From assembly GCF_021462415.1 (NCBI RefSeq), contig NZ_JAKEDS010000002.1:992001-1056000 (forward strand): a stretch of 64,000 nt of DNA, given 5' to 3'. Made by a program: the position numbers and the translations under genes. Under the pieces are notes generated by a model. It was not told where the DNA came from and did no database searches. It was given only the letters and a program-made list of their open reading frames with translations. Below are positions 1 to 64,000 of the stretch, in pieces (within the stretch, counting starts at the first letter, position 1; each line of letters starts with the position of its first letter). The stretch is from Rhodohalobacter sp. 614A (GTDB lineage: Bacteria > Bacteroidota > Rhodothermia > Balneolales > Balneolaceae).

Positions 1-104
1 TTCCCAATACCCCAAATGCCGTTAAGGAAAAAAGCTCCCCAATTCCACTGATTGATTTCGGAAGGTACGCTGTCTGAAATGTCCTGATTTGATTTACTTT
101 CCAT
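1..104 (-). CDS. N-terminus of a small membrane protein (partial)
   Basis: The reverse strand opens with ATG at 104 and stays open to the window edge, giving about 34 residues: a polar N-terminus, then the motif WNWGAFFLNGIWGIG. An N-terminal polar stretch followed by WNWGAFFLN.IWGIG is typical of small uncharacterised inner-membrane proteins of Bacteroidota and relatives. Only the first membrane segment is visible, so neither length nor function can be judged. It lies upstream of the window edge and is transcribed away from the sulfotransferase gene's promoter side, on the same strand. Confidence 0.6.
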   Translation of the reverse strand, partial: MESKSNQDISDSVPSEINQWNWGAFFLNGIWGIG

Positions 105-198
105 CAATTTGTCACCCAATGATTGTTTTTATTGTAGATATCTAAAAATTTCTTTCAATTAAACAAATGAGGTCGTTAAAGTAAATGCTCTGAATATT

Positions 199-1059
199 TT
201 ATTTATGTGAAGGATTTAACAAGTCGTATCCAAATAGTTCTAATTGAGATGCGGCAATCCGATTGTAAGAATCTATCTGGGATGATGTCAACCGCCCAAT
301 CTGTTTTTGATTTATCTGTAAATCCAGCATTTTGGTAATCGCATTCCTGTCAAACCAATATTTCTGGTTAACTTCTCCAAAACTGGGTTTTTCGTTCGCC
401 TTCTCATTTATAATCATTTTTGATTTAAAACGAAGTTTCTGGATTTTAACCGGTTCCACTTCCGTAAACTTATAAAGCTGTTCAGAAACCGAAAACGGAT
501 TTTTTAATACCTCCTCAAAACTGACGTAAATAGTGCGGGGATGGACCTGATGTATCTGGCGCATTTTTTGCCCTACTTCTGAATAGAGAGTTGCAGACTT
601 TTCGATATCCATTCCTCTTCTCATGTGCCCGTTTGCTACTGCATAGCCGTTTCGGATTAAAAAAATAATGTAGATGCCGGGATATATTTTACGCAGAAAA
701 TTTGCTTCATCAATATCATAATCAACAGATTTCAGGCATAGCGCCGATTGAGAAACTTCTTTACGGGTATAAAGTTCGGTTTCAGTTTTATACTTGTTAT
801 CGGACATTTTCAGTGTATCCATTTTGTATCTATAAAGCTGAAGATCAATAATGGAATAACTAAGAGAAGTTTCCAAAACCCCTAACCTTCTGGCAATTGA
901 GATGTACCGATTAAACTTCAGATGCTTATTTTTTTTAAAAATTGTACCCGTCTCATATTTCGGGGAGCATATTGCCGGGTGAGATTGTAAAATATTCCAG
1001 AGAATATTCGTGCCTCCCCGGCTGTATCCACATATAAGAATTACCTTTTTATTTAACAT
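199..1059 (-). CDS. sulfotransferase family protein
   Basis: A 286-residue protein that probably transfers sulfate from PAPS to a carbohydrate or other hydroxyl acceptor. The N-terminus carries the 5'-phosphosulfate-binding loop, GYSRGGTNILWNIL at residues 11-24, followed by the usual SHP and, around residue 135, the strand-plus-Arg segment IIFLIRNGYAV that resembles the 3'-phosphate-binding motif. Length fits bacterial sulfotransferase-like proteins. No signal peptide is seen, so it acts in the cytoplasm. It stands alone, without a glycan cluster next to it, so the acceptor cannot be guessed. Family assignment is good; enzyme activity is inferred. Confidence 0.75.
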   Translation of the reverse strand: MLNKKVILICGYSRGGTNILWNILQSHPAICSPKYETGTIFKKNKHLKFNRYISIARRLGVLETSLSYSIIDLQLYRYKMDTLKMSDNKYKTETELYTRKEVSQSALCLKSVDYDIDEANFLRKIYPGIYIIFLIRNGYAVANGHMRRGMDIEKSATLYSEVGQKMRQIHQVHPRTIYVSFEEVLKNPFSVSEQLYKFTEVEPVKIQKLRFKSKMIINEKANEKPSFGEVNQKYWFDRNAITKMLDLQINQKQIGRLTSSQIDSYNRIAASQLELFGYDLLNPSHK

Positions 1060-1177
1060 TGCCGTTTTTTGTAGACAAATTTTTCTTAAAAGGATTCAGA
1101 TCTGAGTCCAACATCTGTGCAAATAATTGAGGTTAAATCACCTATTCAGCTAAAGCAGACGAATTCTTGAGTGACTT

Positions 1178-1460
1178 TTAAAGGAGAAAAGTAGCTTCCA
1201 ATATAATTCAGAGTGCAAATGATAATATGATTGCTCCAAAAACAAATAGTAACACATTTCCACTATCATCTCCAAAACCTGACCAGTTAAAAATCACTTG
1301 ATCAATCATGGCCCAAAGTGTCATAAACAACAGAAAAATGAGTGGAACCAATGTATATATATAATTTTTTCCTTTTTGTTTCAGACAGGAATTACGAGTA
1401 ATATCGATACCCGACAAAAAAGAGAACCAGAGAAATAGCTGCAACAATACTTCCTGACAT
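1178..1460 (-). pseudogene. cstA: cstA remnant: both ends kept, middle deleted
   Basis: Remnant of a carbon starvation protein A (peptide/pyruvate transporter) gene. From ATG at 1460, preceded by AAGGAG at good spacing, 22 residues read MSGSIVAAISLVLFFVGYRY, a typical CstA N-terminus, and then a TAA at 1392-1394. In another frame the next bases encode KQKGKNYIYTLVPLIFLL and a last membrane helix, the typical CstA C-terminus. That frame meets TGA at 1208-1210 where a Trp codon is expected, then continues IILEATFLL to TAA at 1178. An intact CstA is about 480-700 residues, so most of the gene has been lost by internal deletion, with a frameshift and a nonsense change added. The junction lies near 1380-1396. 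Confidence 0.8.
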
Positions 1461-1534
1461 TAACATAACTCCTTAAATTCATTGATCAACGGAATATCGA
1501 ACAAGGAATCCAGAATACCGAATTTTCTTTTTGG

Positions 1535-1954
1535 CTACTTCCCTACTATCTGAACCACAACATGTCGTTTCCGGGATCGGTTATCATGATCTATAACAAC
1601 AATTTGTTGCCAGGTTCCAACAATACATTTTCCATCTCTGATTGGAACCGTGATTCCCGGCCCCATAAACGTTGCACGAATATGAGAAAAGCCGTTATCA
1701 TCTCCCCAGGTTTCTGAGTGATGGGATTTCATATTCTTCGAAGCAAAATCCTCAAGCTTTTCTTTGATGTCTTTCACCAGGGCCGGTTCAAATTCCATCG
1801 TTGAAATGGACGCCGTAGAACCAACAGCAAAAATGTGGCAAAATCCATCAGAAAAGCCTGTTTCACTGACGATTGAATCTATTTTTGGGGTAAGATTGAT
1901 GATGTCTGAAAAGCCATTTGTTTGCAAATGTATGTCTTTTGTGATGATGTCCAT
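1535..1954 (-). CDS. YjbQ/UPF0047 family protein
   Basis: About 139 residues from the preferred start at 1954 (MDIITKDIHL); an in-frame extension upstream to 2011 is possible but reads unlike the family. It matches the YjbQ/UPF0047 family, a small trimeric beta protein for which weak thiamine-phosphate-synthase activity has been reported. Visible signatures are STASISTMEFEP near residue 50, the segment ETWGDDNGFSHIRATFMGP with the conserved Asn-Gly and His, and the C-terminal GTWQQIVVIDHDNRSRKRHV. Cytoplasmic; no partner gene is nearby. Family call is firm, biological role is not known. Confidence 0.88.
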   Translation of the reverse strand: MDIITKDIHLQTNGFSDIINLTPKIDSIVSETGFSDGFCHIFAVGSTASISTMEFEPALVKDIKEKLEDFASKNMKSHHSETWGDDNGFSHIRATFMGPGITVPIRDGKCIVGTWQQIVVIDHDNRSRKRHVVVQIVGK

Positions 1955-2280
1955 GTGGATAGAATTACACTTAATATTTCTGTTGAGCCGGTTTAAATAA
2001 CATTTTCTCAAATGCTTGGCTGATTCGTAACTATCAAGTTTAAGTTATTTAAAATTCTTCTTCTAAGAGGAAAATGAATCAGCTGGATAGATACAAGAAA
2101 ATGTCGATGGTTTGGCAATCCCACTTTCGACATAGCGCCTGATATTTTGGACAAGAATAATATTACGGTTTATGCAAATCTTTAATTTTACACGTACTCA
2201 CAAATTTAATGGCGTGGTTGGCTTTCATTTTACGCATTTCTATATGATATCCTTAATCAAAAATAAAATCAGATAGAAAA

Positions 2281-2847
2281 ATGAAAACTTCGAAGCTACT
2301 ACTATTAATGCTATGGGGACTAACTCTCATAGTTATTTCGAGCTGTGAAGGCCCAACGGGCGAAACCGGACCAGAAGGCCCCGAAGGACCTAAAGGTGAA
2401 CAGGGTGATCAGGGACCACAAGGGCCCATGGGAAATGCAAATGTAAAACAATACATTTTTGACGGCCATGATTTTACCTTAAGCACAGATATGGTGTTGG
2501 AATTCACTGATATCCCTTTTGAAGAGTTTGAAGAAAGCATGTGGCTTGTATATATAAATGTACAGTATTTCGACGGTAAAGAATTTTATGCTGTTCCCGG
2601 ATTTGGTGAGTTGGGCTTAAGTTATTACCAGGTAATGTATAGCTCCTTTGAAACAGCCTCACAAACGATTCGGGTCCAGTTGATTTCGGGGCCGGGAGAA
2701 ATCTATAATGGTGTTTTTGTATTTCAGATTCCGAGCAGCAGCACGATGGATATGCAATCAAAAAGCCTGCCTGAGGGTTTAGACCTGTCCGACTATCATG
2801 CTGTATTGAATTACTTTGGTGATTCTGTAGAGACTATTGAATACTGA
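2281..2847 (+). CDS. collagen-like repeat lipoprotein (copy 1)
   Basis: A 188-residue predicted lipoprotein. The signal peptide ends in the lipobox VISSC with the lipidated Cys at residue 22. It is followed at once by about nine Gly-X-Y triplets (residues 24-51, rich in GPE, GPQ and GEQ) and then a 135-residue globular domain beginning GNANV. Collagen-like triplets right after the lipid anchor would form a short trimeric stalk that lifts the C-terminal domain off the membrane surface. I do not recognise the C-terminal domain. It is a paralog of the gene at 3006 and has its own terminator at 2855-2897, so the two are separate transcripts or read through. Confidence 0.85.
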   Translation: MKTSKLLLLMLWGLTLIVISSCEGPTGETGPEGPEGPKGEQGDQGPQGPMGNANVKQYIFDGHDFTLSTDMVLEFTDIPFEEFEESMWLVYINVQYFDGKEFYAVPGFGELGLSYYQVMYSSFETASQTIRVQLISGPGEIYNGVFVFQIPSSSTMDMQSKSLPEGLDLSDYHAVLNYFGDSVETIEY

Positions 2848-2854
2848 CTTTTTA

Positions 2855-2897
2855 AAAAGCCGGATTTAGGAATATTTTTTTTCAAAATCTGGCTTTT
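2855..2897 (+). terminator. rho-independent terminator after collagen-like gene 1
   Basis: Inverted repeat with arms AAAAGCCGGATTT (2855-2867) and AAAATCTGGCTTTT (2884-2897), which pair apart from one G-U, closing an A/T-rich loop. It lies eight bases after the stop codon of the first collagen-like gene. The U tract is formed by the end of the second arm. Confidence 0.7.
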
Positions 2898-3005
2898 CTT
2901 TGAATGTGTTAACAGTAATCTTCTTTTGGTGTGGCTGATTTAATTTGTTTTTATAGAAAAAATTAACGTTCGTTTTTAAAACTAACCCCAAATAAAAAAA
3001 CGAAG

Positions 3006-3620
3006 ATGAAAAAAAATAATACGAGAGGTTTAGCAGTACTAATAGTAAGCGTTGCAATGATAATTGCAGCGGGATGTGAAGGCCCTGAAGGACCTCAAGG
3101 CGATCAAGGCCCTCAGGGACTCCAGGGAGAACAAGGAGCTGAAGGTCCACAAGGACCTGCTGGCGAAGATGGAGAAGATGGAAATGCTAATGTGGTATCA
3201 ATATCTCTTAATGGTGCTGAAATAACCTGGACCGCGGGAACATATCTTGGAAGAACTGCCAATGTTTACACACATACAGACGAGGCTGTGAACCAAAACA
3301 TAATTGATCATGGCACCGTTCTAGGATACTTTTCACTCATTGGAGACTGGTATCCGATGCCTTTTTCGTGGGAAAACAATGCCGGTTCTGATACACAGTA
3401 TTTAACGTTTACCTACACGCTTAATGAAATTACTGTTTATGCGTACAGAACCTCAGGTGTACTAGAGCCAGGTATAACTGAGTACCGGTTTTTACTAATC
3501 ACAGATAGCACCGTGATGGGAAAATCAACAGGAACAAATATTATCAGTGAACTTGAATCGTCTGGTGTTGATGTAAATAACTATTATGATGTAATGGATT
3601 ACTTTGGCTTAGAATACTAA
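3006..3620 (+). CDS. collagen-like repeat lipoprotein (copy 2)
   Basis: A 204-residue paralog of the gene at 2281. The signal peptide ends IIAAGC (Cys about residue 24), then eleven Gly-X-Y triplets (about residues 26-58, with no Pro-only bias and many Glu/Asp), then the shared GNANV linker and a C-terminal domain of about 145 residues ending in a YYDVMDYFGLEY-type tail, which resembles the DYHAVLNYFGDS end of copy 1. The two proteins therefore share their whole architecture but have diverged strongly in the head domain. Predicted surface lipoprotein forming a trimeric stalk. A strong terminator follows. Confidence 0.85.
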   Translation: MKKNNTRGLAVLIVSVAMIIAAGCEGPEGPQGDQGPQGLQGEQGAEGPQGPAGEDGEDGNANVVSISLNGAEITWTAGTYLGRTANVYTHTDEAVNQNIIDHGTVLGYFSLIGDWYPMPFSWENNAGSDTQYLTFTYTLNEITVYAYRTSGVLEPGITEYRFLLITDSTVMGKSTGTNIISELESSGVDVNNYYDVMDYFGLEY

Positions 3621-3641
3621 ACAGTATTTTTAATCAATATC

Positions 3642-3688
3642 AAAACCTGTCGGAATAAATCTATTTAATGTTCGACAGGTTTTTTTTG
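3642..3688. terminator. bidirectional terminator between convergent genes
   Basis: Perfect 9-bp stem AACCTGTCG (3644-3652) / CGACAGGTT (3673-3681), followed by a run of eight T. It separates the second collagen-like gene from the convergent SDR gene, whose stop codon is at 3689. The upstream arm is preceded by A residues, so it can serve both strands. Confidence 0.85.
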
Positions 3689-4450
3689 TTAAGAATTCGC
3701 CATTATCCCACCGTCAATTGTAAATGCACTGCCGGTAATCCATGAAGAATCATCACTGACCAAGAACAGAACAAGTTGAGCAATATCTTTGGGTTGACCC
3801 AGTCTTTTCATCAATGTTGCATTTTCAGAATCAGAAACTGCTGTTTCCGGATTTGGAAAAGCAATTGCCGAATCATGCAGAAGAGGAGTATCTACCGGTC
3901 CGGGACAAATAGCATTAATCCTGATTTGAGGCCCATAATCTACCGCTGCTTGTTTTGCCAAAGCTAAAACGCCAGCCTTTGAAGCACTATAAGCAGCATG
4001 ATTGGGAAATGATTTGTATGCTGCAATTGAAGTGTTAATCACCGCAACTCCTTTCCCGGTTTTCTGCATTTCAGAAATGGCATATTTTAGCAAAAAGAAA
4101 ACTGAATCGAGATTGACGGCCAATGTTTTACGCCATGTTTTCGTGTCCAGCTCGGTGAGTTTTCCCAATCCTAAAAAACCGGCGTTTGTCACAACTCCGT
4201 CCAGGTTACCAAATCTTTCAACTGCAAAATCAACCAACTTTTTATTTGTTGATTCTTCGCCAACATCGCCTGCAAGAAATTCCGCTTCTCCAGCTATAGA
4301 GCGAATCTTATCAACCGTATCATCTCCCCTTTTTTGATCTCGTCCGCTTAAGACTAACTTTGCTCCCTCCTTTGCAAACTCCAAAGCAATTTCCCTTCCC
4401 ATTCCACTTGTTGCTCCGGTAATGATGAAGGTTTTCTCCTTTAGTTTCAT
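3689..4450 (-). CDS. short-chain dehydrogenase/reductase (SDR)
   Basis: A 253-residue classical SDR oxidoreductase using NAD(P)H. Visible motifs are the cofactor loop TGATSGMG at 11-18, the NAG motif at 89-91, and the catalytic set Asn113, Ser141, Tyr154 and Lys158 (YSASK). The Pro-Gly segment after the active site (CPGPVDTPL) and the end of the fold (GSAFTIDGG) are also present. The substrate cannot be deduced. It lies 11 bases after the DUF5916 gene on the same strand, so the two are probably cotranscribed, although a functional link is not obvious. Confidence 0.88.
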   Translation of the reverse strand: MKLKEKTFIITGATSGMGREIALEFAKEGAKLVLSGRDQKRGDDTVDKIRSIAGEAEFLAGDVGEESTNKKLVDFAVERFGNLDGVVTNAGFLGLGKLTELDTKTWRKTLAVNLDSVFFLLKYAISEMQKTGKGVAVINTSIAAYKSFPNHAAYSASKAGVLALAKQAAVDYGPQIRINAICPGPVDTPLLHDSAIAFPNPETAVSDSENATLMKRLGQPKDIAQLVLFLVSDDSSWITGSAFTIDGGIMANS

Positions 4451-4461
4451 ACTTGCTCAGC

Positions 4462-6648
4462 TTAAATATTCCACCAATAAGTGAGCTTGAATAACAATGC
4501 CCGGCTTTTTACATCAAACGAACCGGGAACATAATTATCGGTGTAAACGATGAACAGGTCTGATGCCGGCTGAAATCTCCATTGCAGCCGGGTATTAATA
4601 TTTACATTATCAAACTGTTCGTTGTACTGAGTAAAACTGGTAAAGTAGAGGTTCTTGTTGAAGGTGATGTCAAGCCGGGACCCGACAAGCCAAAAATCCA
4701 AATCGCCCCACGGTTCCGGGAGGCCAAGATCATTATAGCTTGTACTGAGAACAATATTTACAAATGGCTGAAACCGATACCCGACTTCCGTTTCAATACT
4801 CAAGAGAGTTCCATTTGCATAAAATCCGCCATTTTCTACGGCAAAACCATACGTGAAAGCACTCTGGGCTTTAGAATTGAATTCCAATGCATAGCGATAG
4901 CCATCATGAACAGAACCTGTTTCCAGGAACAGATCCGAAATTCCGGAGGGATCAAACGGTTCTAGTAGTTCAATGTATGTTCTGCCAAACCAGGCATACA
5001 TAGAACTCCCGCTTCGAAAATTCACATTATACTCCAGCCTTCCTTCATACTCCGTTGTATTGAATGATTCATCAAAATATATGGATGGATCAAAGCCGGG
5101 CCCATGATTTAAAACAATTCCTCTTTTTGGATAAAAAAGATAGTTGATAGCTGGATCCCACCGGATGTAGCCTTTTCTGGGAACGTATCCAACTTTTGCT
5201 GTATAATCTTCTCCAACATATTCATGAGCCCACTCTGCTGTTAAATTGCCATCGGAGTAGAGCAGACTTGCAAGATGGCTAACGCTCTTGCCATCATCTC
5301 CGGGTGAGAACGATTTCAGAAGCATAAAATCACCCGTCCAGAGATTGTTGGATGTTGCAAGATTGTACTCGATTCCCACATTTCTGTCAAAACCGGGAGT
5401 AGTAGAATTACCATCATTTCCTGTATAATCGTCTCCGGTTGATTCCATATTCACAAAAAGAAAACCGAGATTCGATCTTGAGGCAACTCTTCGTTTAAGA
5501 GCTACAACTGAAAAGTTTTGAGAGGGCAATTGCTGATTATCAACGGAGCCGGTTTGCATGTTCATGACTCCTAAACGCCAGTCACGATTTAACTGGCCGC
5601 TTAGTCTGCCACCAAAATGGATGGGTGCATCCAATCCAATTCTTCTTGAGAAAAATGGACGAATATTCTGATTACCGAAACTGGCAAACAGATCTTCATT
5701 TTCAAGAAAAAACTGGCGTTTTTCAGGAAAGAAAAGCTCAAAGCGATCCAGGTCAATAATCTGCTCATCCACTTCTACCTGCGAAAAATCAGGGTTTACC
5801 GTAAGGTCAAGATTCATGGATGAACTGAGGCCAATTTTAGCGTTTAACCCGGCATCCCGTTCATAAGATCTTGCATCCTCCTCTTCAAAATCGTGATTGA
5901 TACCTCCCAGCACATGCGGAATAATTGAAATGTTCGACCCCGCTGGAGGCGGCGGCTCATCCCAGATCAAATAACCGGTAAAAGCAAGAGACACCGAAGG
6001 AAATTGCCGGGGAACGGGTGCCCAGCTTGATTTTTCAAACTCCGTGAGATCATACCGGCTGAAATTGATGCCCCACTTTGTATTTTCATCGTTATACCGA
6101 ATGGATTTAAACGGAATAGCGGCTTCAAAAACCCACTTGTCTTCATAATTGGTAACTTTGGAAATCCACTTGTTGTCCCAACTGAGGTTCATACTTCCTC
6201 CGTTGTACATCATGCCGTCCCATTCCGCTCCACCTGCATTTGCGCCGAATGAAAATCCATTTGTTTTATCATCAAATGTATCCATCGCCAGGAGAAAGTT
6301 GTCATTCCTCGAAAAGTTAAAATCCCTTCTGAGCGATTCTACAACATTCGGGGGATTGTCCCCGGCCCTGTAATTCTCAACGAGAATGTAGAGATGTTCA
6401 TCATCGTAAGTCATGCGGACATCCGTACGAAGCTCTGCATAACTGGTATCCATTGGGGTAATCATGTAGAAATTGGAAGCAATCTCCGCATCATCCCATG
6501 CCTGTTCACTAATGGCTCCATCAATGCGGATTGCAGATGATGCTTTTTTTATATGAAGCTGATAACCTTCATTGATTTTCTGGGCGTGCAACGGTCCAAT
6601 CAAACAAAAAAGTAAAAACGTAGCCAGAATTGATTTTGAAATATTCAC
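4462..6648 (-). CDS. DUF5916 outer-membrane protein with CBM9-like N-domain
   Basis: A 728-residue exported protein starting with GTG. The signal peptide ends near residue 22 (HAQ). Residues about 25-230 resemble a family 9 carbohydrate-binding/DOMON-like domain (IRIDGAISEQAWDDAE at the start). The rest matches DUF5916, which predicts an outer-membrane beta barrel. It includes FFPEKRQFFLEN near residue 305, the most conserved signature of the family, and ends in an aromatic-rich strand (LFKLTYWWNI) suited to BAM insertion. Function of the family is unknown; a surface glycan-related role is only a guess. It heads a likely operon with the SDR gene. Confidence 0.88.
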   Translation of the reverse strand: MNISKSILATFLLFCLIGPLHAQKINEGYQLHIKKASSAIRIDGAISEQAWDDAEIASNFYMITPMDTSYAELRTDVRMTYDDEHLYILVENYRAGDNPPNVVESLRRDFNFSRNDNFLLAMDTFDDKTNGFSFGANAGGAEWDGMMYNGGSMNLSWDNKWISKVTNYEDKWVFEAAIPFKSIRYNDENTKWGINFSRYDLTEFEKSSWAPVPRQFPSVSLAFTGYLIWDEPPPPAGSNISIIPHVLGGINHDFEEEDARSYERDAGLNAKIGLSSSMNLDLTVNPDFSQVEVDEQIIDLDRFELFFPEKRQFFLENEDLFASFGNQNIRPFFSRRIGLDAPIHFGGRLSGQLNRDWRLGVMNMQTGSVDNQQLPSQNFSVVALKRRVASRSNLGFLFVNMESTGDDYTGNDGNSTTPGFDRNVGIEYNLATSNNLWTGDFMLLKSFSPGDDGKSVSHLASLLYSDGNLTAEWAHEYVGEDYTAKVGYVPRKGYIRWDPAINYLFYPKRGIVLNHGPGFDPSIYFDESFNTTEYEGRLEYNVNFRSGSSMYAWFGRTYIELLEPFDPSGISDLFLETGSVHDGYRYALEFNSKAQSAFTYGFAVENGGFYANGTLLSIETEVGYRFQPFVNIVLSTSYNDLGLPEPWGDLDFWLVGSRLDITFNKNLYFTSFTQYNEQFDNVNINTRLQWRFQPASDLFIVYTDNYVPGSFDVKSRALLFKLTYWWNI

Positions 6649-6770
6649 CCTGCAGACGATAACGTAATTATGGAAAACTCATTCAACAATACTCACTCTT
6701 TGTAATGTACTCTTGTAATTGAATGAAATCCAATACATTTAAATACGATGCGAAAATATTGGTTGAAAGT

Positions 6771-8141
6771 TCAATATTGATTGTGGATATACCACAATAT
6801 TTTTTCCATCTCTTCCTTTACCACCGATGAAGATGTGACGTAATGATTATTCATAAAGCTGAACAGAAGTTTCCGTCCACTTTTCGTTACAACAAATCCC
6901 GACAGACAGTGATTGTTTCTCAACGTTCCGGTTTTGGCAAATACGTATGGTTTACCGCCATTCCGGTGCCCATACCAACTGCTGATGGTGCCCGATTCAC
7001 CGCCGGTCGGAAACAGTTCAAACATTTTTTCATCACTTGAAAACTCATCGTCAATTTTTTTGAGTAAATGAATGATCGATCTTGGAGTAAACATGTTATA
7101 CCGCGACAAACCGGAACCATCAACCCATTGAGGTTCGTCCGGAAAATCCTCCATGAATTCAGATTTCACAAACTCAATTACCGTTTCTGAGTTTAACGGT
7201 TGTCCCCGTTCAGAGGCAATCATTAACAATAATTGTTCCGCAATAAAATTGTCGCTTGGCTGCAGCATTCTTTTGTAAGCCGTATCGGAAGAGACGCTAT
7301 ACAAAACTTCAGTGTTGGCCGGCTTTATCATATCAATATATTTTACGGGCTTTCCGAGAGTATCCGCCAGCATTTCAGTTACCAATTCCGGTGTGTAATG
7401 AAACGGTTTGAGGATATTGTACGAAGTTGTATCAGCATACGAAGCATATTCAAATTGATTTCCGGCCCGATCCCTGATTAAACTCATTTGGCCTTGATTC
7501 TCCTGTTCTTCTACCCTCTCCTGGAATACTTTTGGGGTGATTTGATACTCGCCATTTTTTGTTTTGATACGATGGATCTCAATCTCCTCAACCGTAAATT
7601 CTACCATATTTCCATACATCGGGAAGGGTGATTTTTCAGCAGAATAATAAGAGTTGTAATCATCCCAGGACCAACCCGGGCCAAGATTTTCATCATTATA
7701 ATGAGAATCGGAATAGTAGAGGTTTTCGGAGCGGTTTTTTAGAAAATTGTATACCTGATCCGAGCCATATTCCGAATGCAAAAAAGAGGGGTCACCCGTA
7801 CCCCAGAAAATCAGAGAATCTCCCTGCATTATATATTCCAACGCTCTGAGATTATCCGGCAGCGTTTTCAATCCTGCATAAAATGTAAACAGTTTGGTGT
7901 TGGAGGCCGGCGTGAAATATTTATCGTCATTGAGTGCGTAAATCGTTGAGTCAGCAGCGGGATCGTAAAGAGCAAAACCCGTCACATTTGAATTGAACAC
8001 TTGTGAACTGTCGAACATCATTTCCAGCGGAGAAAGTTGTTGAGGTTTTGAATCTGAGAACTGTTCAGTTGATCGACAGGCTGTTTGAATAAGAACAACA
8101 GCAATAAGAAGAGACAACAATTTTGGAGTAAATAGTTTCAT
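6771..8141 (-). CDS. dacB: D-alanyl-D-alanine carboxypeptidase, PBP4 family (S13)
   Basis: About 456 residues from the ATG at 8141; the preceding TTG is less likely. It is a periplasmic penicillin-binding protein that trims or cleaves peptidoglycan cross-links. The signal peptide ends in a lipobox-like QTAC, suggesting a lipid anchor, which is unusual for the family. The three penicillin-binding motifs are present: SNTK (Ser80, Lys83), SDN at 296-298 and KTG at 403-405. The insert between the first two motifs has the length expected of S13 enzymes. It stands alone. The family is clear; carboxypeptidase versus endopeptidase activity is not. Confidence 0.88.
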   Translation of the reverse strand: MKLFTPKLLSLLIAVVLIQTACRSTEQFSDSKPQQLSPLEMMFDSSQVFNSNVTGFALYDPAADSTIYALNDDKYFTPASNTKLFTFYAGLKTLPDNLRALEYIMQGDSLIFWGTGDPSFLHSEYGSDQVYNFLKNRSENLYYSDSHYNDENLGPGWSWDDYNSYYSAEKSPFPMYGNMVEFTVEEIEIHRIKTKNGEYQITPKVFQERVEEQENQGQMSLIRDRAGNQFEYASYADTTSYNILKPFHYTPELVTEMLADTLGKPVKYIDMIKPANTEVLYSVSSDTAYKRMLQPSDNFIAEQLLLMIASERGQPLNSETVIEFVKSEFMEDFPDEPQWVDGSGLSRYNMFTPRSIIHLLKKIDDEFSSDEKMFELFPTGGESGTISSWYGHRNGGKPYVFAKTGTLRNNHCLSGFVVTKSGRKLLFSFMNNHYVTSSSVVKEEMEKILWYIHNQY

Positions 8142-8371
8142 CAAAAAAGTAATTGATTCTCGAAAAGTTTACGTAGAGATAAGCAAATAGATCTGAATTT
8201 AAAACTTTTCTTTCGTGATGAATTGGTTCTGATTCTGAGAAGAGAGCAATCTTTCGAAATTCACAGATTTTATTAACTTGAAAGAACAGGACTTTGATTT
8301 CAGCTACGGTATTTCAGAATCTACCATCCATGAGTCCTCAACCTAACTCCAGAGCTAAATAACAGAATACT

Positions 8372-10759
8372 ATGATCCATAAACTTTCACCTTTTTTGGG
8401 AGTATTGCTTGCCTTTTTATGTATGAATGAAGCATCTGCACAACTTCAGGGGACTGATATTTTAAATGAACCAACCGATATTGCCTCCGACTTTGCAGAT
8501 TTCACGAATACCTATTACCTGGCAGAAGAACTCGCTTCCTTCGACCCAGAAACTGCAAACGGAACCATCAAATATAACCGGTATGAATACAGTACAAGAA
8601 TGGCATTTAATAATATGCTTGCACGGCTTGTTCCTGTTGAAGCGAATGAATTCCCGGGAACAGAATATGCTGCAAGTCCCGAACTTCCGTTTTCTCTCCA
8701 GTTTGTTTCATCAAGAACCATTCGATTGAAAGCGACATCAGGACCACAATTTGCAAACCATGAATCGCTGATGCTGGTCAATGGAGAAGCACCTGATGCC
8801 CGGGATGATTGGGAATACTCAGCTGTAGAAGGCGGACATCAGTATAAAAGTGAACACGGCAAAGTGGTAATAACTGAAAATCCCTGGCATGTCTATCTGT
8901 ATGATGAAGAGGGAAAGTTACTGACGAGTACTGTACACATGTCGGATGTGACCAATACGTTTACCCCTGTTTTGCCTTTTTCTTATGTCCGCAGAGCCAG
9001 TGATTATTCACGAAGTATGGCGGCTGTGATGTCTCTTCAGCCCGGTGAGAAAATTTATGGTTTTGGTGAATCATTCACTCAATTCGACAAACGCGGAGAA
9101 AAAGTGGTTCTTTGGGTAGATGACGCCAACGGTACGCAAAATGAAACGATGTATAAACCCGTTCCTTTCTACATGAGCAATCGCGGATATGGGGTTTTTA
9201 TGCATCACTCCACTCCCATTAGCGTTGATGTTGGCAAATATTATAATGCCGTCAACTCAATGATGATCGGCGATGATGAGGCGGACCTGTTTTTCTTCCT
9301 TGGCGAACCAAAAGATATTTTGGATGAATACACAGAATTAACCGGAAAAGCATCCATGCCGCCGCTTTGGTCATTCGGATTCTGGATGAGCCGGATTACC
9401 TATTTCTCTGAAGAAGACGGACGCCAGGTCATCAACCAGTTACGAGATCTTGAAATCCCCGCCGATGTCCTTCATTTTGACACTGGATGGTTTGGCGTGG
9501 ACTGGAGAGCTGATTATCAGTTTCCTGAAGACCGATTTCCAAATCCGGAGCAGATGATTCAGGATTTCAAAGATCGTGGATTTCATATCTCCCTTTGGCA
9601 ATTGCCATACATGACTCCGAAGAATGAATTATATAACGAGCTGATCCAAAACGATCTCGCGATCAAAGACAGAAAAGGAAATATTCCTGTTGAGGATGCC
9701 ATCATCGATTTCTCCAATCCCGATGCCGTTCAGTGGTATCAGGATAAACTGGAGCCGCTTCTCGAAATGGGAGTTGGAGCCATTAAAGTGGATTTCGGCG
9801 AGGCTGCTCCCGAAAACGGACTCTATCACTCCGGCAGAACCGGTTGGTACGAGCACAACCTCTATCCTCTTCGATATAACAAAGCTGTTGCAGACATCAC
9901 CAAAGATATTAGTGGAAATGGATTTATCTGGGCACGAAGTACCTGGGCCGGGAGTCAGCGTTATCCTGTTCACTGGGGCGGTGATCCGGCTACTACAATC
10001 TCAGCGATGTCGGCTACACTTCGTGCAGGACTTTCCATTGGGTTGACTGGATTCACATTCTGGAGTCATGATATCGGTGGATTTACGACAGCAACTCCCG
10101 AAGATGTTTATCGCCGATGGACGCCGTTTGGAATGCTGACTTCGCACGTTCGATCACATGGAAATCCTCCAACGGAACCGTGGGAATACAGCGACGAATT
10201 TCTTGAAGGATTCCGCAAGGCTGATAATATGCGATATCGCTTAATGGCGTACATTTATTCGCAAGGAAAATACAGCTCGGATCGAGGACTACCGATGCTT
10301 CGTGCACTTTTTGTAGAGTATCCGGATGATCCCGGTTCGTGGTTGATTGATGATCAGTATCTCTTTGGCTCCGATATGCTTGTAGCTCCTCTCTTCGAAA
10401 ATGCTGAAGAGCGAGATGTCTACCTTCCGCCCGGAAACTGGATTGATTATCAAACCGGAGAAACCTACGAAAGCGGTTGGCATACCATTAGGGCTGGTGA
10501 AATTCCCATAGTTGTTTTGGTTAAAAGCGGAACCGTTTTACCGCATATTGAATTGGCCCAATCAACAAAAGACATGGACTGGTCGAACCTGGAGCTTCGT
10601 GTTTTTTCTGTGGATGGAGAACCAGCTACGGGAAAAATCTATCTGCCGGATAGTGATGAAGTTCAAACCGTTTCTGTGTCTTCGGAAAATGGGGAATGGA
10701 GGCTTGTTGATGATCCGTTTGACGGAAATATAGACTGGGAAATTACCTCTAATCAATAA
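8372..10759 (+). CDS. glycoside hydrolase family 31 (alpha-glucosidase/xylosidase)
   Basis: A 795-residue secreted hydrolase with a signal peptide ending ASA about residue 23. After an N-terminal beta-sandwich (galactose-mutarotase-like) the GH31 barrel begins near residue 320 (PPLWSFGFWMSR). The catalytic nucleophile is Asp474 in IKVDFGE, and the general acid is Asp538 in HWGGDPATT. RSTWAGSQRYP and FWSHDIGGF are other family signatures. The C-terminal beta domains follow. It removes alpha-linked glucose or xylose from oligosaccharides; VLHFDTGWFG and IKVDFGE are seen in several subfamilies, so the exact specificity is open. It is monocistronic and convergent with the AraC gene. Confidence 0.9.
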   Translation: MIHKLSPFLGVLLAFLCMNEASAQLQGTDILNEPTDIASDFADFTNTYYLAEELASFDPETANGTIKYNRYEYSTRMAFNNMLARLVPVEANEFPGTEYAASPELPFSLQFVSSRTIRLKATSGPQFANHESLMLVNGEAPDARDDWEYSAVEGGHQYKSEHGKVVITENPWHVYLYDEEGKLLTSTVHMSDVTNTFTPVLPFSYVRRASDYSRSMAAVMSLQPGEKIYGFGESFTQFDKRGEKVVLWVDDANGTQNETMYKPVPFYMSNRGYGVFMHHSTPISVDVGKYYNAVNSMMIGDDEADLFFFLGEPKDILDEYTELTGKASMPPLWSFGFWMSRITYFSEEDGRQVINQLRDLEIPADVLHFDTGWFGVDWRADYQFPEDRFPNPEQMIQDFKDRGFHISLWQLPYMTPKNELYNELIQNDLAIKDRKGNIPVEDAIIDFSNPDAVQWYQDKLEPLLEMGVGAIKVDFGEAAPENGLYHSGRTGWYEHNLYPLRYNKAVADITKDISGNGFIWARSTWAGSQRYPVHWGGDPATTISAMSATLRAGLSIGLTGFTFWSHDIGGFTTATPEDVYRRWTPFGMLTSHVRSHGNPPTEPWEYSDEFLEGFRKADNMRYRLMAYIYSQGKYSSDRGLPMLRALFVEYPDDPGSWLIDDQYLFGSDMLVAPLFENAEERDVYLPPGNWIDYQTGETYESGWHTIRAGEIPIVVLVKSGTVLPHIELAQSTKDMDWSNLELRVFSVDGEPATGKIYLPDSDEVQTVSVSSENGEWRLVDDPFDGNIDWEITSNQ

Positions 10760-10772
10760 TCTTTCTCATGAG

Positions 10773-10809
10773 CTGAACTCTGTGAGATTTTCAGTGTCTC
10801 ACAGGTTCA
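10773..10809. terminator. hairpin between convergent genes
   Basis: Arms CTGAACTCTGTGAGA (10773-10787) and TCTCACAGGTTCA (10797-10809) pair over about 12 positions with one bulge. It sits between the ends of the GH31 and AraC genes. There is no clear U tract, so this may be a bidirectional transcript end or an RNA-stability hairpin. Confidence 0.4.
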
Positions 10810-10817
10810 TGATAACT

Positions 10818-11630
10818 TTAGTCAACGTGTTGAACGGATTTGAGTAATTGAGTTGGCGGGTGACCAAATCGTTTTTTGAATGCGTATGAAAAGTGAGAAA
10901 AATCTTCAAAGCCGAGATCCAGGTAAATCTCTGAAGGTTTTTCCATTTTTTCTGTGATAAGAAAATAGGCTTGCTGCAGACGTTTTTTAACCAGCCACCG
11001 ACCGGGAGTTTCATTAAAAATCTTCTTAAAGTCCCTTTTAAAAGCTGATAAGCTTCGACCGGTCAGATAAGCGAATCGTTCCAAGTTTACATTAAAGGCA
11101 TAATTTTGGTTCATAAACGCTTTGAGATCAATTTTCTCAGGCGTGCCGAAATCAAATAAAATATCAGACAAATCCGGATTAGTTTTCAGTAGAATCAATA
11201 ATAATTCTTCCCTTTTAATCTTCGAAAACGCTTCATCAATTTCTCCGTGCCCTTCGTAATATGGCATGAGAGATTGGATGTAATTTGGGATTAAATCCGT
11301 TTCTTTCAGAGATAAAAAAGCTTTATCTGGAATGGATGAGTTGTGAAGATTCACTTCATGATTTTTTTGGAAATCACGCAAGAAAAGTTCATCCAGCACA
11401 ATCACCACTTTTTCGATGGTTCCACCCTCAGGCATTTTTTTATACCTGGCGAGATGATTTTTTCTGATGATGCAATATTCCCCCGTTTTCATGTGATACG
11501 CCTGATGGCCATCGTAACCGGTTATGGAACCTTTGCCCATATAAAAAAAGTAATGCTCTGAAATAAATTGTTCAGGTGAGATTTCAGGGCCCACATAACA
11601 TGACTTTATTCGATCCGTTCCGTTCATCAT
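10818..11630 (-). CDS. AraC family transcriptional regulator
   Basis: A 270-residue DNA-binding regulator. The N-terminal half (about 1-160) is a cupin-like sensor (YDGHQAYHMKTGEYCIIRK). The C-terminal 100 residues are the double helix-turn-helix: first helix pair in NLERFAYLTGRSLSAFKRDF, second in PSEIYLDLGFEDFSHFSYAF followed by KKRFGHPPTQL. This is the AraC type with a 'KxFxxTPxxWL' bridge (IFNETPGRWLVKKR). The gene is three bases after the NAD-binding protein gene, in an operon with two Rossmann-fold proteins, which it may control together with the direct repeats at 13331-13364. Confidence 0.9.
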   Translation of the reverse strand: MMNGTDRIKSCYVGPEISPEQFISEHYFFYMGKGSITGYDGHQAYHMKTGEYCIIRKNHLARYKKMPEGGTIEKVVIVLDELFLRDFQKNHEVNLHNSSIPDKAFLSLKETDLIPNYIQSLMPYYEGHGEIDEAFSKIKREELLLILLKTNPDLSDILFDFGTPEKIDLKAFMNQNYAFNVNLERFAYLTGRSLSAFKRDFKKIFNETPGRWLVKKRLQQAYFLITEKMEKPSEIYLDLGFEDFSHFSYAFKKRFGHPPTQLLKSVQHVD

Positions 11631-11633
11631 TCG

Positions 11634-12290
11634 TTATGATTCTGCGAGTTTATTAATGTCTTTTACTTCCAGAATATTCGAGGAATATCCCTTTGAAACG
11701 GCTTTAATCATGGCTTGAGCCACTTGTTTTAGCGTACTCACTCCTTTGGGATATACAGCTTTAAAAAACGGATACGTCCACCCGATAAGTTTATAAGCCG
11801 TGGGAAGATGTTGCTGGCCGGGCATCGCCTTCATAAACGCCGGACGAAAATTATATACGCCTTTAAAATCCAATTTTATGAGATCATTCTCTGTTTTTCC
11901 TTTCACTCTCGCCCACCTCAACCGGCCAGATTCAGTACTATCTGTTCCCGCTCCGGTTATGTAAATAAAAACAGAATCGGGATTTTGTTTTAAAACAACT
12001 TTAGCAAAATGGATGGTTGTATCGTATGTAATTCGTTGATAAACTTCCGGATCCGTTCCCACGCTGCTCACGCCGGCACAGTAAAAACAAGCATCATAAC
12101 CTTTCATTTGTTCATCTTCCGGCGTTAAATCCAGAAATTCGGGTACGATATACTCGTTCAGTTTTGGATGGGTATGGCCAGTCGGTTTTCGGCTGACACT
12201 CAAAACCTCATCTACATTTGGGTTTTGAAGGCATTCCAGCAGAACGCCTTCTCCCACCATTCCGGTTGTACCTGTGATAATTACTTTCAT
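11634..12290 (-). CDS. NAD(P)-binding Rossmann-fold protein (epimerase-like)
   Basis: A 218-residue atypical SDR with the nucleotide-binding loop GTTGMVGEG at 7-15. Residues 60-120 contain the strand segments seen in HTATIP2/NmrA-like short epimerase proteins (ACFYCAGVSS, VFIYITGAGTDS). It lacks the classical YxxxK at the usual spacing, so catalysis is uncertain. No membrane segments. It is the middle gene of a three-gene operon (12306 gene, this gene, AraC), 15 bases after the first and three bases before the last. Confidence 0.8.
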   Translation of the reverse strand: MKVIITGTTGMVGEGVLLECLQNPNVDEVLSVSRKPTGHTHPKLNEYIVPEFLDLTPEDEQMKGYDACFYCAGVSSVGTDPEVYQRITYDTTIHFAKVVLKQNPDSVFIYITGAGTDSTESGRLRWARVKGKTENDLIKLDFKGVYNFRPAFMKAMPGQQHLPTAYKLIGWTYPFFKAVYPKGVSTLKQVAQAMIKAVSKGYSSNILEVKDINKLAES

Positions 12291-12305
12291 TTTGAAATAT
12301 GATGA

Positions 12306-13265
12306 TTATTCTTGTTCAATATCTGAGTATTTCTTCAAACTTTCAGCCGTGGCTAAAATGGCTTCTTCTTTACTCCGGGGATTCCAGCCCAATACTTTCC
12401 TCGCTTTTTGATTGGAAATATGAACAGGCTTCGGAGGTGTGCCAGAATAATCTTCAGGTTTAACATCCAGCAATTCAGCAATTTCTATAAACGACATCGA
12501 TCCGTCTGCCACTGCCAAAAATCGTTCTCCCTTTGCATCAGGATGAAGCATCGCTTTGAGATGAAGATCCGCGACATCCCGCACATCCACAATGCCAAAA
12601 GAAAAGTCATTTTCAAAAGGAATCACTCCTGTTATGATATGTTCAACAAACTGAATAGACGTTGAATAATTGTCGCTTAACACCGGACCAGCAATGGCTA
12701 CAGGGTTGATCACGGTCAGTTCTGTATTACTTTCTGCTTGATCCATAAAATTCCATGCAGCTTTTTCAGCAATCGTTTTTGATTTTATATAAGGAGTAAT
12801 ATCAGTTTCAGGATCTGTCCAGTCCTCTTCTGTGAAAACATAATCTTCACGAGATATACTGTATCCTACAGCCGCAAAAGATGAGGTCATAACAACCCGC
12901 TTAATATTGTTTTTTTGAGCCGCTTTTAACACTCGAAGCGTTCCCTCTTTCGCGGGAATAATTAATTCATTTTCATCCTCCGGCTCAATCATTGGAAAAG
13001 GTGAAGCTACGTGCAGAACATACTCACAACCTTCCATGGCGTCATTCCAGTTTTTATCATTCAACAGATCTGCTTCTACAAATTCAAGATTCTCAAACGA
13101 GGTGATTCCTACATTCTTCAGCATTTCTTTTACCTGTTCTGCTTTGGCTGATGTACGAACGGTTGTTTTTACGGTATAGCCTTGTTGCAGCAATTGGAGA
13201 ATGCAATGGATTCCCACAAAGCCGTTTCCACCGGTTACCAACACACGTTTTTTAAATTGATTCAT
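12306..13265 (-). CDS. NAD-dependent epimerase / dihydroflavonol-reductase-like oxidoreductase
   Basis: A 319-residue extended SDR. The cofactor loop is GGNGFVGIH (about 12-20), the Ser and the YxxxK active site appear as TSSFAAVGYS near 127 and YIKSKTIAEKAAW near 158, and the C-terminal half is the variable substrate domain ending with ARKVLGWNPRSKEEAI, characteristic of this group. It resembles dihydroflavonol-4-reductase-type enzymes that reduce carbonyls; the true substrate is unknown. First gene of the operon with the Rossmann protein and the AraC regulator. Its promoter region contains two copies of a 12-bp repeat. Confidence 0.85.
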   Translation of the reverse strand: MNQFKKRVLVTGGNGFVGIHCILQLLQQGYTVKTTVRTSAKAEQVKEMLKNVGITSFENLEFVEADLLNDKNWNDAMEGCEYVLHVASPFPMIEPEDENELIIPAKEGTLRVLKAAQKNNIKRVVMTSSFAAVGYSISREDYVFTEEDWTDPETDITPYIKSKTIAEKAAWNFMDQAESNTELTVINPVAIAGPVLSDNYSTSIQFVEHIITGVIPFENDFSFGIVDVRDVADLHLKAMLHPDAKGERFLAVADGSMSFIEIAELLDVKPEDYSGTPPKPVHISNQKARKVLGWNPRSKEEAILATAESLKKYSDIEQE

Positions 13266-13330
13266 AATGACTCTTAATTTTTTGTTTATTCAAATTATAC
13301 CTAATGATAAGAGGTCAACAAGAATCAATT

Positions 13331-13364
13331 TTTGTTCAAAAGCCCAAATTTCTTTGTTGAAAAG
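13331..13364. promoter_or_regulatory. direct repeat pair, candidate AraC-family binding site
   Basis: TTTGTTCAAAAG at 13331-13342 recurs as TTTGTTGAAAAG at 13353-13364, 11 of 12 bases identical and spaced 22 bases, two helical turns. AraC-family proteins usually bind direct repeats about 21-22 bases apart. The pair lies 66-100 bases upstream of the operon whose last gene is an AraC regulator, between it and the divergent EamA gene. The link is inferred. Confidence 0.45.
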
Positions 13365-13541
13365 TTCAAAATATAATTGAGTGCACGAAGAATTAATTAT
13401 TTAAAAGTTTATTACAGTTCTGTTATATAAAAAGTATTACACTATTAGTGTTTTATTTTCTGATTTGTTTGAATGAAACCATATTAAGGCCGGTTGTTTT
13501 GATGTCTTTCTAAATTGAACACTGACTAACGGATACTATCT

Positions 13542-14561
13542 TTGGTTAACTCCAATCGCTCTGAACATAAAGTCTCAAAGCAAACCGGTGAAATTTCTCA
13601 CCACGGTTTGCTTCTTCTTTTTACTTTTTTTTGGGGAGCGAATTTCATTCTAGCCGAAGTAGCATTACGAGAAATGGCTCCTATTTCATTCAGTGTTTCC
13701 AGGTTTGCAATGGGAGGAATTGCCATGCTGCTGCTGCTCTACGGACAGTGTTATTCCGATGCCAAACGTACGGGGTCAAGCTTTCAGTTTTTTCCAAAAA
13801 TCGAAAAAAAAGACTGGATGAGGCTACTTTGGGTTTCTGTTTTGGGAGCCACTCTTGCGCCTTGGCTAGGAATTGAAGGCCTTGGGCTTACACACGGAGC
13901 GCGAGCTTCCATTTGGCTGGCTTTAGGGCCTGCGGTCAGTACCGGTTTTGGATATTTCCTCAGTACCGAAAAAATGGGCCGAGCCGGATATTTTGGGGTT
14001 TTTCTGGCCGGACTTGGAACCCTGACACTCGCATACGACGGCTTATTCGTCGATAAAGGTTATTGGATTGGCGATCTGTTACTTCTCATCGCATTGGTGC
14101 TGACTGTAGTAGAACTTCACCTCATCAAGCCGCTCGCCAGAAAATATGGTTCCATCAGTATGGTGGCATTGAGAACGGTTATCGGAGGAACACTTTATTT
14201 TATGATCGCCTCTCCTTCTCTCATCCAGGAAAATTGGCTGACACTTGGCATGTGGACCTGGATTGCCATTCTGGCCGGCGGCGCAATTGGTGTCGGAGTT
14301 GGCCAATGGGTTAAAGTGCGCGCGTTACGATCTCTCGGGCCAACTCAGGTTGTTATTTATGGAAACCTGGTTCCTATTGCAGCTTTACTGATTGGCTGGC
14401 TCTCCATTGGTCAGAATCCTTCTTCGTATGAAATCGTAGCGGGACTCCTTGTGATCGCCGGGGCAATCTTTATACAAGTAATAGACGATTCGCGTGAAGG
14501 TCATGTGCACTCTGTGGAGGATGATGAGCTCTCTGTAGTTTCCAGTGCAAAACAAGATTAA
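13542..14561 (+). CDS. EamA/DMT family transporter
   Basis: A 339-residue inner-membrane protein of the drug/metabolite transporter superfamily, with ten predicted helices in two EamA repeats. The first helix pair begins LLLLFTFFWGANFILAEVAL near residue 25. The second repeat starts about residue 170 (GDLLLLIALVLTVVEL). The start is TTG at 13542; no upstream ATG fits, and the first internal ATG is too far inside helix 2. A charged tail of about 25 residues follows the last helix. Substrate unknown; family members export amino acids or metabolites. It is divergent from the epimerase operon. Confidence 0.87.
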   Translation: MVNSNRSEHKVSKQTGEISHHGLLLLFTFFWGANFILAEVALREMAPISFSVSRFAMGGIAMLLLLYGQCYSDAKRTGSSFQFFPKIEKKDWMRLLWVSVLGATLAPWLGIEGLGLTHGARASIWLALGPAVSTGFGYFLSTEKMGRAGYFGVFLAGLGTLTLAYDGLFVDKGYWIGDLLLLIALVLTVVELHLIKPLARKYGSISMVALRTVIGGTLYFMIASPSLIQENWLTLGMWTWIAILAGGAIGVGVGQWVKVRALRSLGPTQVVIYGNLVPIAALLIGWLSIGQNPSSYEIVAGLLVIAGAIFIQVIDDSREGHVHSVEDDELSVVSSAKQD

Positions 14562-14773
14562 TATATTTTACTGACTAAATTCAGGTTGCCGTATTTGGCC
14601 GTTTTCAATCCATCTTTCAACTCCCAAAAGACTCCCCCACTATCTTTCATGATTAAATGTCTTGGTTGGTAGTTTTGGAAGGGATGGATATCCCATCAAT
14701 GAAATGAATTATTAGTTGAAGTCGATTCATTCATCATTTAAAAATCTTTATTCAATCTTCTTTTTTTGACCCG

Positions 14774-15571
14774 CTATTCGTACCTCTTAGCTAATCGTTC
14801 AAAAATTGAATTCGTGTCAAAGTGAGCGTTTTTATTGAATTTTTCCCTACGCATTTTTTCATGCCACAAATGGATTGCGTAGGAATCTGATATCAAGGAT
14901 TCAATTTCGTTGGCCGGCTCAAAAAAAATCTTTTTCCACTCCTTCAATTTTATGGGATAGAACTTGTTTTCTCGTAGGGAATACTCTTCTAACCCAAGTT
15001 TCTTCACATAACCCGTTAAAGCCCTGGGCCCCGTTAATCCCCAGGGAATATGTTCGGTATTATTTTTTCTTACCACCGACCTCAATAACTTTCTTACTGA
15101 AAGCTTCCAGCCATCCCAGTGTTTTATTTTAAAGGGATCTTCGCAATATGTGATTAATTCATCGAAGAGATTGTGTTTTTGTTTTCTTGTCCCGATAACA
15201 GCATTATTGATGTAGTATTCATCTTGCCACCCGAATACTAAATCCTGATCAAATTCAAATGGTTTGAGGCATAACACGTCCATATCAACCCAAAATGCAT
15301 CTTCAGAATGATACAACATTTGATACCTGAAGTAATTTGCAAAACCGGCGACACTCCCTCTGCCTGCTCCGATTTTATCCCCGTATACGAATACTTTTGA
15401 TTGATCAAGAACTTCATTGGCATCCATAAGTGTAACCCCGTCAGGCACATCTGGTATATCCTCATATGTATAAAGTTCAACTTTATGGCCATGGTACAAA
15501 AAGGATTTCAAGCAAATTTTCTCAATTCTTGATAACCTTCCGATCCATAATGATTTAATGACAGGTAACAC
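14774..15571 (-). CDS. glycosyltransferase with DXD motif (GT32-like)
   Basis: A 265-residue nucleotide-sugar-dependent glycosyltransferase, GTG start. It has the GT-A layout seen in capsular-polysaccharide and Och1/GT32-like enzymes: an N-terminal strand (IKSLWIGRLS), the conserved FANYFRYQML helix (78-86) and the metal-binding DXD motif WVDMDVLCLKP with Asp96 and Asp98. A C-terminal His-Trp pair (AIHLWHEKMR) matches the family end. No signal peptide or membrane helix. It is isolated, so the acceptor glycan is unknown; it may modify cell-surface polysaccharide. Confidence 0.78.
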   Translation of the reverse strand: MLPVIKSLWIGRLSRIEKICLKSFLYHGHKVELYTYEDIPDVPDGVTLMDANEVLDQSKVFVYGDKIGAGRGSVAGFANYFRYQMLYHSEDAFWVDMDVLCLKPFEFDQDLVFGWQDEYYINNAVIGTRKQKHNLFDELITYCEDPFKIKHWDGWKLSVRKLLRSVVRKNNTEHIPWGLTGPRALTGYVKKLGLEEYSLRENKFYPIKLKEWKKIFFEPANEIESLISDSYAIHLWHEKMRREKFNKNAHFDTNSIFERLAKRYE

Positions 15572-15888
15572 TCTTCTGAACTTAACTTACATCTGCTGTT
15601 TTCCCATTCACATATTCTTGTTGATAATAACATTTAAGACAAAAAGATGAGTCTAATATTTTTAAAACTTTCTGATAAAATCAGTTTAGAAGATTAAGGG
15701 CCTGACGAGTTGTTAGCTAGATTAATAAAACAGATCAAGAGATATACTTCCTCCGCAAGAATAGCATAAGCATACCATCATCGATTACCAGATTTTACTT
15801 AGTGAGGTTGATACAATCAGAAGATTGAAGAAGAAAAAAAGACGTGTGTTAAACTTGCACGAATTCAAAAATCAACATTCAACATTCT
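15572..15888. other. non-coding stretch between glycosyltransferase and leuS
   Basis: About 317 bases of A/T-rich sequence. It contains the likely promoter region of the glycosyltransferase gene. I see no ORF with family signatures, no repeat array and no convincing terminator for leuS. A short CTGAT-AAA-ATCAG palindrome occurs near 15670, of unknown meaning. Confidence 0.5.
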
Positions 15889-18474
15889 CTACTTCACAAC
15901 CAGATTCACAATCCTCCCCGGCACAAAAATCTCCTTCACGATTGTGGTATCATCCAGGTAGCGCTCTACATTCTCCTGTTGTTTGGCGAGACCCAAAACG
16001 AAATCTTTATCTTTCGCTTTGTCTGCCGGAACGGTAATGTTGGCGCGCACTTTCCCATTCACCTGAACAGGCATGTCAATTGTGTCACTTTTCAGGTATT
16101 CTTCAACAAGTTCCGGCCACGGTTCGTATGCCAGGCTTTCATTATGACCAAACCGATTCCAAATTTCTTCGGCAATATGAGGTGCAAATGGCGACAGCAA
16201 TTTCACAAACGGTTCAGCAACAGAGCGAGGAACTCCTCCCTCCCATTGATTGGCTTCATTGACAAAAATCATTAATGCAGAAATAGCTGTGTTAAACCGA
16301 AGAGCCTCAATATCTTCCGATACTTTCTTAATAGCTTCATGAAGAACTTTCAATTGTTCTTTGGACGCTTCTTTGTCTGAGATATTAAAAATATCTTCCT
16401 GCTCTTCCCCAAAAAACAGTCTCCAGGAGCGGTTCAGGAATCGGTTCACACCTTCAACACCTTTTGTACTCCACGGTTTCACCTGCTCCAGCGGCCCCAT
16501 AAACATTTCGTACAAGCGCAGGGAATCAGCTCCATAATTGTTTACAACGTCATCAGGATTAATCACATTACCGCGAGATTTCGACATTTTGTGAGCCTTG
16601 GCATCCACCACAATCTCGGTGCCTTTCATCACGTGGCGATCACCTTTTTTCTCGACATCTAATTCGGAGAGAGGTTTTCTTATGACATCATCACCACCCT
16701 CAACTTCATCAGCACTAATGATTTTTCCGTCTTTTTCGTACGCCGTGTATTCCAGTTCACCCAAAATCATTCCCTGGTGCACCAGTTTCTGAAAAGGTTC
16801 TTCCGTTGAAACCACACCGCAATCATACAAGACTTTGTGCCAAAACCTTGCATACAACAAGTGAAGAACAGAGTGTTCTGATCCACCCACGTACAAGTCC
16901 ACAGGCATCCAGTATTTCTCTTCATTGGGATCAACAGGAGAGCCATCAAATTCAGGACTGATGTATCTCAGGTAATACCAACAAGATCCGGCCCATTGAG
17001 GCATGGTATTGGTTTCTCTTTTTGCCGGTTTTCCAGTCTCAGGATCTGTTGTTTCTACCCAATAACTGGCTTTAGCCAATGGAGGTTCACCATCTTTTGT
17101 AGGTTGATAATCATCCACTTCGGGCAGCTCAACAGGCAAATCTTCATCACGAACAGCTTTGGGTTTTCCGTCCACATGAATAATCGGAAATGGTTCGCCC
17201 CAATACCGCTGGCGCGAGAAAAGCCAGTCGCGCAGTTTAAAATTCACACTTTTTGTACCAACTCCATTTTCCTCTAACCATTTGATGATCTTGGTTTTGG
17301 CGTCGGTTACATTCAGTCCGTTCAAAAAATCACTGTTGATGGCAGGACCATCTTCGGTATACGCTTTTCCATCATAATCTTCAGGTGTTTCAACGGTTCG
17401 GATAATCGGCAGATCGAATTTCTCAGCGAACTCCCAGTCCCGTTCATCCTGCCCCGGAACGGCCATAATGGCACCGGTTCCGTAATGAGCCAATACATAA
17501 TCAGCAATCCATATCGGAATTTCTTTGTTATTGGCCGGATTGATGGCATATGCACCGGTAAACACTCCGGTTTTCTCTTTTGTCAACTCCTGCCGTTCTA
17601 AATCCGATTTTTGAGCTGCATATTCCTTGTATTCTTCAACTTTTCCTTTTTGATCATCTGTTGTAATTTTCTCCACCAAATGGTGTTCAGGAGCTAAAAC
17701 CATATATGTTGCGCCAAACAGCGTATCCGGACGCGTGGTAAATACACGGATTTTCTCATCGTATTCATGAACCTGAAAATCGATTTCTGCACCGATGGAT
17801 TTCCCAATCCAGTTGCGCTGCATTTCTTTGGTTGATTCCGGCCAGTCCAGATCGTCCAGATCATTCAGTAATCGCTCGGCGTATTCAGTGATTTTCAACA
17901 CCCACTGGCGCATTGGTTTTCGGACGACAGGGAATCCACCTACCTCACTTTTGCCGTCAATTACTTCTTCGTTGGCCAAAACGGTTCCCAATTCCGGACA
18001 CCAGTTCACAGGCTGCTCATCTTCATAAGCCAATCCCTTTTCAAATAATCGCAAGAAAATCCACTGCGTCCATTTGTAATAATCAGGATCCGTCGTATTC
18101 ACTTCACGATCCCAATCATAAGAGAAACCGAGCATTTGTAATTGCTCGCGGAAACGCGTCACATTCTTCTCGGTAGTTTCACGCGGATGAGTTCCCGTTT
18201 TTACCGCATATTGCTCGGCCGGCAAACCAAAAGCATCATAACCGATGGGATGCAACACATTGAATCCCTTCATCCTTTTATAGCGGGCAAGAATATCCGT
18301 AGCAGTATACCCCTCCGGATGACCAACGTGTAAACCCGAACCGCTTGGATATGGAAACATATCCAGAACATAATATTTTGGTTTATTGTGATCGGTTTGG
18401 GTCTTAAACGTCTTATTTGTTTGCCAGTACTCCTGCCACTTTTTTTCTATGACTGATGGATCGTAGGAACTCAT
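15889..18474 (-). CDS. leuS: leucyl-tRNA synthetase
   Basis: An 861-residue class I aminoacyl-tRNA synthetase that charges tRNA-Leu with leucine. The HIGH signature appears as [15 protein letters not shown] at about 41-55, and KMSKS at 629-633. Between them lies the CP1 editing domain (about 220-410), with the [15 protein letters not shown] segment near 330 that contains the editing-site Asp. The C-terminal anticodon-binding and leucyl-specific domains end [12 protein letters not shown]. Length is normal for a bacterial LeuRS. The upstream region is shared with the divergent sigma factor gene; no T-box-like leader is evident. Confidence 0.97.
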
Positions 18475-18764
18475 TAAAATCGGTTGCTAATAGGGTTTAT
18501 AATTCTTCTTTTTGATAACGGAATAGCTTAATAATATAACGAAATTTGAAGTGAGTACCCACTTGTTCCAATCTTCATTCTTCTTTTGAAGATTTTACCG
18601 GTTAGAAATCCTGACATTCGAATGATACACCTTGAAAATTGACAGATACCATCTGTAATTATATCATTGAATTCAATACTTTCATGTTTGTACAAATCAG
18701 TTAATGATCATCTTTATAGATAATAATTTTTGAATAGATTCACCGTCTAAGCAGTAAGCCCGTG

Positions 18765-19337
18765 ATGGAAAAAGCCAACACCACTCAATTATTGATTCGC
18801 CTGAAAAAAGGCGAAGAAGGCATTTACGACAAGTTATATCCTCTGATCTACGATGAGTTACGCCGGATGGCCTATTCTCATATGAAACGTCAGTCGCCCG
18901 ACCATACCCTTTCCAGGACTGAATTGGTTCACGAAACCTATTTAAAGATGATTGATCAGGATGTAATCGACTTTAATGACAAAAGTCATTTTTTGGCGAT
19001 TGCATCTCGTTGCATGAGGCAAATTCTTATCGATTATGCAAGAAAAAAACATGCGGATAAACGAGGCGGAAAGGAAAAAGATCAAACTTACATCGATGAA
19101 ATCTTCAGCAGATCACAACATAAAACGGCTGAATTAATTGATATTGATTCTGCTCTGGACAGATTAGCCAATATGAATGAACGCCTTTCTGATGTTGTCG
19201 TGATGCGATTCTTTGGAAAAATGACCATTCATGAAGTGGCTGAAGCTCTGGAAATATCCGAAAGCACAGTTAAACGCGACTGGTCAAAAGCCAGGGGTTG
19301 GCTGTACAAAGAATTGAAAGGACGTTTCAAAGTTTAG
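18765..19337 (+). CDS. ECF sigma factor, TIGR02999-type
   Basis: About 190 residues from ATG at 18765 (a GTG lies one codon upstream). It is an extracytoplasmic-function type sigma-70 factor that redirects RNA polymerase. Region 2 spans about residues 10-95 (YDELRRMAYSHM, then SHFLAIASRCMRQILIDYAR, a hallmark of the TIGR02999/Sig-70_X6 group), and region 4 about 130-185 (VVMRFFGKMTIHEVAEALEI, STVKRDW). No anti-sigma gene is adjacent. Instead a Ser/Thr kinase with TPRs follows 68 bases later on the same strand, an arrangement seen in several phyla, suggesting phosphorylation-linked control. Confidence 0.92.
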   Translation: MEKANTTQLLIRLKKGEEGIYDKLYPLIYDELRRMAYSHMKRQSPDHTLSRTELVHETYLKMIDQDVIDFNDKSHFLAIASRCMRQILIDYARKKHADKRGGKEKDQTYIDEIFSRSQHKTAELIDIDSALDRLANMNERLSDVVVMRFFGKMTIHEVAEALEISESTVKRDWSKARGWLYKELKGRFKV

Positions 19338-19405
19338 TGATAGATTTCTTCAATTATTACGCATTATATAAGGACGCTTCATCTTTATAAACTTCTGCAT
19401 TTTTT

Positions 19406-22015
19406 ATGAATACATCGAATTGGAAAAGGGTTGAAACCATTGTTGATCAGGTTTTAGAAATGCCCGAAAGTGAACGAAAAACCTTCATTGATAGCAAATG
19501 TGGCGATGATGCTGAACTCAAAGGAGAAGTTACTCAGTTTCTACAGTCGATTTATGAATCTGAGGGCTGGCTTGAGGAACAGGACGTTTACAGACAAGAG
19601 ATGTTAAATGAAATTGCCGAAGAAATTGAGCAGATTTCTGCTGAAAATGTATTCATTGGCAAAAAAGTAGGCTCCTACACAATCCGTGAAAAAATTGCTG
19701 AAGGTGGAATGGGAGCTGTTTATTTGGCGGAACGGTCCGATGATGAACTGGATCATCGTGTTGCCATTAAAATTATTCAGCATGGCCGTGCAAGCCGGGA
19801 AAATTTGCGGCGCTTCAAACGAGAGCAACAGATTCTTGCCGGCATGAACCACCCTTCTATTGCCCGGTTTTTTGATAGTGGTACTACGGCAAACGGTGTC
19901 CCGTATATTATCATGGAGTACATTGACGGAATGCCCATCACCGATTACTGCGAGAAACATCAATGCTCAACACAGGAAAAAATCACCTTGTTTGAGGAGG
20001 TTCTTGAAGCCGTCCGATACGCTCATGAAAACTTAGTCATTCATCGGGATCTTAAACCGGGTAACATTTTTATCGACAAAAGCGGAAATGTCAAAATCCT
20101 TGACTTCGGTATCTCAAAACTGATTGAAGATGATTCTGAAATTATCACACAAACCGGCGCACGCCTGTTGACACTCCGGTATGCTGCTCCCGAACAAATC
20201 CGTCAGGAGAATATCACAACGGCTACAGACTTGTATGCACTCGGTATAATTTTTTATCAACTGCTGGCCGGAATAGGTCCGTTTGATATTGATGAACTAT
20301 CACGGTTTGAAACCGAACAAGTCATATTGAATGAGGAAGCTCCGCGTCCTTCTTCCCGAATGGATTCACCTTCATTAAAAAGAGAGCTTTACGGTGATTT
20401 GGATGCCATTGCTCTTAAATCAATTCGAAAAGAACCGGATCAGCGATACCGCGTAGCCAATGAATTTTTAAGTGATCTGGAAAACTACAAGTATGGCCTT
20501 CCGGTTTCCGCTCATGCCGATTCGCTAAAATACCGCAGTAAAAAATTCATTCGTCGCCATCAAAAGGCAATGTATATCGCCTCCGGAGTTTTGACCCTTG
20601 TCATTCTACTCACCGCGTATTACACAAACCAGATTGCACAACAGCGCGATTTCGCTCAACTTGAAGCCGAACGGGCTGAAGAGGTCACGAATTTTCTGAT
20701 TTCGATGCTGGAATTAAACAATCCCAGTGAAAATTCCGGAGATGAAATAACCATTAACGATGCCTTAAACCGGGGCATTCAGCTGTTGGAACAGGATAAC
20801 CTATCCGCATTGAACAGGGCCACTATTTTGGGTACGATTGGGTCCATTCAATTCAATAATGGTGAGATCGAACAGGCAGGAATCAATTTGCAGAAAGCAA
20901 TGGCTTTTGTAACTGACTCCCTTCCCCGCCAAACAGAAAAAAGTTTGGCTATTGGAACACAATACTCCGAGTGGCTGGAAACGGTTGGAAATATGGAAGA
21001 ATCGGACCGTTATTTCCAACTAACCGATTCTCTTTTCCGGGTGCACAAGCTGGATCATTCAATGAGCTATATTGAACATGAATTGAATTACAGCGACTAT
21101 TTAATGGAAGTTGGCAGGCACGAACAAGCTCTTTCCGTTTTATCTGATTTGGATAACGTACTTGTTCAGAACTTCAACCTGAATTCTCCTGATGAAATCG
21201 ACATTCTGGCAAATGTCTACAACAATCGGGGGCGCGCTTATAAAAATATTGGGCAAAACCAGGCCGCTCTTGACAATCTTGAACAGGCACTGACACTTAA
21301 GCTCAGAGTTTTTGATGAAAATAATACACGAATTGCCACTCTCTACCACAATATGGGAGTTGTTTATGCTACCGTTGCGGATTTTCCAAAGGCCTATGAA
21401 ATGACTCAAAAAGCGTATGAAATTCGGTTAAAAGTGTATAGCCCTACCCACCAACTTGTTGGCTCTTCATTGCAAGCTTTGGGAAATATTGCTCTGGAAC
21501 TGGGTAACTACGAAGAAGCGTATAACTATATTCAAAAATCCGTGGAAATCAACAAACAGCAACACGGCGCCACACATTTCAGATATGCTTTAGCCTTACG
21601 CGAATATGCAAAAGTTTTAAGCGAAACCGGGCGACATGATGAAGCCAGAGAACAAATTGCCGAAGCCTCTTCCATCATAGAAAACAACTATGGTGCAGCT
21701 CATCCCTATTTTGGTTATATGATGATTACCTATGGCGAAGTAGAGTACAACGACGGGGAGTATAAGAAAGCCGGTGAATTTGGAGAAAAAGCCATCACTA
21801 ATTTTCAACAAAACTTTGATGCTCAACATCCCAATATCGGAAGAGTGTATGCAGCACAGGGAAAATATGCTTTGAAGAATGAGGATTATGAAGAAGCAGA
21901 TTCACTACTCAAAAAATCTGTTGAGATCCTGAAACAACATTATGATGCATCCAATCCTTTTTTAATAGAGGCGGACTCACTTTTGCTCGTAAACAGACAA
22001 CTTTTAGAAGATTAG
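19406..22015 (+). CDS. membrane Ser/Thr protein kinase with TPR sensor region
   Basis: An 869-residue Hanks-type kinase. After an N-terminal helical region (1-85) comes the kinase domain (about 90-370): Gly-rich loop IAEGGMGAVY, catalytic Lys122 in VAIKII, HRDLKPGN with Asp215, DFG at 233-235 and AAPEQ. A single membrane segment at about 388-407 follows, then a C-terminal region of about 450 residues, probably extracytoplasmic, made of tetratricopeptide repeats (units such as ALDNLEQALTLKLRVF and YNYIQKSVEINKQ). All catalytic residues are present. It is coupled to the upstream ECF sigma factor gene and likely works with it as a signalling pair. Confidence 0.93.
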   Translation: MNTSNWKRVETIVDQVLEMPESERKTFIDSKCGDDAELKGEVTQFLQSIYESEGWLEEQDVYRQEMLNEIAEEIEQISAENVFIGKKVGSYTIREKIAEGGMGAVYLAERSDDELDHRVAIKIIQHGRASRENLRRFKREQQILAGMNHPSIARFFDSGTTANGVPYIIMEYIDGMPITDYCEKHQCSTQEKITLFEEVLEAVRYAHENLVIHRDLKPGNIFIDKSGNVKILDFGISKLIEDDSEIITQTGARLLTLRYAAPEQIRQENITTATDLYALGIIFYQLLAGIGPFDIDELSRFETEQVILNEEAPRPSSRMDSPSLKRELYGDLDAIALKSIRKEPDQRYRVANEFLSDLENYKYGLPVSAHADSLKYRSKKFIRRHQKAMYIASGVLTLVILLTAYYTNQIAQQRDFAQLEAERAEEVTNFLISMLELNNPSENSGDEITINDALNRGIQLLEQDNLSALNRATILGTIGSIQFNNGEIEQAGINLQKAMAFVTDSLPRQTEKSLAIGTQYSEWLETVGNMEESDRYFQLTDSLFRVHKLDHSMSYIEHELNYSDYLMEVGRHEQALSVLSDLDNVLVQNFNLNSPDEIDILANVYNNRGRAYKNIGQNQAALDNLEQALTLKLRVFDENNTRIATLYHNMGVVYATVADFPKAYEMTQKAYEIRLKVYSPTHQLVGSSLQALGNIALELGNYEEAYNYIQKSVEINKQQHGATHFRYALALREYAKVLSETGRHDEAREQIAEASSIIENNYGAAHPYFGYMMITYGEVEYNDGEYKKAGEFGEKAITNFQQNFDAQHPNIGRVYAAQGKYALKNEDYEEADSLLKKSVEILKQHYDASNPFLIEADSLLLVNRQLLED

Positions 22016-22219
22016 TTTCAATCCCAAACGTTGCATTCCATTTTTCACCTCCAATCTCATCTCCTACCTGCACACGATATAAAATTCGAGGGCCAATAAA
22101 GCTATATCCGGTTTGTTGATGATGACTCACTCGCATCTCCAGGATTTCATTCTCTGTATCCTGGCATGCCCCAAATGAAAAAGCAGCGAAATGAACAGAA
22201 TAAATTTTATCGATTTCAT
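22016..22219 (-). pseudogene. truncated, frameshifted copy of the DUF4377 lipoprotein
   Basis: From ATG at 22219 the frame gives a signal-peptide start MKSIKFILFISLLF and then ends early at TGA. The neighbouring frame carries SFGACQDTENEI, a lipobox continuing directly, and then MRVSHHQQTGYSFIGP and GDEIGGEKW. Restoring one T in the five-T run at 22178-22182 (coding strand) joins the two parts into one lipoprotein. The mature part aligns with the intact neighbour at 22236 (MYVDHYRWIGGFEGF, GSEIGTKKW). Homology stops at the end of the kinase gene, so the 3' portion is missing. It is a decayed tandem duplicate. Confidence 0.65.
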
Positions 22220-22235
22220 AATTTTCCCATACTTA

Positions 22236-22832
22236 TTAACTCTCCAATCCAACTAATATAATCATTCCATTTTCTTTGTTTTGGAAAATGGCGATGATAG
22301 ACTTCTCCTTTTCTTTTACCTCTGCTAATTCTTCACAGAAGTTCCCACAATCAATTTTTTTTGAGTTAAGTAAACTATAGCCATCACTTTGGCTGCCTGT
22401 CAAAATGGGAGTACATCCACTACAGGTAGTATATATTGGTATCTTAAAAGTTACATCATCAACTTTTGTTTTAGAGACCACTTTAATCAACTCGTAAAAG
22501 AATGGAGGGGAATCAATTATTGGAGGATCATATTTTTTCTTCTTTACAATCAGATGATATCTATATCCCCATTCATAGTCGAAGTTTTCAACAGGGGAAT
22601 AATTACGGGTCCATTTCTTAGTACCGATCTCTGATCCTTCCTGAGTGAAATACTTAAAATGAAATCCTTCGAACCCTCCTATCCACCGGTAATGATCTAC
22701 ATACATTTCCATCAACCCGGTCCCATCTGAACGAAAATTTATAGTTTCTAAAGATCCAACTCTGTTATCCTCACACGAACTCAGAAATAAAAGAGATGTG
22801 ATTAAAAAAAGACTAATGAAAAAATTTCTCAT
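22236..22832 (-). CDS. DUF4377-like lipoprotein
   Basis: A 198-residue lipoprotein with lipobox LFLSSC (Cys about residue 20). The central region (about 60-120) has the DUF4377 pattern: KKWTRNYSPVENFDYEWGYRY, then LIVKKKKYDPP and a FFYELIKVVSK end. The last 75 residues are an additional part with a CSGC motif and two more Cys (KIDCGNFCEEL), perhaps disulfide-bonded in the periplasm. DUF4377 occurs beside HslJ-like domains in envelope proteins; its function is unknown. A broken tandem copy lies directly downstream. Confidence 0.7.
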   Translation of the reverse strand: MRNFFISLFLITSLLFLSSCEDNRVGSLETINFRSDGTGLMEMYVDHYRWIGGFEGFHFKYFTQEGSEIGTKKWTRNYSPVENFDYEWGYRYHLIVKKKKYDPPIIDSPPFFYELIKVVSKTKVDDVTFKIPIYTTCSGCTPILTGSQSDGYSLLNSKKIDCGNFCEELAEVKEKEKSIIAIFQNKENGMIILVGLES

Positions 22833-22944
22833 GATAAAGACGTAAATGAATTTATTGATCGATTCTACCTGATATACACGGCAAGATTGATGAATGCCTA
22901 TTTCTTTCTGATAATTTCAAAACTTTTTGTTATAAGTTCAGGGA

Positions 22945-22973
22945 TTGAATCACTTTCTCTCAGCGTCTATAAT
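22945..22973 (+). promoter_or_regulatory. sigma-70-like promoter of deoC
   Basis: TTGAAT at 22945-22950, a 17-base spacer and a perfect TATAAT at 22968-22973, ending 35 bases before the deoC ATG. The match to the Proteobacteria-type consensus is noteworthy because Bacteroidota promoters usually look different. Confidence 0.55.
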
Positions 22974-23008
22974 CCGTACATTAAGGTCAAATAAAACCAA
23001 TAAAGATT

Positions 23009-23917
23009 ATGAGTTCTGCAACAGTACCCGACTTTCATCAAACCATTCCGATTGACCAGATTGGCGTCGAAGAAAGGGTTTCGAGACTGAATAAGCGAAG
23101 TATCAAAAAAGAGTCGAAAGTTCAGGGTTTAAAATTGGCGTTGAGTATGATTGACCTCACCACGCTGGAAGGAAAAGATTCCGAAGGGAAAGTTATGCAG
23201 CTCTGCAGTAAAGCAAAACAGCCGTATGCTGCCATGCCTGATTTACCCACTGTTGCTGCAATTTGTGTGTATCCGAATATGGTATCCACTGCAAAAAAGG
23301 CTCTGAAAGGTACGGATATCAATGTAGCCAGCGTGGCAACAGCGTTTCCCAGCGGAATGGCAACCCTGCAAGTAAAACTGGACGATACAAAATTTGCCGT
23401 TGATCAAGGCGCCGATGAGGTTGATATGGTGATTTCCCGCGGAGAATTTCTGAAAGGCAATTACAATTTTATTTTTGATGAGATCTCCGCCATTAAAGAA
23501 GCCTGTGGCAATGCCCACCTGAAAGTAATTTTAGAAACCGGCGAGCTGGAAACGTATGAGAACGTCCGTAAAGCCAGCGATATCGCGATGTATGCTGGAG
23601 CCGATTTCATTAAGACATCCACCGGGAAAATTTCCCCCGCAGCAACTCAACCCGTTACCCTTGTAATGCTGGAAGCAATCCGTGATTTCTATCGTGAAAC
23701 CGGGCGAATGGTTGGTATGAAACCGGCTGGAGGAATCCGGAAAGCAAAAGAAGCGTTGCAGTATCTCGTTATTGTAAAAGAAACATTGGGTTCAGCGTGG
23801 CTGACTCCCTCCTATTTTCGATTTGGAGCCAGCTCGTTAGCGAATGACCTGTTGATGCAAATCGTTAAACAGGAAACGGGTGTGTACCAAAGCAGTTATT
23901 ATTTTTCAAATGATTAA
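23009..23917 (+). CDS. deoC: deoxyribose-phosphate aldolase
   Basis: A 302-residue class I aldolase that splits 2-deoxyribose 5-phosphate into acetaldehyde and glyceraldehyde 3-phosphate. The Schiff-base Lys202 lies in DFIKTSTGK, and the second active-site Lys in GMKPAGGIRKAKEAL near residue 242. The substrate-binding CVYPNMV (near 92) and EVDMVISRGEF segments are present. It is longer than the E. coli enzyme because of a 45-residue N-terminal extension. It heads an operon with two ALDH genes; the acetaldehyde released is a plausible substrate for the ALDH that follows. Confidence 0.96.
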   Translation: MSSATVPDFHQTIPIDQIGVEERVSRLNKRSIKKESKVQGLKLALSMIDLTTLEGKDSEGKVMQLCSKAKQPYAAMPDLPTVAAICVYPNMVSTAKKALKGTDINVASVATAFPSGMATLQVKLDDTKFAVDQGADEVDMVISRGEFLKGNYNFIFDEISAIKEACGNAHLKVILETGELETYENVRKASDIAMYAGADFIKTSTGKISPAATQPVTLVMLEAIRDFYRETGRMVGMKPAGGIRKAKEALQYLVIVKETLGSAWLTPSYFRFGASSLANDLLMQIVKQETGVYQSSYYFSND

Positions 23918-23985
23918 ATCGCTCGGCGCTAAGCGCTGTGCCTGTGGTGAAATAAACAGTTGACCACTAACAACTATCAAATTTT

Positions 23986-25515
23986 ATGTCTAAGACAAAA
24001 GACAAAATATCTACCGAAACGACGAATGGTGCTCCAAAACCGACCTCTCCGAATGCCGATTTGAAATTGGATTTTGCTTCGTTTTGGGAATACAGTTCGG
24101 CTCCTGAAAGTAGTGATTTTGTTGAGATCAAAGAAAAATACAATCATTATATAGATGGAGAATTTGTAGAACCGGAGAAAGGGCGCTACATGAAATCCAT
24201 CAATCCGGCCAACGAAGAAGTTCTTACAGAATTTGCTGAAGGAACCACCGAAGATGTTGATAAAGCTGTTAAGGCTGCGCGAAAAGCGTATGACAAAACC
24301 TGGTCGAAAATTTCGGCAAAAGAGCGTGGCAAGTTTGTCTATCGTATTGCAAGAATGATCCAGGAACGATCTCGTGAGCTTGCCATCACTGAAACGCTAG
24401 ACGGCGGGAAACCGATTCGTGAATCCCGTGATGTGGATGTACCGTTAGCCGCCGCCCACTTCTTTTACTATGCAGGCTGGGCCGACAAATTGGAATATGC
24501 TTTTCCCGGACGTAAACCGGAACCGCTTGGTGTATGCGGACAAATCATTCCCTGGAATTTTCCCCTGTTGATGTTAGCCTGGAAAATTGCTCCTGCTCTT
24601 GCAACCGGAAATACGGTTGTGCTAAAACCGGCAGAAACCACTCCTGTCACCGCACTTAAATTTGCCGAGATTTGCAGTGATGCCGGCCTTCCGGACGGAG
24701 TTGTAAATATTGTAACGGGAGCGGGTCAGACAGGATCAGCTATTGTCAATCATCCCGATGTAAATAAAATTGCTTTTACTGGTTCAACCGAAATTGGAAA
24801 AATCATCCAAAAAGCTTTGGCCGGAACGGAGAAGAAATACTCACTTGAACTGGGCGGTAAGGGACCGAATATTGTTTTTGAAGATGCTCCTTTAGATCAG
24901 ACTGTTGAGGGAATTATCAATGCGATTTTCTTTAACCAGGGCCATGTTTGCTGCGCTGGTTCGCGTCTCTTGGTTCAGGAAGGAATTGCAGAACGTTTGA
25001 TTGATAAACTGAAAGACCGAATGGAAACATTGATCGTCGGCGATCCTTTGGATAAAAATATCGACATCGGTGCCATCAATTCAAAATCTCAGTTTGAAAA
25101 AATAAACGAATATTTAGATATCGGAGTGAACGAAGGCGCAGAAATGTATCAAAGTAAATGCGAACTTCCGGAAACCGGATATTTCTGCAGGCCCACAATT
25201 TTTACGGGAGTTGCCCAGAGTAACCGAATTGTTCAGGAAGAGATTTTTGGACCGGTTCTCACCATTCAAACCTTCCGAACTCCGGACGAAGCCATTGAAA
25301 AAGCCAATAACACACCGTACGGTTTAGCCAGCGGAATCTGGACAGATAAGGGATCTAAAATTTTCAAAATCGGCCAACAAGTTCGCTCCGGTGTAATGTG
25401 GTCGAACACGTACAATAAATTCGATCCAACATCTCCTTTTGGCGGTTACAAAGAAAGTGGAATCGGGAGTGAGGGCGGACTTCAAGGATTGTATCCATAC
25501 GTAAAGCTGAATTGA
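23986..25515 (+). CDS. aldehyde dehydrogenase, catalytic subunit (ALDH16-like)
   Basis: A 509-residue NAD(P)-dependent aldehyde dehydrogenase. Catalytic residues are intact: Asn191 in PWNFP, Glu288 in LELGGKGPN and the nucleophile Cys322 in NQGHVCCAGSR, with the usual spacings. A 45-residue polar extension precedes the fold. It follows deoC by 68 bases and precedes a non-catalytic ALDH gene by 37. Together the two ALDH genes encode about 796 residues, the size and order of domains of ALDH16, in which one active and one inactive ALDH domain are fused. Likely oxidises acetaldehyde from the DeoC reaction. Confidence 0.92.
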   Translation: MSKTKDKISTETTNGAPKPTSPNADLKLDFASFWEYSSAPESSDFVEIKEKYNHYIDGEFVEPEKGRYMKSINPANEEVLTEFAEGTTEDVDKAVKAARKAYDKTWSKISAKERGKFVYRIARMIQERSRELAITETLDGGKPIRESRDVDVPLAAAHFFYYAGWADKLEYAFPGRKPEPLGVCGQIIPWNFPLLMLAWKIAPALATGNTVVLKPAETTPVTALKFAEICSDAGLPDGVVNIVTGAGQTGSAIVNHPDVNKIAFTGSTEIGKIIQKALAGTEKKYSLELGGKGPNIVFEDAPLDQTVEGIINAIFFNQGHVCCAGSRLLVQEGIAERLIDKLKDRMETLIVGDPLDKNIDIGAINSKSQFEKINEYLDIGVNEGAEMYQSKCELPETGYFCRPTIFTGVAQSNRIVQEEIFGPVLTIQTFRTPDEAIEKANNTPYGLASGIWTDKGSKIFKIGQQVRSGVMWSNTYNKFDPTSPFGGYKESGIGSEGGLQGLYPYVKLN

Positions 25516-25552
25516 AATCTATTTATTGATAACTGTTAACTGATCACTGAAA

Positions 25553-26416
25553 ATGTCTGACAGACTCGAAATTCTAAAAACTTATAAAACATATGTTGGC
25601 GGAAAATTCCCCCGGAGTGAATCCGAACGGATCTATCGGGTAGAAGATTCAAAGGGAAATCATATTGCCAATGCCTGCCGTTGTACCAGAAAAGATGTGC
25701 GAGATTCCGTTGTAGCGGCACGATCGGCTTTTGGCGGATGGAGTGGTCGGTCGGCCTACAATCGCGGACAGATTCTTTATCGGATTGCAGAAATGCTTGA
25801 GGGACGTAAAAACCAATTTGTTAACGAACTGGAACTCCTCGGAGAGAAAAAGAAAAATGCACGCGCGGAGGTTGAACTGGCTATTGACCGCCTGATCTAT
25901 TTTGCCGGCTGGACAGACAAAGTCAGCCAGGTATTTGGAACGGTGAATCCTGTTGCCAGCTCACACTTTAATTTCAGTATGCCTGAGCCAACCGGAGTGG
26001 TTGGGATTTTGGGGTCCGATGAATCACCACTTCTCTCTATCATTTCTCTCATCGCTCCTGTCATAGCCAGTGGAAATACTTGTGTTGTAATAGCTTCTAC
26101 AAAAAATCCATTATCGGCTGTGAGCTTGGGCGAAGTTTTACATTCCTCGGATGTTCCCGGCGGAGTCATCAATATTCTGACAGGTTATCGGAATGAAATG
26201 GTTGAAAATCTTACTTCTCACATGGATGTGAATGCTATTTTTAATGCTGTTGATAATCCCGAAACGCGGAAACAAATCGATGAGAATGCATCTATCAGTG
26301 TGAAACGAGTTAAGCATTATGCCCAATCGGACTGGAGTGACAAAAAGCACGAAACACCATATTTGATTCTCGATTTTATGGAAACGAAAACTACATGGCA
26401 CCCCGTTGGTACGTGA
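25553..26416 (+). CDS. non-catalytic ALDH-fold protein (ALDH16 C-domain-like)
   Basis: A 287-residue protein aligned with the N-terminal NAD-binding half of aldehyde dehydrogenases (YVGGKFPRSES start, RGQILYRIAEMLEGRK, GVVGILG, IASGNTCVVIAS, GGVINILTGY near 205). The PWNFP Asn is replaced by a Ser-Asp-Glu segment, the Lys of the usual VLKP is displaced, and the protein ends before the catalytic Glu and Cys regions. It therefore cannot catalyse the ALDH reaction. The reading frame is clean and long, which argues against a pseudogene. I infer a structural partner of the preceding ALDH, equivalent to the dead domain of ALDH16. Confidence 0.85.
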   Translation: MSDRLEILKTYKTYVGGKFPRSESERIYRVEDSKGNHIANACRCTRKDVRDSVVAARSAFGGWSGRSAYNRGQILYRIAEMLEGRKNQFVNELELLGEKKKNARAEVELAIDRLIYFAGWTDKVSQVFGTVNPVASSHFNFSMPEPTGVVGILGSDESPLLSIISLIAPVIASGNTCVVIASTKNPLSAVSLGEVLHSSDVPGGVINILTGYRNEMVENLTSHMDVNAIFNAVDNPETRKQIDENASISVKRVKHYAQSDWSDKKHETPYLILDFMETKTTWHPVGT

Positions 26417-26423
26417 TAACAAT

Positions 26424-27029
26424 ATGCATTTTATGAATAGATTTATTTCACTTTTTATCATCCTTCTGATTGTTTCTGCCGGTTGCAGTACAACCGAGAA
26501 AACAACAAAAGAAAATGGGGATGAAGGCTCAACATCGACTGATCAACCCATCTTTAATCTTGATCCGGATTTAGTAGAAGATTACCTGATGGACGAAATG
26601 ACCGAGTCGGAAAGAGAACTCTTTGAAACCCGAAGCGCCCTCGCCGATCAGTTTGTAACGGTAGAACAGGACATGCCGGAAATATTTCTTAAAGACGTTG
26701 AACAAGACAACGATCTGGTTGATCAATATGCCGGATTCCGGGTGCAGCTATTATCCACAAGAAGTGTTGCCGATGCTGATTCAACCAAAGATAATTTCCG
26801 GCTGTGGGCTGATGAAAATATTGAAGGTTATTCTCCTGAAGTATATGTCATTTTTCGTCAACCCTATTACAAAGTGCGGACTGGTGATTTCAGAAATCAG
26901 CGAAGAGCCAATCAATTTTCGCGCCTGCTAAAGAATGATTTCCCAAATGCGTGGGTGGTTCATGACCGTATTGAACCGCAGTTTCTTCCGGCAGACACGA
27001 CTGAAATCAGAAAGGTCAGTTCGCGCTGA
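26424..27029 (+). CDS. SPOR-domain lipoprotein
   Basis: About 201 residues from ATG at 26424 (or 26433), beginning a signal peptide that ends LIVSAGC. The mature N-terminal part is acidic and polar. Residues about 100-175 form a SPOR domain: GFRVQLLSTRSVADAD, VIFRQPYYKVRTGDFRNQRR and RLLKNDFPNAWVV. SPOR domains bind denuded glycan strands of septal peptidoglycan. It lies only a few bases after the dead ALDH gene and may be cotranscribed by position alone. It converges with ychF, eight bases away. Confidence 0.88.
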   Translation: MHFMNRFISLFIILLIVSAGCSTTEKTTKENGDEGSTSTDQPIFNLDPDLVEDYLMDEMTESERELFETRSALADQFVTVEQDMPEIFLKDVEQDNDLVDQYAGFRVQLLSTRSVADADSTKDNFRLWADENIEGYSPEVYVIFRQPYYKVRTGDFRNQRRANQFSRLLKNDFPNAWVVHDRIEPQFLPADTTEIRKVSSR

Positions 27030-27036
27030 TCAATCA

Positions 27037-28131
27037 CTATACATTAAAACGGAACAGCATCACATCACCGTCTTGTACGATATACTCTTTACCTTCCTGG
27101 CGCATTTTTCCAGCTTCACGAGCTGCTTTCTCTGAACCAAGAGATACGTAATCATTATACGCTATCGTTTCCGCACGGATAAAACCTTTTTCAAAATCCG
27201 TATGAATGACACCTGCGGCCTGTGGTGCCTTTGTTCCTTTGGTTATGGTCCAAGCCCTCACTTCTTTTGGCCCGGCAGTGAAATATGTGATCAAACCAAG
27301 ATTTTGATACGCTGATCGGATGAGACGGTCCAAACCGGATTTATCAAGCCCCATTTCTTCAAGAAACATCTCTTTTTCTTCGGGTTCCAGTTCAGCAATT
27401 TCAGCCTCGATTTTAGCGCAAAACATCACAACGGTATCGTCAAATTCACTGGCAATTTTCTTAACCGTTTCAACCCAATCATTCCCATCATTTACATCTT
27501 CTTCCGATACATTACAGGCGTATAAAACGGGTTTCTCAGTCAAAAGAAACAGATCTTTGTATGCTTCGCGTTCTTCAGTATCCGCTTCAAATGTTCTTGC
27601 AGTTTTACCGTCTGAAAGATGCTCTGACAGTCTTTCAACAATATTCAGATTGGCAACCATTTTTTTGTCACCACCTTTTGCATCTTTCTTAAGTTTTTCA
27701 ACTCGTTTCTCGACCGATTCAAGATCTTTCAGAATCAATTCATCTTCAATAATTCTGATATCGCGCTCGGGATCTACAGAACCTTCTACATGGATGATGT
27801 CATCATCATCAAAACACCGAACTACGTGTACAATCAAGTCCACTTCCCGGATATGAGAAAGAAAGGCATTCCCCTTCCCTTTTCCTTCGGAAGCACCTTT
27901 TACCAAACCGGCAATATCCACAAATTCGATAGTGGCCGGAACAGTCTGCTTGGGTTCAACAAGATCAGCCAACGTATCCTGTCTCGCGTCGGGTACGTGA
28001 ACAAGTCCCACATTCGGATCAATTGTACAAAATGGAAAGTTAGCAGACTCGGCACCTGCGTTGCTCAGTGCATTGAAAAGAGTGGACTTACCAACATTTG
28101 GCAAGCCAACAATACCACATTTTAAACTCAT
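27037..28131 (-). CDS. ychF: ribosome-associated P-loop ATPase YchF
   Basis: A 364-residue Obg-family protein that prefers ATP. Visible are the P loop GLPNVGKST at 8-16, switch segment [10 protein letters not shown] (32-41), [14 protein letters not shown] with the G3 region, and a NxxE-like G4 replacing NKxD (ACNVSEED near 207). A coiled-coil insert and the C-terminal TGS domain (about 280-364, ending [10 protein letters not shown]) complete the fold. Length is typical. It binds ribosomes and takes part in stress and translation control. The next gene on the same strand, upstream, is the phosphatase, 79 bases away. Confidence 0.96.
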
Positions 28132-28210
28132 TTTATATTCTCAAAAATTTGTATTCAATTTATGATGTCAATCTGTACATCTTCCAGAATGAACGATATA
28201 GGAAAATCCA

Positions 28211-28873
28211 TCAATCCAGCGATTTTTGCTGTATAAATTCTTTTTCGGGAAGTACCAGAGCGGTAAGTTTTCCATAACCCAATTCGCTGTAAACGCATCC
28301 CGTATCAATTCCAATCATTCCATTTTTCTGGATAGGATAAGGACGGGGAGTATGCCCAAAAATCACCAATTTTTCCCACGGAACTTCGAAAGCATTCAGG
28401 TGTTCTCGTCCCCACAAAAAATAACGCATGGCTTTGGCGTCTTCTTTACTTTTTTCCAGGGTTTGATGAGGCGGCACCCCGGCGTGAACAAAAAAGTAAT
28501 CGTCTGTTTCAAAATAAAGTTTCGTGTTTCTGTAGAACTCGATGTGTTCAGCAGGAATATCCGATATATGCCGCGCATGATTATAAGATTTCAGTGTAAC
28601 CTCACCACCGTTGTACATCCAGAGGTCCATTTCATCTTTATTTAAGGCGTTCAACAACATTTGTTCGTGATTTCCCCTTAAAAACACACATTTGCGGTCA
28701 TATTGAACATCCAGAAGAAAATCTACAACCCCTTTTGAATCAGGACCTCTGTCAATATAATCTCCAATAAAAACATGGATAGCATCCTTGTGAGGTTTCA
28801 ATTGATTCCACAAAGTTTTTAAGGATCGTACACATCCATGAATATCTCCAATAGCTACAATCTTCTGACTCAT
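28211..28873 (-). CDS. PPP-family serine/threonine phosphatase / Ap4A-hydrolase-like
   Basis: A 220-residue metallophosphoesterase of the PPP superfamily. The metal-binding signatures are GDIHGC (9-14), GDYIDRG (37-43), RGNHE (66-70), FVHAG (about 131-135) and FGHTP (about 173). The catalytic set is complete. Bacterial members of this size dephosphorylate phosphoproteins or hydrolyse dinucleoside polyphosphates; specificity cannot be told from sequence. The ATG directly follows the nusB stop codon (TAA then ATG), so the two are translationally coupled. Confidence 0.88.
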   Translation of the reverse strand: MSQKIVAIGDIHGCVRSLKTLWNQLKPHKDAIHVFIGDYIDRGPDSKGVVDFLLDVQYDRKCVFLRGNHEQMLLNALNKDEMDLWMYNGGEVTLKSYNHARHISDIPAEHIEFYRNTKLYFETDDYFFVHAGVPPHQTLEKSKEDAKAMRYFLWGREHLNAFEVPWEKLVIFGHTPRPYPIQKNGMIGIDTGCVYSELGYGKLTALVLPEKEFIQQKSLD

Positions 28874-29335
28874 TTAATGATTTGACTCTTCGATTAAACC
28901 TCTTCCTTTTTTTTCGATTTTATTCTCATTCTTTAAATACGTAAGAGCAGCATCCAAAATGCCATTTACAAAATTCCCACTTTTTCTGGTAGAATACTTT
29001 TTAGCCAGTTCAATGGCTTCATTGATCGAAACTTTGGTAGGAACTTCTTTAAAAAAAAGTAATTCAGTCAGGGCCATTCTCAAAATCAATTTATCGATGA
29101 TGGCTAACCTGTCTACTTCCCAATTTTTGATATGCTTGTCGATAATTCTATCGTGCTCCTCCGCATTATCGACTGTAATTAATAATAATTTTTCTGCAAA
29201 TTTAACGGAATCTGTATCGTCTTTAAGTGCTGTTTTTATAATAACGTTGGTAACTTGCTGAGTCGAATTATTCCCGACTTCCACGGCATACAATGACTTC
29301 AACGCAGCTTCTCTGGCAACTCTTCTATTAGACAT
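28874..29335 (-). CDS. nusB: transcription antitermination factor NusB
   Basis: A 153-residue all-helical protein that binds boxA RNA with NusE (S10) and supports antitermination in rRNA operons. Family signatures are RREAALKSLYA-type start (RRVAREAALKSLYAVEV), ILRMALTELLFFKEVPTKVSINEAIELAKKY segment near residue 90-125 and FVNGILDA near 131. Length is normal. It heads a two-gene operon with the phosphatase and is divergent from tRNA-Val. Confidence 0.94.
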   Translation of the reverse strand: MSNRRVAREAALKSLYAVEVGNNSTQQVTNVIIKTALKDDTDSVKFAEKLLLITVDNAEEHDRIIDKHIKNWEVDRLAIIDKLILRMALTELLFFKEVPTKVSINEAIELAKKYSTRKSGNFVNGILDAALTYLKNENKIEKKGRGLIEESNH

Positions 29336-29454
29336 AATTATTTTAAAATTTCAAAGAACAGTAAAGATACAAAGCTTAGTCATTAGCTGAAAGAAACATC
29401 CGGTATTTCTATTGCGTTTCAGTTAAAACGATTGGTATATTTGGAGTCTTGCCC

Positions 29455-29528
29455 GGGTTCATAGCTCAGTTGGTTAGAGCGCTACGTTGACATCGTAGAG
29501 GTCGGCAGTTCGAATCTGCCTGAACCCA
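29455..29528 (+). tRNA. tRNA-Val (GAC)
   Basis: Full cloverleaf of 74 bases: acceptor GGGTTCA pairing with TGAACCC, D stem GCTC/GAGC, anticodon stem CTACG/CGTAG with loop TTGACAT giving anticodon GAC, and T arm GGCAG/CTGCC with TTCGAAT. The discriminator is A and CCA is not encoded. Anticodon GAC decodes GUC and GUU. Confidence 0.97.
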
Positions 29529-29748
29529 CTTTTACTTCGAAAATCTTTGTATCACAATCAGTTCTTTTTGGGTACAAACAGATCTCTGTTTTCCATACTG
29601 TTTCCGAATTATCATCACAAAGAACTGTCCTAAAAAACGATCTCCGTTTTAGATTGATAAATGATTTGCCATCCTACGAGACACTTGGAGCACTAATCTG
29701 GAAAAGAATAAGATTAGATTAAGCATGCTATAAATTGGAATATTAAAA

Positions 29749-31470
29749 CTAAAGATTCAGCTTTTGATTGCTGGTACTTCCCCGTTTATCTTCCAGTTTG
29801 AACCGAATTCGATAGAGAATCGAATCATCTTTATTTACTTTTTCAAACGATGCATTTAACTGATTCAAAAGAACTTCATTCAGTTTATTTACAACGATTT
29901 TGTCGGCCTGAGTATGGGCAGACCGGGTAAAGATTTTTAAATCTGTAATTAACTCATCTTCTGATTTTTCTACCTGAACGTCAACAATACATTTTTCAAT
30001 ATTATCCGATTTTAAAATTCTGGTCATCAGTTCATTTAAAAGCAATGCGTATGTTAATGCCTGATTTACATTGATAACCGTCTCTCTGATCTGAGTCTTC
30101 AGTTCACAAATATTATTATGCAGTTCAAGTATTTCCGGCACAAAATCCTTTACACTTACCCGGCTCATGTTGTCTGATTTATACAATATTTCATGAACGG
30201 AGGACATCGACTGAATTCTTTTTTGAGTTCTGGAAAGCACCTGCTGCACAGCTTTTTTTTCACTTTGCATGGACTCAATGTTAATCAATGCAGAAATGAT
30301 GGCCAGGTTGTTCTTTACGCGATGGTGTACTTCAGAGAAAAGCAGTTGCTTTTGGTGCTCAATAACTTTGTTAGTGTCATTCAACTTGTTACTCAACACT
30401 CTCAACTTGTTGTAATTTCTTACAAGCAGTATTGAAATGAGAAAAATGATCAAAAACCCAATAATAACTGCGTTTCTTGTGCTGTTGATTTTTGAAGAAA
30501 AGTCACTCTCAGGCACAATCACTGCCAGTAAAAGTTCTTGCGATGAGTTGATCGAGTATGGTTTTATGATTCCCCACCAACGTTCATTTTGGCTATCGAA
30601 ATGAACAATCTGGTTCTCAGGATGTTCGAGAAGTGCTACCAATGGAGGATACTCAAATTCATCGGGCGGAGTCATCAACATTTCTGCTAATTCTTCGGGA
30701 GTAATATCATTATAACTCTGAGGCAACCCTACAATCTTTTTTTCGGGACTCGTTAATATGAAATTTTGATTGTTTTCAGTAAGCCTGATCTTTTGCGAAA
30801 ATTTCGACAAATCTTTGAGAGTAACATCAATAGCAATTATGTGATGGAGTGTATCTGTTTCCGAGTACGTCCATTCTGAAGCGGCTGTCAAACCAAGATC
30901 TCCGGTTATGTATAAATAGGGCTCGGTCCAGTACGTTTCATTCACATGATTCAAAGCTCCGGTAAACCATGGGCGTGTACGCGGATCATTTTCCAACTCT
31001 TGCTGCCAGCTACGGATGTGATGGAGTGAATCACTTTGATAGGTCCATGAATCCCATTTTTCAATCATCCCCCATTGATCTACATGCACTTCCCTGTTTA
31101 ACCAAATATCAGCGGTGCTGTCGGGTATAATGTTAAATTCATATCCACGGTTATTGGCTATAGCAACTGAAGAGACTTGCGGATACTGGTCTATGATGGG
31201 GATATAATAATTATTGAGAGATAAGGTATCGAAGTTCTGGAAAAACCTGTTTCGTTGTTGATGCTTGAGTGTCATCATTAAATTTTCGACAGGCAGAAAG
31301 AACTCATCCAGATCACTCTGGAGTTGGGTAGAAGATTGAGTGATTAATTGGGTAGCAAAATCATGTTTAGTGTTTGAGAGTTCATAAATGATAAATCCCA
31401 TAATCAAAGTGGATACAATGATTACACCAAACGCAAAATATTGCGCAACCCTCGTTTTTAAAAAAGCCAT
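29749..31470 (-). CDS. HisKA_2 sensor protein with Cache domain, degenerate ATPase part
   Basis: A 573-residue membrane sensor. Helix 1 spans about 12-30, an extracytoplasmic Cache-like domain 35-330 (SVAIANNRGYEF, DVTLKDLSKF) and helix 2 about 332-351. The HisKA_2 dimerisation domain follows with the phospho-acceptor His in SEVHHRVKNNLAIISALINI (His382/383). In the next 120 residues the N-box is only partly kept (LLNELMTRILKSD), and the DNGxG and glycine-rich G2 motifs cannot be found. It therefore may not bind ATP in the normal way. No response regulator is adjacent. Sensor family is clear; kinase activity is doubtful. Confidence 0.87.
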   Translation of the reverse strand: MAFLKTRVAQYFAFGVIIVSTLIMGFIIYELSNTKHDFATQLITQSSTQLQSDLDEFFLPVENLMMTLKHQQRNRFFQNFDTLSLNNYYIPIIDQYPQVSSVAIANNRGYEFNIIPDSTADIWLNREVHVDQWGMIEKWDSWTYQSDSLHHIRSWQQELENDPRTRPWFTGALNHVNETYWTEPYLYITGDLGLTAASEWTYSETDTLHHIIAIDVTLKDLSKFSQKIRLTENNQNFILTSPEKKIVGLPQSYNDITPEELAEMLMTPPDEFEYPPLVALLEHPENQIVHFDSQNERWWGIIKPYSINSSQELLLAVIVPESDFSSKINSTRNAVIIGFLIIFLISILLVRNYNKLRVLSNKLNDTNKVIEHQKQLLFSEVHHRVKNNLAIISALINIESMQSEKKAVQQVLSRTQKRIQSMSSVHEILYKSDNMSRVSVKDFVPEILELHNNICELKTQIRETVINVNQALTYALLLNELMTRILKSDNIEKCIVDVQVEKSEDELITDLKIFTRSAHTQADKIVVNKLNEVLLNQLNASFEKVNKDDSILYRIRFKLEDKRGSTSNQKLNL

Positions 31471-31640
31471 ACGTTATATCAATAGGCAAACAACAACAAT
31501 TGCCTATCTCCCCGGAGAATCTCGTGAATATTAAACGTTACACTTAGAGGATGCATTTTAAATCCACTTGTTACAGAAATATTTTAAAAGTGGTTTATTT
31601 TTTTTTGAATAGAAAAGAGACCGCAGTGTTTCAGTATGAA

Positions 31641-32513
31641 CTATTGACCAGGAATTCGTTTAAATCCCTTTTCTACATTCTCCAGGAAAGCCGGCATTTC
31701 CTTTGCTGAACCTTCCTCGATTGATCCCCTCCATTCCCAGGTGAACCATGTCAGGCCAATGATATCTTCATTTTCAGAGATGAAATCTACATACCAAATT
31801 GGTGCTTCATCAGGCGGCTGTCTCCACTTGTCATTGTAAAATGCCTGGCCGGTGATAACCCACTTTATATCCGGTGCCTTCCGTCGGCCAGCTTCGATCA
31901 CCGATTGAAAATCTTCATAAAACTGCTCTTCGGTTTGAATATTTGCGTATGTACGGCCTGTAATCTCTTCCCGGTAAAACGGATAGTAATTGATAATTGC
32001 CACATCGAGATTTCGCGGATATTCCGAGTTTCGCCGGCGTTCGGTATGTGTTCGGGTAAATGAAAACGTGTAGCTAAATCTGTCATCAGTTTCTTTGGCG
32101 AAATCAATAATTGCTTCCATTTCCGGGCGTTTCCACCCTTTCGAAATGGGTTCATCAAGCAAAATGATAAACGGAATGCGCTTCGGGTCCACATCTTTCA
32201 GGCGACTGAGTTTGTTTCGCATCCGCTTTTCCCAGTTTCCATCGGGTTTAAAGTTGCCGATATATGGGATAATCTGGACACCGTCTGGTACATCACGAAC
32301 ATCATCTATATCAATTTTTACAGTATTTACGTGTGGGAAAATATCCGGTGAAACATAATCCCAAAATCCATACAAAATGGAACGAGGTTTTTCATTGGAT
32401 TTCACTACTTTTTCTCCGGCCTCTGATCCTGACTCGTAACTTGTCTCCGGAGCCTGGCTATAAATAACAGCAGATGTAATCAAGAGTAATAATACTACCA
32501 GTAATTTCTTCAT
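31641..32513 (-). CDS. secreted protein, possible TIM-barrel glycosidase-like
   Basis: A 290-residue exported protein with a signal peptide ending about residue 20 (YSQA). It has repeated beta-strand/helix segments consistent with a TIM barrel: VNTVKIDIDDV, VQIIPYIGNF, IPFIILLDEPISKG, LDVAIINYYPFY, IKWVITGQAFY and IIGLTWFTWEWRG. The Asp-Glu after strand 4 and the Glu near the end could be acid residues of a retaining glycosidase, but I cannot assign a family. Its ATG overlaps the stop of the upstream beta-propeller-like gene by four bases, so the two are made together. Confidence 0.6.
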   Translation of the reverse strand: MKKLLVVLLLLITSAVIYSQAPETSYESGSEAGEKVVKSNEKPRSILYGFWDYVSPDIFPHVNTVKIDIDDVRDVPDGVQIIPYIGNFKPDGNWEKRMRNKLSRLKDVDPKRIPFIILLDEPISKGWKRPEMEAIIDFAKETDDRFSYTFSFTRTHTERRRNSEYPRNLDVAIINYYPFYREEITGRTYANIQTEEQFYEDFQSVIEAGRRKAPDIKWVITGQAFYNDKWRQPPDEAPIWYVDFISENEDIIGLTWFTWEWRGSIEEGSAKEMPAFLENVEKGFKRIPGQ

Positions 32514-33640
32514 ATATTTTCATTATTTCTTGATTGAGCACACTTCATAATACGGGCTTTTTCGCCATACCTGGCATGCACGTCTTCACTTTCCCGGATA
32601 CCGAGACATATGTACCAAATATTATCATACATCCATAAAACAGTCTCCCGATGATTTCCGTTTAAACCGGTTGTAAATAAAGGGCCGTCATAAATATTTT
32701 CATAGGGTCCCAAAATATCATCACTTACGGCAATAGTGGCTCCTCGTCCCTCCTTTCCGTAAATCTTAAAGGATGTATAGTAATGGTCGCCATATTTCAC
32801 AATTGGATCTTCCGGAATGCGCCCTTTGAAATCAACCCGCTCCCAGTTGGATTTTCCATCCCTTGATTTTATTACCACCCATTCATATTCGGCTGATGAC
32901 CTCTGATTAGAAACAGAAATCGTAAGAACAAGGTAGGTTTCACCGTTGTATTTAAATGCATTTCTGGGATAAATTCTTCCGTGCACTTTAGGTGTAGAAT
33001 TCTCAAAATCTATGAGATCACTATACATCACATGAAAATCATTGTGTGTGAGAAGTGGCTTATCTTTTTTATAATGCCACTCTACCATATCCTTACTCCA
33101 CGCATATCCAACCGCCCGCATTCCATAGTAGCCTTTATCCCAGGCGGGTTCGGCGTCAGTGTAATAACAGATAAACTTCTCGCCATCCCAAAGTACTGCT
33201 CCCGGTGAAACTCTCCAGACATACTGCCATGGCTGGAAATTATCCATGACGGGATTTAAAGGAAAATCCTGCCAGTGAATACCATCTGAACTGGAAGCCA
33301 GGCTGCCGCGAACAGCTCCGCTCCACATCGAAGAATAGATCATTCCAACGCCAGTTTCCGTTTTAAACACATTGATTGGCGCCACTGCATTTCCCCAAAT
33401 ATCTTCTGGAAGCAGTAAATCATCATCAATTACCATCCAGTCATCCGGATTAGATGGCGGTGGATTCCCTTGATAATTGGTCGGAATACCTAAAAGTCCA
33501 GCACTTTGGACTTCACTTTGAAAGACAGCTTTATAGTTGAGAGCCTCCATCTGGAGAAATGAAGCAGGTACAGTAGTAAATGTGGTACAGAAAATCGTGA
33601 AGGTCAGAAGAAAGAATAGAGCTCCGATAAACCTTTTCAT
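32510..33640 (-). CDS. secreted five-bladed beta-propeller, GH43/GH32-like
   Basis: A 376-residue exported protein with an N-terminal hydrophobic segment (about 5-25). The body has repeated blade patterns as in glycoside hydrolase clans with five-bladed propellers: GMIYSSMWSGAVRGSLASSSDGIHW, ICYYTDAEPAWDKGYYGMRAVGYAWSKD segment and ATIAVSDDILGPY. Here only short parts are quoted: SSSDGIHWQDFPLNP and YAWSKDMVEWHYKK. Such strands hold substrate between blades. It could be a GH43-, GH32- or GH130-type enzyme; the catalytic acids are not certain. It is translationally coupled to the next secreted gene, and together they suggest polysaccharide processing. Confidence 0.65.
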   Translation of the reverse strand: MKRFIGALFFLLTFTIFCTTFTTVPASFLQMEALNYKAVFQSEVQSAGLLGIPTNYQGNPPPSNPDDWMVIDDDLLLPEDIWGNAVAPINVFKTETGVGMIYSSMWSGAVRGSLASSSDGIHWQDFPLNPVMDNFQPWQYVWRVSPGAVLWDGEKFICYYTDAEPAWDKGYYGMRAVGYAWSKDMVEWHYKKDKPLLTHNDFHVMYSDLIDFENSTPKVHGRIYPRNAFKYNGETYLVLTISVSNQRSSAEYEWVVIKSRDGKSNWERVDFKGRIPEDPIVKYGDHYYTSFKIYGKEGRGATIAVSDDILGPYENIYDGPLFTTGLNGNHRETVLWMYDNIWYICLGIRESEDVHARYGEKARIMKCAQSRNNENI

Positions 33641-33694
33641 GTTGCTTACTTACACTGGTATCATTGAATCATCAAAACAACACAAAAATAACGA

Positions 33695-34822
33695 CTATCC
33701 TGAAGTTTTTTTATACCGATTTAATGCAATGGTATAAAAAAGAATTCCCATTCCCACCAGAATAATCACCATATGTGAAATCTCCTGCCAGCCGGCTCCC
33801 TTCAACAATACCATTCTCATCATTTTGATGAACCAGGCCACTGGATTTGCCAGTGTAAGCTCCTGTGCCCAAACCGGCATGCTTTCAATGGGTGTAAACA
33901 GTCCGCCCATCAAAATAAACACGACCATAATAAACCAAGCAATAAACATGGCCTGTTGCTGGGTACTCGTAACTGTTGAAATAAATAGTCCAAGAGCTTG
34001 TATCACAATGAGATAAACTCCTGAAACAAATAAAATTAGCAAGAGACTTCCAAGGAATGGAATATTAAAACCATATCGGGCCAGGCCAAGGCCAATCAGT
34101 AAATCAACCATTCCAATAATCCAAAATGGAATGATTTTCCCCGTAATAAAATGGCTTTTTTTGATGGGCGTCACATTTAATTGTTCGATGGTTCCTATTT
34201 CCTGTTCCCGAACAATATTCATCCCGGAAAGGAACAATCCGATCATGGAAACCAGCACGACCAAAATTCCCGGCACCATATAGGTAATATAATCCAGATC
34301 GGGATTGTACCAGTTGATGGAGATGAGTTCTATTTGAGCGGGTGGTTGTAAAACATCAGACGAAATAAGCTGAACTTCCTGAACATGATTTTCATTAAAA
34401 TCCCTGATGATGGATGAACTGTATGATTGAATCATTCCGGCTTTGGTTCCGTCCACAGCGTCAATCAGCATTTGAACGGGTGCAGGTTTGCCAGATAGAA
34501 AATCAGAATCAAAGTCTTTCGGGATCGTAAGAATCATATTCACGTCTCCACTTTGCAGTTTACTGAGTGCGTCCTTCTCACTGAACGTTTTATATTCAAG
34601 ACGGAAATACCCGGTTGCCTGCAATTGTGCCGTTAATTCCCGCGAAAGAGATGACTGATCGTAATCCACCAATGCAAATGAAGCTTCTTTCAATTCGTAG
34701 GTTGCCGCAAAAGAGAGAACTAAAAGCTGAACAATCGGCATGGCAAAAAGAATTGGCAGCATCGCTTTATTGCGGAAAATCTGCAGAAACTCTTTCTGTA
34801 ATATGAATTGAATGGTTCTCAT
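33695..34822 (-). CDS. ABC-2 type permease (YbhR-like)
   Basis: A 375-residue inner-membrane subunit with one N-terminal helix (about 20-40), a large extracytoplasmic domain of about 130 residues and five C-terminal helices (from about residue 175). The family signature sits in the cytoplasmic coupling region, NIVREQEIGTIEQLNVTP, followed by GKIIPFWIIGM. It forms the transmembrane dimer with the very similar neighbouring permease. Its ATG overlaps the upstream permease stop by four bases. Last gene of the TetR export operon. Confidence 0.93.
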   Translation of the reverse strand: MRTIQFILQKEFLQIFRNKAMLPILFAMPIVQLLVLSFAATYELKEASFALVDYDQSSLSRELTAQLQATGYFRLEYKTFSEKDALSKLQSGDVNMILTIPKDFDSDFLSGKPAPVQMLIDAVDGTKAGMIQSYSSSIIRDFNENHVQEVQLISSDVLQPPAQIELISINWYNPDLDYITYMVPGILVVLVSMIGLFLSGMNIVREQEIGTIEQLNVTPIKKSHFITGKIIPFWIIGMVDLLIGLGLARYGFNIPFLGSLLLILFVSGVYLIVIQALGLFISTVTSTQQQAMFIAWFIMVVFILMGGLFTPIESMPVWAQELTLANPVAWFIKMMRMVLLKGAGWQEISHMVIILVGMGILFYTIALNRYKKTSG

Positions 34823-35928
34823 TGCAGCCTCACTTTAAATCGTTTCATACTCAAACCCATAAACAACAAGGTAATTCCGAGCAAAATGAGAGTTTGGAAC
34901 CAGAGAATATCTATGCCTCCACCCTTCAGCATAATGCTTCTCACGATGATCAGAAACCATTTTGCGGGAATAATGTGGCTGATTAACTGCAAGGGATACG
35001 GCATGCTGGAAACCGGAAAAATAAATCCGGAGAGAAGAACGGTTGGAAGCAAAAGGCCGGCCAGCGAAACCATCATTGCTGTCTGCTGATTATTTGAGAC
35101 AGCAGAAATAAATACTCCAAGTGATAATGCCGTAAGAATAAAAAGAATCGCTTCGGCAAAGAAGAAAATGTATGAACCTTCAAAAGGTACATCAAAAACA
35201 AAGGTTGCAAGAATTAAAATGGTAAAAACATTTACAATTGATAAGACTAAGTACGGCAACACTTTACCAATAATAATCTGATAAGGTTTTAGAGGAGAAA
35301 CAAGCAGGATTTCCATGTTCCCCATTTCCTTCTCGCGTGTGATGGAGATGGAGGTCATCAGTGTAGAAATCAGCATCAAAATAACAGCGATGAGTCCGGG
35401 CACAAATAGATTCACACTTCTGAGCTCAGGGTTATACATCATTCGAATTGTGGGGGAAATTCCAGCTCGCTCAACCGATCTGTCGGGAGATAAATCTCTG
35501 CTGAAATCCTGAACTATTTGAGAAGTATATGCCTGAAGAAGCCTGGCCAGATTTGGATCGGTAGCATCGGTAATCATCTGAATTTTTGCTGAGTTTGACC
35601 GAATCATTTTCTCGGTGAAATCATCCTCAAAAATTAAAACAGCTTTTACATTTCCCTGTTGAAAGAGCGGTTCAATTTCGCTGTAAGCATTCAGATAACC
35701 CGCAATATTAAAGGAAGGATTGGCCCCAATCTTTTGAATTAGCTGTTCCGTCACCGTATCTCTGGAAAAATCAAGAATGGCTACTTCCGCTTTTTGAATT
35801 TCATTACGAATCGCAAATCCAAACAAAACCATCATAATAACCGGCATCCCAAAAAGCACCAGCAGCGTCCGTTTATCGCGGTAAATCTGTTTAAACTCCT
35901 TCGTGATAAATCCCTTAAATGCGTTCAT
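34819..35928 (-). CDS. ABC-2 type permease (YbhS-like)
   Basis: A 369-residue membrane subunit with the same layout as its neighbour: N-terminal helix (about 20-40), extracytoplasmic domain, then five helices. The coupling motif SITREKEMGNMEILLVSPLK and GKVLPYLVLS are present. A heterodimer with the 33695 product would give twelve helices. YbhS/YbhR pairs export drugs or other hydrophobic compounds through an HlyD and TolC; the substrate here is unknown. It is 54 bases downstream of the second ATPase gene. Confidence 0.93.
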   Translation of the reverse strand: MNAFKGFITKEFKQIYRDKRTLLVLFGMPVIMMVLFGFAIRNEIQKAEVAILDFSRDTVTEQLIQKIGANPSFNIAGYLNAYSEIEPLFQQGNVKAVLIFEDDFTEKMIRSNSAKIQMITDATDPNLARLLQAYTSQIVQDFSRDLSPDRSVERAGISPTIRMMYNPELRSVNLFVPGLIAVILMLISTLMTSISITREKEMGNMEILLVSPLKPYQIIIGKVLPYLVLSIVNVFTILILATFVFDVPFEGSYIFFFAEAILFILTALSLGVFISAVSNNQQTAMMVSLAGLLLPTVLLSGFIFPVSSMPYPLQLISHIIPAKWFLIIVRSIMLKGGGIDILWFQTLILLGITLLFMGLSMKRFKVRLQ

Positions 35929-35982
35929 TTATATTTGGACCTACGTATTTGGTTGGGATTATTCTCCAGCAAAAAGGATTTG

Positions 35983-36723
35983 TTACTCGACATTTTCTGC
36001 ACTCCTTGCAAGTTGAATAAAAACTTCTTCAATAGAGTCTGTCGAAAATGATTTCTTCAGCTCTTCGGGCGAATCGAGGGCTTCAATTTTCCCATCAACC
36101 ATAATTGAAACCCGATCACAGTACTCAGCTTCGTCCATATAATGTGTGGTTACAAAAACAGTAATACCATCTTCCGAAGCCTTATAGATCATTTCCCAAA
36201 ATTGCCGCCGTGTAACTGGATCAACACCTCCCGTTGGTTCATCCAAAAAAACAATGGTTGGTTCATGCAAAAGAGAGACCGAAAACGCCAATTTTTGCTT
36301 CCAGCCAAGGGGTAACGAACCAACCCGGATGTTTAAGGCTTCTTCAAGCCCTACTTTTTCCAATATTTCCAAGGATTTATCCTGAAGTGTCTTTTTCTCC
36401 AATCCGTAAACACCGCCATAAAAGCGGATGTTTTCTTTCACGGTAAGATCGTCATACAATGAAAACCGCTGACTCATATAACCGATTTTCTTTTTGATGG
36501 TTTCGGATTCTGAATAGATATCATGGCCGGATACCGATCCTTTTCCTGATGTTGGAGAAAGCAGGCCGGTCAGCATTTTCATTGCCGTTGTTTTTCCCGC
36601 TCCATTTGCTCCAAGAAAACCAAAAATCTCACCCCGGTTCACTTCAAAACTGATATGATCCACCGCCGTGAAATCGCCGAACATTTTTGTCAAATCACTG
36701 GTTTTAATTGCGGCTTCAGCCAT
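35983..36723 (-). CDS. ABC transporter ATPase, NBD2 type (degenerate signature)
   Basis: A 246-residue nucleotide-binding subunit. Walker A is GANGAGKTT (38-46), Q-loop MSQRFSLYDDL near 86, Walker B IVFLDEPTGGVDP near 158, and the H-loop His is present in VTTHYMDEAEYCDR. The signature is altered to LPLGWKQKLAF instead of LSGGxxQ. This is the mirror image of its partner at 36716, and matches the second half of E. coli YbhF in my recollection. With the partner it would form one good and one weak ATP site. Its start overlaps the partner gene by eight bases. Confidence 0.94.
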   Translation of the reverse strand: MAEAAIKTSDLTKMFGDFTAVDHISFEVNRGEIFGFLGANGAGKTTAMKMLTGLLSPTSGKGSVSGHDIYSESETIKKKIGYMSQRFSLYDDLTVKENIRFYGGVYGLEKKTLQDKSLEILEKVGLEEALNIRVGSLPLGWKQKLAFSVSLLHEPTIVFLDEPTGGVDPVTRRQFWEMIYKASEDGITVFVTTHYMDEAEYCDRVSIMVDGKIEALDSPEELKKSFSTDSIEEVFIQLARSAENVE

Positions 36724-37642
36724 TGTTTCCCTCCTTCTCCATCAGATCCATAAATGTATCTTCTATGCCGGGTTCAATTTTTTGGATGGATGCATCGGCA
36801 ATTCCCTGATTTTTCAGATACTGTTCAATTTCGTTGGTATCGGGATTTTCACGTTCATCCGAATAATGAACCGACTCCCCGAACGGATGAACCGATTTCG
36901 TATGTTCAAACTGCTTTAAAGCCTGAATCAGACGAAATCGTTTTTTTGATTTTATTCCAAAAAGTGGCGCAGAAAATGATTTGGCAACTGCAGCCGGAGT
37001 ACTGATTTTGAGAATTTTTCCATCCTGAACCAGCGCAACCCTGTCACATTGATCCGCTTCATCCATATAAGGCGTGGAAGCAATGATAGTGATTCCCTCA
37101 TTTTTCAGACCATGAAGCATCTCCCAAAATTCTTTTCTTGAGACAGCATCCACACCGGTTGTCGGCTCGTCGAGAACCAACAATTTTGGCTTATGAATAA
37201 GTGCACAGCTTAAAGCCAGCTTCTGTTTCATCCCACCGGACAAAGCTCCCGCCAGTCTATTTTTAAACGGTTCGAGTTGCTTATAAATCGGCTCTACCAA
37301 TGCATAATTATCCTCGAGAGTGGTTCCAAAAACTGAGGCGAAAAAACGGATATTCTCTTCTACACTTAAATCCTGATAGAGCGAAAAACGCCCCGGCATA
37401 TATCCTAAAATGGGTCGGATTTTTCTGTAATCATCAACCACATCCATGCCGAAAACCCTGGCAACACCTGAATCAGGTTTTAACAGCGTAGTGATAATTC
37501 GAAACAGTGTGGTTTTTCCGGCACCGTCCGGTCCAATCACTCCAAATAACTCGCCCTCACCCAGCTGGAATGAAACATCTCGAAGAGCCTGAACATCGCC
37601 GTAAGCCTTTTCCACATCCGATATTTCAACAACAGGTGCCAC
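36716..37642 (-). CDS. ABC transporter ATPase, NBD1 type (H-loop Pro)
   Basis: A 308-residue nucleotide-binding subunit, GTG start directly after the stop of the 45-residue ORF. Walker A is GPDGAGKTT (36-44), signature LSGGMKQKLAL is canonical, Walker B LLVLDEPTTGVD, but the H-loop reads ASTPYMDEADQCDR, with Pro in place of His. The C-terminal tail (about 220-308) is an extra domain common in this subfamily. Together with the neighbouring ATPase it replaces the single two-domain ATPase YbhF of enterobacteria. Part of the export operon. Confidence 0.94.
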   Translation of the reverse strand: MAPVVEISDVEKAYGDVQALRDVSFQLGEGELFGVIGPDGAGKTTLFRIITTLLKPDSGVARVFGMDVVDDYRKIRPILGYMPGRFSLYQDLSVEENIRFFASVFGTTLEDNYALVEPIYKQLEPFKNRLAGALSGGMKQKLALSCALIHKPKLLVLDEPTTGVDAVSRKEFWEMLHGLKNEGITIIASTPYMDEADQCDRVALVQDGKILKISTPAAVAKSFSAPLFGIKSKKRFRLIQALKQFEHTKSVHPFGESVHYSDERENPDTNEIEQYLKNQGIADASIQKIEPGIEDTFMDLMEKEGNNG

Positions 37643-37780
37643 TTATTCTTGTTGATGGATTTCTTCAAGTTCATCTATGGTCTGCTGAACAAACTTCTCT
37701 ATCGCATGATCAATCTGTTTCCATAATTCTAAAAACTTTAGCCAAATCATATGTATAAACTCATGGTTATTTGGATTCAT
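37643..37780 (-). CDS. 45-residue small ORF in the export operon
   Basis: ATG at 37780, preceded by an AAAGAG ribosome-binding site, gives 45 residues rich in aromatic and acidic residues: NNHEFIHMIWLKFLELWKQI then a helix-like stretch with EKFVQQTIDELEEIHQQE. It is predicted to be amphipathic helical and to have no membrane segment. Its TAA is directly followed by the GTG of the ATPase gene, and it starts 18 bases after the hlyD stop. The tight packing suggests a real translated gene, perhaps a small accessory subunit or a coupling leader. No homolog is known to me. Confidence 0.55.
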   Translation of the reverse strand: MNPNNHEFIHMIWLKFLELWKQIDHAIEKFVQQTIDELEEIHQQE

Positions 37781-37798
37781 ATCTCTTTACACATTTTG

Positions 37799-38704
37799 TT
37801 ATTCTTGATTTTCATTTTCTTCAAACCGAATTTCTCCGGGCATACCGATTTTAATTCTTCCTTCAGGATTATCAACATGTACTTTTACAGCATATACCTG
37901 TGTCACCCTTTCTTCTTTTGTCTGGATCATTCTCGGAGTGAATTCGGCTTCGGATGCAATCCAGCTCACCTGGCCGGATACCAGATAGTTTTCCGTTTCA
38001 TTTTCATCAAAAAGAACTTCTACCGTTTGACCGAGTTGAACATTTCCGAGCTGTGCACCTGAGATGTATACACGAAGAATCATCTCATCGAGATTTGCAA
38101 TTCTGTATAAGGGCCGCCCCATTAAAACGAGTTCATGTTCTTCAGCAAAAGTACTCAGAACAGTTCCATTTACAGGGTTTAAAATCGCAGCCTGTTTAAT
38201 TTGATGGTTGATTTGCGCAATTCTCGCTTCCGTTCGGGTTCTTTCTTTGGTTACGGACTGCTTGTCCACTTCTATCGCTTCAATCTGTCGTTGCAGCGTG
38301 CTGACACGACCTTCAGCGGACTCTAATTGCTGTTGTGTAGCTGCCTGATCTTGTCTCAGCGCCTGAATGCGATCCAACTCTTTTTGAGCGGTTTCAAGCT
38401 GAGATTGCAAAACTCGTTTCTGGGCATCCAGCTTGTCTGTGTTACTCCGGATTGATTCTACCGCAGCCTCCAATTCAACTTTTTGGAGATGAAGGCTTGT
38501 GGTATCAACAACACCAACCTGTTCACCTTGCAGCAGTTCATCTCCCTCTTCCACATCAAACTGAACCAACCTGCCGTTTGTCTCTGCCGAAATTACAATT
38601 TCCTCCGCTTCAAACTGTCCAAATGCATCAGATTCATCCCCATTTGAGCAGGAAACCACTAAAAGTAATCCTGATGCAATGAGTATCCACTGTTTTAATT
38701 CCAT
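37799..38704 (-). CDS. HlyD-type membrane fusion lipoprotein
   Basis: About 301 residues from the ATG at 38704 (a TTG two codons upstream is possible). It is a periplasmic adaptor linking the ABC-2 permeases to TolC. The lipobox LLLVVSC puts lipid on Cys near residue 19. Then comes a beta/lipoyl half (EEIVISAETNGRLVQFDVEEG), a long coiled-coil hairpin (about 65-165, many Gln/Glu/Leu), the second lipoyl half (ILNPVNGTVLSTFAEEHE) and a C-terminal beta barrel. YbhG-type adaptors have this form. It overlaps the TolC gene by ten bases. Confidence 0.93.
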   Translation of the reverse strand: MELKQWILIASGLLLVVSCSNGDESDAFGQFEAEEIVISAETNGRLVQFDVEEGDELLQGEQVGVVDTTSLHLQKVELEAAVESIRSNTDKLDAQKRVLQSQLETAQKELDRIQALRQDQAATQQQLESAEGRVSTLQRQIEAIEVDKQSVTKERTRTEARIAQINHQIKQAAILNPVNGTVLSTFAEEHELVLMGRPLYRIANLDEMILRVYISGAQLGNVQLGQTVEVLFDENETENYLVSGQVSWIASEAEFTPRMIQTKEERVTQVYAVKVHVDNPEGRIKIGMPGEIRFEENENQE

Positions 38705-39981
38705 GTCCAACCCTGTTCTGTTTCGTAGTTAATGATTGCCTGAACTCTCATAATTTTTCGGAGTTCCAGTTGAAGTTCTGCCCTGTACTGATCGTTAAGC
38801 GCAGAGATATAATCGGTTACGGTATTCGACCCTTCATCTACAAGACTCCGCTTTTCTTCGGCCACCTGTCGTAGTAATTCAAGGATTTCCTGATCTTTTT
38901 GTATCTGTTCTTCAATTGATTGAATTTCTTTTTTTAGCCGGTTCAGCGCAGCATTCTGTTGGCGGTTGAACAGTGTTCGATCTTCGGAGAGCTGTTTTTG
39001 TTGAAGATCAAATACATCCGTTTTAACAGAAGCATTCCGTGCACTTTTCAGGCTCCAACGCGCCTGGACTCCAACAATCCAGTTAAACTGCAAGTCATCT
39101 TCAAACATGTTGAATCCCGGACGGCCATAGGAAGGACGGACAAAAACTGAAACTGTAGGAAGTTTATTGGCATCAGAAAGGTTTTTTTGAGTTCCAAGAA
39201 ATTCCTGTCTTGCTTCGATCATTGCCAATTCGGGCCTCAGAATATCCTGATTTTGAAGCTCCCAATTTTCTTTTTCCGGGAGTTCCAGTTTATAAGTCAG
39301 AAATTCGTCCGTTCCCAGAATTTCTGCCAGTGATTCCAACCCCACCATTATATCATAGTGAATTTTTGTAAGGTCTTGTTCTCTCTTCAAAATCTCCGCC
39401 CGAAGAGAAGATTCATTTCCCGGAAGTAAAACTCCGTTCTCAACCCGGCTTTTGACAAGTTCAAGCTGCTCTTCCAGGTCAGAAATAACAGTTTCATGGA
39501 TTTTCATCTGTACCTGCAAAATCAGTATCCCAAAATAAACCCGATCAACCTGTTCTTTAATCGTTAATAGATCCGATTCCATGGAAGCTTCGTTCATCTC
39601 TCCTGAATCCTGCTCCAGTTGTTTTGCCGCACTTGTCCGGCCTCCATCAAAGATGGGTTGAGTAATGTTCAATGCAATGTTGTAATGATCCTTGCTGAAA
39701 TTTGGGATATCCAGGTTTGGCATATCCAACGGAAAATTCACCACATCCGATTGATAACTGGCACTGGCTTCCAACTGAACATCCGGATACCACCCGGATT
39801 GAGCAATTCTCTGATTCAAATTCGTAATCTGGCGATTCATTCGGATCTTATCAGTCACAGGGTTTTCTGTGTATAAAATGTCGTAGCATTTTTCCAGGCT
39901 CAGAATTTTCATTTCTGATTGAGCAAACACATTCATAAACATCCATGCGGAGATAGATAGTAAAGTCAGAAATCGCTTCAT
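38695..39981 (-). CDS. TolC-family outer-membrane efflux protein
   Basis: A 428-residue outer-membrane channel subunit with a signal peptide (about 1-20). Its two repeats of long helices are seen as internal coiled-coil stretches (about 90-215 and 290-410). The family end, YRAELQLELRKIMRVQAIINYE, is recognisable, as is SASYQSDVVNFPLDM, a beta segment. TolC trimers form the exit duct for type I-like pumps. Its start overlaps the tetR stop by four bases (ATGA), and it overlaps the hlyD gene, so the exporter parts are made together. Confidence 0.92.
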   Translation of the reverse strand: MKRFLTLLSISAWMFMNVFAQSEMKILSLEKCYDILYTENPVTDKIRMNRQITNLNQRIAQSGWYPDVQLEASASYQSDVVNFPLDMPNLDIPNFSKDHYNIALNITQPIFDGGRTSAAKQLEQDSGEMNEASMESDLLTIKEQVDRVYFGILILQVQMKIHETVISDLEEQLELVKSRVENGVLLPGNESSLRAEILKREQDLTKIHYDIMVGLESLAEILGTDEFLTYKLELPEKENWELQNQDILRPELAMIEARQEFLGTQKNLSDANKLPTVSVFVRPSYGRPGFNMFEDDLQFNWIVGVQARWSLKSARNASVKTDVFDLQQKQLSEDRTLFNRQQNAALNRLKKEIQSIEEQIQKDQEILELLRQVAEEKRSLVDEGSNTVTDYISALNDQYRAELQLELRKIMRVQAIINYETEQGWTWN

Positions 39982-40583
39982 GGCTGAACTCCATTGAAAA
40001 TGATTTCAGGAACAAGATCTTTCCTCTCCTCCAGAAATTGATCGAACTGCTCATCATCCAAAGAAAAAAGAGTCTGAACCATTGTTCTGGCGATAACCGG
40101 CATCAGGCAAAGAGATACAATATTGATGAGAAAATGGATTGGTTTCATCGGTAAGATCTTTCCCTGATCAATCTCATCCTGAAGCTGGTTGGCAAATTTG
40201 GATGGAATTTCGATCTCCAGAGATGAAATAAACTCCTTAAACCGTTTTGGGTGTTGATTCATCTCATGAATAACAAACGATGGCAGGTATGGATTTTTTC
40301 TAAACATGGTGTAATAAAACTCAACTACCCTCTTCACCTTGGCTTGGAGCTCATCATCAGATGAAAGAATGGATACCAATCCAGGAAAAATTTTCTTCAC
40401 GCTTGACTGGAATACTTCCAGAAATAATTTCTCTTTGCTTCGGTAATAATAATGAAGCATGGATTTGTTAATATCGGCTTCGTCTGCAATTTCCTGCATC
40501 CGCGCTCCGGCAAATCCCTTCTCCTGGAATACTCGCTGTGCTGCTAAAAAGATTTGTTCTTCGGTCTGTTTCTCTAAAGGCAT
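39978..40583 (-). CDS. TetR family repressor of the export operon
   Basis: A 201-residue regulator. Residues about 6-55 form the TetR helix-turn-helix: RVFQEKGFAGARMQEIADEA then SMLHYYYRSKEKLF. The C-terminal helices (60-200) form the ligand pocket and dimer interface. It is the first gene of the operon with tolC, hlyD and the ABC genes and most likely represses it, responding to an exported compound. A 40-base palindrome lies directly upstream over the predicted -35 box. Confidence 0.93.
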   Translation of the reverse strand: MPLEKQTEEQIFLAAQRVFQEKGFAGARMQEIADEADINKSMLHYYYRSKEKLFLEVFQSSVKKIFPGLVSILSSDDELQAKVKRVVEFYYTMFRKNPYLPSFVIHEMNQHPKRFKEFISSLEIEIPSKFANQLQDEIDQGKILPMKPIHFLINIVSLCLMPVIARTMVQTLFSLDDEQFDQFLEERKDLVPEIIFNGVQP

Positions 40584-40607
40584 AACTTTTTTTATTAATT
40601 CTTTTGC

Positions 40608-40636
40608 AATTTAAAACCTTTAACTAAATAATTCAA
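40608..40636 (-). promoter_or_regulatory. candidate promoter of the tetR-export operon
   Basis: On the reverse strand TTGAAT (40631-40636) is followed after 17 bases by TAAATT (40608-40613), 25 bases upstream of the tetR ATG. The -35 element lies inside the palindromic site at 40621-40660. This is a consensus-based guess. Confidence 0.4.
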
Positions 40637-40660
40637 CCATTTGGTTAAACTATATAGTTA
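40621..40660. promoter_or_regulatory. nested palindrome, candidate TetR operator
   Basis: A symmetric site of 40 bases: TAACTA (40621-40626), eight bases, AACCATTTGGTT (40635-40646), eight bases, TAGTTA (40655-40660). Inner and outer arms are centred on the same point. The spacers themselves are partly symmetric. It lies upstream of tetR and over its likely -35 box, as expected for an autorepressor. Perhaps two TetR dimers bind. Confidence 0.65.
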
Positions 40661-40737
40661 CAAATCAGAAATTCTTAATTGTGGTACTTGATAAAAATTT
40701 TTTTAGCTTAAAAAATTCTTAAATCAAATCGTTTATT

Positions 40738-41178
40738 TTGTCGCAGACAACCCTCCTGTTCCATCGAATCAGTTATTTGCAATATCCGTGTATGATTGCG
40801 GCCAACATCATCATCCTTTACTCTTTACTTACTGACCTTCAAAGCCTCTTCTACTTTTTCAATCAGGCGTTAGTTTTAATGGGATTGGGAATTAGCTTTT
40901 CCACTTTGCAGGATACCACAACAACTCAGAATGAATCTTCTAAACGTATTTGGCAGGACCCCGTTAAAGGCAAAAGATTCATCACGGCGAGTACTACCGT
41001 TACATTTCTTATTATTTTTATAGGAATAATTGGTTTGTTTTTACCTTTTGAATCCGTTTTCAAACAGATATCAATAGGATTAATTGCTTTGGGAATTGGC
41101 CTGATAGGCATGGTAAAAGCAATGATTGAAATGTTTGAGAACCATCGGCTGGATAAAAATCCAAAACATGCAGATTAA
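40738..41178 (+). CDS. small integral membrane protein
   Basis: Up to 146 residues with a TTG start at 40738; an internal ATG at 40792 would shorten it by 18. Four hydrophobic segments are visible: about 15-35, 38-55, 85-105 and 110-130. The central loop (TTTTQNESSKRIW) is polar. I do not recognise a family; it resembles generic small membrane proteins of Bacteroidota. It precedes the APC permease by 19 bases on the same strand, so the two may be cotranscribed. It lies divergent to the tetR operon. Confidence 0.65.
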   Translation: MSQTTLLFHRISYLQYPCMIAANIIILYSLLTDLQSLFYFFNQALVLMGLGISFSTLQDTTTTQNESSKRIWQDPVKGKRFITASTTVTFLIIFIGIIGLFLPFESVFKQISIGLIALGIGLIGMVKAMIEMFENHRLDKNPKHAD

Positions 41179-41197
41179 TTTGAAGACTTACTATTAA

Positions 41198-42532
41198 ATG
41201 AAGGAAACCACAGAACACGATTCAATCTTTCATAAAGAAGACGGGTTAACCAGAACTATCGGGGTTTGGGGACTTAGCGCCAACATGGTAAATATTATTG
41301 TCGGGGCGGGAATTTTTGTATTACCGGCAATTGTAGCCGCCGGATTAGGTTCTGCAAGTATCACAGCCTACCTGTTTTGTGGAATTTTAATTGCCCTTGT
41401 AATGCTTTGTTTTGCTGAGGCCGGCAGTGAAGTAACGGATTCAGGCGGCCCGTACACCTATATAGAATCGGCATTTGGCCCATATATTGGTTTTTTAACG
41501 GCCATCCTTTTTTTGGTATCAACCCTTAGTGCTGATGCCGCAGTAGCCAATGCCGTAGCGGATATACTTTCGGGCTGGTTTCCTCAGCTCCAGGAACAAT
41601 GGCTGCGAATTCTGTTCTTCTTTTTGGTTTTTGGTTCACTCACGTGGATTAATATCCGGGGAGCAAAACAGGGAATTGGATTGGTTGCAATTTCCACAAT
41701 TGCAAAACTCGCTCCACTACTTGTATTGGTTTTATTTGGCTGGAAGGATGTAACGATGGCTAATCTTACATGGGAGTCAATTCCGGAAATAAGCGATATC
41801 GGGCAAATGTCTTTAATTCTCTTCTTTGCATTTATGGGAGCCGAAAGTGGCCTCTCGGTGGGTGGTGAAATTAAGAATCCCCAAAAAACTGTACCGAAAG
41901 CTATCTTTATCGCAATTTCAGGGGTTTTGCTTTTGTATATATTTTTGCAAACCGTATCCCAAGGAATTCTTGGAGATTCATTGGCTTCATTCCAGGAAAA
42001 TCCCCTGGCAGAAGTTGGCAATCAACTATTTGGTCCGATTGGATTAACTCTAATTTCCATTGGAGCTGCCGTATCCATGTTTGGAAATTTAAGTGGTGAA
42101 ATCTTAAGCGTTCCCCGGGTTCTTTTTGGTGCTGCCCGTGATAAAGTGATTCCGATCCCGGTTTTAACCCAAATCCATCCAAAATTTTCTACACCTTATA
42201 TTTCAATTATCGTGTATGCTTCAATTGGATTTTTACTTGCAACTTTTGGAGGATTTGAAGCTCTTGCGATCGTCTCCAGTGCAGCAATTTTACTTGTTTA
42301 TTTAGGAGTGGCCCTTGCTGTTATCAAATTACGAAATGAAGTCCCTGGTGATTTAGAAACCTTTCGAATCCCAGGCGGTTATACAGTTCCGATTCTGGCT
42401 TCAATGATTATCATTTGGTTTTTATCAAACCTGACGGGACAGGAACGAAATTCGATGCTCATCCTTCTGTCCATTTTAACCGTCATCTATTTCGGAATCC
42501 GATGGGTTCGCAACCATAATACTGCTAAATAA
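41198..42532 (+). CDS. APC family amino acid permease
   Basis: A 444-residue transporter with twelve predicted helices. The first helix includes the APC substrate-binding GAGIFVLPAIVAAGLGSA segment (about 36-53), and the sixth region carries LFFAFMGAESGLSVGGEIKN, the conserved helix with a Glu/Gly break. FGNLSGEILSVPRVLFGAARD is also characteristic. These proteins import amino acids with protons or exchange them; substrate unknown. It follows a small membrane protein gene by 19 bases and has no terminator-like signal that I can see. Confidence 0.92.
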   Translation: MKETTEHDSIFHKEDGLTRTIGVWGLSANMVNIIVGAGIFVLPAIVAAGLGSASITAYLFCGILIALVMLCFAEAGSEVTDSGGPYTYIESAFGPYIGFLTAILFLVSTLSADAAVANAVADILSGWFPQLQEQWLRILFFFLVFGSLTWINIRGAKQGIGLVAISTIAKLAPLLVLVLFGWKDVTMANLTWESIPEISDIGQMSLILFFAFMGAESGLSVGGEIKNPQKTVPKAIFIAISGVLLLYIFLQTVSQGILGDSLASFQENPLAEVGNQLFGPIGLTLISIGAAVSMFGNLSGEILSVPRVLFGAARDKVIPIPVLTQIHPKFSTPYISIIVYASIGFLLATFGGFEALAIVSSAAILLVYLGVALAVIKLRNEVPGDLETFRIPGGYTVPILASMIIIWFLSNLTGQERNSMLILLSILTVIYFGIRWVRNHNTAK

Positions 42533-42806
42533 ATAACCGGCTCATATACAGCCACTTAATCTGGAAGAGATCCATATTCTCAATAAAATAATCTTAAAAG
42601 CACGATGCTATTCACAAATCCCCATTTCAGGGCGAAGTGATTTTTTCCAACGTGAGAAAAAAAATAATGGCAGAGTTATCAAAATAATAGCAAGTTACAG
42701 GCTTGGCATGCAGTTTGTTTAATCCATTCTTGCAACCAAGTGCCTGTTTAGGTATCATCACTTATTTGAGGTAACATCAGAAATTGTAATCAAATCATCT
42801 TGAAAT

Positions 42807-44486
42807 ATGGCGAACGGTACGCAAGTTGCCCAGCATGACTTTTTCGGTCATCCGCGGGGTCTATCTACTCTATTTTTTACCGAACTATGGGAACGTTTCA
42901 GCTATTATGGAATGCGGGCTCTCCTGGTTCTTTTTATGACGGCAGAAGCTATTGGCAATAATCCCGGGCTTGGCTTTAGTGTTGGCAAAGCTACAGCTGT
43001 TTATGGCCTCTATACTTTTTTTGTTTATGTATTGTCACTTCCAGGCGGTTGGATAGCTGATAAAATGTGGGGCCAACGAAAAGCAGTGTTTGTAGGTGGT
43101 TGTATTATTGCCGCCGGTCACTTCAGTATGGCGCTTCCAAATATTGAGTTTTTCTACGTTGGACTTGGTTTAATTGTACTCGGTACCGGACTGCTGAAAC
43201 CAAACGTCAGCTCAATGGTTGGCGACTTATATCCGGAAGGTGGTGCACGACGCGATGCCGGTTTCTCAATTTTCTATATGGGGATTAACTTCGGTGCTAT
43301 TTTGGGTCCCCTGCTCTGCGGCCTTTTAGGAGAAGGTTACAACTGGCACTACGGGTTTTCCCTGGCGGGTATCGGAATGGTTTTTGGATTGATCTCTTAC
43401 AAAATTGGCGGAAAATATTTAGGTACAGCTGGTGACTTAAAAACAGGAGAATCCGATGAAGTAATTAATAAAAGAAGTCGTCGCTTTTATGTGACGATAT
43501 CTGTTATAGCTGCCATTCTTGTATTGTTTGGCTTCATGTGGAGTTCAGGAGCTCTGACTATAACGCTTGAGTCTTTGGCCGCTTATCTTGGATACGCTGC
43601 TGTGGCAATTACCATAGGCTTCTTTGCTTATATCATTTTCTTTGGCGGCCATACCAAAGACGAAAAGAAAAAACTGGGCGTCATTTTCTGGCTGTTTATT
43701 TTAGCTGCCCTTTTCTGGAGTGGGTTTGAACAAGCTGGTTCTTCGTTGAACCTTTTTGCAGCAGATTTAACTGATCGTTCATTTGGCCCAAGTCCTTTTC
43801 TTGCTGACTGGGGAGCTTTTTTGATCACACTTTTACTTGCAATCCCCACTTTTTATGTAGCTTATCGTGTTATTAAAAGAAATGATATATGGAGTGTTGC
43901 CAAGATTGTTGTGGGCATCTCTTCGGCTGCTGTAATCATACTGCTTTTCTGGTTATTTCACAGAATCGGTATTGGTTGGGAAATTCCGGCTAGCACACTT
44001 CAGTTGATAAATCCGACCTTCATTGTGATTTTTGCACCCATCTTCGGTTTTATGTGGACGTGGCTGGCTGCGCGAAATGCGAACCCATCCATTCCCGTAA
44101 AATTTGGAATGGGACTTTTGGGATTGTCCGCCGGATTCTTTGTTCTTTCCTGGGGTGCTGCAAATGCCTCCACCACGAATTTGGTATCACCGGCATGGCT
44201 GGTGGTTACCTACTTTCTTCATACTGCTGGTGAGCTCTGCCTCTCTCCTGTTGGCCTTTCGTCCATGACCAAGCTTGCACCAAAATCACGAGTCAGCCAG
44301 ATGATGGGAATTTGGTTTGTAGCTGCGGCTCTCGGCAATCTATTTGCAGGATTGATCGCCGGTCAGCTCGAAACACTCGCCCCTGACAGCCTCTTTTGGA
44401 GTGTTGCGCTGATTGTAGGCGGCGGCGGTATAGTAGCTCTGCTTGCAGCACCTCCTATCAAGAAACTTATGGGAGATGTTGAATAG
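42807..44486 (+). CDS. proton-dependent oligopeptide transporter (POT/PTR2)
   Basis: A 559-residue major-facilitator protein that imports di- and tripeptides with protons. The hallmark ExxERFxYY is seen as ELWERFSYYGMRALL near residue 22. GGWIADKMWGQRKAV marks the cytoplasmic loop between helices 2 and 3, and GFSIFYMGINFGAILGPL contains the PTR2 second signature. Two extra helices between the six-helix halves (about 225-275), usual for bacterial POTs, are present. Length is typical. A bidirectional terminator follows, facing the convergent ankyrin gene. Confidence 0.95.
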   Translation: MANGTQVAQHDFFGHPRGLSTLFFTELWERFSYYGMRALLVLFMTAEAIGNNPGLGFSVGKATAVYGLYTFFVYVLSLPGGWIADKMWGQRKAVFVGGCIIAAGHFSMALPNIEFFYVGLGLIVLGTGLLKPNVSSMVGDLYPEGGARRDAGFSIFYMGINFGAILGPLLCGLLGEGYNWHYGFSLAGIGMVFGLISYKIGGKYLGTAGDLKTGESDEVINKRSRRFYVTISVIAAILVLFGFMWSSGALTITLESLAAYLGYAAVAITIGFFAYIIFFGGHTKDEKKKLGVIFWLFILAALFWSGFEQAGSSLNLFAADLTDRSFGPSPFLADWGAFLITLLLAIPTFYVAYRVIKRNDIWSVAKIVVGISSAAVIILLFWLFHRIGIGWEIPASTLQLINPTFIVIFAPIFGFMWTWLAARNANPSIPVKFGMGLLGLSAGFFVLSWGAANASTTNLVSPAWLVVTYFLHTAGELCLSPVGLSSMTKLAPKSRVSQMMGIWFVAAALGNLFAGLIAGQLETLAPDSLFWSVALIVGGGGIVALLAAPPIKKLMGDVE

Positions 44487-44513
44487 GTTTAAAAGGCAGG
44501 AATAAATCAGAAA

Positions 44514-44548
44514 TAAAAAAAGGCTTCCCAGCTACAAGGAAGCCTTTT
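44514..44548. terminator. bidirectional terminator
   Basis: Perfect 9-bp stem AAGGCTTCC (44520-44528) / GGAAGCCTT (44538-44546) with A-rich sequence to the left and T residues to the right. It lies between the convergent POT and ankyrin genes. Confidence 0.85.
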
Positions 44549-44608
44549 GTCTGACAGTTTAGTTGAGCAAAAAGAACGGGTCTTCCGCTAAGTTTCGGAA
44601 AACCGAGG

Positions 44609-45292
44609 TCATTGTTCTTTCTTTGATGTCAGACTTAATACACTATCACTGGGATTCGCCTCCAAAATCCGGACAATTGATTTATGCCCATTTTGTTTGG
44701 CCCATTTTAAGGCATTTTCTCCATCTCTGTTAACAAGATCTTGCGCATCATTTTTCAATAATAAATTAACCACATCAAAATGACCTTTTGCAGCTGCAAG
44801 CATTAATGGAGTAACACCCGTTTCACTCATTATATTTATATCTGTTCTATTGGCAATGAGAGAAACCATCACATCATAATTCCCGGTTAATGCAGCAACG
44901 TGTGCGGAGTTCATACGATCAGAATTCTCAAAATTGGGATTTGCCCCGGCTTTTAAAAGAATATCCACAACTGCATTTTTACCTTTAATAATGGCGATAT
45001 TCAATGAAGTATTGTTGTTGTCATTCACTTGGTTAACATCTGCACCAGAATGAATCAATTGTTGCACCATCTCTTCATTGCCAATGCTTACCGCGTAATG
45101 AAGCAGGTTATTTCCATTGCCATTCTTAATATTAATATCACCACCGTCTTTTACGAATTGTTCAACTTTGGCGGGCTGGTTATTTTTTACCGCTTCAAAC
45201 AACTGCGCAGTGTCTTGTGCTTTAACAACTACATGCGAAGTCATCAATAAAATCAAGAGTGAAAGAGTCCGAAAAGCTTTTTGTTTTCTCAT
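44609..45292 (-). CDS. exported ankyrin-repeat protein
   Basis: About 227 residues from ATG at 45292 (a TTG start two codons upstream is less likely). A signal peptide ends KAQ near residue 25. Five to six ankyrin repeats follow (about 30-210), with typical cores NGNNLLHYAVSIGNEEMVQQ, GVTPLMLAAAKGHFDVVNLL and GADVNQVNDNNN, then a short polar tail. It is expected in the periplasm, where ankyrin proteins act as scaffolds or as inhibitors of envelope enzymes. No partner is adjacent. Confidence 0.87.
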   Translation of the reverse strand: MRKQKAFRTLSLLILLMTSHVVVKAQDTAQLFEAVKNNQPAKVEQFVKDGGDINIKNGNGNNLLHYAVSIGNEEMVQQLIHSGADVNQVNDNNNTSLNIAIIKGKNAVVDILLKAGANPNFENSDRMNSAHVAALTGNYDVMVSLIANRTDINIMSETGVTPLMLAAAKGHFDVVNLLLKNDAQDLVNRDGENALKWAKQNGHKSIVRILEANPSDSVLSLTSKKEQ

Positions 45293-45298
45293 GTGCAA

Positions 45299-45658
45299 TC
45301 TCCGTCTAATTTTGGGGTTTGTTTAGTTTTTATAATTGAGCAAAATCATTTCCTGATCTGTTTCGGGGTACGCCACATCTAAAAAAAAGGTTTCAAAAAA
45401 GATTTATGAAAAAGCGATTTTTTAAAATCTTGAGGTGTACCCTTTCTTCAGACGATTCATTTCTGAAAAAAGTTTTTAACTACTTCGATAGGGAGACGGA
45501 TAAAAAAATGAAACGTTACCGAATTTTTTTCCAATACCTGAAAACGGCAATATTTTGGGGAGATAGTTTATAAGAAATACAAACCTCTTCTCTTTTGTTT
45601 GATGCAAAAAGATCAATTATCATAAAGAGAGATTGAATCAAAAATTATCGCCTAAAGA
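45299..45658. other. 360-base A/T-rich intergenic stretch
   Basis: It holds the promoters of the divergent ankyrin and VOC genes. It also contains a 55-codon open frame from 45406, listed separately. I see no RNA gene, repeat array or mobile element in it. Confidence 0.5.
45406..45573 (+). CDS. possible 55-residue basic ORF
   Basis: ATG at 45406 to TAA at 45571-45573. The product is lysine- and phenylalanine-rich, starting MKKRFFKILRC and ending FQYLKTAIFWGDSL, with no known motif. The ribosome-binding site is weak (AAAAAAG). The sequence is A/T-rich and could be a chance frame; it reads as a plausible basic amphipathic peptide. Confidence 0.25.
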   Translation: MKKRFFKILRCTLSSDDSFLKKVFNYFDRETDKKMKRYRIFFQYLKTAIFWGDSL

Positions 45659-46057
45659 ATGTTCGACTTAATCTTTGACCACTACACCATAAAAGTTAGG
45701 AATCTTGATGCCAGCGCCACGTTTTACAAAAAGGTGTTGGGGCTGAAAGAAATTACAAACCGAACTCAAAAATCGTATATACGGTGGTTTTCGATGGGTG
45801 ACGGCAGCGAATTACATATTGTTGAGGGAGATTCCGACAGGATAAAAACCAATGTTGGTGTACACCTTGCTCTTCGGCTTAAAAATTTTGATGAATTTCT
45901 CTCGCATCTCAGTCGGCATAATATCAATCAACATAATTCAAAAGGAATTCGGGATAGCATAACTACTCGAGCCGATGGCATTCGTCAAGTCTATTTCCAG
46001 GATCCTGATGGGTATTGGATCGAGGTGAATGAAGCAGGTACACTTTCAAATGAGTAA
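45659..46057 (+). CDS. VOC family (glyoxalase-like) protein
   Basis: A 132-residue vicinal-oxygen-chelate fold protein. It begins FDHYTIKVRNLDASATFYKK, the typical first betaalphabeta unit with a metal-binding His near residue 8. LHIVEGDSDR (near 51) and the end YFQDPDGYWIEVNE (Glu near 124) supply the other ligands. It could be a lyase, dioxygenase or resistance protein; the substrate is unknown. It stands alone. Confidence 0.87.
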   Translation: MFDLIFDHYTIKVRNLDASATFYKKVLGLKEITNRTQKSYIRWFSMGDGSELHIVEGDSDRIKTNVGVHLALRLKNFDEFLSHLSRHNINQHNSKGIRDSITTRADGIRQVYFQDPDGYWIEVNEAGTLSNE

Positions 46058-46092
46058 ATCGAATCCTCAATTAGTGAGTCGTATTTAAAAAA

Positions 46093-46266
46093 TTACCCCT
46101 TCCCTTTAAACTTCGAGTAGCCATAAACGATTGCTGCAAGAATCAACACCACGAGAATAATTGCAGTCCAGAAACCGGCTTCAAAAATTCCCACTACAAT
46201 ATCACAGCCGGGCAGAAATAAGAACAGGTTCAAACAGAAGAGCAGAAACAGGTTTCTTTTATTCAT
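46093..46266 (-). CDS. 57-residue small lipoprotein
   Basis: ATG at 46266 to TAA at 46093-46095. The signal peptide MNKRNLFLLFCLNLFLFL is followed by the lipobox LPGC and then DIVVGIFEAGFWTAIILVVL, a single membrane helix, ending in a basic tail. Small lipoproteins with the motif C-D-I-V-x-G-I-F-x-A-G-x-W are common in Bacteroidota and are often misnamed phosphatidate cytidylyltransferase. Function unknown. Confidence 0.72.
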   Translation of the reverse strand: MNKRNLFLLFCLNLFLFLPGCDIVVGIFEAGFWTAIILVVLILAAIVYGYSKFKGKG

Positions 46267-46407
46267 AAATGTTTTGATAAATAGTTCTATGGTTGAATCA
46301 AAAAATCTCTCTCAATATCATTTCAAAACAGATGAAATACAAGTGTCTTTAAGTGGCAAATAATTTAGATTTCAATCAACTTTCTCAACTCAATTCAAAG
46401 TATTTAT

Positions 46408-46752
46408 TCAGACCCAACAATCCGTCCAGTCAAGAAACATGTGAATCAGGAGGCCGAGTCCCACCAGCTGCACAATTCTCATTGTTGATTCTTTATCGGT
46501 TTTTTTAGTGAATATTCTATAACCCCAAGGAAACAAAAACATCAAACCATAAAAAAGAATGGCTGGAGTTGTATGTAAGGGATGAAAATTTATGGAGCAT
46601 CTGTTCGGATCATAAATCGGATCGGCCAGCAGATGATCCAAATCAACGATCATAGTCAAAATCATAATGAGCGCAGCGTTCAACCATCTTTTTTTATAGA
46701 AAGTAAATCCTACGATGAAAGGAACAACGAAATGCAGAAAAATGTGAAGCAT
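46408..46752 (-). CDS. small membrane protein, DUF6122-like
   Basis: A 114-residue integral membrane protein with four hydrophobic segments. Conserved residues occur in VDLDHLLADPIYDPNRCSIN (about 36-55), which could bind metal, and in FHPLHTTP (about 56-63) and HMFLDWTDCW near the end. The Asp-His and His-Pro motifs resemble membrane-bound hydrolases of the YdjM type, and DUF6122 proteins of Bacteroidota look the same. Enzyme activity is not shown. It is 25 bases downstream of the VOC protein gene on the same strand. Confidence 0.7.
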   Translation of the reverse strand: MLHIFLHFVVPFIVGFTFYKKRWLNAALIMILTMIVDLDHLLADPIYDPNRCSINFHPLHTTPAILFYGLMFLFPWGYRIFTKKTDKESTMRIVQLVGLGLLIHMFLDWTDCWV

Positions 46753-46777
46753 TAATACAATACTAATCTGTCGGTAA

Positions 46778-47149
46778 CTACACGTGTTGATCTACCAAAA
46801 TCGGATTTCCGTCCGGATCAACAATCACAAAACTGGCCGGACCTTCCGTGGATTCGTCAGCTTCCGTGTCGAATTCAATTCCGCTCTCTTTCAAATTTTT
46901 TTGAAGCTCCCGAACGTCAGTAAACGATTCGAGTTTTTCAGCATCCTGATTCCAGCCGGGGTTGAAAGTCAGGATATTTTTATCAAACATTCCCTGGAAA
47001 AGTCCGATGATATAATCGCCATTTTTCATGATTAGCCAGTTCTGCTCAAGATGTCCCCCGAATTCTTCAAATCCCAGTTTTTCGTAAAACTCTTTTGAGG
47101 CTTTGATGTCCTTCACGGCCAGGCTGATTGAAAAAGCTCCTAATTGCAT
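46778..47149 (-). CDS. VOC family (glyoxalase-like) protein
   Basis: About 123 residues from ATG at 47149, chosen because [21 protein letters not shown] is the standard family start; an upstream frame to 47194 looks non-coding. The fold has the usual two modules with EFYEKLGF near residue 20 and a [12 protein letters not shown] end. Metal-ligand spacing is not strict, so it may be a binding rather than a catalytic protein. It is divergent from the TolB-N/TPR/AraC gene. Confidence 0.85.
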
Positions 47150-47339
47150 TTTCTTTCTTTTTTTATTTGTGGTTGAAGTCAGATTATTTGCCAATCTGCA
47201 TCAATTTTTCTTTAATCACAACCAGACTCCCGAAAATTTCTCGATGGAAAATTATCCATTTTTGTGATGCTATCGTTTGCCTGAAGAATTGTAAAAGCCT
47301 ATAATATTTGCGGTTTTAAACGGGGCAAATCTTCTTTCC

Positions 47340-49100
47340 ATGAATCAAAAATCCATTGCAGTTCTCCCTTTCGTAAATATGAGTTCCGATTCCGGAAACG
47401 AATATTTTAGCGATGGTATGACAGAGGAAATCATCAACGCACTGGCTGGTATTCAGGAATTGAAAGTAACGGCCCGAACCTCTTCTTTCGCCTTCAAAAA
47501 CCGACAGGTAGATGTTCGCCACATCGGAAACCAACTTGGAGTTTCAACTGTACTGGAAGGCAGTATTCGGAAAATTAAAGACCGTGTCAGAATCTCCGCA
47601 CAGCTTATCCGTACGGATGACGGCTTTCATATCTGGTCGGAAAAATATGACCGAAACCTTGTGCATATTTTTGAACTTCAGGATGAAATCAGCCTGGCCA
47701 TCGCCGAAAAAATCAGGGAGAACTTTGGACATTTTGAAGTGCAGGATCATTTGGTTAAAGAAGGAACCAAAAATGTAAATGCATACGATGCGTATCTCCA
47801 GGGGCGATTTTATGAATTAAAATGGAATCACCAAGCCACGAAAAGAGCTATCGAACATTATAAAGATAGTATTCGGCTTGATTCCCAAAATCCCAGGCCA
47901 TACTTCAGTATTGTTCAGTGCTACATTACGTTAACTTTCTGGAATGCCATCAACAAGCAAGAGGGAATCCGCCATGCAGAATTTTATCTTTCAAAAGGTG
48001 CTGAAATCAACAAGAACCTTCCGGAATATCACCTAGCTTGTGCCGCTCAAAAAATTATGCTTCAATGGGATGCCACAGGATCATACGACTATTTCAAAAA
48101 GGTACTTACTCAGAATCCAAACCATTCCGAAGCGCTGGAATCACTGGCGGGGTTGTATATCACGGTGGGTTCATTTGATGAAGCCTTGCAACACATCAGC
48201 AAAGCATTGGAAGTGAACCCACTCTCTCCCAATCATATATTTCTGAAAGGCAACATCTATTACTTCGCTGGAAAATATGAGAAAGCCATCGGCATGATGG
48301 AAAAAGTATTGAATCTGGATCCAAATTGGATATTTGCTATTCAGATAAAAGCAGCCTGTTTAGTACTGCAAGGGAGAAAAGAAGTGTTTGAGGATTTCAT
48401 TAACTCTTACAGTCATCTGAATTTTTCCAAGTACTACAAAAACCTCTTCAGTTTGCTTCACGAACATAAGGACCTGGATATTGAATTGGCTGATGATATT
48501 GATTCTGAATACCAGCCCTGGGAACTCTATTTTTATACGCTTCGAGGCAATTTTAACGAAGCTCTGCAAAAACTGAGATGGGGTTTGAATAACCAAATTG
48601 GTCAATATTATTGCCACCGGTTTGACCCGTTTTTGAGCGAGTTAAGACAGCAGCAAGAGTACCGGAAACTGGAAGCTGAGACTAAAATCACACTCCCTCT
48701 TCTGAGCAGAGAACTTCAGACTGATCAGGAATCTGTTCCTCTTATTTCAGACGATGAAGAAGTACAACGATTGAGCAAAAATTTACGGTTTATCATGAGT
48801 GAGGAACAGCTTTACCTTCAGCAGGATCTCTCACTAAAAAGCCTGGCGGATCATTTGGATACCACGGCAAACAAGCTCTCATGGCTTATCAATGAAACCA
48901 TGAATATAAATTTCAACGATTTTGTGAATGGATACCGGCTGCAAGCTTTCCAGGAAAAAGCAACAGATCCCAAGAACCAAAACTTCACTTTACTCGGCCT
49001 TGCCTTCGAAAGCGGCTTCAACTCTAAATCCGCTTTTAATGATTATTTCAAAAAGAAAACCGGGGCAACTCCAAGAATCTGGTTGAAAAATCATCAGTAA
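47340..49100 (+). CDS. TolB-N/TPR/AraC-HTH regulator (copy 1)
   Basis: A 586-residue cytoplasmic protein without signal peptide. Residues 1-140 form a TolB-N/FlgO-like domain (KSIAVLPFVNMSSDSGNEYF, IGNQLGVSTVLEGSIRK, FELQDEISLAIAEKI). Residues about 150-440 are tetratricopeptide repeats (ALQHISKALEVNPLSPNHIF). The C-terminal 100 residues form an AraC-type double helix-turn-helix ending NSKSAFNDYFKKKTGATPR. It would be a transcription factor sensing protein or ligand through the TPRs. A paralog lies at 50511, with a FIST gene between them in reverse. Confidence 0.88.
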   Translation: MNQKSIAVLPFVNMSSDSGNEYFSDGMTEEIINALAGIQELKVTARTSSFAFKNRQVDVRHIGNQLGVSTVLEGSIRKIKDRVRISAQLIRTDDGFHIWSEKYDRNLVHIFELQDEISLAIAEKIRENFGHFEVQDHLVKEGTKNVNAYDAYLQGRFYELKWNHQATKRAIEHYKDSIRLDSQNPRPYFSIVQCYITLTFWNAINKQEGIRHAEFYLSKGAEINKNLPEYHLACAAQKIMLQWDATGSYDYFKKVLTQNPNHSEALESLAGLYITVGSFDEALQHISKALEVNPLSPNHIFLKGNIYYFAGKYEKAIGMMEKVLNLDPNWIFAIQIKAACLVLQGRKEVFEDFINSYSHLNFSKYYKNLFSLLHEHKDLDIELADDIDSEYQPWELYFYTLRGNFNEALQKLRWGLNNQIGQYYCHRFDPFLSELRQQQEYRKLEAETKITLPLLSRELQTDQESVPLISDDEEVQRLSKNLRFIMSEEQLYLQQDLSLKSLADHLDTTANKLSWLINETMNINFNDFVNGYRLQAFQEKATDPKNQNFTLLGLAFESGFNSKSAFNDYFKKKTGATPRIWLKNHQ

Positions 49101-49152
49101 AATTTACTGAATTGCTTTTCTTACTGACATTTGAAATTACCTTGAGATCCAA

Positions 49153-50292
49153 TTAATGCAAAATTTCTGAGATAGCTGTAATCGTCAGCATTTGATGATT
49201 TAGTTGCGCAAACTCTTTCTTTACAGGGCATATTTCGCCATAACTGTAGAATCCAACGAGTACGGCCTGATTGCCAATGTGATCCTTCGTCAAATCAATC
49301 TCTTTTTGAATGGTTTGCCCAAAAAGAAGTTTTCGCCCTATGCAACTGACCACAATGGCTAATTCAATTGGTGATTGAATCATTTCGGATGCCTGGACAG
49401 CGGCCTCTTCCACTCCTTTCATTAAATCATCAAATTCAGCACGCATAAATCGCATTGAGCTTCCTTCGGATACATCCCCGCCCAAAACAATGCTTTTGTT
49501 CAACTCATCAACATAATGGACGGTGCGGACAACAGCATCTCTATGATCACCAAAAGTGACCGCAACAGGATATAAAAGTGCTGTGCCCGGTAAACCATTT
49601 GCATCGTCTCCGAGATGTAATTTGTACAAATCGAGTGCCGGTTTTCCATCCAGTTCATAAATTACTCTTCCTGTGGCACGGGTAACTTTCATGCTTGAGC
49701 CATACTCATCCCAGCCTCCGTGACTTCCAAACCCAAACTTCATTTTATCACCATAGAAACCAATGGCTGCAATATTACCGGATTGGATATCATCATTAAG
49801 CCCAACCAATGTTTGTGCAAAATTGGCTCCGTCGCCAGCCATTCCCCCACTAATAGTAACCTGATCTTGCAATACGCTGTACATTCCATCAAGCAAATCC
49901 GTACCGTTCACCAGCCAGCCATCACTGGTTATGAAAACATGCTTTAAATCTGGTTGATTTAATTTCTCAGCCAGATATTTGCCGGCTTCAAAACTATTTT
50001 TAAAATCCTGTAAATGTGCCAACACTATGCGGGTTGGAGTCTTCTCCAATTGAACAGCAATGGCAGAAACAGAGTCATCAAGAATATCGGCCTCATAAAT
50101 TTCACCGGATGTAGAACAGGATACAACCGGTACACCGGCATAGGTTTCATGTATTGCCGCAAGCCAATCCGGTTTTTCCAAATGGGTACGGCTTGTAAAA
50201 AAAAGAATAAAGCTTGCTTCTTCCGGCTCTACTATTTCGCGCTTTGAAAAAGTGAACCGATTGTTATCTATGCTAAACTGATCAATTTTCAC
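49153..50292 (-). CDS. FIST domain sensor protein
   Basis: A 379-residue protein, GTG start. The FIST_N domain covers about 25-215 (GVPVVSCSTSGEIYEADIL, VFITSDGWLVNGTDLL, TISGGMAGDGANFAQTLV), and FIST_C about 220-360 (YELDGKPALDLYKLHLGDD, LGGDVSEGSSMRFMRAE, ALVGFYSYGEICPVKKEF). FIST domains are thought to bind small ligands such as amino acids in signal transduction. It has no kinase or output domain of its own. It lies between two paralogous TPR/AraC regulators, in the opposite direction. Confidence 0.93.
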   Translation of the reverse strand: MKIDQFSIDNNRFTFSKREIVEPEEASFILFFTSRTHLEKPDWLAAIHETYAGVPVVSCSTSGEIYEADILDDSVSAIAVQLEKTPTRIVLAHLQDFKNSFEAGKYLAEKLNQPDLKHVFITSDGWLVNGTDLLDGMYSVLQDQVTISGGMAGDGANFAQTLVGLNDDIQSGNIAAIGFYGDKMKFGFGSHGGWDEYGSSMKVTRATGRVIYELDGKPALDLYKLHLGDDANGLPGTALLYPVAVTFGDHRDAVVRTVHYVDELNKSIVLGGDVSEGSSMRFMRAEFDDLMKGVEEAAVQASEMIQSPIELAIVVSCIGRKLLFGQTIQKEIDLTKDHIGNQAVLVGFYSYGEICPVKKEFAQLNHQMLTITAISEILH

Positions 50293-50510
50293 AGTCGTTT
50301 ATTCAATTTTAAAACCATGTTTATTTCTATTCGATTGAATAAAAAGTCTTTCCCTATTCTAAAAGAAGTGAAATGTACGAGCTGTCATAAAAACTTTCTT
50401 TTTAATTATTTTAAAAAGAGTAGTTTCTCTACGGTTTATTTTTGAATGTTAAGTATTCTGGAATTCCATGAATAATTGTTTCAAATTTTGGGGTATCTAA
50501 TTAGCAATGT

Positions 50511-52268
50511 ATGCTTAACCAGAAATCCATTGCGGTTCTTCCTTTTACCAATATCAGCACAGATCCGGAAAATCGATATTTTGCTGATGGAATGACGGAT
50601 GAAATCATCAATGCTCTCTGTAAAATCAAGGGATTAAAAGTTACTTCACGAACCTCTTCTTTTGCTTACCGCGATCATTCAACCGATGTACGGTTCATCG
50701 GAAATGAATTGGGAGTGTCTACAATTCTTGAGGGAAGTGTTAGAAACCAGGGAAACCGTGTGCGTATTTCGGCTCAATTGATACGAACCGATACCGGGTT
50801 TCAACTTTGGGCCGAACGGTTCGACCGGGAATTATCTGATATCTTTGAGCTCCAGGATGAAATCAGCCGCATTATTGCCGACCGGATTCGCGAAAACTTT
50901 GGCCACCTTGAGGTTGGAGATCAGTTGGTCACCACCAGAACGGCAAGTCCCAAAGCCTATAACAGTTATTTACAGGGCAGATACTATCAGTTTCAGTGGA
51001 CTCAAAAAGGCCTGCAAAAAGCGTTACAAGCGTACAAAGCCAGCATTGCAGCAGATCCGGATTACCCGATGCCCTATCTCGGCCTGTGCCAGTGTTTTGT
51101 GTACCTCTCAGCCTGGAATTTTTCCGACCGCATGAAAGGCATGTACATGGCCCATCATTTTTTGAGTAAACTGGGTCCTGAACATGAGCATATTCCCGAA
51201 TATCATTATACCAAAGGAATGTTTCATTTTTGGGGAAAATGGGAGTTTGAAACGGCTGCGCAATATTTTTTAAAAACTCTCAGCCTGAATCCAAACAATA
51301 GTGATGCCATGCAATCACTGGCAAGTCTATACTATGTTACTGGAAATTTTAAGGAAGCTCACTCATTTATTGACAGAGCATTTGCACTCAATCCAAATTC
51401 AACAACGAATCACTACACCAAAGCAACAACCTATTACTTAGAAAAAAACTATAAAGCAGCGATACAAAGTCTCGATAAATGTCCTGAATTGGAAAATGAA
51501 TGGACGATGACATCCCAATTAAAGGCAATTTGTTTACTGCTTCTGAATGAGGAAAACTTATTCAGGCACTTGGTTTCCGGGTTTGATGAAATCGAACGAC
51601 AAAAATTCCAGCATCTCTGGCATCAATTTTATAATACAGCAGAAACAATCAGCCTAAAACTCATTGACAGAACCGATCATCATCTCCCTATTGAAACATA
51701 TATACTTCTTTATGAGGGAAAACAGGACGAATGTTTAGCTCATCTCCAAAGGGCGATTCAAAACAGAAGCGGTTCACATATCCATTTTTTGAGTGATCCT
51801 CTCCTTGAACCGATAAAACACAATCCAGCTTACCAGGAACTCTGTCACGCTACTTTTCCCCAAACAGAGATCTCTCATGAAGAGCAGGAAAACGAGGATA
51901 AATCCAATTCCCTACTTGATGCAAATGAATTGAAGCATTTTGAGGCTGCACTCCGGCAAGCAATGAATAATGACAAGGTATATCTCGCACCTGATATAAC
52001 TTTAAGATCGTTAGCCGAACGAATTGATCTTCATCCAAACAAATTGTCGTGGTTATTGAACGATCATCTGTCAATGAATTTCAATGATTATATAAATAGT
52101 TATCGGCTGGAGGCATTTCAACAAAGAGCGCTGGACCCTGCCAACAAAAATTACACACTCCTTGGCCTGGCTTTCGAAAGCGGCTTCAACTCCAAATCTG
52201 CCTTTAATGATTATTTCAAGAAGAAAACCGGTTTAACGCCGAGGGCCTGGCTTAAACAGAATAGGTAG
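50511..52268 (+). CDS. TolB-N/TPR/AraC-HTH regulator (copy 2)
   Basis: A 585-residue paralog of the gene at 47340 with the same order of domains: TolB-N-like 1-140 (KSIAVLPFTNISTDPENRYF), TPR region 150-440, and AraC-type HTH at the C-terminus (LSWLLNDHLSMNFNDYINSY, NSKSAFNDYFKKKTGLTPR). The two differ widely in the TPR part but agree closely at the DNA level in the last 60 bases of the recognition helix region, suggesting a recent conversion or very strong constraint. It is not followed by an operon partner. Confidence 0.88.
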   Translation: MLNQKSIAVLPFTNISTDPENRYFADGMTDEIINALCKIKGLKVTSRTSSFAYRDHSTDVRFIGNELGVSTILEGSVRNQGNRVRISAQLIRTDTGFQLWAERFDRELSDIFELQDEISRIIADRIRENFGHLEVGDQLVTTRTASPKAYNSYLQGRYYQFQWTQKGLQKALQAYKASIAADPDYPMPYLGLCQCFVYLSAWNFSDRMKGMYMAHHFLSKLGPEHEHIPEYHYTKGMFHFWGKWEFETAAQYFLKTLSLNPNNSDAMQSLASLYYVTGNFKEAHSFIDRAFALNPNSTTNHYTKATTYYLEKNYKAAIQSLDKCPELENEWTMTSQLKAICLLLLNEENLFRHLVSGFDEIERQKFQHLWHQFYNTAETISLKLIDRTDHHLPIETYILLYEGKQDECLAHLQRAIQNRSGSHIHFLSDPLLEPIKHNPAYQELCHATFPQTEISHEEQENEDKSNSLLDANELKHFEAALRQAMNNDKVYLAPDITLRSLAERIDLHPNKLSWLLNDHLSMNFNDYINSYRLEAFQQRALDPANKNYTLLGLAFESGFNSKSAFNDYFKKKTGLTPRAWLKQNR

Positions 52269-52455
52269 TTTGGAGTGTGTTCATCATAAACCCGTCTGAA
52301 ATTTTCTTTTGATCGCATTTTCTTACTCATAACCGCATTGGGACACATCTTTAAAACGTCCGGAATCTCACGAAGAAGTACGAAATCATAATCCCGGACG
52401 ATAGCTGACATCCTTCTCCTGATCTTTGATGCAGAAACTTAAATGATACTGCATC

Positions 52456-53355
52456 ATGGAAAATATTTTACTCGCCGGAGCAACCGGATATTTAGGCAAA
52501 TATATCGTCAGAGAATTGACGTTATGGGGAATCCCGGCTGTTACAATTGCAAGAAATCCTGAAAAGCTGGGTGATATTGATTCAAATCTTATCCGGGTTA
52601 TAAAAGCAGAAATCACTCAGCCCGAAAGCTTAAAAAATGTATGTGATGGTATTGATACGGTGATTTCAACCGTGGGAATCACTCGTCAACAGGATGGCCT
52701 TACTTACATGGATGTGGATTACCAGGCCAACCTCAATCTCCTCAGGGAAGCTCAAAAAGCCAGGATTCGAAAATTCATCTATATCTCGGTCATTGATGGG
52801 GACAAACTCCGTCACCTCGCCATCACATATGCCAAAGAAAAATTTGTGGATGAACTGAAAGCATCCGGCCTGGAGTACACAGTCATTCGGGCAAATGGAT
52901 TCTATTCCGATATGCGGGAATTCCTGAAGATGGCTAAAAATGGAAAGATTTACCTCTTCGGAAATGGAGAATATAAACTGAATCCCATTCACGGGGCTGA
53001 TCTGGCCGAGATTTGTATCCGGGCAATTTCCCAAACTACAAAGGAAATCACTGTTGGCGGACCGGATATCCTCACTCAAAATGAAATTGCTGAGATGGCT
53101 TTCTGTGCCTGGAATAAGTCTCCCAACATTATTCACCTGCCTGATTGGATACGAAAATCTGTGATTACCGGGGCCAGATTTTTTACTTCGTCAAAGACGT
53201 ATGGTCCGCTGGAATTTTTCCTAACAATGATGGCACGGGACAATATGGCTCCACGCCACGGCACCCACCGGCTACAGGATTTTTACAAACGAATATGTGA
53301 GGATTCTCTGCTTGAGGAAAAATCTGACAGCAAGCTTAAAGACTCCAAATCATAA
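52456..53355 (+). CDS. NmrA-like NAD(P)-binding protein
   Basis: A 299-residue atypical SDR. The nucleotide-binding loop is GATGYLGKY (8-16), with ISTVGITRQ and FIYISVIDGDK further on, features of NmrA/complex I 39 kDa-type proteins. LNPIHGADLAEICIRAISQ (about 175-193) is also characteristic. The catalytic YxxxK is replaced by TYAKEKFV, so it may be a redox sensor or a reductase. A terminator follows. Role unknown. Confidence 0.85.
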   Translation: MENILLAGATGYLGKYIVRELTLWGIPAVTIARNPEKLGDIDSNLIRVIKAEITQPESLKNVCDGIDTVISTVGITRQQDGLTYMDVDYQANLNLLREAQKARIRKFIYISVIDGDKLRHLAITYAKEKFVDELKASGLEYTVIRANGFYSDMREFLKMAKNGKIYLFGNGEYKLNPIHGADLAEICIRAISQTTKEITVGGPDILTQNEIAEMAFCAWNKSPNIIHLPDWIRKSVITGARFFTSSKTYGPLEFFLTMMARDNMAPRHGTHRLQDFYKRICEDSLLEEKSDSKLKDSKS

Positions 53356-53379
53356 TGCCGGAGCGCAATCAAAGATCTG

Positions 53380-53415
53380 ATCACGGACTCAAAAACTTTT
53401 TCTGTGATTTTTTTT
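53380..53415 (+). terminator. rho-independent terminator
   Basis: Stem ATCACGG (53380-53386) / CTGTGAT (53402-53408) with one G-U, then a run of T. It lies 25 bases after the NmrA-like gene. Confidence 0.6.
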
Positions 53416-53508
53416 GAATCGCACGACTCATTGCTCATTAATCGACAAAGAATTTTTAAAAACTGAAATAAAACAACAAAAAACACTAACTCATAAAACA
53501 CAAAAACC

Positions 53509-54075
53509 ATGAGACAATTAATCATAACAATCATAATCATGCTTGCAAGCACGCAGGCTTTCGCACAGACTAATCAATCAAAACCCAACCGAAAAGGATT
53601 CGTAATCGGTGTAAGTGCCGGTGCAGGATACCTTTCCATTGAAGGTGATGCCGCTCCCGAAGTTTTTGAAGGCGGGGATCTCTCGCTGCCAAACTTAAAA
53701 ATCGGTTGGATGCTGACTCCCAACACAGCACTCCTGTTGAGCAACCCGGGAATGGCCTATGAAGCTGACGGTGTAGACCGAAGTATCGACGCAGTTGTAC
53801 CTTCCATCCAGCATTGGATGCGGCCAAATTGGTGGGTAAACGGGGGAATTGGCTTGTCTATGGATACGCCGGCATTTTTTGAAGATGACAAAAAAGGTCA
53901 GGATAATTTGATCGTTGGTCCTGCATTTATGATCAGCACCGGTTACGAAATCTATAAGAAAGGAAAATTCACAATTGATCTGCAGGGTACTGTACAGGCA
54001 GGAAGGCTCTTCACCAATGATACTCATTACGACGCCGGTATGATTCTCGCTGGTGTAGGATTTAACTTCTATTGA
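53509..54075 (+). CDS. outer-membrane beta-barrel protein
   Basis: A 188-residue exported protein with signal peptide ending AFA about residue 20. The body shows short alternating hydrophobic strands (GFVIGVSAGAGYLSIEG, IVGPAFMISTGYEIYKKGK, GMILAGVGFNFY), with a C-terminal Phe/Tyr, as expected of an eight-stranded outer-membrane barrel. No family is recognised with certainty. First gene of a probable three-gene operon, 12 bases before the next. Confidence 0.7.
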   Translation: MRQLIITIIIMLASTQAFAQTNQSKPNRKGFVIGVSAGAGYLSIEGDAAPEVFEGGDLSLPNLKIGWMLTPNTALLLSNPGMAYEADGVDRSIDAVVPSIQHWMRPNWWVNGGIGLSMDTPAFFEDDKKGQDNLIVGPAFMISTGYEIYKKGKFTIDLQGTVQAGRLFTNDTHYDAGMILAGVGFNFY

Positions 54076-54087
54076 TCCGAAGAACCA

Positions 54088-54888
54088 ATGGACTCTTTAA
54101 CCAAACTCAAGATCCTGTTAACCGTTTTAATCGCGATGACCTGTGCCGGATCAGTGCTGGCACAGGAACGGTTACCCGGCAGAAAAAACAACCTCACACT
54201 ACGGTACGGAATGATCCATGGCGTTGTAAAAGACCAAATGTATTCGCCTCTAAATTATTCCAGTACAGGTGGAACTCTCGGTTTAAATTATACTCGAAGT
54301 ACAAATCGTAACAACTTGCTGTCTATAATTTTAGGCCTTAAAACAAATGAAGTTGAAACAAATGTATCCGATGCATTTCTAGCTGATCAGATTCAATGGA
54401 ATGCTGAAATTTCATTTCTAAAAAAATTGAAGAAACAGTCTGGAAAATGGAATCTCTACCTGGGTGGGGATCTTCATGCAAGATCAAGTTTTATCAACTA
54501 CGATGATCCGGTTACACTAAGCAGTTCGCTGGCTTATGTTTCTCACAGAGGTTTGGGCCTACAGGCTTTGGCGATACGCCATTTCGAAAAAAATTCAATC
54601 TCCACACATTTTAAACTGCCTATTGCGGGCAGCGTATTTCGAACGCCTTACAGTGGATACAGTGAAGATCTGGATGAAGCCGGACTCTCCTTCATGTTTA
54701 CACATGGCAAGTTTGGATCTTTGCACAATTACTTCGCACCAACCATAGGGGTTTCAGCATCCAATCACACCCTGCGTTGGCTGGATCTCACGGCCGGATA
54801 TGAAATCAATTATTTAAGAAGCGACTTAAGGGAAACGGTCACAGAAATGCAGGGACATTTCATATTAACCACAACATTCAAATTCTAA
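54088..54888 (+). CDS. predicted outer-membrane protein
   Basis: A 266-residue exported protein with a signal peptide ending VLAQ about residue 26. Many amphipathic strands follow (GTLGLNYTRSTNRNNLLSI and LYLGGDLHARSSFI), and it ends in TTTFKF, an aromatic C-terminus suitable for BAM recognition. I do not know its family. It sits between another barrel protein and an S41 peptidase, three bases from the latter, so all three are likely cotranscribed and act in the outer membrane or periplasm. Confidence 0.65.
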   Translation: MDSLTKLKILLTVLIAMTCAGSVLAQERLPGRKNNLTLRYGMIHGVVKDQMYSPLNYSSTGGTLGLNYTRSTNRNNLLSIILGLKTNEVETNVSDAFLADQIQWNAEISFLKKLKKQSGKWNLYLGGDLHARSSFINYDDPVTLSSSLAYVSHRGLGLQALAIRHFEKNSISTHFKLPIAGSVFRTPYSGYSEDLDEAGLSFMFTHGKFGSLHNYFAPTIGVSASNHTLRWLDLTAGYEINYLRSDLRETVTEMQGHFILTTTFKF

Positions 54889-54891
54889 ATC

Positions 54892-55935
54892 ATGGATCGT
54901 TTTAAACAACTAATCGCAGCTTCAATTCTTGTAATCGCAACGTTTTTAGGATGCGAGAATGTAATTTTGGGTTCTGATGAAGAAAGTAATCCTGAACATA
55001 TTTTTGAAATGTTTTGGAATGATTTCAATGAGCACTATGCCCTGTTTGAAGTGAAAGAGATTAACTGGAACAACCTGCATTCTCATTATCGTCCACAGGT
55101 AACACCAGAAACAACCGATGAAGAACTTTGGGATATTGTGACTGAAATGCTGCTTCCTCTGGATGACGAACATGTGAAACTGCGATCAACCGACAATCAA
55201 CATGTTTTTAGTGCCGGTGAATTTAAAAACCTTCATGCACTTGATGAGTTTAGTATTCAGTTAATTGCTGAAAATTATGTGGAAGCACTCTATCAAACTG
55301 AGGACTATTTCTCCTTTGGGAAACTATATGATCACAACATCGGCTATATCCATTTAATAGCCATGATGGGCGAAAATCCACTGGTCGTTTATGATGTTTT
55401 CAAAGCACTCGGTAATGTGGATGCAATCATCGTAGACATACGAAACAATATCGGGGGCAACGATGAATATGCTCACGGATTTGCCGGTGGATTTTCGGAT
55501 GGAGAACATTTTATTTATACAGTCGAGACAAAAAATGGTCCGGGATATTCAGATTTCGATACTCCAAAAAAACACTTCACACAACCTTTTAAAGCCGACA
55601 ATTTTTCCAAACCTGTGGTTCTTCTTACAGATGAATTCACAGTTAGCGGTGGGGAGATTTTTACTCTCAATATGAAAGCTTTTGATCACGTAACACACAT
55701 TGGCGACACAACAGCAGGGGCACATTCTGATGTAGGGCCTGCTCGATTTCTACCCAACGGCTGGACATATGAATACTCCATCCAAAGATATTTGATGCCG
55801 GATGGAAAAAGCCTCGAAGGGATTGGCATTGCTCCGGATATTAAACTTCAAAACACGAAAAAAGATATTGAAAACGGACAGGATAAAGTGTTGGAATATG
55901 CAATCACATATTTAGAAGAGCAGATGAACCATTAA
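54892..55935 (+). CDS. S41 family peptidase lipoprotein
   Basis: A 347-residue tricorn/CTP-like protease. The signal peptide ends FLGC (Cys about residue 21), so it is lipid anchored. The S41 core runs from about residue 110. Near 185 is the conserved DAIIVDIRNNIGGND, and the catalytic Ser252 is in DEFTVSGGEIFTLNMKAF. GDTTAGAHSDVG follows. The PDZ domain of CTPs is not visible, resembling IRBP/tricorn-type members. It may process or regulate the barrel proteins encoded just upstream. Confidence 0.87.
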   Translation: MDRFKQLIAASILVIATFLGCENVILGSDEESNPEHIFEMFWNDFNEHYALFEVKEINWNNLHSHYRPQVTPETTDEELWDIVTEMLLPLDDEHVKLRSTDNQHVFSAGEFKNLHALDEFSIQLIAENYVEALYQTEDYFSFGKLYDHNIGYIHLIAMMGENPLVVYDVFKALGNVDAIIVDIRNNIGGNDEYAHGFAGGFSDGEHFIYTVETKNGPGYSDFDTPKKHFTQPFKADNFSKPVVLLTDEFTVSGGEIFTLNMKAFDHVTHIGDTTAGAHSDVGPARFLPNGWTYEYSIQRYLMPDGKSLEGIGIAPDIKLQNTKKDIENGQDKVLEYAITYLEEQMNH

Positions 55936-56113
55936 ATGTAATTCCTCCATATGGCCGGATCTGATTGGAATACCGTTTTCACCCTGAAAAATCACTAAAA
56001 ACACTTTCTGTTCTGACTGGCAACAATCCCGACGCATTCGAGCATGAGTAAACGGAAAAATTGAGATTGATTTCCAGATAAGCCGTAAACTTGGCTCGAA
56101 AACAAATAAAAAA

Positions 56114-56794
56114 ATGACAAGATTTGTGAAGTGGCTATTGGGGATAATTCTGCTTTTGGCATTCATTATTGGCACATTCTTCTGGTTTGAAGCTGAAAAG
56201 GAAGTCAGAATTTTATGCTCAATGTTTAAGCACGGGCAATCAACTGAACAGGTTATTCGAACGCTGAATACCGGCCATCATCTGGAATATGTACATCAAA
56301 ACAATCGAATCACAGTTGATAGCCCTAAAACTCTTGGGACGGCCAAATGCACCATTCAATTTTCAGAAATCGGCCAGGTACTTTCCAGTGAATACACACA
56401 ATCTTTTTCACTAAACAAAACCGCTGCATGGATTGGTAGTTTCGGCTTTTTTGGGATGATATTTTTCCAGCTATTATTAGCACTTGGGTTTCCATACGGC
56501 AAACTGGCCTGGGGCGGTTTTTATGAAATACTACCTGTTTCTCTTCGAATTGGCAGTGGTATTGCCGTTTTTGTATATAGCTATGGAATCATTGTTTTGT
56601 TTGAGTCAGCCCAAATCATTCAGCTTTTAAACAAGCCTGAACTGGTCGAGTATTCAGTCTGGATTTTCTCACTCCAGTTTGGATTAAGTACAATCGGCAA
56701 CCTGCAATCAAAAAGTGAAATGGAAAAGAAAATCATGACGCCAATTGGAATTCTGTTTTGCTGTCTTTGTTTAACCGTGGGAATGACCGGATGA
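56114..56794 (+). CDS. integral membrane protein of unknown function
   Basis: A 226-residue membrane protein. One N-terminal helix (about 7-25) is followed by a soluble stretch of about 80 residues (LNTGHHLEYVHQNNRITVD) and then four helices (about 108-225). Such an N-terminal exported domain with a helix bundle is not specific to any family I know. It is followed 46 bases later by the UbiA-like gene, possibly in an operon. Confidence 0.6.
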   Translation: MTRFVKWLLGIILLLAFIIGTFFWFEAEKEVRILCSMFKHGQSTEQVIRTLNTGHHLEYVHQNNRITVDSPKTLGTAKCTIQFSEIGQVLSSEYTQSFSLNKTAAWIGSFGFFGMIFFQLLLALGFPYGKLAWGGFYEILPVSLRIGSGIAVFVYSYGIIVLFESAQIIQLLNKPELVEYSVWIFSLQFGLSTIGNLQSKSEMEKKIMTPIGILFCCLCLTVGMTG

Positions 56795-56840
56795 AGATTC
56801 TTTATTCTTTATATAGATGATTTCATCTTATTTTTGAGAA

Positions 56841-57656
56841 ATGGTTCGTCAATCCGCCAAACAACTTTTCGACTTCTATCTGAACAGCAGCATCCACGTA
56901 GCGCTGGCCGTCACAGCTTTTACAGCAATTACGATGTTCAACCTTCGAATGGAGATTGACTACAACCTGCTCTTTTTTGTCTTCTTCAGCACTATCATTG
57001 GATACAACATCACAAAATATTCGGGCAGCCATGAATCCGGCGAGGAACCGCAACCGCTTTCCAAAAGCATTCTCATTTTCTCGCTGATCTGCTTGCTGCC
57101 TCTCTTCTACTTCATGTACACACAATCCTGGGCGGTGATTATTGTATCGGGTTTAATGGGATTGATGACCGTTTCGTACAGTTGGCCGGTTTTATGGAGA
57201 CGCTCAAACCTGAGGGACATCACCAGTTTAAAAATATTTGTGATCGCATTTGTTTGGTCAACGGTTACTGTTGTTTTACCGCTTCTTGCCAAGCACGCCG
57301 CTTTCGGCATAAATGCTCTTATTGAATACGGTCAGCGTTTTGTCTTTGTACTTGTTTTAACCCTCCCCTTTGATATTCGGGACGTTCGGTTTGATACGTA
57401 CCAGCTTGCAACCATTCCTCAAATTATTGGAATCAAACGGTCGAGAGTTTTTGGAGTTTTTTTGCTTTGTCTTGTGGCAGCATTTGAATTTTCAAAAACT
57501 CCAATCCTGATTGATCAGGCTCTCATTTTAATCGGCGTTTCCATTTTTACCGGTTTTCTTGTGATGCAATCGGTGGTCCAACAAACACAATATTACGCCT
57601 CTTTTTGGGTCGAAAGTGTTCCCATCATTTGGTGTGCTCTCCTCTTTCTGATCTGA
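56841..57656 (+). CDS. UbiA-superfamily-like membrane protein
   Basis: A 271-residue protein with about eight helices. The second Asp-rich motif of UbiA prenyltransferases is visible as LPFDIRDVRFDT (about 170-181), and the region before it, LIEYGQRFVFVLVLT, fits the fold. The first motif, usually NDxxDxxxD, reads NITKYSGSHE, so metal-pyrophosphate binding may be impaired. It is therefore UbiA-like by fold, but activity is doubtful. It is convergent with the metallophosphoesterase gene, 14 bases apart. Confidence 0.7.
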   Translation: MVRQSAKQLFDFYLNSSIHVALAVTAFTAITMFNLRMEIDYNLLFFVFFSTIIGYNITKYSGSHESGEEPQPLSKSILIFSLICLLPLFYFMYTQSWAVIIVSGLMGLMTVSYSWPVLWRRSNLRDITSLKIFVIAFVWSTVTVVLPLLAKHAAFGINALIEYGQRFVFVLVLTLPFDIRDVRFDTYQLATIPQIIGIKRSRVFGVFLLCLVAAFEFSKTPILIDQALILIGVSIFTGFLVMQSVVQQTQYYASFWVESVPIIWCALLFLI

Positions 57657-57670
57657 ATGAAACCTTCTTT

Positions 57671-58852
57671 TTATTCAACCCGGATGACAGAAATCTGGGC
57701 CGGAACATTGTATCGAACGGGAGAAAGCGTAAATCCAAGCCCGTTGTTTACGTTGAGAAACATCTCATCCAATTGCCAGTGACCGCTGACAAACTCTGTT
57801 TCTTCGCGAACCGCAGTAAACGGGTAAAAGAAAATAGGAATAATTATCTGTCCGCCATGTGTATGGCCGCCTAATAACAAATCAGTTCCAGAATGTTGAG
57901 AAAATTCAATCAGCCGATCGGAAGCCTGGTGACTCATAACCATTTTTATTCCCTCACCCCGATAATCATTGATTAGAGTTCCCAAACTCTGGTTATCAAG
58001 CTGAGAACTGTAAATCTCAGTAACTCCGGTAACAGATATTGGAATATTTTCGTGAACCAAAGTAGAATCCTCATTCAATAGAATATTTACTCCCTCCATT
58101 CTCAAGGCATCGACAATAGCATCAGATCCCGCCCAATAATCGTGATCACCCAAAACAGCGAAAACTCCATACGTCGAATTGATTTTCCCCAATGCCCGCG
58201 CTCCAGCCTGCACGTGGTTTAAGCCGGAAGTGATCAGATCACCTGTAAACACAACCATATCGGGATTGGCTTCATTAATTAATCCGATATATCGATCCGT
58301 TTTTGTTTCATCCGTAAAATGATCGGCCTGAAGGTCCGAAATATGAACGATTGTAAACGATTCCCCTTCACCTGATATCTCAGGAAGATCTACCGTTATT
58401 TCTTCTACGGTGATTCGATGGGTATCCAAAATCATCTTGCCGGCAGTGTAAACCAATGTCAAAGCCATCACCACCAGGAAACTTTTCGCAAACCTTTTTT
58501 GTACGATTGATTTGTCCGATTTCGAAAGTCGGGATAAAATCGGCAGCAGAATATCGTGAAGTATCAGCCAATTCAGCATAACTCCGGTAAAAACCAGCCC
58601 GTACCAAAACAGGTAAATCATGAAATAGGGATATTCCTCAAGTGAGAAATACCCTGTAGACCAGAATTCAAACAGACCTGAAAAGGGATACACAAGAAAA
58701 GGAATGGCAAGCATCACAAAAAGTGACCGCCAAAACCATCGTGGTTTTAAATTCGCACGTTTTACACTAATGAAGTAACGAAATCCGAGATAGCTAAGAA
58801 AAAGAATAATAAGAATGGCAGCATACATTACCATTCGAAGTGACCAGGGCAT
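57671..58852 (-). CDS. membrane-anchored metallophosphoesterase (YkuE-like)
   Basis: A 393-residue protein with four N-terminal helices (about 5-140) and a C-terminal calcineurin-like phosphoesterase domain on the outer face. The metal-binding motifs are HISDLQADH (about 171-179), FTGDLIT (near 206), LGDHDYW (near 236), SHQASD near 308 and GGHTHGGQ near 330. The GNHE motif is modified to GDHD, as in YkuE-type enzymes. Possible substrates are phospholipid or UDP-diacylglucosamine-like compounds; unknown here. It is divergent from thrS. Confidence 0.87.
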   Translation of the reverse strand: MPWSLRMVMYAAILIILFLSYLGFRYFISVKRANLKPRWFWRSLFVMLAIPFLVYPFSGLFEFWSTGYFSLEEYPYFMIYLFWYGLVFTGVMLNWLILHDILLPILSRLSKSDKSIVQKRFAKSFLVVMALTLVYTAGKMILDTHRITVEEITVDLPEISGEGESFTIVHISDLQADHFTDETKTDRYIGLINEANPDMVVFTGDLITSGLNHVQAGARALGKINSTYGVFAVLGDHDYWAGSDAIVDALRMEGVNILLNEDSTLVHENIPISVTGVTEIYSSQLDNQSLGTLINDYRGEGIKMVMSHQASDRLIEFSQHSGTDLLLGGHTHGGQIIIPIFFYPFTAVREETEFVSGHWQLDEMFLNVNNGLGFTLSPVRYNVPAQISVIRVE

Positions 58853-59044
58853 CTGCAGTCAATTTTTTATGAACCTTCCTAATTTGAAATGAATGTAATG
58901 ATACTACTCTAAACCGATTTTCGAAAAACAACTTCAATCTATATCAACATCATTTAAACTTTTAAACCTATACAAGTATTTAGTATTTTTCGGGTTGTTA
59001 TTGAAACCAGAAAATTTCTAAAGATTACGAATCAAAAAAACCGG

Positions 59045-61000
59045 ATGTCAGAAGATTTAGTTACGCTCACCTTTCCTGACGGTGCAGAAAAAAAATATCC
59101 AAAAGGAATTACCGGATACGAAGTTGCCGAAAGTATCTCTAAAGGTCTCGCACGAAATGCTTTAAGCATTACACTTGGAGACGAAATCAAGGACTTGAAT
59201 CAGCCCATTGAACGAGATGATTCCATCAATATTAATACTTGGGATACGGAAGACGGTCAATACACATTCTGGCATTCGTCTGCTCATTTACTGGCAGAGG
59301 CAATCCAGGAACTCTACCCGGAAGCCAAATTCGGAATTGGTCCGCCCATCGAAAGTGGCTTTTATTATGATATTGACTTTGGAGATGAATCTTTCGGACA
59401 GGATCAGATCGAAAAAGTCGAGAAAAAAATGATTGAGCTGGCCCGGAACAAATCCGAGTTCTCAAAAAGAAATGTTTCCAAGCAGGAAGCGCTCGATTTT
59501 TATAAGAAGAAAAACAACGAGTATAAAGTTGACCTGATTGAAGATCTTGAAGACGGAAATATTACGTTCTATCAACAGGGAGATTTTGTGGATCTCTGCC
59601 GTGGTCCGCATCTTCCGGATACTTCATCCATCAAAGCCGTAAAACTGACCAAACTGGCAGGTGCATATTGGCGGGGTGACTCCGACAGCAAACAACTTAC
59701 ACGCATTTACGGAATCACTTTCCCCAAGCAAAAACTTCTTGATGAGTATCTCGAGCGGGTTGAAGAAGCTCAGAAAAGAGATCATAAGAAGCTCGGGAAA
59801 GAGCTTGGCATCTATATGATGGACAGCATGGTTGGCCCTGGCCTGCCGCTCTGGCTTCCAAACGGAACGGTGCTGCGAAGAACTTTGGAGAGCTTTTTAC
59901 GGCAAGAACAAATTAAGCGAGGTTACCAGGAAGTCATTACTCCGCATATTGCCAATGTTGATCTGTACAGAAAATCGGGCCACTACCCGTATTACAAAGA
60001 CTCCCAGTTCAACCCCATGGAAGTGGATGATGATGAGTATATGCTGAAACCGATGAATTGTCCGCATCATCATCAAATCTATTCGAATGAGTTAAGAAGC
60101 TATCGCGAATTGCCTGTTCGGCTCGCTGAATTTGGAACGGTTTACAGATATGAACAATCCGGAGAATTAAACGGTATGTCGAGAGTACGCGGATTTACTC
60201 AGGATGATGCTCACATCTATTGCATGCATGATCAGTTAAAAGATGAAATCAAACATGTAATTAACCTGACACAATACGTGTTCAGTACATTTGGCATGCC
60301 TGTTGATATTCGTCTGTCCTACCGGGATGATAATGACGAAAAGTACGGAGGAGATAGTGAGTACTGGGATCGTGCGCAAAAAGAAATTAAGGAAGTAGCC
60401 GATGAAATGGACTTGGACTATAAAATTGCTGAAGGTGAAGCCAGTTTCTATGGTCCAAAAATTGATTTCATTATCCGTGATGCAATTGGCAGAAAGTGGC
60501 AGCTTGGAACTGTACAGGTAGATTATGTGATGCCGGAACGGTTTGACCTGACCTATGTAGGTTCCGATAATGAGAAGCATCGGCCGGTAATTATTCACCG
60601 TGCCCCATTTGGATCCATGGAGCGGTTTGTAAGTATTTTGATTGAACACTTTGCCGGGGATTTTCCCCTGTGGCTTGCACCTCAGCAAATCGAAATTCTT
60701 ACGATTTCTGAAGACTATACAGAGTACGCAAATCAATGTGCTGAAAAATTCAAAGACGCCGGCTTTAGGGTTAAAGTAAATGCGGAAGCCGAAAAAGTAG
60801 GCGCAAAAATCCGTGATGCTGAAACCAGTAAAATTCCATATATGCTAATTGTAGGTTCGCAAGAGCAGCAAGATGGAACTGTTTCCGTCAGACGGCATAA
60901 AATGGGAGATATTGGAACGTTTCCCCTTGATGAATTTTTAGATAAGGTGAAAGAGGAAGTCGATACACGCGCCCTTCCTCCTGCTCACGAAACAAAGTGA
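59045..61000 (+). CDS. thrS: threonyl-tRNA synthetase
   Basis: A 651-residue class II synthetase with the four expected parts: N-terminal TGS domain (1-62), the editing domain with HSSAHLLAEA near 77 and the LCRGPH-type motif near 183 (DLCRGPHLPDT), the catalytic core (about 245-540, with MKPMNCPHHHQIY carrying a zinc-binding Cys and HRAPFGSMERFV near the end), and the C-terminal anticodon-binding domain (550-645). Length is normal. It heads the classical thrS-infC order; infC follows 93 bases later. I see no T-box. Confidence 0.97.
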   Translation: MSEDLVTLTFPDGAEKKYPKGITGYEVAESISKGLARNALSITLGDEIKDLNQPIERDDSININTWDTEDGQYTFWHSSAHLLAEAIQELYPEAKFGIGPPIESGFYYDIDFGDESFGQDQIEKVEKKMIELARNKSEFSKRNVSKQEALDFYKKKNNEYKVDLIEDLEDGNITFYQQGDFVDLCRGPHLPDTSSIKAVKLTKLAGAYWRGDSDSKQLTRIYGITFPKQKLLDEYLERVEEAQKRDHKKLGKELGIYMMDSMVGPGLPLWLPNGTVLRRTLESFLRQEQIKRGYQEVITPHIANVDLYRKSGHYPYYKDSQFNPMEVDDDEYMLKPMNCPHHHQIYSNELRSYRELPVRLAEFGTVYRYEQSGELNGMSRVRGFTQDDAHIYCMHDQLKDEIKHVINLTQYVFSTFGMPVDIRLSYRDDNDEKYGGDSEYWDRAQKEIKEVADEMDLDYKIAEGEASFYGPKIDFIIRDAIGRKWQLGTVQVDYVMPERFDLTYVGSDNEKHRPVIIHRAPFGSMERFVSILIEHFAGDFPLWLAPQQIEILTISEDYTEYANQCAEKFKDAGFRVKVNAEAEKVGAKIRDAETSKIPYMLIVGSQEQQDGTVSVRRHKMGDIGTFPLDEFLDKVKEEVDTRALPPAHETK

Positions 61001-61081
61001 GTTTGATTTGATTTTTTTCAACATTTTTTTCTAAACTTTTAAGTATAATCAATCACTTAATTTTAAAACACTAACAAAAGT

Positions 61082-61096
61082 AAGAGGTATCTTATC
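61082..61096 (+). promoter_or_regulatory. ribosome-binding site and ATC start of infC
   Basis: AAGAGG (61082-61087), a six-base spacer and ATC (61094-61096). Reading from here gives the IF3 N-terminus IAKRRPIRRN. No ATG or TTG in frame lies between this point and the GTG at 61145, which is 17 codons later and inside the conserved region. Confidence 0.8.
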
Positions 61097-61636
61097 GCAA
61101 AAAGACGACCAATCAGAAGAAATCGGGATGATGACCGGCCAAATGTGAATGACGAAATCCGATCATCCAGAGTACGGTTAATCCGTCCAAATGAAGAACA
61201 TGAGATCGTATCTATTCAGGAAGCACTTGATATAGCTGCATCCTACGATTTAGATTTGGTTGAAGTAGCTCCCAATGCCAATCCTCCAGTTTGCAAGATC
61301 ATCGATTTTGGCAAATTCATGTACGAGAAGAAAAAGAAAGAGAAAGAGGCGAAAAAGAAGCAACATACCATTCAGGTTAAAGAATTGCGTTTTCGTCCAA
61401 ATACAGACGATCATGATCTTGAATTTAAAACACGCCATGCACGTGAATTCCTGGAAGGCGGCGATAAAGTAAAAGCAACCGTACAATTTCGGGGCCGCGA
61501 CATGCTTTACACCGAACAGGGCGAGGAATTGCTTAAAAATCTTGCAGAGGAACTTGATGACGTAAGCAAGGTTGAGTCTAAACCCACTATGGAAGGACGT
61601 AGAATGATTATGATCCTTGCTCCCGAGAAGAGCTAA
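61094..61636 (+). CDS. infC: translation initiation factor IF-3 (ATC start)
   Basis: About 180 residues from ATC at 61094. IF3 binds the 30S subunit and checks the start codon. The N-domain contains NDEIRSSRVRLI (about 18-30) and CKIIDFGKFMYEKKKK, the hydrophobic-basic linker follows, and the C-domain has KELRFRPNTDDHDL and GRRMIMIL. The start was chosen because the sequence upstream of GTG 61145 encodes the family's usual N-terminal basic segment, and a strong ribosome-binding site precedes the ATC. Rare start codons let IF3 repress its own translation. A strong terminator follows the gene. Confidence 0.93.
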   Translation: MAKRRPIRRNRDDDRPNVNDEIRSSRVRLIRPNEEHEIVSIQEALDIAASYDLDLVEVAPNANPPVCKIIDFGKFMYEKKKKEKEAKKKQHTIQVKELRFRPNTDDHDLEFKTRHAREFLEGGDKVKATVQFRGRDMLYTEQGEELLKNLAEELDDVSKVESKPTMEGRRMIMILAPEKS

Positions 61637-61660
61637 TTCTTGAATGCGTTTTAGATATTT

Positions 61661-61708
61661 AGCGAATGAATACTGGTAAATAAAAGCCGGTATTTATTCG
61701 CTTTTTTA
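61661..61708. terminator. strong terminator after infC
   Basis: A 16-bp stem, AGCGAATGAATACTGG (61661-61676) against CCGGTATTTATTCGCT (61687-61702), with two G-U pairs, then TTTTTT. It ends the infC transcript and sits between infC and the convergent NagX-like gene, so it can also serve the other strand. Confidence 0.85.
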
Positions 61709-61741
61709 TTTCAGCAACTCTTCCCTTCTTTCTACCGATGA

Positions 61742-62845
61742 TTATACTTTTATAAAAATTTTATTCTTGTAAAGGTAGTAAACCGGGATAAAGCAGATAA
61801 AACAGTAAAGAAGTGCCCAAAGGAATGATGCAAGATACGGATCCATTCCAATACCGGTCGTTCCATTCATGAAGTACGAAACCATGCTGTTACCCGCTAT
61901 CCAGTTTGTGTGTGTAACAACCAAAAGAACGCCTGACAAAACATACGCTGTAATGGCATTGGTACCGAAAACCACTCCGGTAAATGTGCCCTGTTCTCTG
62001 CCCAAAATATCAATCCAGTAATAACAAGCTCCCAGCATCATTGAGGCAAGTCCTGATGAATAGAGAACGTAGGAACTGGTCCAGATGTGTTTATTGACGG
62101 GGAAAACCCAATTCCACATATTTCCCAGAATAAACAATACAAATCCGCCAATCATCAGCACAATAACTTTTCTCTCCTGCGAACGATCACTGACAATTAA
62201 ATGACCGGCAATCATTCCCGTAATTCCACTTGCAATGGTTGGCAGTGTGCTCAGCAGTCCTTCAGGATCCCAAGTTCCCTGGTATAATCTTCCTGGAATA
62301 AACGTGCTGTCGATCCATGCAGCAATATTGATACCGGGTTCAGCCAACGAGAGTCCAAGTTCGGGATGAGGAATAAGAGCCATGATCAACCAATAGCCGA
62401 CCAATAAAACACCGCCAATCCACCATTGTGTTTTTTTGCTGGTATAGAGAAAGATCAAAGCACAGGCAAAAAAAACAATCGCAATTCTTTGCAAAACACC
62501 CGGAATACGCAGATTTGCAAAATCAAATTCAGGAAAGAGTGCCAGGAAAATACCGAGTGCAAAAATAGTGACGGAACGTTTTATAATCTTCGGAACCATA
62601 TCCCCTCGCTCCCTTCCCTTCCCAAGATATTTGGTATAAGCTAAAACAATGGAGACACCCGCAATAAAAATAAAGAATGGGAAAACAAGATCTGTGGGAG
62701 TGGCACCATTCCACTCCGCATGCCGTAATGGAGGATACACATAACTCCATGAGCCCGGAGTGTTAACAATAATCATCCCAATAATAGTGAGTCCCCGAAA
62801 AAAATCTAGCGATACTAAACGATTGGAAGAAGGTTTGTTAACCAC
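61742..62845 (-). CDS. NagX/HGSNAT-like membrane acyltransferase
   Basis: A 367-residue inner-membrane protein with about ten helices, GTG start. It matches the DUF5009/HGSNAT catalytic family: RLVSLDFFRGLTIIGMIIVN at 10-29 and LRHAEWNGATPTDLVFPFFI at 40-59, with the His that accepts acetyl groups in the human enzyme. Family members acetylate glucosamine-containing sugars across the membrane. It lies on the reverse strand between infC and rpmI, splitting a translation-gene operon that is contiguous in most bacteria. Confidence 0.9.
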   Translation of the reverse strand: MVNKPSSNRLVSLDFFRGLTIIGMIIVNTPGSWSYVYPPLRHAEWNGATPTDLVFPFFIFIAGVSIVLAYTKYLGKGRERGDMVPKIIKRSVTIFALGIFLALFPEFDFANLRIPGVLQRIAIVFFACALIFLYTSKKTQWWIGGVLLVGYWLIMALIPHPELGLSLAEPGINIAAWIDSTFIPGRLYQGTWDPEGLLSTLPTIASGITGMIAGHLIVSDRSQERKVIVLMIGGFVLFILGNMWNWVFPVNKHIWTSSYVLYSSGLASMMLGACYYWIDILGREQGTFTGVVFGTNAITAYVLSGVLLVVTHTNWIAGNSMVSYFMNGTTGIGMDPYLASFLWALLYCFICFIPVYYLYKNKIFIKV

Positions 62846-63018
62846 GATTATTCTTCAACTATTGGTATTCTAAAAGAGTAATATAATATTTGATGGGTTA
62901 TAAAATGCATTTCATTTTCTCCTCTAATCAATTGAATGAATTTAGAAAAACTAGCTTTTTATAAAGTTCAAAGGTTCTTATCTTACGGTTCTGTAAAGTT
63001 TCAGAAAACATGGAAGTT

Positions 63019-63216
63019 ATGCCAAAAATGAAAACAAACAGTGGCGCTAAGAAGCGGTTTAAGAAGACCGGAAGCGGTAAGATTAAACGAAAAAAAGCTT
63101 ACAAACGTCACATTCTGACAAAGAAAACAAGCAAGAGGAAAAATAATCTTGGAAAGACCACTTTGGTCGACAAATCAGATCAAAAGTCTGTTGAAAGATT
63201 AATTCCTTATAGCTAA
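63019..63216 (+). CDS. rpmI: 50S ribosomal protein L35
   Basis: A 65-residue ribosomal protein from ATG at 63019 ([20 protein letters not shown]). A frame three codons longer exists but MPKMKT is the universal start. The Lys/Arg-rich sequence [18 protein letters not shown] is diagnostic. It belongs with rplT, 34 bases later, and probably has its own promoter in the 160-base gap after the divergent NagX-like gene. Confidence 0.96.
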
Positions 63217-63250
63217 ACAAAAATTATTAAACCTTAAAACGTAAAGAAAA

Positions 63251-63598
63251 ATGCCACGATCACGAAATCTGGTGGCTTCCCGTCGCCGTCGCCGAAAAAT
63301 ATTAGATCAGGCGAAAGGCTATTGGGGCAGAAGGAAAAACGTTTATACCGTTGCTAAAAACGCGGTTGAAAAAGGCCTGCAATATCAATATCGAGACCGA
63401 AAGGTTCGAAAGCGATCATTCCGACGTCTTTGGATTACACGTATTAATGCTGCTGCCCGATTGAACGGAACCACCTATGCCAAGCTGATACACGGCTTGA
63501 AGGAAAATGACATCAACATCAATCGGAAAATGCTGGCTGACATTGCAGTTAGAGATCCCGAGACATTTTCTGAAATTGTGAAAGAGGCCGGCCAGTAG
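63251..63598 (+). CDS. rplT: 50S ribosomal protein L20
   Basis: A 115-residue 23S rRNA-binding protein required early in large-subunit assembly. Signatures are [20 protein letters not shown] (near 5-24), [20 protein letters not shown] (about 49-68) and LAVxD-like ending with [16 protein letters not shown]20 commonly represses its own operon by binding the mRNA. A terminator follows, then pheS. Confidence 0.97.
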
Positions 63599-63615
63599 GC
63601 CTCAACTGCTATTTA

Positions 63616-63650
63616 AACCGGCAGATCCTCTGGATTTGCCGGTTTTTTTT
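63616..63650 (+). terminator. terminator after rplT
   Basis: Perfect 8-bp stem AACCGGCA (63616-63623) / TGCCGGTT (63637-63644) followed by a run of T. It separates rplT from pheS. Confidence 0.85.
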
Positions 63651-63748
63651 TGCCTTTTTTCCAATGCCAGCCTATCAAGACTTGTTCAAATATTAGTTTC
63701 AAAATCCTTTATCTTTATAGGTTCTAACTACGAAATCTATAGACATTC

Positions 63749-64000
63749 ATGCTCGATAAAATCAACGATATAAAGAAAGAAATTCAAAACTTCAGCATCG
63801 AAAATGAAGAGGAGCTGGAAGCATTTCGCCTGGAATTTCTTTCAAGAAATGGAAAAGTTCAGTCTATGTTCGGCTTGATGAAAGATGTTCCAAATGAACA
63901 AAAGGCCGAGATGGGTAAATCCATGAATGAGGTTAAAAACCTTGCTCAGCAAACATTTGATGACGCCAAAATTGCTATTCAAAAAAATGATAAAAAAGAA
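63749..64000 (+). CDS. pheS: phenylalanyl-tRNA synthetase alpha subunit, N-terminal part
   Basis: ATG at 63749 opens a frame to the window edge giving 84 residues, MLDKINDIKKEI at the start followed by the helical coiled-coil arm (EELEAFRLEFLSRNGKVQSM) typical of the PheS tRNA-binding region. The catalytic domain lies beyond the window. It completes the thrS-infC-rpmI-rplT-pheS order. Confidence 0.93.
   Translation, partial: MLDKINDIKKEIQNFSIENEEELEAFRLEFLSRNGKVQSMFGLMKDVPNEQKAEMGKSMNEVKNLAQQTFDDAKIAIQKNDKKE

Follow-up and report, generated by a model that had tools for sequence, protein, structure and literature searches.

The locus analyzed here raises the question of what a complete aldehyde dehydrogenase (ALDH) and a short, catalytically dead relative of it might do together next to a deoxyribose-phosphate aldolase. 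The three genes lie in the window, the whole 64,000-nucleotide stretch of Rhodohalobacter sp. 614A DNA that was analyzed. A sequence-only reading had proposed that the two ALDH proteins are a split ALDH16, one subunit active and one dead, beside deoC, and that proposal is supported where it was examined. We think that the locus is probably an operon for the final steps of deoxyribonucleoside breakdown, encoding DeoC and a two-subunit acetaldehyde dehydrogenase of the ALDH16 type with a dead beta partner. ALDH16 is already known as one long chain; what the genome sequences appear to add is a two-gene form beside deoC, in the window genome and in many other bacteria.

Gene organization

The features of the locus are as follows.

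23009..23917, + strand: deoC, deoxyribose-phosphate aldolase, 302 aa (TIGR00126 equivalog, above cut-off)
23986..25515, + strand: alpha subunit (catalytic) of an ALDH16-type aldehyde dehydrogenase, 509 aa (highest-scoring solved structure 6mvr_A, LsALDH16)
24556..24558, + strand: codon of alpha Asn191, in PWNFP (Asn in 9/9 split catalytic and 8/8 fused N-terminal rows)
24847..24849, + strand: codon of alpha Glu288, the general base, in ELGGK (Glu in 9/9 split and 8/8 fused rows)
24949..24951, + strand: codon of alpha Cys322, the catalytic thiol, in GHVCCAGSR (Cys in 9/9 split and 8/8 fused rows)
25516..25552, + strand: 37-base gap separating the two ALDH genes (from the sequence)
25553..26416, + strand: beta subunit (non-catalytic), 287 aa (full-length homology to the C-terminal domain of ALDH16)
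25940..25990, + strand: beta-hairpin of beta (strands 130-133 and 138-146), the presumed oligomerization flap (from the secondary structure of the model)
26381..26404, + strand: C-terminal strand of beta, E277-P284, ETKTTWHP (invariant residues; matching strand absent from alpha)

The coordinates of the three open reading frames and the 37-base gap were all correct on re-check, and the ALDH that it called complete has all three of the residues Asn191, Glu288 and Cys322. The DeoC of the window scores 195.8 bits against TIGR00126, above the equivalog cut-off of 117.3, and is the only match to that model in the genome. Together the two ALDH proteins amount to 796 residues (509 + 287), a size that had been likened to ALDH16 and that compares with 767 aa in the LsALDH16 chain. 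The alpha and beta reading frames differ, and the locus does not encode the single polypeptide that is characteristic of ALDH16.

The catalytic subunit

As had been suggested for both proteins, each is best matched by sequence to ALDH16 (6mvr/6mvu). LsALDH16 (PDB 6mvr, 6mvs, 6mvt and 6mvu) is homologous to both parts, the catalytic subunit aligning to its residues 12-475 and the short protein to 501-766. Among solved structures, alpha matches 6mvr_A with 563.9 bits in total (504.5 for the first stretch), and the next other protein reaches 437.4. Alpha also has an APES-type N-terminal motif that is common to fused ALDH16.

A tree of catalytic parts separates the split and fused proteins together from the other ALDHs used (92/86). 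With those ALDHs as the outgroup, whose long branches were flagged, the fused proteins (16 rows, 93/98) and the split ones (28 rows, 98/94) form sister clades; the split clade consists of 27 rows plus L254, the split catalytic subunit of genome G819. In a shorter alignment, the fused N-terminal rows nest among the split rows, a weakly supported placement (83/49). These comparisons appear to put the catalytic domain of alpha nearer to ALDH16 than to the other ALDH families.

The end of alpha is unusual. Among 137 catalytic subunits, 131 stop 9-14 residues after the motif SGxGxEGG; two complete ALDHs continue there with another strand (LKTVYVA and VKSVWVA). In 33 fused genes, by contrast, 23-55 residues lead from this motif to the C-terminal domain. 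From the tails of the 137 catalytic subunits, the terminal strand that alpha lacks is the kind of strand that ends beta. The predicted structure of alpha itself was poor (pLDDT 70.3, from a 23-row alignment).

Apparent loss of the catalytic domain from the short protein

Residues 9-286 of the short protein align with residues 501-766 of 6mvu_A at 146.6 bits, and the next solved ALDHs score about 97 bits. The match to the Pfam Aldedh profile covers positions 4-232 of 461 (136.2 bits). In a tree, the short proteins and the C-terminal domains of fused ALDH16 form one clade of 31 rows (100/100), apart from four other ALDHs. It seems, then, that the extra non-catalytic C-terminal domain of ALDH16 is present here as a separate protein.

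The short protein has no equivalent of Glu288 or Cys322, and the loss of the PWNFP Asn that had been noticed is confirmed by SDE in place of PWN. The same losses recur in relatives: in the second part, the catalytic Cys and the Lys of KPAE are missing from 19/19 split and 12/12 fused rows, a likeness between this system and ALDH16, and the Asn of PWN is retained in 2/19 split and 0/12 fused rows. The second part thus appears to be without catalytic and NAD-contact residues, as in ALDH16.

The AlphaFold2 model of beta is confident (pLDDT 90.8, pTM 0.88). Its top Foldseek match is 6mvr, and it superimposes at 1.4-2.1 Å over 268-279 residues on the 50 entries listed by VIA-align, three of which are ALDH16. 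Because ALDH16 is tied by Z with many other ALDHs in VIA-align, the fold alone does not single out ALDH16; the sequence and Foldseek do. The sequence-only reading had the short protein ending before the catalytic Glu and Cys. This description stands for the sequence but fails as a simple cut, since the last strand appears to be the C-terminal strand of complete ALDHs. A simple truncation was rejected in favor of an excised catalytic domain: the model alignments, from which end points and aligned lengths only were taken, extend as far as the C-terminus of complete ALDHs, and the comparison of tails agrees. The short protein looks like an ALDH minus its catalytic domain, with the terminal strand (E-x-KTTWHP) retained.

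Probable purifying selection on the short gene

A short, catalytically dead gene beside a complete one might have arisen by tandem duplication of the ALDH gene and be decaying toward loss. The two proteins are only weakly similar (35% identity), and evolution is faster in the short gene than in its neighbors (pN/pS of 0.12-0.29, compared with 0.08-0.17 for deoC and the catalytic gene, with pS near saturation in these comparisons), as might be expected of such a duplicate. These same pN/pS values are low and are accompanied by no stop codons. They indicate that the short gene is probably under purifying selection, and they back the earlier argument from its clean reading frame. Moreover, 52 positions are invariant across 51 aligned rows of the short protein, among them N132, P133, F139, N140 and F141 of the hairpin and E277, K279, T280, W282, H283 and P284 of the terminal strand. 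The sequence-only reading would have accepted a degenerating duplicate if the short protein were closer to ordinary ALDHs and not conserved beside this ALDH in relatives. Instead, it belongs with the fused ALDH16 C-terminal domains in the fully supported clade, and its position next to this ALDH is conserved in the order, in the phylum and beyond. With a confident predicted fold, and no instance among 394 genomes of a short part without a catalytic part (see below), we reject decay of a duplicate as extremely improbable.

Distribution and gene order

The short protein is matched in 86/97 genomes of the order, with a best E value per genome of at most 8.9e-79; these matches, like the bit score on LsALDH16, go beyond chance. 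The 11 other genomes of the 97 gave no match; one of them, G078, is of the same genus as the window and has neither part. Regions were examined from 40 of the 86 matching genomes, representing all 29 genera with a match. The order deoC, catalytic gene, short gene, which the sequence-only reading had suggested looking for, is present in 39/40 of them, the remaining one being cut by a contig end, and it recurs in other phyla. The two ALDH genes are separate in these regions, with a median gap of 21 bases and 6/39 overlapping when gene starts are set at the aligned start.

The same order was found in 12/12 regions from the phylum of genome G439 and, in the remainder of the phylum sample, in 10/15 split regions; in the other 5/15, the short gene lies apart from the catalytic gene and deoC. 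The loci of the best 80 of 584 relatives, which overlap partly with the order set, include 59 with all three genes in this order, 5 with a catalytic gene and no deoC, 8 with no complete catalytic gene and less than 1.6 kb of upstream room, and 8 with no catalytic gene despite room.

Co-occurrence extends beyond linkage. Among 394 genomes of the phylum, the short part is present in 71 and the catalytic part in 70, the difference being G179, which has a fused gene; none of these genomes yielded one part alone. The short gene does not adjoin the catalytic gene in 13 genomes, and in 13/13 the catalytic gene is elsewhere in the genome. A linkage tree of 145 chosen rows (137 different; L039 and L040 are among those omitted) contains 127 linked, 13 unlinked and 5 undecided rows, and the unlinked state requires 5 changes, at least 3 of them forced by starred branches.

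In several lineages the short gene lies away from the ALDH gene, and its product is modeled with a confident fold as a lone chain. It could accordingly be a free-standing pseudoenzyme (a regulator, scaffold or ligand binder) that acts elsewhere and is only co-transcribed with the ALDH. We regard this as unlikely: the two parts co-occur even when unlinked, the homologous domain shares a chain with the catalytic part in LsALDH16, and the short protein carries the terminal strand that is missing from the active subunit.

Among the 13 unlinked genomes, 6 have deoC near the catalytic gene; in the other 7 it was not seen in the flanking sequence covered, and some of these loci are cut by contig ends. 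The tie to DeoC therefore looks looser than the tie between alpha and beta. Nor is it special to the split form, a correction to the sequence-only reading: deoC does adjoin the split genes, but it also precedes fused ALDH16 in 5/5 and 25/26 regions (30/31 in all, the exception being cut by a contig end). Counting both forms, genomes with deoC ahead of the ALDH16 gene belong to three or more phyla.

A proposed two-subunit acetaldehyde dehydrogenase

DeoC cleaves 2-deoxyribose-5-phosphate to glyceraldehyde-3-phosphate and acetaldehyde, and we propose that the two-subunit dehydrogenase oxidizes the acetaldehyde to acetate. The active site would be on the 509-residue alpha subunit. The 287-residue beta subunit would be a conserved dead partner that keeps the NAD-binding fold and the oligomerization flap and no longer has the catalytic domain or the residues that usually contact NAD.

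Classic ALDH homodimers and tetramers (ALDH1, ALDH2, BADH) have the same NAD-binding fold and flap as beta. In those enzymes each subunit is complete and active, whereas here one partner lacks the catalytic domain and the other the terminal strand. Beta could fill the place of the second subunit of the classic dimer, or of the C-terminal domain in fused ALDH16, and could supply the C-terminal strand that alpha lacks. We infer a physical complex, and the expected assembly would be alpha2-beta2, resembling the classic tetramer. A review describes two chains of fused ALDH16 as mimicking the classic ALDH tetramer (PMC8160307), and the difference here is that two genes and two chains would take the place of one.

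The assignment of acetaldehyde as the substrate follows the gene neighborhood, and gene order is no proof of substrate. A plausible though less probable alternative is that the complex is real and acts mainly on another aldehyde (glyceraldehyde-3-phosphate, an aldehyde derived from deoxyribose or a broader range of toxic aldehydes), with acetaldehyde as a side substrate. The 7/13 unlinked genomes in which deoC was not seen near the catalytic gene would fit such a role, and the table of one review lists the substrate of ALDH16 as unknown (PMC10650815). That deoC precedes split and fused genes alike, in at least three phyla, points instead to acetaldehyde, which glycolysis does not take up, unlike the other product of DeoC. 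The two products are as given in a paper on DeoC catabolism (PMC6365646), in whose available text "aldehyde dehydrogenase" occurs 0 times and no ALDH16-type enzyme is named. A literature search of titles and abstract openings recognized neither a split ALDH16 nor a deoC-ALDH16 link, which does not imply absence from print.

A bolder version of the acetaldehyde proposal, which we consider doubtful, is that DeoC and the active and dead ALDHs form a physical metabolon. Beta would both complete the quaternary assembly and dock DeoC, with acetaldehyde channeled directly to the active site. Fused ALDH16 would then be the same arrangement in covalent form, and the whole ALDH16 family, human ALDH16A1 included, would have its ancestral role in nucleoside breakdown.

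A two-protein ALDH16 in many bacteria offers a route to learning the role of a poorly understood family. In the natural two-gene form, the dead part can be deleted, titrated or swapped with the active part untouched, which is impossible in a fused protein. The deoC neighborhood, in both forms and several phyla, supplies a concrete hypothesis for the ALDH16 substrate, acetaldehyde from deoxyribose-5-phosphate. The human protein, ALDH16A1, is described as lacking the catalytic triad and as associated with gout (PMC10650815), and we speculate that the deoC link is perhaps the evolutionary reason for its proposed tie to purine metabolism. Further genes accompany deoC and fused ALDH16 in some clusters: RbsD, a ribokinase and a sugar ABC transporter in Caballeronia, and a DeoR regulator and RbsD in Sinorhizobium.

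The ALDH pair and its relation to ALDH16

Three genes make up the locus:
23009-23917, + strand, deoC, its product above the curated equivalog cut-off for DeoC
23986-25515, + strand, complete, catalytic ALDH (alpha)
25553-26416, + strand, short 287-residue ALDH-fold protein (beta), starting 37 bases past the ALDH gene

The alpha-beta pair is best described as a sister form of ALDH16 that is split in two. Among solved structures, alpha matched LsALDH16 (6mvr_A) with 563.9 bits in total (437.4 for the next other protein), and the best stretch for beta was LsALDH16 501-766, the C-terminal domain (146.6 bits; about 97 for the next ALDHs). A tree built on the region common to all sequences, with four other ALDHs as the only outgroup, placed the C-terminal domains of 12 fused proteins in one clade with 19 short proteins (support 100/100), and nine split and eight fused catalytic parts in another (89/96); in a longer alignment the split and fused catalytic parts were sister clades. 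Because of the structure matches and the clade shared with fused C-terminal domains, beta is, judged from sequence, the homologous counterpart of the ALDH16 C-terminal domain. The sequence-only reading, that the active and dead halves of ALDH16 occur here as two genes, is thus supported. A recent copy of the neighbouring ALDH is ruled out as the source of beta by the same LsALDH16 match and clade. The split form lacks the single chain of ALDH16, but shows its remaining features that could be tested.

The catalytic Cys and the Lys of KPAE (an NAD contact in active ALDHs) are absent from all 19 short proteins aligned, and the Asn of PWN is retained in two. An AlphaFold2 model of beta (51 sequences) was confident (pLDDT 90.8, pTM 0.88). 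Foldseek ranked ALDH16 first, and VIA-align superposed many ALDHs, including ALDH16, with similar Z. Since the model spans complete ALDHs from first to last residues (e.g., 4nmj 7-481, 272 aligned), we read beta as an ALDH that has lost its catalytic domain and retained its final strand. The subunit ends agree with this reading: 131 of 137 split catalytic subunits stop 9-14 residues past SGxGxEGG, beyond which two complete ALDHs continue with LKTVYVA and VKSVWVA, and the short subunit ends in E-x-KTTWHP. Invariant positions in the 51 rows include E277, K279, T280, W282, H283 and P284. Beta probably provides the terminal strand absent from its catalytic partner.

Conservation and separation of the two genes

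The suggestion that the dead half is under selection is supported by the absence of stops and by pN/pS of 0.12-0.29 in five comparisons (deoC and alpha, 0.08-0.17), which should be read as upper-end and not as exact ratios, because silent sites are near saturation; beta evolves faster than both neighbors. Beta is present in 86 of 97 genomes of the order (72 of 77 with completeness >=90% and contamination <=5%). It is also kept beside the same ALDH in relatives, as the earlier reading had asked: deoC-alpha-beta lies on one strand in 39 of 40 fetched regions of the order (median alpha-beta gap, 21 bases), the remaining one ending at a contig edge, and recurs in all 12 regions taken from G439's phylum (record L137, titled Neomarinimicrobiota) and in one Nonomuraea record. 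Among the best 80 of 584 relatives in the genome collection, 59 loci have deoC-alpha-beta, eight have no complete alpha and little upstream room, eight have no alpha despite upstream room, and five have alpha without deoC. In L039 (3351-4878; G090, a close relative) the catalytic ALDH is divided between two frames, through either a genuine frameshift or an assembly error. The short protein of L096, a contig titled Streptomyces griseus MAG, nests within Chitinophagaceae, and this record is likely mislabelled.

Across 394 genomes of the window's phylum, the short part occurs in 71 and the catalytic part in 70, the same sample in both counts as judged from the listed genome handles; the two sets are identical but for G179, in which the gene is fused and under the E cut. 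Beta lies apart from alpha in 13 genomes, and alpha is elsewhere in all 13 (four of these alpha matches are incomplete, either truncated at a contig end or spread over two frames). The genes are about 6.4-6.6 kb apart in genomes G330 and G360 and on separate contigs in G109, G128 and G204; deoC was seen near alpha in six of the 13. Mapped onto a tree built from 145 short proteins, the unlinked state takes five changes, and starred branches force at least three of these. The persistence of both genes after separation argues that alpha and beta act together in trans. Loci with beta outside the operon and alpha elsewhere include L189-L193, L098, L101, L118, L121, L131-L133 and L142.

The deoC association and a proposed function

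Fused relatives also follow deoC. Of 299 genomes in G440's phylum (record L157, titled Proteobacteria), 27 contain the domain. In 26 it belongs to a fused open frame 779-871 residues long; the only split case is G440, around which that search was centred. Five genomes of the window's phylum also carry the fused form. A same-strand deoC lies 5' of 25 of the 26 and of all five fused genes (median gaps, 17 and 7 bases). Fused clusters carry a DeoR regulator and RbsD in Sinorhizobium, and RbsD, ribokinase and a sugar ABC transporter in Caballeronia. Because deoC precedes both fused and split genes, which are sister clades, the tie seems common to both bacterial forms and to predate the split or fusion. 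Thus, the proposed association of the split form with deoC recurs but is not peculiar to it. The component parts and single-chain ALDH16 are known; we recognized neither a split ALDH16 nor a deoC-ALDH16 link in the literature searched, coverage of which was partial, so novelty in print is unproven.

DeoC converts deoxyribose-5-phosphate to acetaldehyde and glyceraldehyde-3-phosphate (PMC6365646). The alpha-beta enzyme would then oxidise acetaldehyde to acetate. In LsALDH16, the C-terminal domain takes the place of the partner subunit in the classic ALDH dimer, and the dead subunit would replace that partner here. Two ALDH16 chains mimic the classic ALDH tetramer (PMC8160307). The expected assembly would be alpha2-beta2; we infer the complex, its stoichiometry and its substrate. 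The window's DeoC match is the only one in the genome; of the genome's eight Aldedh matches, two are at this locus. A pyrimidine-nucleoside phosphorylase gene on a different contig could feed the DeoC pathway.

Just 5' of the operon, an RNA polymerase sigma-like ORF precedes an ORF for a Ser/Thr kinase whose C-terminal half is rich in repeats (18762-22015; by eye from translations), and a small lipoprotein-like ORF (22236-22832, - strand) matches DUF4377 (45.8 bits). A SPOR-domain lipoprotein gene lies immediately 3' of beta, and at L177 1293-2500, 3' of a fused ALDH16 gene, two ORFs have SPOR-like ends by eye.
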